DNA from: Nitrospira sp.
Lineage (GTDB): Bacteria; Nitrospirota; Nitrospiria; Nitrospirales; Nitrospiraceae
Assembly (NCBI GenBank): GCA_024330945.1
Contig: JANDJJ010000011.1
Coordinates: 1 to 38,801, forward strand
Length of the DNA stretch: 38,801 nucleotides
Direction: 5' to 3'
The notes under the pieces were generated by a model. The model was given only the letters and a program-made list of their open reading frames with translations. It ran no database searches and was not told the origin of the DNA. The translations under genes and the position numbers were made by a program. This document shows, piece by piece, positions 1 through 38,801 of this stretch (positions within the stretch are counted from its first letter, which is position 1; the number at the start of each line of letters is the position of its first letter).

Positions 1-64
1 CCAGCCAGGCAACCAGCACCAGCAGAACACTGCGCGAGAGGTTGCCGCGAGTCCTCTCGACCAT
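1..64 (-). CDS. N-terminus of a membrane or exported protein (runs off left edge)
   Basis: Reverse complement reads MVERTRGNLSRSVLLVLVAWL..., basic then hydrophobic; GGAGGAGGG ribosome-binding site 8-10 nt upstream. Not in the ORF track because truncated. Confidence 0.45.
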   Translation of the reverse strand, partial: MVERTRGNLSRSVLLVLVAWL

Positions 65-146
65 GATTGCTCCGCCCTCCTCCGATGACTCCGCCTTCTT
101 CCCTCCCTTTGCCTTATTGATTTGGCGTCTCCCGATCTCGCACCAC

Positions 147-1586
147 TCACCCCCCCGCACTGCCGACCGGTCCGCCTGGCTCAGTCATACGCCAAGGATC
201 AAGCAATTCGGCCAGGCGAGCCTCTGATAGTACCTGTTGCTCCTGGGCCACGTCTCTGACCGTTCGCCCCGACCGATAGGCCTCTTTGGCCAACTGCGCC
301 GCGGCTTCGTAGCCAATTGCTGGCGCGAGCGCCGTGCACATGGCGAGACTCTGTTCAATGAAGCTTCGGCACCGCTCTTCATTGGCCTTAATACCTTCAA
401 TACACTTTGCGGCAAAATTGCGGGAAGCGGCAGCCAATAGCTCAATGGATTGCAGCAGATTATAGGCCATGACCGGCAGCATGACGATCAGTTCAAAATT
501 GCCAGCCTGCCCAGCAACCGTAATAGTTACATCATTGCCGATCACCTGCGCGCACACCATCGTGACGGATTCAGCGATGACGGGATTGACCTTCCCCGGC
601 ATAATAGAGGAACCTGGCTGGGTTTCGGGCAGAAAGATTTCTCCAATCCCACAGCGGGGGCCAGACCCCATCCAGCGAATATCATTGGCGATTTTCATGA
701 GACTCACAGCCACCGTCCGCAAGGCCCCACTGGCCTCGACAAGCGAATCCTGCGCCGACTGAGCTTCAAAATGATTGAGCGCCTCGCGGAACGGACAGCC
801 AGTTTCATGTGCAATGATCGCTAAGACCTTTGCCGGGAACTCCGGATGGCAATTGAGCCCGGTCCCGACAGCGGTACCGCCGAGGGCCACTTCGCTCAAC
901 GCCTCCTGCGCTCGCTTGACCCGTTCGATGCCCAGTTCGATCTGGCGAGCATAGCCGCCAAATTCCTGTCCTAATCGCACAGGAGTGGCGTCCTGCAGAT
1001 GGGTGCGGCCGATCTTGACGACCTTGTCGAACTCTACGGCTTTCTTTCGAAGCGCCTGGTGCAGACAACTCAACACCGGCAACAGGTGTCGGTGAATCGT
1101 CTCCGAGGCTGCGATATGAATAGCGGTCGGAATTACGTCGTTGCTCGACTGACCGAGATTCACATGGTCGTTGGGATGCACCAGTTTGCTGCCGCGGGCG
1201 CCGCCCAACAATTCGGTAGCGCGGTTGGAAATGACTTCGTTCACATTCATGTTAGTCGAGGTACCGGAACCGGTCTGGAAAATATCCACCGGGAATTCAC
1301 CATCCAGTTTGCCCTCTACCACTTCGGTAGCCGCTTGATAAACGGCGTCCGCGATCCTTTTGTCGAGCAGCCCCAGCGAAGAGTTCACCGTCGCCGCCGC
1401 CCGCTTAATCAACCCTAACGCTCGGATCATCGATCGGGGCATGCGCAACGAGCTGATAGGAAAATTTTCTACCGCGCGCGCCGTCTGCACCCCGTAGTAG
1501 GCGTCGGCCGGTACAGCCAATTCGCCCATCGTATCCCGCTCGATCCTCATGGCTTTCGTTTGCTCGACAGACCCACTGTTTTTCAT
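147..1586 (-). CDS. fumC: Class II fumarate hydratase
   Basis: 479 aa; TGSGTSTNMNVNEVISNRA and signature GSSIMPGKVNP typical of FumC. Confidence 0.97.
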   Translation of the reverse strand: MKNSGSVEQTKAMRIERDTMGELAVPADAYYGVQTARAVENFPISSLRMPRSMIRALGLIKRAAATVNSSLGLLDKRIADAVYQAATEVVEGKLDGEFPVDIFQTGSGTSTNMNVNEVISNRATELLGGARGSKLVHPNDHVNLGQSSNDVIPTAIHIAASETIHRHLLPVLSCLHQALRKKAVEFDKVVKIGRTHLQDATPVRLGQEFGGYARQIELGIERVKRAQEALSEVALGGTAVGTGLNCHPEFPAKVLAIIAHETGCPFREALNHFEAQSAQDSLVEASGALRTVAVSLMKIANDIRWMGSGPRCGIGEIFLPETQPGSSIMPGKVNPVIAESVTMVCAQVIGNDVTITVAGQAGNFELIVMLPVMAYNLLQSIELLAAASRNFAAKCIEGIKANEERCRSFIEQSLAMCTALAPAIGYEAAAQLAKEAYRSGRTVRDVAQEQQVLSEARLAELLDPWRMTEPGGPVGSAGG

Positions 1587-1717
1587 GCTCGATGCTCCTT
1601 CATCTCGGTCATTGTTTCACGGCTCTTACCTCAGGCGGGCGCCATCATAAACACGGACTTTGCTCCTACACAAGGGCCAAGGTTGCTGCGGGATCCATCG
1701 GTTGCCGACCAAGCCGC

Positions 1718-2911
1718 CTAGAACACCTGCACAATGCAACACTTGAGATAGCGGGTCTCCGGCATCCCGGCCAACACCGGATGATCGGGCCCCTGTCCCC
1801 GCTGCTCAATGAGTCGAACCGACCGTCCCGCATCCCGCGCCGCCGATTGAATCGTTGTCCAGAACGCCTCTTCCGAAACCGGTTGTGAGCAAGAACTGGT
1901 AACTAAGAACCCTTCCGGCTTGAGCAGCTTGATTCCGAGACGATTGATGTCTTTGTAGGCGGCCAACGCATGGGTAAGCGCCTCTTTGCTCCGAGCGAAG
2001 GCCGGCGGATCGAGCATCACCAGATCATAGCGACGACCCGCCTTGACGAGGTTGCGCATTTCCTCGAAGGCGTCCGCCTTTCGATAGAGGCATCGTGACT
2101 CCATCTGATTCATGACCGCGTGCCGGCGCGCCATTGCCAACACCTCCTCGCCGACGTCGAGTCCTTCCACCGAGCGCGCTCCGGCCAACACCGCATGGAT
2201 GCCGAACGCGCCGGTATGGCAGAAGACGTCCAAAACCTCTCCGCCCTCGACCAGCTTCGCCGCCGCCAGCCGATTGCCGCGCTGATCGCAAAACCATCCG
2301 GTCTTCTGCCCCCGCTCGATGTTCACCAAAAATCTGGCTCGCCCCTCTTCGATTTCGACTTCCACCGGTCCTCCGCCGCGCAGGAATCGCCGTTCGAGAG
2401 GCAATCCCTCCAATCGTCGGCTTTTGGCATCGTTCCTGAGATAGACGGCCGCTACGCCTGTCTCCTGCATCAGGAGATCCGCCACCATGTCCTTTCGGCG
2501 ATCCATTCCGTACGACAGCGCTTGCATCACCAGCACATGATCGTAGCGATCCACAATCAAGCCCGGCAAACGATCCCCTTCACCAAAAATCAACCGGTAG
2601 GCATTGGTTTCCGTCACGACCCGCCATCGGAGACGAATCGCCTGGTTGATCCTGCTTCTCCAGAATGCCTCGTCGATGAGCTCATCCTCGAATGTCAACA
2701 GACGGACCGCGATCTTCGACGTGGGATTGAAAAAGCCGACGCCGTGCCGGCGGCCGTCCGGCCGGAGGACTTCGACCAGATCACCAGGGGCCGGCTGTCC
2801 CTTGACGTGACCGACGTGGCCCGTATAGACCCAGAGATGGCTGGAATCGTGTCTGCCCCATTGCCGATTGAGGGTGATCTGCGCCGTCACTGCGTCGGAG
2901 TCGATGGCCAT
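1718..2911 (-). CDS. rlmI: Class I SAM-dependent rRNA methyltransferase, RlmI-like (PUA + methyltransferase)
   Basis: 397 aa; GLIVDRYDHVLV, GQKTGWFCDQRGNR, LDVFCHTGAFG and LDPPAFARSK motifs. Confidence 0.85.
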   Translation of the reverse strand: MAIDSDAVTAQITLNRQWGRHDSSHLWVYTGHVGHVKGQPAPGDLVEVLRPDGRRHGVGFFNPTSKIAVRLLTFEDELIDEAFWRSRINQAIRLRWRVVTETNAYRLIFGEGDRLPGLIVDRYDHVLVMQALSYGMDRRKDMVADLLMQETGVAAVYLRNDAKSRRLEGLPLERRFLRGGGPVEVEIEEGRARFLVNIERGQKTGWFCDQRGNRLAAAKLVEGGEVLDVFCHTGAFGIHAVLAGARSVEGLDVGEEVLAMARRHAVMNQMESRCLYRKADAFEEMRNLVKAGRRYDLVMLDPPAFARSKEALTHALAAYKDINRLGIKLLKPEGFLVTSSCSQPVSEEAFWTTIQSAARDAGRSVRLIEQRGQGPDHPVLAGMPETRYLKCCIVQVF

Positions 2912-3056
2912 GGGTCACTTATCCTTGGCTGGGCGAAAAAGATCAAGAGGCTTTGTGCTTCCATCATCAGCATAGATACGGACATGGCTTGACGCGCAAC
3001 CAACGGTATGGTTTCCTGAGGTCGATCAGACAGACCAAACCGGAGAGTGCAGCCAG

Positions 3057-4712
3057 ATGAACAACAAGGTGACGATCGGTTCCGCGGCGTTGGATCGGCT
3101 CTATCGACTCGGTGTCCGTCATATTTTCGGCATTCCCGGCGATTATGTCCTCTCGCTGTTTCAGCTCATCGAAGCATCCCCCATCAAACACATCGCCACG
3201 ACCCGAGAGGACTGCGCCGGCTTTGCGGCCGACGCCTATGCCCGGATCAACGGCATCGGCGCCGTCTGCGTCACCTACTGCGTCGGCGGCTTCAACACCG
3301 TCAACGCCATCGCCTGCGCCTACGCGGAACGTTCGCCGGTCGTGTTGCTGACCGGCTCACCCGGCCTTTCGGAGCGGACGCGCACTCCCTATCTCCACCA
3401 TATGGTCCGTGATTTCTCCACGCAGCGTGAAGTGTTCGAACGGATGACGGTGGCCGCCGTCACGCTCGATGATCCGCTCACCGCGGAACGGGAGATGGAC
3501 CGAGCCTTCGCCGCGCTCCTCCGCTATCGCCGGCCTATCTACCTGGAAATCCCCCGCGACATGGTTCACACACCCTTGCCCGATACGATGAAGCCGATCT
3601 GTATCGAGGATGAGCCAAGCGATCCCGCTGCCTTGGAAGAAGCCATCGGCGAAGTTCGCTCCATGTTGGCCCAGGCTAAAAAACCGGCCATGTTGGTGGG
3701 GGCGGAGGTCGGCCGATTCGGCTTGCAAGACGATCTCGCCAAACTGGTGGAGCGGATGAACGTTCCGATCGCATCGACCCTGTTGGGGAAATCCGTCATT
3801 CGCGAAGACCACCCGCTCTATGTCGGTGTCTATGGAGGACTCATCGGACAGGAGGAGGTCCAGCAATTTATCAATGAGTCCGACTGCCTCTTGATCCTCG
3901 GTTCGATTCTTTCCGACGTCGAAGACCTCGACCCGCGATCACCTCTGTTTTCGGAAGGCCGGACGGTCCATGCCACCGCAGATCGCGTGGCGATCAAACA
4001 TCATCGTTTTGACTCCATCAAGTTCCAGGATTTTGTGCGAGCTCTTGTGCAAGCTCCCCTCCCCGTCTTCCCATTGCGGAAGCCGCCGGCTCCGGCCCCC
4101 ATTTCACCGGTTCGGCTTTCGCCCGACTCTCCGATCACTCTCACCGGACTGTTCCGACACCTCGATACCGTCTTGACGGACAAGATCGTCGTGATCGCCG
4201 ACGTGGGGGAATCGCTGTTCGCCGCGGCAGACCTCCATGTGCGTCATCGCTTCGAGTTTCTCTCTCCCGCCTATTACACCTCGATGGGATTCGCCGTGCC
4301 GGCGGCTCTCGGCGCCTCGTTCGCCGATCCGACGCTTCGTCCCCTTGTGCTGGTGGGAGACGGGGCGTTCCAAATGACCGGAACGGAGCTAGCCAGTTGC
4401 GTCCGATACGGGCTGGCCCCCATCGTCATTGTCCTGAACAACCGCGGCTATTCGACGGAGCGGGAAATCCTGGAAGGGCCGTTCAACGACCTGCATGAAT
4501 GGCGCTACGACAAGATATTCGACCTGGTGGGAAGCGGCGTGGGGTCCCGCGTCGAGACACAACGCGAATTCGAAGAACGTCTGGCCTCGGCCTTTGCGGA
4601 CCGGAGCCGCCCACACCTGTTGAATGTGCGGCTCAGTCCGGACGACCGCTCACCCGGCATGGTGCGGCTCGCCCGCCGTCTCGGCAAAAAACTTTCGACG
4701 GACAAACCCTGA
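3057..4712 (+). CDS. Thiamine-pyrophosphate-dependent 2-keto acid decarboxylase (pyruvate/indolepyruvate decarboxylase family)
   Basis: 551 aa; IFGIPGDYVLSLFQ, TREDCAGFAADAYAR, LHH motif, TPP motif GDGAFQMTGTELASCVRYGLAPIVIVLNNRGYSTE. Confidence 0.85.
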   Translation: MNNKVTIGSAALDRLYRLGVRHIFGIPGDYVLSLFQLIEASPIKHIATTREDCAGFAADAYARINGIGAVCVTYCVGGFNTVNAIACAYAERSPVVLLTGSPGLSERTRTPYLHHMVRDFSTQREVFERMTVAAVTLDDPLTAEREMDRAFAALLRYRRPIYLEIPRDMVHTPLPDTMKPICIEDEPSDPAALEEAIGEVRSMLAQAKKPAMLVGAEVGRFGLQDDLAKLVERMNVPIASTLLGKSVIREDHPLYVGVYGGLIGQEEVQQFINESDCLLILGSILSDVEDLDPRSPLFSEGRTVHATADRVAIKHHRFDSIKFQDFVRALVQAPLPVFPLRKPPAPAPISPVRLSPDSPITLTGLFRHLDTVLTDKIVVIADVGESLFAAADLHVRHRFEFLSPAYYTSMGFAVPAALGASFADPTLRPLVLVGDGAFQMTGTELASCVRYGLAPIVIVLNNRGYSTEREILEGPFNDLHEWRYDKIFDLVGSGVGSRVETQREFEERLASAFADRSRPHLLNVRLSPDDRSPGMVRLARRLGKKLSTDKP

Positions 4713-4738
4713 CCGTCATGATTCTCGGACGGCCGCCG

Positions 4739-5182
4739 TCAGTCCTCTTCCGGGTTGATGATGTGCAACCCCGCCGTCTTTGCGGCGACCAGCAACTGGG
4801 CATCGGCGCTCACCACGGTCAATCGGAGCGGCTTCAGTTCCAACGCCAGCGCCAGATGCATCACCTGCGGCGAGCGCAAAAACGGATATTCCAACGCCAA
4901 CTCCTTGGTCGAGAGATACGTCGTGACGGTCGGGACGATGAAGTGAAACAACCCCTGTTTCGACTCAATCTCAAACTTGTAGAGCACCGAGTAGCAGTCG
5001 TCCCTGGTGATTTTTCCTTCCTGAGCGCGCGTGGTCATGGCGGTGTAGAAATCCGTCACAGACCAAGGCGGAAGAACGGCGACCTTTCCCCGCTTGACCA
5101 GCAGTTTATTGACGATCCTGGTCCCCCGTTCCATGCTGTATCGTTTCACCAACGCTGTCGAGTCGAAGTAATAGTACGGCAT
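4739..5182 (-). CDS. PIN-domain protein (VapC-like putative toxin)
   Basis: 147 aa; N-terminal YYFDSTALVKRY, QVMHLALALE, VSADAQLL; directly downstream of a small ORF. Confidence 0.8.
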   Translation of the reverse strand: MPYYYFDSTALVKRYSMERGTRIVNKLLVKRGKVAVLPPWSVTDFYTAMTTRAQEGKITRDDCYSVLYKFEIESKQGLFHFIVPTVTTYLSTKELALEYPFLRSPQVMHLALALELKPLRLTVVSADAQLLVAAKTAGLHIINPEED

Positions 5183-5186
5183 CCGC

Positions 5187-5477
5187 TTACACCCTCCCCT
5201 TTAGGATGATTTCCGCCAACGGCCCCGGGAGTTTGGAGAGACGGTCTTGCAACTCGTCCAGCGGCAACTCCTCGTAACCTTCCTTCCGTAAGGTCACGGC
5301 AAGATTGCCCTGGTTGAACGACTCGGTGTCTTTTCGTAACCGCTCGTTCAACCGTTGTTTGGCCAAACGACTTGAAATTTTCGGGCCCGTTTTGGTCAAC
5401 CCTCTGCCCCGACTCCGCGGAGCCTTGCTTATCGGCGTTTTTCCGATCGTGCTCACCGTGTCACACCTCCTCGTCAT
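5187..5477 (-). CDS. Small basic protein, putative partner/antitoxin of the PIN protein
   Basis: 96 aa; Arg/Lys-rich N-terminus; stop only a few nt before the PIN start; no recognisable VapB DNA-binding motif. Confidence 0.6.
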   Translation of the reverse strand: MTRRCDTVSTIGKTPISKAPRSRGRGLTKTGPKISSRLAKQRLNERLRKDTESFNQGNLAVTLRKEGYEELPLDELQDRLSKLPGPLAEIILKGRV

Positions 5478-5491
5478 TGGTCGATAAATCG

Positions 5492-6643
5492 TTATGGCAT
5501 CATCTCCTTGAACGACTCATCTCTCGGGCAACCAGCCGACCTTTTCTCCGGCGTCGGCAATTCGGCTTCCCCGAAAATAGACGATGCAATCAGGACCGCC
5601 ACTTCCGACGACAGGTGTTGCTGCATGTCCCGCAAAGCCCTGGTCGTCGCCTCCCGCTCCGTGAGATGTCCCTCTTTTCCGCCTCGTGAAACAACGCCCA
5701 GAACACGGCCGCTCCCTGTGTCCACCACTTCGACGTCGCCGCACCAGCGAACGTACTTGAAATAAGGGTCGTGGACCTCAACGGGCAAGAGCCGGGTGAC
5801 GCCTCGCACCGTCAACGCCGCATCCATGCCTTCACCGCCCTCCGCCGTCACGGTGATCCCCTCTCGGATCAATCCTTCCATCAAGGCTTGTTGGGCGACT
5901 TCGGCATGGTCGCCGACGATGCGCACCGCCACCACCAGGTCAGTGGAAAGAAATCGCGCCAGCTCCTTGGATACGTCGTTCACATCGTATGGAGAGGCCT
6001 CGCCTCGCCCGCTCGGACGAACGACGCGCAGGTCGGCGTTATACACCTCCCGTAACGCCAAATTTCTGGCCGCCTTCCGCAAGTTGCGAACCGTGATCAC
6101 CTTGTCAGAGGTACGCCGCGATTCCCCGATATCCAACTCGATCATCCTGTCCAGCGCCGACAACCGATCCAACAGCGACGCCTCCGCTTGAGCGCGGTTC
6201 AGCACGGCCAACGCATAGTACACGTCACGAGCCTGGTCATACCACGTCTCCATGATTCTGACATTCTCGAGCACCTTGGTGGTTGAAATGTTCGTCACGG
6301 TCTCCAGCGCGAGTCTCCGCTCCTCAGTCGTCGCACCTCGTCTTTCAACCAGAAAATAGGATTCCCAATCCTTCGCGCGCGCATCCACTTCCGCCTTGAA
6401 AATCCGCGCCACGGCCGCATATGCCTGATCGGCCGCGCCTTGCCGATTGTCGGCCTGTCCCACACCGGTCAGATACTCAACCGGAGGATACTTGCGATTG
6501 ACGTCGTCGATCCAGGTCGGCCCGGCCTGTCCACCGATCCATGCGCAACCAGGCCAGGACGGCCCGATCAGCCCAATGCAGCTCGCCGTGAGAACAGATC
6601 GTAGAACAGATCGACGCAGCTTGATTCGGCAGGGGAGCATCAT
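5492..6643 (-). CDS. LPP20-like envelope lipoprotein, larger paralogue
   Basis: WIDDVNRKYPPVEYLTGVGQADNRQGAADQAYAAVARIF matches the LPP20 pattern; start MMLPCRIKLRR overlaps the upstream stop (ATGA), so the longer ORF start at 6772 is unlikely. Confidence 0.7.
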   Translation of the reverse strand: MMLPCRIKLRRSVLRSVLTASCIGLIGPSWPGCAWIGGQAGPTWIDDVNRKYPPVEYLTGVGQADNRQGAADQAYAAVARIFKAEVDARAKDWESYFLVERRGATTEERRLALETVTNISTTKVLENVRIMETWYDQARDVYYALAVLNRAQAEASLLDRLSALDRMIELDIGESRRTSDKVITVRNLRKAARNLALREVYNADLRVVRPSGRGEASPYDVNDVSKELARFLSTDLVVAVRIVGDHAEVAQQALMEGLIREGITVTAEGGEGMDAALTVRGVTRLLPVEVHDPYFKYVRWCGDVEVVDTGSGRVLGVVSRGGKEGHLTEREATTRALRDMQQHLSSEVAVLIASSIFGEAELPTPEKRSAGCPRDESFKEMMP

Positions 6644-8148
6644 TGCACCACGCGCCGAATGAGAAACATCGTTTGACCTTGGGAAAGATGAAAAGATGAT
6701 TCCTTCACCCCGACGGCGACGACTCCGCTCGAAGGATGAACGGTCGCCCGATATCGACCCGCAGGCACCCACACCCGCGCCACATGGATTTCATCCGGCA
6801 AGGTCCGCCAACTCCGTTTATCAGCTTCTTCGGAGGCCACGGCCAGCCCCTTGGCCAACAGGCTCACCAGCAATCCCACCCAAGGCGCGGCATCTCTCCC
6901 CACAGCCTGTTGGGAACCGATGACCGCCCCTTCCGCCATAGAAAACTTCGCGGCGGCCCGAGCCACGGCCTTCACAGTCATGACCGGCAGACGCTCCGCG
7001 AGAGTCTTCTCCGCCAATGCCGTCAGATCGTGAACCCGTTCCGACCGAATGGCATAGGAGACGCCTTGCTCATCGGTCAACGTTACGGTCTCAAACGGAA
7101 TCCTGGTCTTTTGTCGAACCATGCGGGGAAGCGCGACTCTCACCACCCGCCCGCTGAGTCCGTAGAGAACGCCGTCCATCACCCGATTCCGGCTTCCAAA
7201 CGAAGGGGAGAATCCGCGATTCAACAACACCAACTGCAAGGCGTCCAGACCGACCGGAAGATCCAGATACAGATCCTCTTTCCTCGGGGCGCGCCCATTA
7301 TAGCTGATCATGACAACTTGGGCGAGCTGTTGGCGGGCCGACGCGGACAACCATTCAACGTCGGGATATTTGCTCCGATACCGATCCACCTCGTCCGCAA
7401 GTCCGAGAGCTTCGGCGGATGACAACAAATCGGCGCGCAACGACGGAGGACAGGCCACCTGGGACCAGCCGCGCATCGCTTCATAGGCCTCGCAGGCATT
7501 GCGATAGGCGATGAACGCGTTGTTCAGATCACCAGCCGCCTCATACAACATGCCGCTCAGATAGCGCGCAAAGCCGTCGTCTCCATAGCCGCTCTTCCCC
7601 TTGCCTTTGCCCTCGAGCCTGTCGCTCAGCACGTTGAGACGATGATCGATGCGCCTGGCTTCCACTAACGCTCCCGCAACGTCGTTCTGCGCGGCGTAGT
7701 TGAGGGCCTTCACAATGTTGATCATGACGTGCTCATAGGGATCTCCTTCGTACGGCAACGCATTGTCGTTCGTCAGAAACGCCAGCGTTTCGGATCGAAC
7801 GGTCCTGGTGTAGAGCTGCTCCACGATCTCTTCGGCCTGCTCAAGCGCTTCATTGCTTTGCGCGTAGTCTCCCGCCACATGCAGCATCATGCCTCGATCC
7901 ATCAAGTACAAGAGACGGCTCTTCGATCCATACTCCGATTCAGCCCGTTCGACGATGGAAGCGGCCTGTACGGGGTCACCCGCAAGCAGACTTTGCTCAA
8001 TGAGGGCGTAGCGGTTGGTGGACGTACAGCCGGCGAGAAAACCGATGATGGCTATGACAAGAGGGAGGAAACCGTTTGCGAGGGGACCGCTTGATCGGCG
8101 TCGTGTGAAACCGCGGCGGCTGAAGCCCAGGAGGAGAAGGGATTTCAA
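6640..8148 (-). CDS. COG3014-like TPR-containing lipoprotein
   Basis: 502 aa; lipobox LAGC; TPR-like repeats (LEQAEEIVEQL, FIAYRNACEAYEAM); start uncertain (track start is TTG). Confidence 0.7.
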   Translation of the reverse strand: MKSLLLLGFSRRGFTRRRSSGPLANGFLPLVIAIIGFLAGCTSTNRYALIEQSLLAGDPVQAASIVERAESEYGSKSRLLYLMDRGMMLHVAGDYAQSNEALEQAEEIVEQLYTRTVRSETLAFLTNDNALPYEGDPYEHVMINIVKALNYAAQNDVAGALVEARRIDHRLNVLSDRLEGKGKGKSGYGDDGFARYLSGMLYEAAGDLNNAFIAYRNACEAYEAMRGWSQVACPPSLRADLLSSAEALGLADEVDRYRSKYPDVEWLSASARQQLAQVVMISYNGRAPRKEDLYLDLPVGLDALQLVLLNRGFSPSFGSRNRVMDGVLYGLSGRVVRVALPRMVRQKTRIPFETVTLTDEQGVSYAIRSERVHDLTALAEKTLAERLPVMTVKAVARAAAKFSMAEGAVIGSQQAVGRDAAPWVGLLVSLLAKGLAVASEEADKRSWRTLPDEIHVARVWVPAGRYRATVHPSSGVVAVGVKESSFHLSQGQTMFLIRRVVQ

Positions 8149-8160
8149 CTCTCGGACCTG

Positions 8161-8772
8161 TCAAAACACCGTCCGTTTCCTTTCGACCACTTTCTTGATC
8201 TTCTTCTGTCCGTACCAGACCTTCGCGTTGCTTTCCAAATCAATCATCTGAAGGTCCACCTGATAGAACACCGCCTTGGTGCCATCGGCCTCGTCCACGA
8301 TCGTGGCGATGGTGCCCTTCAACATGAAGTCGGCTCCGCTCTCTTTTCCCGGAGCCTTTTGGGTATCTTCACGGGCATAGACCGCCTGTTCTTTCCGCTC
8401 AGCCCTGACTTCCTCCCGTTCTTGTTTGCCCGCTACGAATGTGACTTTTTGAGAGTTGGTGAGTTCCCGTTCGAGGTCCGTGATGAAGGTCTGGACGTTG
8501 ATGTGCTCATGGCTGTTGTTCACCACTGTGCCGACCACCACGACCGGCTGACGCTGTTTTGCCTTGGAGAAGTTTCCAAGCCATGGGTACTCCAAGGCCT
8601 CTTTCACCATGGCTTCGGCCACCATCCGCGAATCGGTATCGTTCCAACGGCCGCTGAGATCGGTCACGACGCCGGCATCCACGCGCGTCACTTTGACCTC
8701 GTGCCCGCAGCCACCCACCGCGAGAAGCACCCATACGAACAACAGAACGCGCCGCAAGGTGGTTCGGATCAC
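8161..8772 (-). CDS. lpoB: LpoB-like penicillin-binding-protein activator lipoprotein
   Basis: VVVVGTVVNNSHEHINVQTFITDLERELTNSQKVTFV; VGGC lipobox; GTG start with AAAGGAG RBS preferred, track start at 8829. Confidence 0.75.
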   Translation of the reverse strand: MIRTTLRRVLLFVWVLLAVGGCGHEVKVTRVDAGVVTDLSGRWNDTDSRMVAEAMVKEALEYPWLGNFSKAKQRQPVVVVGTVVNNSHEHINVQTFITDLERELTNSQKVTFVAGKQEREEVRAERKEQAVYAREDTQKAPGKESGADFMLKGTIATIVDEADGTKAVFYQVDLQMIDLESNAKVWYGQKKIKKVVERKRTVF

Positions 8773-8841
8773 GCCGATGACTCCTTTAGCCATTAACCAT
8801 CGCGCCTTACAAACACCCCTTACAAACACCGTGGGGGGATC

Positions 8842-9399
8842 TTACCGAATCCCCCGTTTCTCTTCCTCTTTTTCAAGACGGTCAAACAGGCGGTCCGCAT
8901 TTTTGCGGACGAAGTCGCGGACCTCCGCGTTCAGCTCCTTGGCCCGTTCGAGATTGTTTTTCATGTCTTCCAGACTGAGCTTGGCGAGCACGTAGTAGGT
9001 GTTGGTTTTTTCGTCTTTGTAGCGATCGACGGGGCGCACGCCGCTCAACGTCACCGTGGCAACCGTCTTGACAGCCCGCTCGACGTTCTGTTCCTCGGTG
9101 TTCCGCGTGAAATCTCCCGCCGTCGTCGAGGCGGCATAGTCTCGCATCAGATAAGCCGTATAAGTTTGAACTGTCTTGGCGATTTCCGCCCGTGCTCGAT
9201 TTTCGGCGGTATCCCAGGCCAGGGGTTCGTTTTTCACGCCCACCACCGACCCTACCCCATAAAACGCTTTTCGGTCTTTTTCGTTGAATGCCCCGGACCC
9301 TCTTTCCACCCACTTGGGAGGACCGCCACAAGCCGTGAGCCCCACCAGAAGAAGGGCTACAAGAGCAGTATGGATCAGCCTCCTCTGCCGCCGCATCAT
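8842..9399 (-). CDS. LPP20 family lipoprotein
   Basis: 185 aa; lipobox LTAC-GG; PKWVERGSGAF...FYGVGSVVG...AENRARAEIAKTVQTY; RBS AAGGAGGA. Confidence 0.8.
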   Translation of the reverse strand: MMRRQRRLIHTALVALLLVGLTACGGPPKWVERGSGAFNEKDRKAFYGVGSVVGVKNEPLAWDTAENRARAEIAKTVQTYTAYLMRDYAASTTAGDFTRNTEEQNVERAVKTVATVTLSGVRPVDRYKDEKTNTYYVLAKLSLEDMKNNLERAKELNAEVRDFVRKNADRLFDRLEKEEEKRGIR

Positions 9400-9484
9400 A
9401 AGAATCCTCCTTCTGAGTCACAGGACGATCCCCGTGAGGGCCACCGTCCGGTCCCGTCCATCAGCACGAGAAAAAAGCGATTTC

Positions 9485-9513
9485 ATGCTAACATGCCCCC
9501 CTGGTTCCGTCAA
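9485..9513 (-). promoter_or_regulatory. Sigma70-like promoter for the LPP20/LpoB operon
   Basis: TTGACG-N17-TAGCAT on minus strand, 86 nt upstream of the LPP20 start. Confidence 0.55.
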
Positions 9514-9618
9514 CGAAACAGCCTTTCAATCTGTACGAAAATATCCTCGGTCCTTCTTTCCAGCACGGATCGGAAGGCCGAGGGATCCACCAAACCACAT
9601 GGATGGGAGAATATTTTT

Positions 9619-9789
9619 ATGGCGGAGATTCACATCGACGGCGGCATCATCACCATCGTGAATTTGGATGTTCAGGACACAAAGGCCGCGGCCATCTTGG
9701 CAGCCTATCCGATAGAACGCCGGGCAGAAATCACCCGCCGCGCCATCAAGATCGGATTGGGTTATCTGAAGGGCGGAGAACAGGAATAG
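9619..9789 (+). CDS. Small hypothetical protein (56 aa)
   Basis: MAEIHIDGGIITIVNLDVQDTKAAAILAAYPIERRAEITRRAIKIGLGYLKGGEQE; plausible globular composition; between two minus-strand transcription units. Confidence 0.5.
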   Translation: MAEIHIDGGIITIVNLDVQDTKAAAILAAYPIERRAEITRRAIKIGLGYLKGGEQE

Positions 9790-9903
9790 GAAGTCGTTCG
9801 TGCTTGGCTGGCTTGGCTTGAATTGAATCGATCCGTTGGCGTCAACGTCATGTCGGGTTTTCCCCCTCCCCCTCGAAAACTCTGAACGCCCGGAGAAACC
9901 ATG

Positions 9904-10809
9904 CTAAGGAGATGTCGCTTCTCCATCCGACAGGGGCGCCGACGGAGACGGAATCAAGGTCCCTTCGATCAACACGGTATCACCGTCGCCATCGATTCTG
10001 AGACTGATGGGATGCTGAGCGCCATTGGACACACGCTCAACCCGTTCGACAAGGTAGGTTCCCAACTCAGAAGCCATCAGCCATCCGTTTCCATCCAAGT
10101 CCGCTTCGCCGGAGAGACCGGCCAACAACAGTCGCACAAAGAGACTCTTGCCGTCGGGACGTAACGATGTCTCTCCTTTGCCCGCTGCGCTAATCACCTG
10201 GACGGCCCGTCTCTCCCTCTCATCCTCCGGCGCCACCCGACCCTCCAGCGACAACCGCGGAGGCGCCGTCACTTCCCACCCGAAAACCGGCGCGTCGAAC
10301 AAGAGCACCGTATGTGTCGACGCGGTGCGCCGCGTAAATTCCTTGAGCTGCTCGACCGTCATGGCTTTACTGACGTGAGCGATCTGCGCATCCAGAGGAA
10401 CGAGATAGCTCCGTTCCTCTCCCTCCGCATCTCGCGCGGCGCCGGCATGACCGATGTAGAAGATAACCAGTCTGTCCATCCGACCGACTTTTCTCGGCAG
10501 AATATCGTTGAAAACCTGTTGCAGCCGGCGAGAGGTTGCATCTTTTTCATAAATCTCCACGACCTCGTCGAAACCCAACCGCCGAAACGCCTGCGCGACT
10601 TGTTTCGCGTCATCGATCGCTCCGGGGACGGGTTGAGCCACCAGGTAGTTTTCAATGCCGATGATGACGGCCCAGGACTTGTAGTAGAGCCCTTCGGGCT
10701 TCCCCGCCTGGGCGTACGCATCCGAGGACACGGCGCACCACCATGCCACGATTACCTGCCCCAACAACACACCGATTATTCCCAGCCCGTGTAGAAACCG
10801 TCTCATCAT
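9904..10809 (-). CDS. Secreted caspase-like (peptidase C14 fold) protein, probable pseudoenzyme
   Basis: Signal peptide ending AYAQA; YKSWAVIIGIENYL, LVIFYIGHAG, SYLVPLDAQ; EF-hand-like loop DLDGNGWLMASE; DAP where DAC is expected. Confidence 0.8.
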   Translation of the reverse strand: MMRRFLHGLGIIGVLLGQVIVAWWCAVSSDAYAQAGKPEGLYYKSWAVIIGIENYLVAQPVPGAIDDAKQVAQAFRRLGFDEVVEIYEKDATSRRLQQVFNDILPRKVGRMDRLVIFYIGHAGAARDAEGEERSYLVPLDAQIAHVSKAMTVEQLKEFTRRTASTHTVLLFDAPVFGWEVTAPPRLSLEGRVAPEDERERRAVQVISAAGKGETSLRPDGKSLFVRLLLAGLSGEADLDGNGWLMASELGTYLVERVERVSNGAQHPISLRIDGDGDTVLIEGTLIPSPSAPLSDGEATSP

Positions 10810-10861
10810 GATCCGCTTATCGGCCTTATCGGCTCAGATGGTCAGGAAAAACTCGCGGGCC

Positions 10862-10890
10862 AGACTACCGTCAGCCTCCGACACTGTCAA
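10862..10890 (-). promoter_or_regulatory. Sigma70-like promoter for the caspase-like gene
   Basis: TTGACA-N17-TAGTCT on minus strand, 53 nt upstream of the start. Confidence 0.6.
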
Positions 10891-10903
10891 GGATCCCCGA
10901 AGA

Positions 10904-10964
10904 GCAGACCTGAGGTAACCCCACCGGCTGCTTCCGGTGCTGTCCCCACCTTCGTTCAGGTTGC
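10904..10964 (+). promoter_or_regulatory. Candidate structured RNA leader upstream of acsA
   Basis: Outer helix GCA(g)ACCTGA/TCAGGTTGC (10904-10913 with 10956-10964), inner hairpin CACCGG-ctgctt-CCGGTG (10922-10939), middle pairing GGT/ACC. Confidence 0.35.
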
Positions 10965-11034
10965 AGGCGAACGGTGTTTTCTCCATAATGCACGCAGGCA
11001 CATCGGGCTTCGATACACAAGGAGGTCATGATTC

Positions 11035-12924
11035 ATGACAGAAGAGATTGAAACCCTCTTGAAGGAAAGCCGCTTCTATCACCCCTCCGCCTCGATTGTC
11101 GCCAGCGCTTATATCAAAGACTATGACACCGAGTACAAGAAATCCGTTGCCGATCCAGAACAATTTTGGAGCCACGTCGCCCGCGAATTGGAATGGTTCT
11201 CACCCTGGCACACCGTCCTGGAGTGGAACTATCCATGGGCCAAATGGTTTGTCGGTGCCACCTGCAACATCGCCTACAATTGTCTCGATCGTCACGTCAA
11301 AACCTGGCGCAAGAACAAGGTGGCGCTGATTTGGGTGGGGGAACACGACCAGGAGCGAGTGTTTACGTATGCGGAACTTTATCGCCAAGTCAATCGCTGC
11401 GCCAACGCGCTCAAGAAACTCGGCGTCTCAAAGGGCGATCGGATCACCATCTATCTGCCCAAGATTCCCGAACAGATGATCGCCATGTTGGCCTGCGCCA
11501 GAATCGGAGCGATTCATAGCGTGGTCTATTCAGGATTCAGCGCCCCGGCCCTCGCCAGCCGGATCCATGACGCGGAGTCCAAGGCAGTCATCACCGCCGA
11601 CGTGGGATTCGACAGAGGCAAAATGATTCCATTGAAATCGGTGGTGGATGAAGCCCTCAAGACCTGCCCGACAGTCAACCACGTCATCGTCGTCCGCCGC
11701 CAACCGATCGGGCATCCCCTCTCCACCCCCAAAGAACTCGACTGGCAGGAATGGCTGCAAAACGAACCGACAACCTGTGCGGCGGAACCCCTCGATGCTG
11801 AAGCCCCCCTGTACATCCTGTACACGTCGGGTACAACCGGCAAACCCAAGGGCGTGGTCCACGTCCACGGAGGCTACATGGTGGGCACATACATTACGAC
11901 CAAGTACGTCTTCGATCTCAAAGACGACGACGTATACTTCTGTGTGGCCGATCCCGGATGGGTCACAGGCCACAGTTACATTGTTTACGGCCCTCTCCTC
12001 AACGGCGCCACGATCCTGACCGCCGAAGGCAAACCCGACTATCCGAACCCCGGCCGCTGGTGGAACCTGATCGAGCGATATGGAGTCTCCATTTTTTACA
12101 CCACGCCGACCGCGATCCGCCTGTTGATGCGCTACGGCGAGGAATGGCCGGCAAAATATAACTTGTCGTCGCTCCGCATCCTTGGGAGCGTCGGCGAACC
12201 GATCAACCCGGAAGCCTGGGAATGGTTTCATCGGGTCACGGGAGGAGACAAACCCATCATGGACACCTGGTGGCAAACGGAAACCGGCGCCATCCTCGTC
12301 ACACCGCTCCCTTCCATGCCGCTCAAACCCGGCTCCGCGGCCAAGCCGTTCTTGGGTATCGAGGCGGACGTGGTCGATCGTGAAGGCCACAGTCTGCCTC
12401 CCAATATGGGCGGTCTGGCCGTCATTAAGAAGCCCTGGCCGTCCATGATGCGAACGATCTACAACGATCCCGAACGGTATCAGACCTATTGGAATACCAT
12501 TCCCAACTGCTATACCGCCGGGGACATCTGCCACAAGGACGAGGACGGCTACTTCTGGTTCATGGGGCGGGCGGACGACGTCATCAAGGTGGCGGGCAAC
12601 CGATTGGGCACGGCAGAAGTCGAAAGTGCCTTGGTCAGCCACCCCGCCATCGCGGAAGCGGCGGTGATTGGCAAACCGCACAAAACGGTAGGCGAATCCA
12701 TCAAGGCCTTCGTCATTCTCAAACAAGGCGAACAGGAAAGTCCGGCGCTGATCAAATCCATTAAAGACCATGTGCTCAAGGAACTGGGTAAGATCGCCGT
12801 TCCATCGGAAATCGACATCGTCTCCTCACTGCCCAAAACCAGATCGGGGAAAATCATGCGCCGAGTCTTGAAAGCCAAAGAACTGGGTCAGGACCCCGGG
12901 GATTTGTCAACCATTGAGGAGTGA
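11035..12924 (+). CDS. acsA: Acetyl-CoA synthetase (acetate-CoA ligase)
   Basis: 629 aa; [38 protein letters not shown]-terminal [10 protein letters not shown]. Confidence 0.95.
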
Positions 12925-12942
12925 GGAGGTGGAGGAAAAGCC

Positions 12943-13167
12943 GTGGGAAGGGGCGGAAGAAGGCCTGGTGAGCCGATTTACCTGCGGCGGCACATGATCG
13001 CGCTTGCCGGCGCGGTGGCGCTCCCGGTCGTCATTGTGCAGGGTTACAAGATCTTCGTCGGCCCGCTTAGCTTCGACGTCCAACTGTTGGTGGTCATCGT
13101 CGCCTCCGTCTTCTCCGGGGTCGGTCTGTATTTCTTCTATCGTTCTTCGGCGCGGAATGAGCCCTAG
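12943..13167 (+). CDS. Small membrane protein (74 aa, about two TM helices)
   Basis: MIALAGAVALPVVIVQGYKIF and LLVVIVASVFSGVGLYFFY hydrophobic segments; GTG start just after acsA. Confidence 0.55.
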   Translation: MGRGGRRPGEPIYLRRHMIALAGAVALPVVIVQGYKIFVGPLSFDVQLLVVIVASVFSGVGLYFFYRSSARNEP

Positions 13168-13202
13168 GGCTCGGCCGACTTCCGGCCCATCTCAAGAATC
13201 CG

Positions 13203-13862
13203 TCAGATCAAGCCCCGCTTCTGAAGATAGTCCATGTCGATGACCGGAGGGGCTTTGGTTTTGGGAAGCTGACTCCGCTCCTGCAACAACCGCTCGACGT
13301 ATTTGCCAATCAGATCAGATTCAAGATTGAGGGGCTCGTTCACCTGCTTCAACCCCAAAGTCGTCACCTTCGCCGTATGGGGAATGATCGCGACGCTGAA
13401 GCTGCGGTCGGTTATCTCGTTGATCGTCAGACTGACGCCGTCCACCGCAATCGAGCCCTTGGCCACACAGTACCGCAAGATCGACGAGGGCGCCTCGATG
13501 GTCAAGAACGTGGTTTCGCCTTCCTGCCGCCGACTCCTCACAACCCCGACCCCCTCCACATGGCCGGCCACCAGATGCCCGCCGAGGCGTTCATTGAATC
13601 TCATCGCCCGTTCCAAATTGACCGGAGCACCGACCGCGACTCCGCCCAACGTCGTGACGGCGAGCGTCTCAGGCGACACATCCACAGAAAAGTTTTTCTC
13701 GCCGACCGAGACCGCCGTCAAACACACGCCGTTGACACTCACGCTGTCGCCGATCTTGAGATCGCCCATCACGATCGAGGCCAAAATAGTCAGCCTGGCG
13801 CCCTTCAATGTCTTCTCCACGGACACCACCGCGCCCATTTCCTCGACAATGCCCGTGAACAT
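13203..13862 (-). CDS. ribE: Riboflavin synthase, alpha subunit
   Basis: MFTGIVEEMGAVVSVEK; duplicated lumazine-binding-like halves (GDSVSVNGVCLTAV, GSIAVDGVSLTINE). Confidence 0.95.
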   Translation of the reverse strand: MFTGIVEEMGAVVSVEKTLKGARLTILASIVMGDLKIGDSVSVNGVCLTAVSVGEKNFSVDVSPETLAVTTLGGVAVGAPVNLERAMRFNERLGGHLVAGHVEGVGVVRSRRQEGETTFLTIEAPSSILRYCVAKGSIAVDGVSLTINEITDRSFSVAIIPHTAKVTTLGLKQVNEPLNLESDLIGKYVERLLQERSQLPKTKAPPVIDMDYLQKRGLI

Positions 13863-13929
13863 ACTTCAGCTCTCCATCATGATACGCATGCGAGGGCTAA
13901 GATCGTTTTCTTGCTCGCCTCGCGGGTCA

Positions 13930-15120
13930 TTATAACATCATCTGGCGATCCTCTCGGCGTCTCATCGCCGCCCAGAACAGACCGCCGGCTGCGAGTTGAA
14001 TGGCCGCGATGACGGCGAAGGCCTCTTCGTAGCTCAGACGCGCGATCAACAGCCCGGCCAGCAGCGGCCCGCTCGCGTGGCCGATGTCCATGATGGTTCC
14101 CTGCATTCCCATGCCCGCCCCCAACCGCTTGAACTCGGAACTGTCCGCCACCAGAGCCGACGAGGAGGAAGACACGACGGCTTCGCCGAAGCCGAAGCCG
14201 GCCGAGAGCGCAAGCAGGACGGGAAACCACGAGACCTGAGGAATACAGACGAACGTCGCTGCACAGACGAGAAGCCCGAACAGAATCAGAGGCCGACGCC
14301 CGATCCGATCGGACACCCGTCCCATAATCGGTTTGGAAAAGAACGAAGTGAGGGCTTGACCGCTGAACAGGAGCCCTACTTCCCCAGGGTTCAACCCGAC
14401 CTTGACTCCATAGAGAGGCAAAAAGGCCATCAAGGCACCGTTGGCGATCATCTTCGCCGCGTCGGTCACGCTGATGACCAACACCTTTGTATTCTTCGCG
14501 ACCGCGACGAACCCTTTCCACATCTCGGACCATACCGCCGCTGCTCGTTTGTCTTTGACCGGCGGAGCCGAGACATTCAGCGGCAGGCTGTAAAACAAGG
14601 CCATGCCGACGCAGCCGAAGAGGCCGGCCGTCACAAACGTCGTGGAGAAGCCCGCGTTATGAACCAGGACCCCTCCGAGAAACGGTCCCAGCAAGGCTCC
14701 CGATTGCGTACAGGCCGTATAGATGCCCAACGCCGTACCGCGCTTCTCGCGATACAGCTCGGCGACCGTCGCCAGTGCACTGGGAGCGAAAATAGCCGTG
14801 GCGAGTCCATGAACAAATCGTAACAGGGTCAGGACATTGACGTCGCTCACGAAGGGATAGAAAAACGGAGGGAACCCAAACGCCACAACGCCGATCCGCA
14901 ACAACATACGCCTGCCGTACAAATCGGACAAGGCCCCGGCCGGCAGCTTCAGCAGAACGCCGGTCAGGGTTGAAACAGAAACAATCAATCCGATCCGCTC
15001 AGGACTCGCGCCGAGCGATTCGGCGAACAGCGACAGGGCCGGCATCCGCACCATGTTGTAACTGATGAAACAAAAGACGCCGACCGTGCAGATCAACGCG
15101 AAACTGCGGGAAGTGGTCAT
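13930..15120 (-). CDS. MFS transporter
   Basis: Multiple TM segments; GALSDLYGRRMLLRIG and GRVSDRIGRRPLILFG MFS loop motifs; start M44 of the track ORF preferred. Confidence 0.9.
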   Translation of the reverse strand: MTTSRSFALICTVGVFCFISYNMVRMPALSLFAESLGASPERIGLIVSVSTLTGVLLKLPAGALSDLYGRRMLLRIGVVAFGFPPFFYPFVSDVNVLTLLRFVHGLATAIFAPSALATVAELYREKRGTALGIYTACTQSGALLGPFLGGVLVHNAGFSTTFVTAGLFGCVGMALFYSLPLNVSAPPVKDKRAAAVWSEMWKGFVAVAKNTKVLVISVTDAAKMIANGALMAFLPLYGVKVGLNPGEVGLLFSGQALTSFFSKPIMGRVSDRIGRRPLILFGLLVCAATFVCIPQVSWFPVLLALSAGFGFGEAVVSSSSSALVADSSEFKRLGAGMGMQGTIMDIGHASGPLLAGLLIARLSYEEAFAVIAAIQLAAGGLFWAAMRRREDRQMML

Positions 15121-15262
15121 GGTCACAACGCTCTGGCGCGACCGGAAGGGTGAACCCGCGACGGCTCTCTCCGTACCGGAGCCTTCTCGGCAAAAACAGG
15201 CCGAGCGGGATGGCCATCCAATCTCCTCGAAGCCTTCGCACGGCAACACCGCCCTCCGTCAC

Positions 15263-16549
15263 TCACGGCTGATCCTCCACTGCAATCGTCACGTGAACGG
15301 GAAAGAGCTCATCGGCCGTTTGTCGGAGCCTCGCTTGCTGAAGCAAGGTTTTGAGCGACGGGGCGACCATCCCCTCGAACGAGACCCGCCCATTGGTGAC
15401 CACAGTGACCGGCTTGGACGGATCGACCAGGCGATCATTCAAAAACAGGCTGTACCGCCGAACCCGCTCCGTCTTCACTTCGATGCGGTTCCCCTCCACG
15501 ATGGAGGCGTCGAGCCTGGCGTATTCCCGCCGTCTGATCCGTTCGTCCGTCCTGTCGACCAAGTCGTCGGAAAAGGCCGCGATCCGATCGGTCGCGTCCA
15601 CACGCACCCACCCGAACGGGTGAAGGTGGCTCGCGTCCCGCACGACCGTCAGCCGAGACGGCAACGGATTGCGGCGTTGGCTGTTCAGCCACGCGACGAG
15701 ATCCGGAAGCTCCTCTCTGGGGAAATAGTGGCCTCCCGCCATGGGATGTTGCCCTTGATGCTCGCGATAGACGTAGGGATAGCCGAGCGCCTCCAGCTCT
15801 CGCACGATGGATCGACTCAGTTCCACCGGCATGACTTCATCTTTCGCTCCATGAATGAGGTAGACCGGTGTATGGCGGAGATTCTCCAAAAATGGCATCA
15901 ACACCCGGTCCAACCCGCCGGCCATCGGCGCGATGCCCGCGAACAACGGGGCGTGGTGCATGCCGATCAGCAACGTGCCGATGCCGCCGTTCGACATGCC
16001 GGTCAAAAAAATCCGGTTCGGATCAATATGGTACTTCCTGCGCAGATCATGAATGGCCGCCAACACCAACTCTTCGGCCCGTCGCGTAAACCACGCCCCG
16101 GACGGATAGGTCGGACAAGCCAGGATGTACATATCGCCCAACCGCGCCCGCCACCGCTCTAGATAGGCCTCACCGTCAAATCCGGCGCCGTGCAAACAGA
16201 CGACCAACCCCATGCTGCTCGATGGGTGATACGACGCGGGAACGGCGACGGACAAGGGATACAGCCGCCCGCGAACCGACACGTGCAAGTCAGGAAAAGT
16301 ACCGGTCGGCTGCTCATCATAGGATCGTCCGGTTCTGATGATCTCGCCCACTCGTTCAATGGACGATTCCGGATGGGTCAGGATCTCGTACAACAACCGA
16401 TCGGCGTCCTCGTTGGTCGCCGCGTCCACGTACCGAAACACTTTGGCCGCCAAGTTACTCGATAGTTGGTCTACGATCTCGGCGCGACCGTCAATCGGCT
16501 GCCAACCGATCCACACAAGAAGGACTGCACCAAGGATCGAGCCGATCAT
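15263..16549 (-). CDS. Alpha/beta-hydrolase, esterase/PHB-depolymerase-like, exported
   Basis: LVVCLHGAGFDGEAY, nucleophile elbow GMSNGG, HPMAGGHYFP; N-terminal hydrophobic segment; ATGA overlap with ribD stop. Confidence 0.8.
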   Translation of the reverse strand: MIGSILGAVLLVWIGWQPIDGRAEIVDQLSSNLAAKVFRYVDAATNEDADRLLYEILTHPESSIERVGEIIRTGRSYDEQPTGTFPDLHVSVRGRLYPLSVAVPASYHPSSSMGLVVCLHGAGFDGEAYLERWRARLGDMYILACPTYPSGAWFTRRAEELVLAAIHDLRRKYHIDPNRIFLTGMSNGGIGTLLIGMHHAPLFAGIAPMAGGLDRVLMPFLENLRHTPVYLIHGAKDEVMPVELSRSIVRELEALGYPYVYREHQGQHPMAGGHYFPREELPDLVAWLNSQRRNPLPSRLTVVRDASHLHPFGWVRVDATDRIAAFSDDLVDRTDERIRRREYARLDASIVEGNRIEVKTERVRRYSLFLNDRLVDPSKPVTVVTNGRVSFEGMVAPSLKTLLQQARLRQTADELFPVHVTIAVEDQP

Positions 16550-17655
16550 AGATCACCCTCAACGACCAGATCATCACCGACCGTACGGGTCGTCAGATGA
16601 CGCAGCCTCATCGCTGAAGCCAGGCGAGCCTGGCCCTTTCCCCCGATGACGCTTTTCGCGTCATCGCCGCCGAGCAACAACGGCGCGACATAGAGACGGA
16701 CGTGCTGGACGAGTCGCGCCTTCAGCATGGCGGCATTCAGTTTGCCACCGCCTTCCAACAAGACCGAGGTAATTCCCCTCCGGCCGAGATCGCTCATCAG
16801 GGCGGCCGGCGAAACGTTTCCTCCCGCGGCGGGAAGTGTGAGGACTTCGATCCCTTGTTCGAGCAGCGCCCGCTTCTTGAGCGGATCAGCCAAGGCGGTC
16901 GTGGCCACCACCGTCTTTGCTACTTCCTGTCGCGCTAAGACCTTGGCCTTCGGCGGGATACGCAATCTGCTGTCCACGACGACGCGGAGCGGCTGTCTTT
17001 CGGCCAACCGGGCGAGCCGCGGACCGGTCCGTGCAGTCAACGACGGATCATCTCGCACCACCGTCCCCACGCCGACCAGGACGGCGTCCACTTCGCGACG
17101 CAATCGATGAACTTCGCGGCGGGCCTGCCGACTGGTGATCCACTTCGATTCTCCGGCCGCGGTGGCGATTTTTCCGTCCAGCGTCATGCCGGCCTTCAAG
17201 GTGACGTAGGGACGTTTCGTCTTCATCCAATGGGAGTAGGCCTTGTTCAATTCCTCGGCCTCCTGTCGGGCGATACCGACCGTCACCGCGAGCCCGGCCC
17301 GGCGGAGCGCGGCCACGCCCCTTCCCCTGACCAACGGATTGGGATCAGTCATGGCGACAACCACGCGACGGATACCGGAGCCGATCACGGCCGGAACGCA
17401 GGGAGGCGTTCGTTTTTTCCGGTGGCAACAGGGCTCGAGCGTGACGTAGAGCGTCGCACCCGCGGCAAGATCGCCTGCCTGGCGGAGAGCCGAGATTTCG
17501 GCATGAGGAAGGCCGGGACGGCGATGAAACCCACGGCCGACGATTCGACCCTCTCGGACAACGACGGCGCCGACCATCGGGTTGGGGCTGGCCGTTCCCC
17601 GACCTTTCTCGGCAAGGCGGAGAGCGAGGGCCATGAAATCGAAATCGCGCGTCAC
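16546..17655 (-). CDS. ribD: Bifunctional diaminohydroxyphosphoribosylaminopyrimidine deaminase / 5-amino-6-(5-phosphoribosylamino)uracil reductase
   Basis: NPMVGAVVV, HAEISAL, EPCCHRKKRTPPC, LKAGMTLDGKIAT; GTG start overlapping the ppdK stop (GTGA) preferred over track start 17865. Confidence 0.93.
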   Translation of the reverse strand: MTRDFDFMALALRLAEKGRGTASPNPMVGAVVVREGRIVGRGFHRRPGLPHAEISALRQAGDLAAGATLYVTLEPCCHRKKRTPPCVPAVIGSGIRRVVVAMTDPNPLVRGRGVAALRRAGLAVTVGIARQEAEELNKAYSHWMKTKRPYVTLKAGMTLDGKIATAAGESKWITSRQARREVHRLRREVDAVLVGVGTVVRDDPSLTARTGPRLARLAERQPLRVVVDSRLRIPPKAKVLARQEVAKTVVATTALADPLKKRALLEQGIEVLTLPAAGGNVSPAALMSDLGRRGITSVLLEGGGKLNAAMLKARLVQHVRLYVAPLLLGGDDAKSVIGGKGQARLASAMRLRHLTTRTVGDDLVVEGDL

Positions 17656-20426
17656 CGTTGCTTGTGCTTGCGGGATGGCGCTTTCGCCTTCACCACGGCC
17701 TTCGACGGTTTTCCACCGGACGGTTTCTCGCCCGCCTCGGCCAACGCGGCGTGGGCGGCTGCCAGCCTGGCGATCGCCACGCGATAGGGCGAGCAACTGA
17801 CGTAATCCAATCCAAGTTGGTGACAAAACTCGACCGAGCTCGGATCGCCGCCGTGTTCCCCGCAAATACCGAGCTTAATGCCCGGCCTCGTCTTGCGCCC
17901 GCCGCTGATGGCCCGCTGCATCAAGGCGCCGACCCCCTCTCGATCCAGGACGGCGAAGGGGTCGGAGTCCATGATGTTTATGGTCCGGTAATAATCGATG
18001 AATTTAGCCGCATCGTCGCGCGAGAATCCGAATGTGGTCTGGGTCAAATCATTGGTCCCGAAAGAGAAAAACTCGGCTTCTTCGGCGATCCGCTCCGCCG
18101 TCATCGCCGCCCGCGGCAGCTCGATCATCGTTCCGACCAGGTAGGATAATTTGACGTTGTACCGTTTCATCGTCTCCTGGGCGACCTCGCGGACCAAATC
18201 TTTCTGCGATTTCATCTCCGCAGCCATGCCGACCAGGGGAATCATAATCTCCGGCACGATTTTTTTACCTTCCTTCGCCAGCTCGCAGGCGGCCTCCACT
18301 ATCGCCCGGGCCTGCATCCTCGTGATCTCGGGCATCGTGATGCCCAATCGGCAACCGCGCAGTCCAAGCATCGGATTGAACTCGTGCAACTCCTCGACGC
18401 GCGCCAGCAGCCGCCGTTTTTCCTCGAGCGCGGCCCCGTCTTTTCCCGTCAATTCGAGTTGCGCAATCTCGACCATCAGGTCTTCCCGTTTGGGGAGAAA
18501 CTCGTGCAACGGAGGATCGAGCAGACGGATCGTGACCGGATACCCCTGCATCTCACGGTACAACCCGATGAAATCCTGCCGTTGAAGGGGCAACAACTGA
18601 TCCAGGTACTTTTCCCGCTCTTCTTTGGTGCGGGCCAAAATCATCTTCTGCATGATCGGAATGCGATCTTCCGCGAAAAACATGTGCTCCGTTCGGCAAA
18701 GCCCGATTCCCTCCGCGCCAAACCCGCGAGCGATCCGTGCTTGCTCCGGAATGTCGGCGTTGGCCCGCACCCGAAGGCGGCGGTACTTGTCGGCCCAGGA
18801 CAAAATCGTCGCGAACCGCTGGTACTTCTCAGATTTCGCCGGGTCCAACGTCCCTTGAATGACTTGGATGACCTCCGATTCGACCACAGGAATATCGCCC
18901 TCGTACACGTTGCCCGTGGACCCGTTGATCGAAATATAGTCTCCTTCGCGAAAGACCTTTCCTCCGATCTTCACGCTCTGCCCGTCGACCTCAACGGCAT
19001 CGCATCCCGCCACACAGACCCTCCCCATTTGCCTGGCGACGACGGCCGCATGGGACGTCATGCCTCCGCGAGCCGTCAGAAATCCCGCCGCCGCGTTCAT
19101 CCCGTGAATATCGTCAGGACTGGTCTCCTGTCGGACCAACACCACGCGGTCGCCCGCCGACTTCATCTCCACGGCTCGATCCGGAGTCAGCGCGATCCTG
19201 CCCGCCGCAGCTCCCGGACCAGCCGGCAACCCTTTCCCCAAGGGATTGGCCTTGGCCTCCTCCTTCGAATCGAAAATGGGATAGAGATACTGCGCCAGTT
19301 GCTCCGGTCCGATTCGCTGCACCGCCTCCTGCTTGGAGATCAGTCCTTCTTTGACCATGTCCACGGCGATCTTGACGGCGGCGATGCCGGTCCGTTTACC
19401 GACCCTGGTTTGCAACATGTAGAGCTTGCCCTCCTGGATCGTAAACTCCAGATCGAGCATGTCACGGTAGTGCTTCTCGAGCTTCTTATAGGTCTGTTCG
19501 AGCTCCTTGTAGGCCTCCGGCACCTTCTTGGCGAGCTCGGCGACCGGCAGGGGAGTTCTGATGCCGGCCACCACGTCCTCTCCCTGTGCGTTCATCAGGC
19601 ATTCGCCGAAAAAGACGCGATCGCCGGTGATCGGACTGCGGGTGAACGCCACTCCCGTTCCGCTCGTCTCTCCCATGTTGCCGAACACCATGGCCACCAC
19701 GTTGACCGCCGTGCCCCAGGAATCCGGAATGCCGTATAAGCGGCGATAGGTAATCGCCCTGGCTCCGAACCAGGATGAAAACACCGCGTTGATCGCCATA
19801 CGCAACTGATCCAGCGGATCGTCGGGAAAGTCTTTCTTCGTCTCTTCCTTGACCAGCGCCTTGAAGCTCACCACCAGATCCCGAAGATGTCTGGCGTCCA
19901 AATGCGTTTCGTGTTCGACTCCCACCTCTTCCTTCTTGTGCTTTAAGATGGCTTCAAAGTGTTCGCGAGGCACGCCCATGACGATGCTGCCGAACATCGA
20001 CACGAAGCGCCGGTAACTGTCTTGGGCGAATCGGTCGTTGCGGGTTCTGGCCGCCAGTCCTTCGACCGTTTTGGTCGTCAACCCGACGTTCAACACGGTG
20101 TCCATCATGCCCGGCATGGAGGCGCGCGCGCCGGATCGCACCGAGACGAGCAGCGGCCGCTCGGGATCGCCAAATCTCAATCCCATCGACCGTTCCACGC
20201 GCTTGAGGGCCTGCACCGCGGCGTCCCACATGCCCGGCGGATATTTCTTGCCGAGCTTGTAATACTCGACGCAGGCCTCGGTTGAAATCGTAAATCCCGG
20301 CGGAACGGAGATGCCCAAATTGGTCATCTCCGCCAACCCCGCGCCCTTGCCGCCCAGCAGCTCCTTCATGTTCGAAGCGCCCTCGGCCTTCCCATCGCCA
20401 AAATAGTAGACGTATTTCTTTGCCAC
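17652..20426 (-). CDS. ppdK: Pyruvate, phosphate dikinase
   Basis: 924 aa; YYFGDGKAEG...LLGGKGAGLAEM, phosphohistidine motif GGMTSHAAVVARQMG, GFGAEGIGLCRTEHMFF. Confidence 0.97.
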   Translation of the reverse strand: MAKKYVYYFGDGKAEGASNMKELLGGKGAGLAEMTNLGISVPPGFTISTEACVEYYKLGKKYPPGMWDAAVQALKRVERSMGLRFGDPERPLLVSVRSGARASMPGMMDTVLNVGLTTKTVEGLAARTRNDRFAQDSYRRFVSMFGSIVMGVPREHFEAILKHKKEEVGVEHETHLDARHLRDLVVSFKALVKEETKKDFPDDPLDQLRMAINAVFSSWFGARAITYRRLYGIPDSWGTAVNVVAMVFGNMGETSGTGVAFTRSPITGDRVFFGECLMNAQGEDVVAGIRTPLPVAELAKKVPEAYKELEQTYKKLEKHYRDMLDLEFTIQEGKLYMLQTRVGKRTGIAAVKIAVDMVKEGLISKQEAVQRIGPEQLAQYLYPIFDSKEEAKANPLGKGLPAGPGAAAGRIALTPDRAVEMKSAGDRVVLVRQETSPDDIHGMNAAAGFLTARGGMTSHAAVVARQMGRVCVAGCDAVEVDGQSVKIGGKVFREGDYISINGSTGNVYEGDIPVVESEVIQVIQGTLDPAKSEKYQRFATILSWADKYRRLRVRANADIPEQARIARGFGAEGIGLCRTEHMFFAEDRIPIMQKMILARTKEEREKYLDQLLPLQRQDFIGLYREMQGYPVTIRLLDPPLHEFLPKREDLMVEIAQLELTGKDGAALEEKRRLLARVEELHEFNPMLGLRGCRLGITMPEITRMQARAIVEAACELAKEGKKIVPEIMIPLVGMAAEMKSQKDLVREVAQETMKRYNVKLSYLVGTMIELPRAAMTAERIAEEAEFFSFGTNDLTQTTFGFSRDDAAKFIDYYRTINIMDSDPFAVLDREGVGALMQRAISGGRKTRPGIKLGICGEHGGDPSSVEFCHQLGLDYVSCSPYRVAIARLAAAHAALAEAGEKPSGGKPSKAVVKAKAPSRKHKQR

Positions 20427-20539
20427 GTGCGTGTCTCCTTTAGACGTTCATCCAAGGCCTGAACGATGCGGCCTTCGGTTCCTGATCGCAACAAGCCTGC
20501 CCGGTCGTCTCAAACGGCACCGGCGTCTCCATCCCCGCT

Positions 20540-22729
20540 TTAGCTCCCTTGCACCACGATTTGCGAAAAATCGGCGAACGATGCGAACAACTCGTCAACC
20601 TCCTTCAGCAGGGACAGCCGGTTCCGACGAATGGCTTGATCTTCCACATTGACCATGACCGCTGAAAAAAACCCGTCGATGGAGGGTTTGAGCTCAATGA
20701 GCGCGTCCAACGTTCGATCATAGCGGCCGGCGTCGATCGACTCCTCAATGAGCGTTCGCGCTTTCATCACCGCCCGGTGAAGACCGGACTCGGCGGCATG
20801 CTGAAACAGAGCTGGATCGACCGACTCCCTCGTCCACCGTTCCTTCTCAACCAGACGATGCGCCCGCTTAAACCCGATGAGCAGAGCGTCGAATTCCGGC
20901 TTCCCGGTCATCGTTTCCAACGCCTTCATCTTGCAGACGAGATCGACGAGATCCAGCAGACGATCATGAACGGGCGCCAATACCGCCTCGATGATGTCAT
21001 CTCTCAAAAGGTGCACGACCCGACAATAATGCCGTACCCGCTCCAAGATGAATTCGATGATTCGGCTCATCCCCTGAGATGCTGAATCCGGCGATTCCTC
21101 AAAGCCGCCATCGGCGACGAGTCGACGAGCCTCCTTGACGAACACCGCTAAATCCGCTTGGAGATTCGCTTCAAGTATAAGCCGAACCACCGCCGTGGCC
21201 TGCCGTCGAAGCGCAAAGGGATCTTCCGATCCGGTCGGAACGATACCGACGTGAAAAAACGCGGCGATAGAATCCAGGCGATCGGCCAGTGCGAGGACCA
21301 GTCCGGCAAGTGTGCGCGGTATCTCACCTTCGATTCCTTTGGGCAGGTACTGTTCACGAATGGCCCTTGCCACCTCGTCCGGCTCCCCGTCAGACAGGGC
21401 ATACACGCCTCCCATGACACCCTGCAGCTCCGGGAATTCACCGACGATGCCGGTCACCAAGTCCGCCTTGGCCAGAGACGCCGCCCGCTCACAGATCGAC
21501 GGCAGATCATGATGGCCGGAAGACAGATGCGTGGCGATGAAGCCGGCCAAATGCATCAGCCGTTTCTGCTTCTGCGCCATCGTGCCGAGTTTTTGATGAA
21601 ACGTGACACCGGACAGTTTGGGGACCCGTTCGCTCAGCCGCGTCTTCCGATCCTCATCGAAAAAGAATTTGGCGTCGGCCAACCGCGCTTCCAAGACCCG
21701 CTCATTGCCTTCACGGATGAAAGACATATCCTCGACGCGATTGTTCGCCACGGCGATAAAATGCGATGCCAGTTTCCCGGTTTCCCGGTGCCGCAAGGAA
21801 AAGAACCCCTGATGCTCCTTCATGGAGGTGATGAGGATTTCTTCCGGCACATCCAAATAGGCTTCCTTAAACGATCCGATCACCGCGGTCGGCAATTCCG
21901 TCGAATATACCGCCTGATCAAGCAACGCCTCGTCCTCGTGCAGCGTGAATCCCGTCTCGCGACAAATCTCGTCGATCTGCCGTTCAATCAGATGCCGCCG
22001 TCGTTGGGGATCGACGATGACGCCCTGACGTTCCAATAAAACCGAATACGCATCGGCGTCTTTGACGCGAATCCATTTTCCTCCGCCGACCACCCGATGC
22101 CCCCTCGTCTGATTCGACGCCGTTACACCCGCCACGTCGAAAGGGAGCACGGCTCCTCCATAGATGGCCAAAAGCCAGCGGATCGGACGGGCGAAGCGCA
22201 CCCCGCTCTCGTTCCACTTCATGGATTTGGGAAACGCAAGACCGGTGACCAGATCGGGAAGGACGTCCATCAACACCGATGAAGTGGGCCGGCCTTCTTC
22301 ATGTTTTACCGCAAACAAGTATTCGCCTTTGGAAGTCCGGCGCACCTCCAGATTCTGAACCGGCACGCCGTGCGTCGACGCAAACCCGATCGCCGCTCTG
22401 GTCGGCTGACCGGCTTGGTCGAATGCGACGGCCTTGGGAGGCCCCATCGTTTCTTTCATCACGGCTGCTTGCCGAGCAGCCAGCCCCTCGACCACCATCG
22501 TCAGCCGCCGCGGCGACCCCAGTACTCGAATGGCCCGAAAGGCCAGGCGCTGTTCTTTCAGCAACCGTTCCGACGACTCCTTCATTGTCGCCAAGGCCGG
22601 CGCAACAAACTGGTACGGCAACTCCTCCACTCCGATCTCGAGCAGCAGGTCTTCGGCGAGGGGTGCAGGTGATGTCTTTTGACTTTTGGGCGCGACGCTC
22701 CGACGCGCGGCCTTCTTTGGATGGTCCAT
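20540..22729 (-). CDS. glyS: Glycine-tRNA ligase beta subunit
   Basis: 729 aa; LLLEIGVEELPYQFV, AVKHEEGRPT, HQGFFSLR, directly downstream of glyQ. Confidence 0.95.
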   Translation of the reverse strand: MDHPKKAARRSVAPKSQKTSPAPLAEDLLLEIGVEELPYQFVAPALATMKESSERLLKEQRLAFRAIRVLGSPRRLTMVVEGLAARQAAVMKETMGPPKAVAFDQAGQPTRAAIGFASTHGVPVQNLEVRRTSKGEYLFAVKHEEGRPTSSVLMDVLPDLVTGLAFPKSMKWNESGVRFARPIRWLLAIYGGAVLPFDVAGVTASNQTRGHRVVGGGKWIRVKDADAYSVLLERQGVIVDPQRRRHLIERQIDEICRETGFTLHEDEALLDQAVYSTELPTAVIGSFKEAYLDVPEEILITSMKEHQGFFSLRHRETGKLASHFIAVANNRVEDMSFIREGNERVLEARLADAKFFFDEDRKTRLSERVPKLSGVTFHQKLGTMAQKQKRLMHLAGFIATHLSSGHHDLPSICERAASLAKADLVTGIVGEFPELQGVMGGVYALSDGEPDEVARAIREQYLPKGIEGEIPRTLAGLVLALADRLDSIAAFFHVGIVPTGSEDPFALRRQATAVVRLILEANLQADLAVFVKEARRLVADGGFEESPDSASQGMSRIIEFILERVRHYCRVVHLLRDDIIEAVLAPVHDRLLDLVDLVCKMKALETMTGKPEFDALLIGFKRAHRLVEKERWTRESVDPALFQHAAESGLHRAVMKARTLIEESIDAGRYDRTLDALIELKPSIDGFFSAVMVNVEDQAIRRNRLSLLKEVDELFASFADFSQIVVQGS

Positions 22730-22734
22730 GAGAG

Positions 22735-23676
22735 TCAGGTTCGACCGGCCGCACCCTGCGACCGAGGCGCGGTTGTTTTCCGACCGCCGCGCCGTTGCTC
22801 ATGACGCAACAGCGGATGGCCCATGGCGGCTCGCTCAGCGATGTACCGCTCGGCGCACTGTTTGGCCAACGCCCGCACACGGGCGATATACGTGGTCCGC
22901 TCGGCGACGCTGATGGCGCCGCGGGCGTCCAAGAGATTGAAGACGTGCGATGATTTGATGCAGTAGTCGTACGCCGGCAGCGTCAGCCGTTTGTCGGTTT
23001 TGGCCAGCAGCCGTCTGCATTCGGCTTCGTACGAGTGAAACAAGTGCATCAGCATCGACACGTCGCCTTCTTCGAAGTTATAGCGAGAGCCCTGCACTTC
23101 CGTTTCATGATGAAGATCGCGGTAGGTAATCGAGTCCGTCCACGCAAGGTCGAAGACGTTATTAACGTGCTGCAAGTACATGGCGATGCGCTCGGTGCCA
23201 TACGTAATTTCTCCGGTAACGGGCGCGAGCTCAATACCACCGATTTCCTGAAAGTAGGTGAACTGCGTGATTTCCATTCCGTCCAAGCGCACTTCCCATC
23301 CCAATCCCCAGGCGCCCAAGGTCGGCGACTCCCAATCATCCTGCATAAAGCGAATGTCGTGTCGCTTGGGATCAATCCCCAATCGAGCCAAACTTTCCAG
23401 ATACAGCTCCTGGATATTATCCGGCGCAGGCTTCAACACGACTTGATACTGATAGTAGTGCTGCAAGCGGTTGGGATTGTCGCCGTACCGCCCGTCCGTG
23501 GGACGGCGACAGGGTTGCACGTAGGCAGATCGCCACGGCTCTGGCCCCAATGCCCGGAGAAACGTCGCAGGGTGAAAAGTGCCGGCCCCCATCTCCATGT
23601 CGTACGGCTGGTGGATCACGCAACCTTGATCGGCCCAAAATTCGTGCAAGACAAGGATCACGTCTTGAAAATTCAC
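22735..23676 (-). CDS. glyQ: Glycine-tRNA ligase alpha subunit
   Basis: [50 protein letters not shown] start at 23676 preferred because the promoter-like site overlaps the longer track start (23748). Confidence 0.94.
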
Positions 23677-23738
23677 GGCAGGCTCAGCATAGAGAGGATA
23701 TGGGCTTCGGGTTTTTCCGGTGTCGAAAACAACGGCGC

Positions 23739-23767
23739 AAGCTAACAAGAATGCCGTTCGCTGTCAA
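23739..23767 (-). promoter_or_regulatory. Sigma70-like promoter for glyQ
   Basis: TTGACA-N17-TAGCTT on minus strand. Confidence 0.55.
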
Positions 23768-23898
23768 GCAACATTCCCTCTACGATCAACGGCTTGCGGA
23801 TTTACCCTTCGTGACGCTCGACATCGATCGACTGAGGGACAATCTACCTTCCTTAGGGAGCCCTCAGCAATGATTCCCTTGGTGGGAGGGAGAAGACC

Positions 23899-23935
23899 TT
23901 GACGCAGAGCGATTTAATCGTCTAAATTTGAATTT
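23899..23935 (+). promoter_or_regulatory. Candidate promoter plus AT-rich dyad upstream of the Rrf2 gene
   Basis: TTGACG, 18-nt spacer, TAAATT; overlapping inverted repeat AAATT-tg-AATTT at 23924-23935. Confidence 0.35.
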
Positions 23936-23965
23936 GTTGATAAACTCACTCAATTTTAATTTCTC

Positions 23966-24403
23966 GTGAAACTTTCTAAAAAAAGTGAATACGGTCTTCG
24001 AGCCCTCCTTGAATTGACGATGGCGTACGGCACCACGTCGTTTGTGCAACGCCACGACATCGCCACTCGTCAGAACATTCCCGTCGAATTTCTTGAACAG
24101 ATCCTTTTGGCGCTCAAGAGAGCCGGCTTGCTCTCCAGCCGCCGCGGGACGAACGGAGGATACCGTCTCATCAAACCACCCGGTCACATTACGTTGGGCC
24201 AAGTCATCAGGATCTTGGACGGTCCCCTGGCTCCCATCGGCTGCGTCAGCAGAACCGCTTATCAGAAATGCGACGAGTGCCCTTACGCCGGGCATCCTTC
24301 CTGTCCTGTTCAACGGGCGATGGGCGCGGTGCGCGACGCCATTGCAGGAATTCTGGACAACTATTCTCTCGCCGACTTCGCCGCCGGCGCCCGCAAGCCC
24401 TGA
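23966..24403 (+). CDS. Rrf2 family transcriptional regulator
   Basis: MKLSKKSEYGLRALLELT...RGTNGGYRLIKPP; Cys-rich segment GCVSRTAYQKCDECPYAGHPSC; GTG start. Confidence 0.9.
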   Translation: MKLSKKSEYGLRALLELTMAYGTTSFVQRHDIATRQNIPVEFLEQILLALKRAGLLSSRRGTNGGYRLIKPPGHITLGQVIRILDGPLAPIGCVSRTAYQKCDECPYAGHPSCPVQRAMGAVRDAIAGILDNYSLADFAAGARKP

Positions 24404-24405
24404 TC

Positions 24406-25245
24406 ATGGACCATCTCGTCCTGGCAGCGATCACATTCATCGCGGCGACCGTCAACGGCTCCATCGGCTATGGGTTTTCTTCCATTACCGTCCCGGTCGC
24501 CCTCCTGTATTACTCGAATCGGATCTTGAATCCCGCTCTCGTCTTGGTCGAACTGGTGATCAACGGATACGTCTTGTTCATCAATCGTTCCAGTGTTCCG
24601 CAGGTCTGGAAACAAGTGGCCCCGATCCTCGTCGGACTGGCGATCGGTGTCTCAATCGGCAGCTACCTTCTGTCACTTGTTCATCCGGCATGGGTCAAAT
24701 TCGTGACCTATTTCTTCCTCTTGCCGTTGATTCTTCTCCAGGCCGCAGGCATTCGAAAACCCATTCAGGCGGAACGCGCCATCGCCGTTCCTTTCGGCAC
24801 TGGAATCGGTCTGTTGTATTCCGTCACAACGATTTCAGGGCCGCCATTGGCGCTGTTGTTTAATAATCAAGGATATGCAAAACAGGACTTCCGAGCGGCG
24901 CTTGGAGTGATTCGCACCGCTGAGTCTTCTCTCACCGCCGTTGCCTACAGTGTGATTGGTTTCTACAGCAGGGACAGCGTGGAACTCTTTCCTTATATCA
25001 TCCCCAGCGTGCTGATTGGCATTCCTCTGGGCACCTATCTCATTCGATGGATGGATCCTGAAACGTTCCGTCGAATCTCCATGGCGTTTGACGCGTTGGT
25101 GGTGGGATTCGGGCTCACGCGAGTGTTGGAAGAACTCCACCTTGCTACTCCCCTCACAACTTGGGGCATCTTCGGCATCGTGGTCATTTTAAACGGTTAT
25201 TTGTTGTTCCGATACTTCACGCACAGGCCCCTTTACCCACCTTGA
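24406..25245 (+). CDS. TSUP (TauE/SafE) family membrane transporter
   Basis: Repeated TM segments; ATVNGSIGYGFSSITVPVALL; starts 3 nt after the Rrf2 stop. Confidence 0.82.
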   Translation: MDHLVLAAITFIAATVNGSIGYGFSSITVPVALLYYSNRILNPALVLVELVINGYVLFINRSSVPQVWKQVAPILVGLAIGVSIGSYLLSLVHPAWVKFVTYFFLLPLILLQAAGIRKPIQAERAIAVPFGTGIGLLYSVTTISGPPLALLFNNQGYAKQDFRAALGVIRTAESSLTAVAYSVIGFYSRDSVELFPYIIPSVLIGIPLGTYLIRWMDPETFRRISMAFDALVVGFGLTRVLEELHLATPLTTWGIFGIVVILNGYLLFRYFTHRPLYPP

Positions 25246-25266
25246 CGGCATAAAGCATCTTTCGGC

Positions 25267-25455
25267 TCACCCATGTAAGACCTGTTCCTTCCCGAACATC
25301 TCGTGCCCCATCAACCAACCACATCGGAAAGTCAGATCATCCAATCGAGAACAATCGACCTCTCTAATCGCGACAGCAAAACCACTTGGGAAATGTTGAA
25401 GGATCTTACCTTCACGTTCTCGCCAAAAAACAATAAAAACTCCTTGTTCTTTCAA
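25267..25455 (-). CDS. Hypothetical small protein or gene remnant (62 aa)
   Basis: ORF with TTG start in an otherwise unassigned AT-richer gap; weak support. Confidence 0.22.
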   Translation of the reverse strand: MKEQGVFIVFWREREGKILQHFPSGFAVAIREVDCSRLDDLTFRCGWLMGHEMFGKEQVLHG

Positions 25456-25608
25456 TAGTTCCTGCCTTCAGCCCAGCGGCATTTTGATTGCAGTTTCTCG
25501 CTCAGAGCCGATGCAGGCTTTGCCTCTTCTAACCGACCTTAAGATCGGGAGGCTTCCGTCGAGAGCGTGGAGCAGTCGGCCACACATTTTTGATGGGAGG
25601 AACGAACC

Positions 25609-26010
25609 ATGACCAACAAGAGATCAATTGGCACGGCAGGAAAGTGGTGGGGGCAATCAATCCGCTCATTCCTAACAGGAGTCGCAGGAGCAATCAGTCT
25701 CTTCTTTGTAGGATGCGGAACAGGCAATGAGCAAGGACTCATGACGTCCTCTTATGTTTCTGCAACTGGCGCGGCGGTCACCCTGGCATGGGATCCGGTG
25801 GCTGATCCAACCGTTGTCGGTTATTACATTCACTATGGGAAACAATCTCCAAACCAAGCAGGTTCCTGCACATACGAAGAATCTCTCTTTGTCTCCTCCC
25901 CTCAAGGAACCGTGACCGATCTGGATTCCAATTCGACATATTATTTCGCCGTCAGCGCCTATAACGGCCTTCACAGTACCTGTTCAAACGAGGTTCAAAC
26001 GACCACCTAA
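25609..26010 (+). CDS. Fibronectin type III domain putative lipoprotein
   Basis: FVGC lipobox-like signal; VTLAWDPVADPTVVGYYIHYG...LDSNSTYYFAVSAYN; RBS GGGAGGAA. Confidence 0.8.
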   Translation: MTNKRSIGTAGKWWGQSIRSFLTGVAGAISLFFVGCGTGNEQGLMTSSYVSATGAAVTLAWDPVADPTVVGYYIHYGKQSPNQAGSCTYEESLFVSSPQGTVTDLDSNSTYYFAVSAYNGLHSTCSNEVQTTT

Positions 26011-26135
26011 CGTCATGGCTGACCGGCAATGCAGATTTGCTCTTCTTGGCACTGTGGCTACCGTGGCTACTTGGGTCATCGGGAGAGCGCACGTATAACT
26101 CCTGAGCCAGTTGACGTTTGGAATTTGGCTGTTCA

Positions 26136-26164
26136 TTGACTCACTCATTGTGATTTGCTAGCCT
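26136..26164 (+). promoter_or_regulatory. Sigma70-like promoter for transketolase
   Basis: TTGACT-N17-TAGCCT on plus strand. Confidence 0.55.
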
Positions 26165-26174
26165 CACCGTGGTA

Positions 26175-26219
26175 TGCGCTGCTCCTTTCCTTGCCTACAC
26201 AGGCTTGGGGAGCAGCGCA
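26175..26219 (+). promoter_or_regulatory. Strong hairpin in the transketolase 5' UTR
   Basis: Perfect 11-bp stem TGCGCTGCTCC/GGAGCAGCGCA, with inner CC/GG and GCCT-acac-AGGC pairing; begins about 11 nt after the -10 element. Confidence 0.6.
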
Positions 26220-26253
26220 GCCTCCTTCTTCCGTCTCCAAATAAGGAGTTGCC

Positions 26254-28119
26254 ATGGCCGGTTCGATTGTATCATCCGATCTCATCACGTTTCTTCGGAA
26301 CAAAGCGACTCAACTTCGCATTGACAGCGTGCGCGCGACCAGCGAGGCCGGAAGCGGCCATCCATCAAGCTGCTGTTCGGCCGCCGACATCGTCGCCGTT
26401 TTGTTTTTTTCCGTGATGCGGTACGATCCTCGCACCCCGAAGGCTTCCAACAGCGATCGATTCGTCCTGTCCAAAGGCCACGCGGCGCCGCTTCTCTACG
26501 CAGCTTGGGCGGAGGCAGGGTTGTTTCCGACCGACGATCTTTTGCAATTACGAACCTTGACCTCGGACCTCGAAGGCCATCCGACCCCCCGTTTGCCGTT
26601 CGTCGATATGGCGACCGGCTCCCTAGGTCAAGGGCTGGCCGTCGGCGTGGGGCTGGCATTGAACGCCAAACGGCTTGAGAAAAACAGCGCTCGGACATAC
26701 GTCTTGATGGGCGATGGAGAATCCGTCGAAGGTTCCGTCTGGGAATCGGTCGAACTAGCGCGACACTTCAAGCTTGATAATCTTTGCGCTATTGTGGATG
26801 TCAATCGCTTGGGACAAAGCGATCCTACCATGTTGCAACATGACATGCAGGCGTATAAAGCCCGCTGGCGCGGATTTGGGTGGAACGCGCTGGTCGTGGA
26901 CGGCCACAACCACAAGGCTTTGCTGGCGGCGTTCGCCGAAGCGGCGAAAGTCAAAGGCAAGCCCACCGTCTTGCTAGCCAAAACACTCAAAGGCAAAGGC
27001 ATCTCCTTTATGGAGAATCACCCGAGTTGGCACGGGAAACCGATTCCCAAGGGTGCCGAATCTCAAAAGGCCATCGACGAATTGACGCGGCTCATCAAGC
27101 CGAGCAAAGCCGTTCCGAAAATCAAACCGCTTCCCCCGCCAACCAGCCGTGCAAAACCAACAAAGTCCATGGCATCCCCCTTCTATAAACTGGGCGATCT
27201 CGTTGCGACACGTGAAGCCTTTGGGACAGCGCTTGTCGCGCTCGGCGAAGCCGATCCTTCCGTCGTCGCCCTTGACGCCGACGTTAAGAATTCCACCTAT
27301 ACCGACAAATTCGCCAAACAGTTTCCCGATCGGTTTTTTGAAAATTTCATCGCCGAGCAAAACATGGTGGGCGCGGCCGCTGGCCTTGCCGCCTGCGGGA
27401 ATGTTCCATTCGTCGCCACCTTTGCCGCGTTCTTCACACGCGCCTATGACTTTATCCGCATGGCCGCCATCAGCGAATCAAACATCAAACTGGTCGGTAC
27501 TCACGTTGGCGTCAGCATCGGTGAAGACGGCCCGTCGCAAATGGGACTCGAAGACATTGCCATGATGGCCGCGCAACCGGGGATGACGGTGCTCTACCCC
27601 TCGGATGCGACAGCAACTCATCGGCTCGTCGAAGCGGCTGCCAGGCACAAGGGCATGACGTACCTTCGCACCGGCAGACCCAAAACACCCGTCCTGTATG
27701 GGCCGGAGGAATCGTTTCACATTGGAGGCAGTAAGGTTCTGCGGCAAAGCTCCGCCGATTCTCTCACCATCGTGGCGGCCGGCGTTACGCTCTTTGAAGC
27801 GTTGAAGGCGTACGACAAGTTACAAGCCGCAGGAATTTCCGTCCGTGTCATCGACCTGTATAGCATTGTTCCCATCGACCGCACCACCTTACTCGACAGT
27901 GCCAGAGCGACGCAGAACCGCATCTTGACCGTGGAAGATCATTACGCCCACGGCGGTCTGGGGGACGCCGTGCTGAACGCGGTCTCGACAGAAGGGATCA
28001 AGGTCCACAAGCTCGCCGTCCGCCAGATTCCCCACAGCGGCAAGCCAGAAGAATTGATCGACCATTACGGCATCGGAGCGCGGACAATCGTTGAAGCGGT
28101 GAACCACATCGTTAAGTAA
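26254..28119 (+). CDS. tkt: Transketolase (compact, about 620 aa)
   Basis: SEAGSGHPSSCCSAADIVAVLFFSVMRYDP, DRFVLSKGHAAPLLYAAWAEAG, MGDGESVEGSVWE, SWHGKPIPKG; RBS AAGGAG. Confidence 0.95.
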   Translation: MAGSIVSSDLITFLRNKATQLRIDSVRATSEAGSGHPSSCCSAADIVAVLFFSVMRYDPRTPKASNSDRFVLSKGHAAPLLYAAWAEAGLFPTDDLLQLRTLTSDLEGHPTPRLPFVDMATGSLGQGLAVGVGLALNAKRLEKNSARTYVLMGDGESVEGSVWESVELARHFKLDNLCAIVDVNRLGQSDPTMLQHDMQAYKARWRGFGWNALVVDGHNHKALLAAFAEAAKVKGKPTVLLAKTLKGKGISFMENHPSWHGKPIPKGAESQKAIDELTRLIKPSKAVPKIKPLPPPTSRAKPTKSMASPFYKLGDLVATREAFGTALVALGEADPSVVALDADVKNSTYTDKFAKQFPDRFFENFIAEQNMVGAAAGLAACGNVPFVATFAAFFTRAYDFIRMAAISESNIKLVGTHVGVSIGEDGPSQMGLEDIAMMAAQPGMTVLYPSDATATHRLVEAAARHKGMTYLRTGRPKTPVLYGPEESFHIGGSKVLRQSSADSLTIVAAGVTLFEALKAYDKLQAAGISVRVIDLYSIVPIDRTTLLDSARATQNRILTVEDHYAHGGLGDAVLNAVSTEGIKVHKLAVRQIPHSGKPEELIDHYGIGARTIVEAVNHIVK

Positions 28120-28318
28120 TACACAATCCCGGTTACCGCGCTCGCCGGACCGATGTTCCTCAGGCACGCAGGCCGTTCAGCTCGTGCGGCAAGCCGTCAT
28201 TCTCACTAGGAATCATGCCATCCGCCATAAGCAGTTCCTCAAGAAGCCCCCCCGTCTACGGCCGTCATCGCCATTGAAAGAGTGCGTCACGTGAGGTATG
28301 GTGCAAACAGGCCTAAAG

Positions 28319-28365
28319 GGTTGACCGATCGACATCAACCGAAGAGCGCAGGATCAAGTCCTGCG
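28319..28365 (+). repeat. Two tandem stem-loops upstream of the HMA-like gene
   Basis: GGTTGA/TCAACC (28319-28324, 28335-28340) and CGCAGGA-tcaag-TCCTGCG (28347-28365). Confidence 0.4.
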
Positions 28366-28420
28366 GGCAAATCGTGCGAGTAAAGACCTTGGCCCTTTCA
28401 ACACGCGAGGAAGTATCATC

Positions 28421-28777
28421 GTGAAGTTTCTCCGAACATTGCTTCTCGCAATAATCATGAGCGTTCTTTCGACCGGTGGGGACCTTTACGCCGAACAACG
28501 GGTGAATGATCGCATCGCCCTGACGCTTTCGGGACCCGATTGCGCGGCGCACCGCGAGCGGATCACCAAAAGACTGTATCAGATCCCAGGAGTCAAACGT
28601 GTTGACCTGGACCTTGTCGAGGGGCACGTGCTGATTGATCGGGTTCGAGATCAGCTCACGGTCGATGATTTTAAAGCTATCGTGAACGAAGTCATTCCCC
28701 CCGGCAGCCGGTGTCTTGCGGAATTCATCGAAGGGTGCATCTCCGTCGGTCCGATGGCATCCGATCCTTCTCCCTGA
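28421..28777 (+). CDS. Exported heavy-metal-associated-domain-like protein
   Basis: Signal peptide MKFLRTLLLAIIMSVLSTGGDLYA; LTLSGPDCAAHRERITKRLYQIPGVKRVDLDLVEGHVLID resembles an HMA fold; GTG start with GAGGAAG RBS. Confidence 0.6.
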   Translation: MKFLRTLLLAIIMSVLSTGGDLYAEQRVNDRIALTLSGPDCAAHRERITKRLYQIPGVKRVDLDLVEGHVLIDRVRDQLTVDDFKAIVNEVIPPGSRCLAEFIEGCISVGPMASDPSP

Positions 28778-28826
28778 CACCGGCAGATCCAGAACGCTTG
28801 GAAGAGTTTCCGCTCAAGCTTTCCGA

Positions 28827-29144
28827 TTACGGATTCGGCGCAACAAACACCAGCACTCTGAGCCGTTTTCCCGTGTGGTTGACCACGCCATGTTCCTCAC
28901 CGGCCGGGGCGATTGTTCCTTGCCCTTCGCCGAGCACTCGTCTGTCCGTCCCGACTTGAAACGTCCCCTCTCCCTCCAAGACAAAATAGATCTTATCCTG
29001 CTCACCGTGCGTATGCCCCTTCTGCTCCTGCCCGGGCTCAAAGCAATAAACGTCGCAAAACAACCGCTTCGTCTCAAAGATGTTGTTCTTTTGCATTTTC
29101 TCGCTGCTGAATTGTTGATAATCGGCCCAATTCACCACCTTCAT
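28827..29144 (-). CDS. Small cupin-domain protein
   Basis: GHTHGEQDKIYFVLEGEG and GQGTIAPAGEEHGVVNHTG cupin motifs. Confidence 0.85.
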   Translation of the reverse strand: MKVVNWADYQQFSSEKMQKNNIFETKRLFCDVYCFEPGQEQKGHTHGEQDKIYFVLEGEGTFQVGTDRRVLGEGQGTIAPAGEEHGVVNHTGKRLRVLVFVAPNP

Positions 29145-29189
29145 AGGCGGACTCCTTTCAAATCCCGCTTTTCTTGATCTTTGGTTGCA

Positions 29190-29618
29190 TCACGGCACAC
29201 GAGACATCACTGTTCGGCAAGCATCTTTCAACTCCTCGATGGTGGTCTCCACACTCGATCTGATGACACGCCAGTTCTCATCGGTCGTGGTCTGCACTTT
29301 ATTCAACTGCTCTTTAAGCATATCCATTTTCTTTTCAAGTTCGTTGATCGATTCCTGAAGATCCGCCCTCGCGGAAGCGGACATATCGCGGACCTTCCCC
29401 TGCAAGACGGCGATCTGCTGCTGAACAGCAGTGAATTCTTCATGGGCCGCCCGCTGAAACGTCTCTTTCTGCTGAATCGTATATTCTTTCACCGCCTCAA
29501 CCGTCTCTCTCGCCTCCTTCGTGATTGTTCCCGTATCAGCCGGCGATGAGATCGTCACCCCCAAACACAACACTCCCGTCAGGAACAACAGAACGACAAA
29601 ACGACCATCTCTCATCAT
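29190..29618 (-). CDS. Exported coiled-coil protein of unknown function
   Basis: Signal peptide followed by long heptad-rich helix (FTAVQQQIAVLQGKVRDMSASARADLQESINELEKKMDMLKEQL). Confidence 0.6.
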   Translation of the reverse strand: MMRDGRFVVLLFLTGVLCLGVTISSPADTGTITKEARETVEAVKEYTIQQKETFQRAAHEEFTAVQQQIAVLQGKVRDMSASARADLQESINELEKKMDMLKEQLNKVQTTTDENWRVIRSSVETTIEELKDACRTVMSRVP

Positions 29619-29773
29619 CTTTCTCCCCTCCCGCTATTTCCCCGTCGATTAGCCCCTGTAAAATACATGAGCCGAAGTATAAATGACCCGCTCAGCAGAA
29701 TCACATCCACACACTGTCGGGAAAAACCGGCGTGTCGTTCATTGAAAGACGCTGGAAATTTTCCACGAATATA

Positions 29774-29802
29774 TTTAGAGAACCGGCCGTTTGTGTTATA
29801 GT
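29774..29802 (+). promoter_or_regulatory. Extended -10 promoter for cytochrome c
   Basis: TTTAGA-N17-TATAGT with TGn extension. Confidence 0.45.
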
Positions 29803-29911
29803 TGCTGACTGTTTGTAGGTAGAATATGTGCGCGAGGCTCGACGAGTCAGAATCAAACCGCATCAACCCACACCCTCATCCCAGATACCTTTACATTTTA
29901 AGGAGGTGCAA

Positions 29912-30373
29912 ATGACCCAGAGAATGGTTCGGTTGTCAGTCATGGTCATGGGAGGCGTTCTCCTTCTTTCTGGAGGCATCGCCTCGGCCGAAGATTTGCC
30001 TCCCTTGCCCCCTGTTCCCCCTGAATATGCGGACAAAAAAATGCCGGCCGGCGGATGGACCGATCCGAAATTTATTGAAGAGGGACGCAAGATCTATTTG
30101 GGCGAATTCAAAACCGACGTCAACTGCGCCAGTTGCCACGGCAAGGACGGCAAGCCGGTGAAAAAGGGCGCCCGTGACCTTCGCGATCCCAAGATCGTGT
30201 GTCGTTATTCGGACGCCTACTGGTTCTGGCGAATCGCCGAAGGTGTTCCCAAAACCAAAATGAAAGGTAACAAGGGTCTGTTGACCGAGGAACAGATTTG
30301 GCAGGTGATGGCGTTTGAAAATCAGTTCTCGCATGACGGGAAACCCGCCGATCGATCCTGTTATAAACCTTGA
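29912..30373 (+). CDS. Periplasmic class I-type c-type cytochrome, monoheme
   Basis: Signal peptide ...GGIASAEDLP; CASCH heme site; TKMKGNKGLLTEEQIWQVMAFENQF; RBS AAGGAGGTG. Confidence 0.88.
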   Translation: MTQRMVRLSVMVMGGVLLLSGGIASAEDLPPLPPVPPEYADKKMPAGGWTDPKFIEEGRKIYLGEFKTDVNCASCHGKDGKPVKKGARDLRDPKIVCRYSDAYWFWRIAEGVPKTKMKGNKGLLTEEQIWQVMAFENQFSHDGKPADRSCYKP

Positions 30374-30407
30374 GTTGAGTATCTGCTCCCTACCGAGTTC
30401 TCCACGA

Positions 30408-30436
30408 GGGGAGAGGCTGAATCCCTCTCCCCTTTT
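30408..30436 (+). terminator. Rho-independent-like terminator after cytochrome c
   Basis: GGGGAGAGG-ctgaatc-CCTCTCCCC followed by TTTT. Confidence 0.75.
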
Positions 30437-30625
30437 CTCCCCCCCTGAGGCAGTCTGCTTAAGCCAAGAGCCCTCCCGCCGAAGCCTGACGGAGACACCG
30501 GCCGACCCGAAATCGGTCCAAAGTTCGTCTGGTTTCCGCCCTCGCTAAACTTCGAGCCGTCACAAGCCGACAAAGGAATATGTCGCTCGAAACCGCCACG
30601 ATTCATGAGAGAAGGAGTCGTTTTC

Positions 30626-31489
30626 GTGTCTCTTGATTCCCCAATCACAACCGCTCCGCTTGAGAGGATCGAGCAGATTCTGTCCTGCAAGGTTGAGAGT
30701 GGTGCGCTTGAGCTGCCGTTACTGCCTCGAGTGGCAAGCGAAGTGATGGCGTTGACGTCGGACCCGGCGGCCGACGCGGCCAAATTATCTGCGCTGATTC
30801 ATAAAGATCAGGCGCTTGCAGCCCACGTGCTGCACATCGCCAATTCTCCGGCCTATATGCCCAGAAGCCCCATCGTTTCCCTTCAGCATGCGGTCGCCAT
30901 GTTGGGCATCAATCTGTTGTCGGAAATCGCCTTTACCGCCTCGTTGAAGGCCGGGGCGTTTCAAGTGCCGGGCTATGAAGAGGATGTCAGAACGCTCTGG
31001 CAACATTCCTTGGCCAGCGGCGCATTCGCAAAAGAAGTCGCTCGAACGCGACGGGTCAACGTGGAAAGTGCCTATCTGTGCGGCCTTCTCCACGAAATCG
31101 GCAAACCGGTCGTGCTGCGGGCGGTCACGACGATCGCGCAGGAGCAAAAAATTCCACTTGACCGGCCGATGCTGAACATCATGATCGAAGGCCACCATGC
31201 GAGGATGGGAAGTCTCATCGGAGAAAAATGGGGCCTTCCTCAACAAGTCATCGAGGCCGCGCAATACTATGCCGACTATGATCATGCGCCTTCCTTCCGC
31301 CAGGAATGCGTCCTCACGTGCATTGCCGATCGATTGGCCACTCATCTGCTTTGCCCCGACGACATGCCCGAAGAAGTCCTTCGAGACCACCCGGCCTTCG
31401 CGGAATTGAACCTTTATCCCGGCGACGTCGCACAATTGGTGAACGGTAAAGACAAGGTGCTTGCCGTCGTGCAATCGATGAACCTATGA
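30626..31489 (+). CDS. HDOD domain protein
   Basis: LELPLLPRVASEVMALTSDPAADAAKLSALIHKDQALAAHVLHIANSP; GTG start with AAGGAG RBS preferred, track start 30605. Confidence 0.85.
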   Translation: MSLDSPITTAPLERIEQILSCKVESGALELPLLPRVASEVMALTSDPAADAAKLSALIHKDQALAAHVLHIANSPAYMPRSPIVSLQHAVAMLGINLLSEIAFTASLKAGAFQVPGYEEDVRTLWQHSLASGAFAKEVARTRRVNVESAYLCGLLHEIGKPVVLRAVTTIAQEQKIPLDRPMLNIMIEGHHARMGSLIGEKWGLPQQVIEAAQYYADYDHAPSFRQECVLTCIADRLATHLLCPDDMPEEVLRDHPAFAELNLYPGDVAQLVNGKDKVLAVVQSMNL

Positions 31490-32904
31490 GCGGCCCTCTT
31501 GCCTTCGACATCATCGTGATCGGAGCCGGACCAGCCGGGCAAAAAGCGGCGATCCAAGGCGCTAAGGCCGGAAAACGCGTAGCGCTCATCGAACGGGAAC
31601 GCGGTATCGGCGGCAGTTGTGTGTACCGCGGAACGATTCCCAGCAAGACCTTGAGGGAAAGCGCGCTGCATTTAGACCGACTCCAGTGCGCCAGCAAGGC
31701 ATTCGACTTCAGCTTGAGACCGGATATGCAAATCTCGGCGCTGCTTAGTCGGCTTGAAGAGGTCGTCCGGGCGCACGATAGGTTCATGAGCCTTCAACTG
31801 CGACGAAACGGCATCCATCTCTTCCATGGGCTGGCTCGGTTCCGCACCACGACTGTCGTTGAAATGGAAACGGTCGATGGAGCCAGTCAACTCTTGACCG
31901 CTCAAACCATTATTCTCGCCACCGGTTCGCGACCTCGCAATCCGGAAGACATCCCCGTCGACCACGAACATGTCCTAGACAGTGACTCGTTGCTTTCGAT
32001 GATCTATTTGCCGCGATCCTTGACGATCATCGGCGGAGGCGTCATCGGCTGTGAATATGCGTCGATTTTTTCACTTTTGGGCACGGAGGTCACGCTCATC
32101 GATCGTGCGCCGATGCCTCTTCAATTCATGGACCAGGATCTCGTGCGCCAATTCATTGCCAGTTTCGAATTGAAAGGCGGACGCTATCTCGGAGGGCAAA
32201 CGGTTCGAGAAGTCCGATGGGACGGGGCCGCTCATGTCGTGACGACGTTGGGGGGTGGACTCACCATTAAGAGCGAAAAACTCCTGGTCGCGTTGGGCCG
32301 GCAAGCCAATCTGGAAGATCTCAATCTCAAAGCAGCGGGTATCACGGTCACCCCGAAAGGAACCGTGTCAGTCAACGAGTATTGCCAAACGGACGTGCCG
32401 AACATCTACGCCGTCGGCGACATGGTCGGCCCGCCCGCCCTGGCGTCGAAAGCTATGGAGCAGGGGCGCAGGGCCGTTCGGCACGCGCTCGGCTTGCCGG
32501 TCGGAGACGCCGCCTCGACCATCCCGGTCGGAATCTACACGATCCCTGAAATGGCCAGCATCGGCCTGGACGAACGAAGCGCCCGCGAGCGGTATCGTGC
32601 GCCTCTCGTCGGACGAGCCAAATTCGAGGAAGTCGCGCGCGCCCAAATTTCCGGCGCCGGTCAGGGCCTTCTCAAAATGGTGGCCGATCCCTCGGGAGAG
32701 CGATTGCTGGGCGTACAAGTCGTGGGAGATTCGGCGACGGAATTGGTTCACATCGGGCAGTTGGCCCTTCAACAAGGCGCCACCATCGAATCGTTCATCG
32801 ACAACGTCTTTAACTTTCCCACGTACGCCGAGGCGTACCGGGTAGCGGCCTTGGATATTCTCGGCCAGGCCTCCAAAATCAAGACGATTCCTGAAGCAGC
32901 CTGA
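31486..32904 (+). CDS. sthA: Soluble pyridine nucleotide transhydrogenase-like flavoprotein (SthA family)
   Basis: VIGAGPAGQKAA; GGSCVYRGTIPSKTLRES lacks the second redox Cys of dihydrolipoamide dehydrogenases; C-term NFPTYAEAYRVAALDIL. Confidence 0.85.
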   Translation: MSGPLAFDIIVIGAGPAGQKAAIQGAKAGKRVALIERERGIGGSCVYRGTIPSKTLRESALHLDRLQCASKAFDFSLRPDMQISALLSRLEEVVRAHDRFMSLQLRRNGIHLFHGLARFRTTTVVEMETVDGASQLLTAQTIILATGSRPRNPEDIPVDHEHVLDSDSLLSMIYLPRSLTIIGGGVIGCEYASIFSLLGTEVTLIDRAPMPLQFMDQDLVRQFIASFELKGGRYLGGQTVREVRWDGAAHVVTTLGGGLTIKSEKLLVALGRQANLEDLNLKAAGITVTPKGTVSVNEYCQTDVPNIYAVGDMVGPPALASKAMEQGRRAVRHALGLPVGDAASTIPVGIYTIPEMASIGLDERSARERYRAPLVGRAKFEEVARAQISGAGQGLLKMVADPSGERLLGVQVVGDSATELVHIGQLALQQGATIESFIDNVFNFPTYAEAYRVAALDILGQASKIKTIPEAA

Positions 32905-32977
32905 CCCGTCGCCGCTCGACCGGCGATGGACAGGGAGGTCCACAACGTCAACCGACGCATCGATTCTCTCGGCCGCT

Positions 32978-33325
32978 ATGGACAACCGCCGACACCCCCG
33001 GTTTCCCGTTCGTTTTCGCAGTTCCTTCAGCTCCATCAACATCGTATCCGGGAATGGGATCCTGCAAGACCTTTCTCTTTACGGCTGCAAAATATCCAGC
33101 GCCGTGCACGTGCAACCTGGTACAGGAATGGAGTTGTCCATCGAAGCGCCGCACGACGGCCTTCCCATTCGGATCAACCAGGCCGTCGTGCGTTGGTCCG
33201 GCGATGGACGGTTCGGTTTGGAGTTTCTTGATATCCGTGAAACGGAATGGACCAGGCTCCAGCGGCTGGTCAAAGAGGTGGAAAAAGAACCGTATCAGCG
33301 TCGGGCCGAGGATGAGAAATCATGA
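32978..33325 (+). CDS. PilZ domain protein
   Basis: MDNRRHPRFPVRFRS...LQDLSLYGCKIS...VRWSGDGRFGLEFLDI. Confidence 0.8.
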   Translation: MDNRRHPRFPVRFRSSFSSINIVSGNGILQDLSLYGCKISSAVHVQPGTGMELSIEAPHDGLPIRINQAVVRWSGDGRFGLEFLDIRETEWTRLQRLVKEVEKEPYQRRAEDEKS

Positions 33326-33409
33326 TAGCAGGATGGCGAAGCCGATCGACTCGTTCACGCATGCTTACGCCGGAACCGGCGACCGCCAAACACGGCGCGA
33401 GGGGTTCTT

Positions 33410-34564
33410 TCATCCCTTGTCCAGTTCAAAGACCTTTGGAAACCTGGTGAGATTCCGGCACCCGTCTCTCGTCACCACCACCATATCTTCGATGCGGACG
33501 GCCCCCAATCCCGGATAGTAGAGACCGGGTTCGACCGTGACAACGTGTCCTTCTTGAAGCAGCGACCCCGTCCTGCTGATGCGGGGGGCCTCGTGAATGT
33601 CGAGCCCGACACCGTGACCGGTTCCATGAAAATATCCCTGCATCCGCCCGTTGACTCTCCCCGTCTTGTAACCAGCCTTCTCAAACCGCTCGCAAATGCC
33701 TTGATGGATCTTCCTCCCGTCCGCTCCGTCCTTGATTTTGGAAACAGCTTCTTCTTGGGCGTCTTTGACGGTCCGATACAACCGTTTGAGATCCGCGCTC
33801 GCCGGTCCCCGGATGACGGTGCGGGACATGTCCGCAAAATATCGACTGACGGCGGATCGGGGAAACACATCGAAAATGATGCTGCGGCCGGCCGGCAACG
33901 GCCCGGCCCCCTCGTGATGGGGATCACAGGCCTGCTCGCCGCCGGCCACGATTGTATGCTGGGCCACGCAATCCCGTTCCATGAGCCTGACGTTGATCAG
34001 TTTCTTGACCCGCTCGGACGTCAGGTACTCTCCGTCCAGCCACAGTCCGCCCTTCTTGACGGTGGACCGACGCAACACCGCCATCGCCGCCGCGACGGCT
34101 TCCTCCGTCGCCCGCTGAGTTTCTTCGATATGGCGAATCTCCTCAGCCGTCTTCACCGCGCGCCGCTCGTAAAACGGATCGCGTTTCGCTGTGAGCCGGT
34201 ATCCCAATTCTTGCAACCTGGCGGCGTGAGTGAATGGAAAATTCGCCGGGACCAAAAGTTTTTTGATTTTGTGCTTTTTCAACAGTGTATGGACGATATC
34301 GACCGCCGTCGGATCCCGAACGCCTTGCCTCTTGGCCAGACGTTCCAACTCGGAATAGGAAAGGACGCGATCCACCGAGGCTTGAGACTTGGCGCGATCC
34401 AACTCCAAATCGCTCATAACAAGCAGGCGCTCGCCTTTGATTTCAAGAAAAATAAAGGGGTCCGGCGCCATGAATCGGGTCGCATAATACAAATTGGAAT
34501 CGGACTCGCTGGCGGCGATGAAGAGGACGGCGCTGTCCGTATGCGACCCCGCGAGAGGTTTCAT
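33410..34564 (-). CDS. M24 family metallopeptidase (Xaa-Pro aminopeptidase-like)
   Basis: 384 aa; metal-ligand motifs IIFDVFP, FADMSRTVIRG, GTGHGVGLDIHEAP, VTVEPGLY, VRIEDMVVVT. Confidence 0.9.
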   Translation of the reverse strand: MKPLAGSHTDSAVLFIAASESDSNLYYATRFMAPDPFIFLEIKGERLLVMSDLELDRAKSQASVDRVLSYSELERLAKRQGVRDPTAVDIVHTLLKKHKIKKLLVPANFPFTHAARLQELGYRLTAKRDPFYERRAVKTAEEIRHIEETQRATEEAVAAAMAVLRRSTVKKGGLWLDGEYLTSERVKKLINVRLMERDCVAQHTIVAGGEQACDPHHEGAGPLPAGRSIIFDVFPRSAVSRYFADMSRTVIRGPASADLKRLYRTVKDAQEEAVSKIKDGADGRKIHQGICERFEKAGYKTGRVNGRMQGYFHGTGHGVGLDIHEAPRISRTGSLLQEGHVVTVEPGLYYPGLGAVRIEDMVVVTRDGCRNLTRFPKVFELDKG

Positions 34565-34620
34565 GAACTAAGAACAGGAGAGAAGGTGATGCATCATGAT
34601 CGGGATCGGACGTCACGGGG

Positions 34621-34649
34621 ATGCTAGCATGAGGAACCTCACCGGTCAA
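34621..34649 (-). promoter_or_regulatory. Sigma70-like promoter for the M24 peptidase
   Basis: TTGACC-N17-TAGCAT on minus strand between AsmA stop and M24 start. Confidence 0.55.
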
Positions 34650-34663
34650 GAAAAGCGAGGCGC

Positions 34664-37600
34664 TCAAGAACGCGCCGGAGCGGACTCGCGTTCAAAGTTC
34701 GGTTGCGGCTCCTCTTGATCCGGTTGATCCGGCACGATGAGGTCGAGCGGGACGGTCAGCGAATTCACAAGGACATCGACCGCGAGTTGGGCCAAGCCCG
34801 ACAGACCCGATGCGAAGGATTTGATCGGGAGATAGGTCACTTCCGGACTGTGGATGGATCCCTTGATGGCAAAGATCGCGGTGGCCAACCCCTTTCGCTC
34901 TCCGGCAAAGATCCGTCCGAACAGAGGAATCGCCTTCAAGAACTGCGAATACGAGCCGAACGGACTCACGGCGGCTACCAGATTCAGACGATCGGTCGGC
35001 AAATCGTATTGTCCCACAGCCGTAATTTTCAGAATCGGGCTGTCGATGATCAGATTACCCATCTCAAGAACGCCGTTCTTGACGGCCACGCTCCCGGTAA
35101 TCGTGTTGTAGGGCAGTCCCTCCTTCTCCAGATCAACTTTGCCTTGAAGCACCGCCGGAAGATTCAAAAGACTGATGATCTTCCAGATCACCCGTTCATT
35201 CGATTTGAAAATACGCCCGTTTTGAAGCAGCACCTCGACTTTTCCCTCGAGCGACGGATACACACCGTGCGGATTGCGCCCATGCCCTCTGAGAGAGCCG
35301 CTCACACGCATGTCGCCGGTTATCCCATGAGCATCCTGAGCGTCGGTCAAACTCAGAACGTCATCAACCGGCAGGCCCGTGGCGCGAAACGACGCCTCCA
35401 CTTCAGCGGGAGCCCCGCGAGGAAGCTGCACCACAAGACGCCCGGCGATTTGGCCTGCGTTCGACGCGCCGGAAATCCGATCGACATCGACGACTCCATC
35501 CTGAATGTTCACGCGTGCAGAAAGCGCCGCGAACCGCACCCGCTCATAATGGCCCCGGGCGATCGACGCCGACATCGTCACCTGCGAGGTCGCCGCCAAA
35601 TTTTCCAAAAATTCCCGGACGACCGACCGATCCCCTTGAGGAACCAGCAGGCCGAGATCCATCCGGCTCGATTCGATTTTCCCGACGATGACGGGTTTTG
35701 AAGCCCAGTTCTTGACGGCGGCCTCAATGGCGACGTCGCTGTCAAGAACGGTGAACGACAGCCGTTTGATCTCGGCCCCGTTGCGCACCAACTTGACCCG
35801 CGCATAGAGATCCTGAAGACGGCCGTCTCCTCCGATGCCTCTCACCGTCGCCAGGCCGTTGGTCAGCGCGACCCATCCGGTCACCCGCCATGCGCTCCAA
35901 TCCGTTCCCTTGCCTTTGACATCGAGCGCAATCTCCGCGCTGCCGGCCTCCAGTCCTCCTTTTGAGATCCACTCGGGCAAACGGGACAACGACAACGTTC
36001 CAGTCGTGAGCGACATATCGATGCTGAAAGACTCTCCGAACACCAGGCGTCCCTTGGCCGGCACTTGAATGGGCGGCGCGATCAATTCCAGACGGCTTAC
36101 GGAAAGATCACCGGACTTCGTCACGTCGCCTTCGAATTCGATGATCGCCGGCGCGCCGATCGGTTTTTCTCCCAAACCCGGAACGGCGACTTTCGATTGG
36201 TCAAACACCACGGCGCCGCGGAGATGCGGCGTCGAAGCGGATCCCGTGAGCATCGCCGTCGCAACCAGACGCCCTTCCATCGAACCCGGCGAAGCCTTCC
36301 CCCCCAACAGGCGGGTCATGTCCGCGGCGGGTCCGCCGGCCCGGATCGAAAAATTCTCCAACAGACTCGATTCTCCGCCCGTCATCGTCCCCTGAACCTC
36401 GATGAGCGTCTCACCGAGATGCCCACTGATCTGCTCCAATCGCACGACTCCACCGGCCAACACGAACCGGCCTTGCAAGCCCGTCAACCGTTCAGGCAAC
36501 GCTGGATGAGCGAAGCTGACGGCTCGGACAAGAACCTCCCCACCGGTGAACCTGACGCCGTCCGGCCGAGCCGGCGAGCCTGCCAGACGAAACGTGGGCT
36601 CCACCACACCCTCCGCATCCCGAACATCGGCCAGCATGCGCGTCAACGATTCGGCCTTCACCGTTGTCTCGAGAATATCCATCAAATGAGACGCGCTTGT
36701 TTTTCCTGCAATCTCCAGCTCAAGCCACGGCCCGGCTTCCAGAAACGAGAGCGTCGCTTTCCCATCCGTTAGTTCCATCTCCCCGTACAGCCCGGTGATG
36801 CCGGATGCCCGGACTCGCCCGGGTTCCACAAACACGCGGCAGGCGATGTTTTTCGCCAACACTCGGTCTTGGCCGATCATCCCCTGCGCATCCTGTACGT
36901 GAAACTCTCCGGAAATCGACGGACGCATGCCCTCCGTGGCAGCCCCGGTCAACGTAGCGTTCATCACTTGCACCCTGCCGTCGACGCGCCGTTCGTTCAA
37001 CACGGCGGGAAGCCGCGGATCGATCCACGCGGCCGGAACGGTCTGCATCAACTGGGACAGCAAAACCGGCGAACTGCTGAACGTCATCGCGAACGCCGGC
37101 TGCGCCGTCATGAGACCCGACACATTCGCTTTGCCGGTCAGCGTCATATCGTTGAGTTGAACCGACATCTCGGACAACAAGACGTCGTATCCGACGACGC
37201 CGGGCATCACGTGGACGGCGCCGTGCAACGCCACCGTCCCCTGCAATTGCTCCGGAACGGGCCGGGGCCCCAGAAAATCAGCGATGTCCCGAATCCCAAG
37301 GGCAGCGGCTTCCAAACGGCCGTCGAATTGAAACGGCGCGACCTGCGCGGTCTCGTCCGCATCAGCCAGCGGGGCACGCGTTTCCGACAGTCGTATCGAT
37401 CCGTTGAGCGATATGGCCGCCCCCCCCTGCTCTTCCGGCTGCACAAGGGAGAGCCGCACCTCCGCCGCTCTTTGCTCCGGGTGCACGACAAGTGTCGCCC
37501 CCACACGTTCCAACTTGAGGGAACGAACACCATCACTCCCCGCCTCGTCGATGACCGTGACGGTTCCATTGGTCAGTGACGCTTCCTGAACACTGAACGT

Positions 37601-38035
37601 TCGGAACACGGCTTCCATTGTCCGCTGATCGACTTCCGTCTGTTCATTGAAACCGTCGACGATGTTCCAGCGGCCCGCTTCATCCCGCCTGAGCGTGAAC
37701 ACGGGCTCCTCGATCGACAGCCGCTTCCCGACGATTTGCTTGCGGAGAAGAGGAAACATCCGCACGACGAGATCGACCCGTTTCGCCGTCAACAGAACCT
37801 GATCCGAGCCGGGATCATAAACGGTGACCCGGCTCAATTCGACCCGCGCGCGAGGAAAGAGCGCGAACGTGACGTCATCGACATGGATTTTTCTCCCGAG
37901 ATTCGTCTCGAGCTGTTCCAGAACAAATCCCTTGAGATAATCTTCGCCTGTCAGATGCTTGGAAAACGTCAGGAAAGCGATCAGTGAAGCACACAGGGCA
38001 AGAACGATCAGGGCCGCAACGCGCAGAGAGAACAC
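34664..38035 (-). CDS. AsmA-like envelope biogenesis protein
   Basis: 1123 aa; N-terminal TM, LEQLETNLGRKIHVDDVTFALFPRARVELSRVTVYDP; C-terminal GSVAVKNGVLEMGNLIIDSPILKITAVGQYDLPTDRLNL. Confidence 0.85.
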   Translation of the reverse strand: MFSLRVAALIVLALCASLIAFLTFSKHLTGEDYLKGFVLEQLETNLGRKIHVDDVTFALFPRARVELSRVTVYDPGSDQVLLTAKRVDLVVRMFPLLRKQIVGKRLSIEEPVFTLRRDEAGRWNIVDGFNEQTEVDQRTMEAVFRTFSVQEASLTNGTVTVIDEAGSDGVRSLKLERVGATLVVHPEQRAAEVRLSLVQPEEQGGAAISLNGSIRLSETRAPLADADETAQVAPFQFDGRLEAAALGIRDIADFLGPRPVPEQLQGTVALHGAVHVMPGVVGYDVLLSEMSVQLNDMTLTGKANVSGLMTAQPAFAMTFSSSPVLLSQLMQTVPAAWIDPRLPAVLNERRVDGRVQVMNATLTGAATEGMRPSISGEFHVQDAQGMIGQDRVLAKNIACRVFVEPGRVRASGITGLYGEMELTDGKATLSFLEAGPWLELEIAGKTSASHLMDILETTVKAESLTRMLADVRDAEGVVEPTFRLAGSPARPDGVRFTGGEVLVRAVSFAHPALPERLTGLQGRFVLAGGVVRLEQISGHLGETLIEVQGTMTGGESSLLENFSIRAGGPAADMTRLLGGKASPGSMEGRLVATAMLTGSASTPHLRGAVVFDQSKVAVPGLGEKPIGAPAIIEFEGDVTKSGDLSVSRLELIAPPIQVPAKGRLVFGESFSIDMSLTTGTLSLSRLPEWISKGGLEAGSAEIALDVKGKGTDWSAWRVTGWVALTNGLATVRGIGGDGRLQDLYARVKLVRNGAEIKRLSFTVLDSDVAIEAAVKNWASKPVIVGKIESSRMDLGLLVPQGDRSVVREFLENLAATSQVTMSASIARGHYERVRFAALSARVNIQDGVVDVDRISGASNAGQIAGRLVVQLPRGAPAEVEASFRATGLPVDDVLSLTDAQDAHGITGDMRVSGSLRGHGRNPHGVYPSLEGKVEVLLQNGRIFKSNERVIWKIISLLNLPAVLQGKVDLEKEGLPYNTITGSVAVKNGVLEMGNLIIDSPILKITAVGQYDLPTDRLNLVAAVSPFGSYSQFLKAIPLFGRIFAGERKGLATAIFAIKGSIHSPEVTYLPIKSFASGLSGLAQLAVDVLVNSLTVPLDLIVPDQPDQEEPQPNFERESAPARS

Positions 38036-38156
38036 ACCTCCCCCATTTTCTTGTCCGTGCCCGATGGGAACGACTCCGACGGCATCTTACCGAAAGGGCG
38101 GGAATAAATCCAGAACCCCTCGATTATCAATGGTTTTCGGCCCGATGTTCGTTGGA

Positions 38157-38639
38157 TCACGGGCAGGGTTGGCAGGCGGCCTGTTTGATCGTCTCAACGG
38201 CGTTCGATGCGGGCAGAGGGAAGAGCGGGTGGCGCGTGGGATAGTCGTCGGACAAAATGAGTTGCTTGCAGAGCCTCGTGCGGGGATTCATCAGCAACGG
38301 GCCTCTCAAATTGGCTGTAATGCGTCCCGGGTCGTCCGATGGGATCGTCAAAATGACCGCAATGGAGAACGCCTCTCCGCTCTTTCCTTGGATCTCCGCC
38401 AACGCGTCTTCGGTGACATCCACTCGATATTCCTCTCCCACAAACAAATCGGGATCCATGATGACAAAAGCCAGCGCCGGCTCATCAAGCGACTGAAGCC
38501 ACTTGAACGGAGCCTCCGTATCGTGGTCGAGCATGACATATCGCCGGCTTTCCGGAAATCCAAGCACGCCGGATGGAAACGTCAGCACACGCCCTTCATC
38601 GATCTCCAGCACCCCAAAACGACTGGATGAATACTTCAT
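38157..38639 (-). CDS. fliW: Flagellar assembly factor FliW
   Basis: 160 aa; RVLTFPSGVLGFPESRRYVML, FKWLQSLDEPALAFVIMDP, TANLRGPLLMNP. Confidence 0.95.
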   Translation of the reverse strand: MKYSSSRFGVLEIDEGRVLTFPSGVLGFPESRRYVMLDHDTEAPFKWLQSLDEPALAFVIMDPDLFVGEEYRVDVTEDALAEIQGKSGEAFSIAVILTIPSDDPGRITANLRGPLLMNPRTRLCKQLILSDDYPTRHPLFPLPASNAVETIKQAACQPCP

Positions 38640-38801
38640 GGCTTGCCCATCCCGTTCCCTCGTGAACCCGACTCCCTTTCACAGAGGCGCCGAAAGGCAT
38701 CGATCGGAATCACTCCGGTTTGCGACGCCGACCGATTCTCCCGAAGAATTCTGGCATAGACTTCGTCACGGTGTACCCCGATATGGTGAGGCGCCTCGAT
38801 T
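38636..38801 (-). CDS. csrA: Carbon storage regulator CsrA, C-terminal part (5' end beyond window)
   Basis: Reverse complement reads IEAPHHIGVHRDEVYARILRENRSASQTGVIPIDAFRRLCERESGSRGNGMGKP*; stop overlaps the fliW start (ATGA). Confidence 0.9.
   Translation of the reverse strand, partial: IEAPHHIGVHRDEVYARILRENRSASQTGVIPIDAFRRLCERESGSRGNGMGKP

Follow-up and report, generated by a model that had tools for sequence, protein, structure and literature searches.

A Nitrospiraceae pseudocaspase conserved across the family after loss of the catalytic cysteine

A gene on the minus strand of a 38,801-nucleotide stretch of Nitrospira sp. DNA (the window, meaning the whole stretch analysed) encodes a caspase homologue of 301 residues with proline in place of the catalytic cysteine. 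The protein carries inactivating substitutions at its catalytic site, belongs to a single clade of Cys-less relatives, evolves under constraint, has a predicted caspase fold and differs from most of its orthologues in the absence of a TPR extension; its export, ligand binding and partners we infer. On balance, it is probably a periplasmic pseudocaspase whose peptidase function was lost once and which acts as a non-catalytic binding module within an envelope assembly.

The gene and its product

9904..10809, minus strand: pseudocaspase gene, 301 amino acids, stop codon at 9904-9906; Pfam PF00656 match at E = 5.1e-13; orthologues of 60-93% identity genus-wide
10711..10809, minus strand: putative signal peptide, residues 1-33; AYA-Q cleavage judged by eye, structural model confidence low before residue 40

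A Pfam profile search matches residues 45-267 of the protein to Peptidase_C14 with 49.7 bits, against a cut-off of 21.4 bits for PF00656, which places it by sequence profile in peptidase family C14 and bears out its first-pass annotation as a caspase-fold (C14) protein. The signal peptide described in that annotation is also recognizable by eye, with an RR pair, a hydrophobic run and the AYA-Q sequence, and A33 and Q34 recur in at least 97% of 61 genus orthologues. The pseudocaspase would therefore be exported through a cleaved signal peptide and reside in the periplasm.

Two AlphaFold models were made, and the second and better one, built from a 57-row alignment, has a pTM of 0.80 and a pLDDT of 84.3 that rises above 90 over most of the core. 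A Foldseek search of the PDB returned the MALT1 paracaspase first (E = 2e-13), followed by metacaspases and caspases, so that the predicted model has the tertiary fold of the caspase clan. Structure prediction had been suggested as a way of locating the catalytic dyad; in the model, His121 follows the strand at 113-119 and P174 the strand at 166-172, the positions along the strands expected for the dyad of a caspase fold. A sequence search for solved relatives gave only calmodulin-like chance matches, all to an EF-hand-like loop described below.

The former catalytic site

10441..10452, minus strand: GHAG, residues 120-123; catalytic His kept, oxyanion Gly after it replaced by Ala
10288..10296, minus strand: D172-A173-P174, catalytic Cys replaced by Pro; codons GAC GCG CCG
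10273..10284, minus strand: F176-G-W-E179, clade-specific Trp and acidic residue beside the dead site, from the orthologue alignment
10609..10611, minus strand: D67, putative S1-pocket acidic residue; D in 19/19 dyad-intact homologues versus 28/38 pseudo-clade rows

The orthologue set comprises 140 distinct sequences from about 20 genera of the family to which the window's genome belongs. Residue 174 is Pro in 62 of them, Ala in 45, Asn in 21, Gly in 10, Ser in 2 and Cys in none, and P174 falls, with no adjoining gap, in the column that holds Cys in 19/19 dyad-intact homologues. The reading of DAP instead of DAC, and of the codons beneath it, therefore stands. The catalytic His that defines C14 together with this Cys is retained: G120 and H121 are each found in 140/140 orthologues, in agreement with the GHA read earlier at the His position. 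Position 122 is Ala in 126/140 orthologues versus GHG in 20/20 dyad-intact rows, so the oxyanion Gly is lost. The putative S1 acidic residues, whose role is an assignment drawn from the metacaspase literature, are relaxed in the pseudo clade (D67 in 28/38 rows, D172 in 30/38).

Cys25 of the window's protein sits in the signal peptide, leaving the mature protein without any Cys. Nearly all Cys residues of the 61 genus orthologues likewise lie in the signal peptide, with two exceptions at sequence positions 269 and 439; mature orthologues are thus essentially Cys-free, and no other Cys is able to substitute. Another Cys in the active site and orthologues with an intact Cys had been named in advance as findings that would count against a dead site. 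Both were looked for and neither was found, and two candidate explanations were rejected accordingly: a substitute Cys elsewhere in the protein, and a sequencing error or one-off mutation, the latter on the strength of 0/140 Cys among orthologues. Judged from the sequences, it is close to certain that the protein does not cut by the caspase mechanism.

Beside the lost Cys, W178 is present in 140/140 orthologues versus 0/19 dyad-intact homologues, and position 179 is E or D in 140/140, an acidic residue there being specific to the clade. Because these two clade-specific residues are invariant, the alignment indicates that the dead site is not simply decayed: it is remodelled and fixed. This pattern also raises the alternative that the old active site does other chemistry, with H121, W178 and E/D179 binding a small ligand or metal or forming a non-cysteine hydrolase. 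All three positions are held in every orthologue although position 174 varies freely, and conservation of W178, E189 and G190 is confined to the pseudo clade, as such a role might require. However, the range of P, A, N, G and S at position 174 means that no nucleophile has been kept, the oxyanion Gly is gone, and G120 and H121, just as conserved in the dyad-intact outgroup, may have a structural role, all of which makes this alternative unlikely. Nonetheless, the invariant H121 could be a sign of some remaining chemistry, and to that extent counts against a pure binding module.

Distribution, age and constraint

In a quick, unrooted tree of 62 domains, one branch (SH-aLRT 99) separates all 38 Cys-less proteins from the dyad-intact homologues. 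Both the Cys and GHG are retained in homologues at other loci. The simplest reading, though not a proof because the tree is quick and unrooted, is that the Cys was lost once, before the family Nitrospiraceae diversified. Nearly every genome of the genus, that of Nitrospira moscoviensis (L068) among them, has an orthologue, and so do the other genera sampled from the family. At E-values of 1e-80 or better, the gene is present in 163 of 175 sampled genomes of the family; five of the 12 absences coincide with contig ends adjoining the locus, and in one genome (G028) no pseudocaspase was found in the 1.8 kb upstream of its LPP20 gene. Copy number also varies: two loci carry a tandem duplicate (L065, and contig C69 of G034), and one genome (G105) has a second copy at another locus (L228) with D-A-G at the site.

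Compared pairwise with close relatives, the gene has a dN/dS of 0.12-0.24, much like the neighbouring lipoprotein genes, which indicates that selection keeps the pseudocaspase. Loss of the nucleophile, together with loss of the TPR part in the window's lineage, might suggest a decaying, functionless relic of a protease gene. This explanation is barely credible given that constraint, the many invariant residues, and retention in most of the family with nearly all copies free of stops or frameshifts. The earlier characterization as a non-peptidase is in turn well supported, by the universal absence of the Cys and of any substitute, the lost oxyanion Gly, the relaxed S1 residues, one apparently ancient loss and purifying selection.

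C-terminal features and the TPR extension

10066..10101, minus strand: EF-hand-like loop DLDGNGWLMASE, residues 237-248, between predicted helices 223-235 and 246-260
9961..10017, minus strand: QHPxxxRIDGDGDxVLIEG, residues 265-283, conserved C-terminal strands; Q265 in 140/140 and P267 in 138/140 orthologues

The EF-hand-like loop reported near the C-terminus is real and conserved, with D237, G242 and E248 in 140/140 orthologues and N241 in 139/140, but it is not peculiar to this protein, as dyad-intact homologues also conserve D237, G242 and E248. By sequence, the loop goes back to the bacterial C14 parent stock. Positions 1, 3, 5, 6 and 12 fit the EF-hand pattern; position 9 is Met, a residue that the standard pattern excludes, and is hydrophobic in nearly all genus orthologues. 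The loop could in principle act as a calcium-responsive switch, in which calcium alters the conformation of the protein and hence its binding. The near-invariance of positions 1, 5, 6 and 12 and the helix-loop-helix arrangement in the predicted model are compatible with such a switch, which is nevertheless quite improbable: the loop is common to dyad-intact homologues and so is not tied to the pseudo state, its ninth position is hydrophobic, and a calmodulin-like partner hand was not found. For the same reason of shared ancestry, the loop gives no evidence for a new calcium role, and the earlier proposal of a calcium-responsive binder is not supported as a special trait.

The QHPxxxRIDGDGDxVLIEG block is the final one common to short and long orthologues. 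Most orthologues have about 460 residues and continue into C-terminal TPR repeats, whereas the 301-residue form of the window ends soon after the caspase domain; the TPR part is absent in about one third of the orthologues examined. The long or short state changes at least six times on the tree, with two changes forced by well-supported branches. Since the long form is found in the other sampled genera, the ancestral form was likely long and TPR loss the likely direction of change. A search of the window downstream of the pseudocaspase stop revealed no TPR remnant.

Genomic neighbourhood

9619..9789, plus strand: conserved small ORF of 56 amino acids, located between the pseudocaspase and LPP20 genes; free of stops across 135 loci (88 distinct sequences)
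8842..9399, minus strand: LPP20-family lipoprotein, syntenic neighbour; PF02169, E = 3.4e-7
8161..8829, minus strand: LpoB-like lipoprotein, syntenic neighbour; PF13036, E = 1.6e-41
6640..8148, minus strand: TPR-like lipoprotein, syntenic neighbour; weak TPR matches only
5492..6772, minus strand: second LPP20-family lipoprotein, syntenic neighbour; PF02169, E = 2.8e-9; true start probably further in

Most loci have the order acs (divergent), pseudocaspase, LPP20, LpoB, TPR-like lipoprotein and LPP20, the TPR-like lipoprotein being one that we take to be of the COG3014 type. The acs, ribE and MFS genes belong to the same synteny block, so adjacency argues only weakly for a common function. The 56-residue ORF is conserved family-wide with a dN/dS of 0.08-0.17 and has no Pfam or NCBIfam family above cut-off; because it occupies the gap in the opposite orientation, a shared transcript of the pseudocaspase and LPP20 genes is doubtful. 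In one clade (L053, L059), the pseudocaspase is not adjacent to the lipoprotein genes. Given the unrelated genes, the opposite-strand ORF and this separation, a functional link with the lipoproteins is a lead only. Downstream of the lipoprotein genes, at 4739-5477 on the minus strand, lies a conserved gene pair with family-wide synteny that resembles a PIN-type toxin and antitoxin by eye; neither gene has a Pfam match above cut-off.

Other caspase-fold genes

Genome searches identified three C14-like genes in the window's genome (G000; 95% complete, 205 contigs), none of which combines His with Cys, and no dyad-intact C14 protein was detected there. One of the other two (L002, contig C198) encodes a probable lipoprotein of 684 residues, a second conserved pseudocaspase in which R-S replaces H-C; this type has R plus S in 15/15 sampled genus genomes. 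The other (L003, contig C193) is a decayed caspase-fold gene with three stops, whose intact relatives have Q-M at the dyad. This Q-M lipoprotein type adjoins the window-type pseudocaspase in two loci (L059:7385-9361 and L053:7358-9268). Other members of the genus do have dyad-intact C14 proteins, L292 and L293 being examples.

The pseudocaspase might instead inhibit an active caspase-like peptidase or serve as its decoy, much as cFLIP does for caspase-8. Some members of the family and genus do encode dyad-intact C14 proteins at other loci. However, the window's genome maintains its pseudocaspase at normal constraint where no intact dyad was detected among its three C14-like genes, and a decoy role is very improbable.

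Taken more broadly, most exported caspase-like proteins of Nitrospira may have become pseudoenzymes, of at least three conserved types (H-P/A, R-S, Q-M and the like), and searches of the window's genome detected no copy with an intact dyad. These would form a non-proteolytic sensing or scaffolding system of the envelope, with the former active site (H121, W178, E/D179) serving as a new ligand site, a tentative proposal that we regard as possible though doubtful. The rough pattern of dyad loss was already known, as a 2012 survey reported dyad conservation of only 57% in Nitrospirae (PMC3501461). That survey was the only literature on Nitrospira caspases found, and the clade-level picture appears not to have been described in the literature searched.

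Proposed role and relation to known systems

Under the binding-module explanation that we favour, peptidase function would have been lost once, ahead of Nitrospiraceae diversification, while the caspase fold was kept without its nucleophile. The former active site would then have been remodelled, with Pro, Ala, Asn, Gly or Ser taking the place of Cys, Ala that of the oxyanion Gly, and W178-E/D179 becoming fixed. The old substrate cleft may now hold a protein or peptide without cutting it, as a component of an envelope assembly. In the putative ancestral form of 460 residues, the C-terminal TPR repeats would provide a second binding surface, since lost in the 301-residue copy, and the LPP20, LpoB and TPR-like lipoproteins encoded next to it are no more than candidate partners. 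The earlier suggestion of a periplasmic scaffold is plausible in light of the signal peptide, the ancestral TPR repeats and the adjacent envelope lipoprotein genes. A possible analogue of this neighbourhood, likened by gene content, is the envelope lipoprotein operon cj0089-cj0090-cj0091 of Campylobacter and HP0018-HP1457 of Helicobacter, which includes an LpoB homologue and for which the parts of the source consulted describe no caspase-fold gene (PMC11394524).

Comparison with bacterial pseudo-orthocaspases of the YS, YN, FS and HA types (Klemencic et al. 2019, PMC6426788) shows a shared p20 fold, a substituted dyad and clade-wise conservation, and some of these proteins (FS type) carry TPR repeats, as the long Nitrospira form does. 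The described examples are mostly alphaproteobacterial or cyanobacterial and have often lost the His too, whereas the Nitrospira clade keeps it, has Pro or Ala at the Cys site and is probably exported; the text of PMC6426788 does not name Nitrospira. With a C14 domain whose dyad is substituted (H-P) throughout one clade, the Nitrospira proteins are a new clade of pseudo-orthocaspases, albeit one in which a p10-like part seems to be present in the model, where further strands and helices (202-281) come after the p20 part and the alignment extends over the MALT1 caspase domain; orthocaspases by definition have no p10.

Other relatives are more distant or differ in activity. SyOC of Synechocystis PCC 6803 is a catalytically dead caspase homologue whose deletion raised oxidative-stress tolerance; any relatedness shown to the Nitrospira pseudocaspase is at the level of the fold, and it represents a single-gene cyanobacterial case (PMC7889975). 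Dyad-intact C14 proteins of Nitrospiraceae and relatives (L129-L133, L210-L225) share 25-32% identity, the same domain, the EF-like loop and the QxP block, but retain the His, the following Gly and the Cys and lie at other loci with other neighbours. MALT1 (PDB 8v4x, 3v4o), the best structural match with a TM-score of up to 0.74 on its caspase domain, differs in being an active cytosolic human protease of about 16% identity.

Significance

Bacterial pseudocaspases have so far come mainly from cyanobacteria and alphaproteobacteria, and functional data are few. Labelling these Nitrospira proteins as caspase-family proteases or as markers of programmed cell death is probably wrong. In the main nitrite-oxidising bacteria, a pseudocaspase that is family-wide, strongly constrained and probably exported, and whose dead site combines an invariant His with a new Trp-acidic pair, offers a well-defined case for the use of the caspase fold without cutting.
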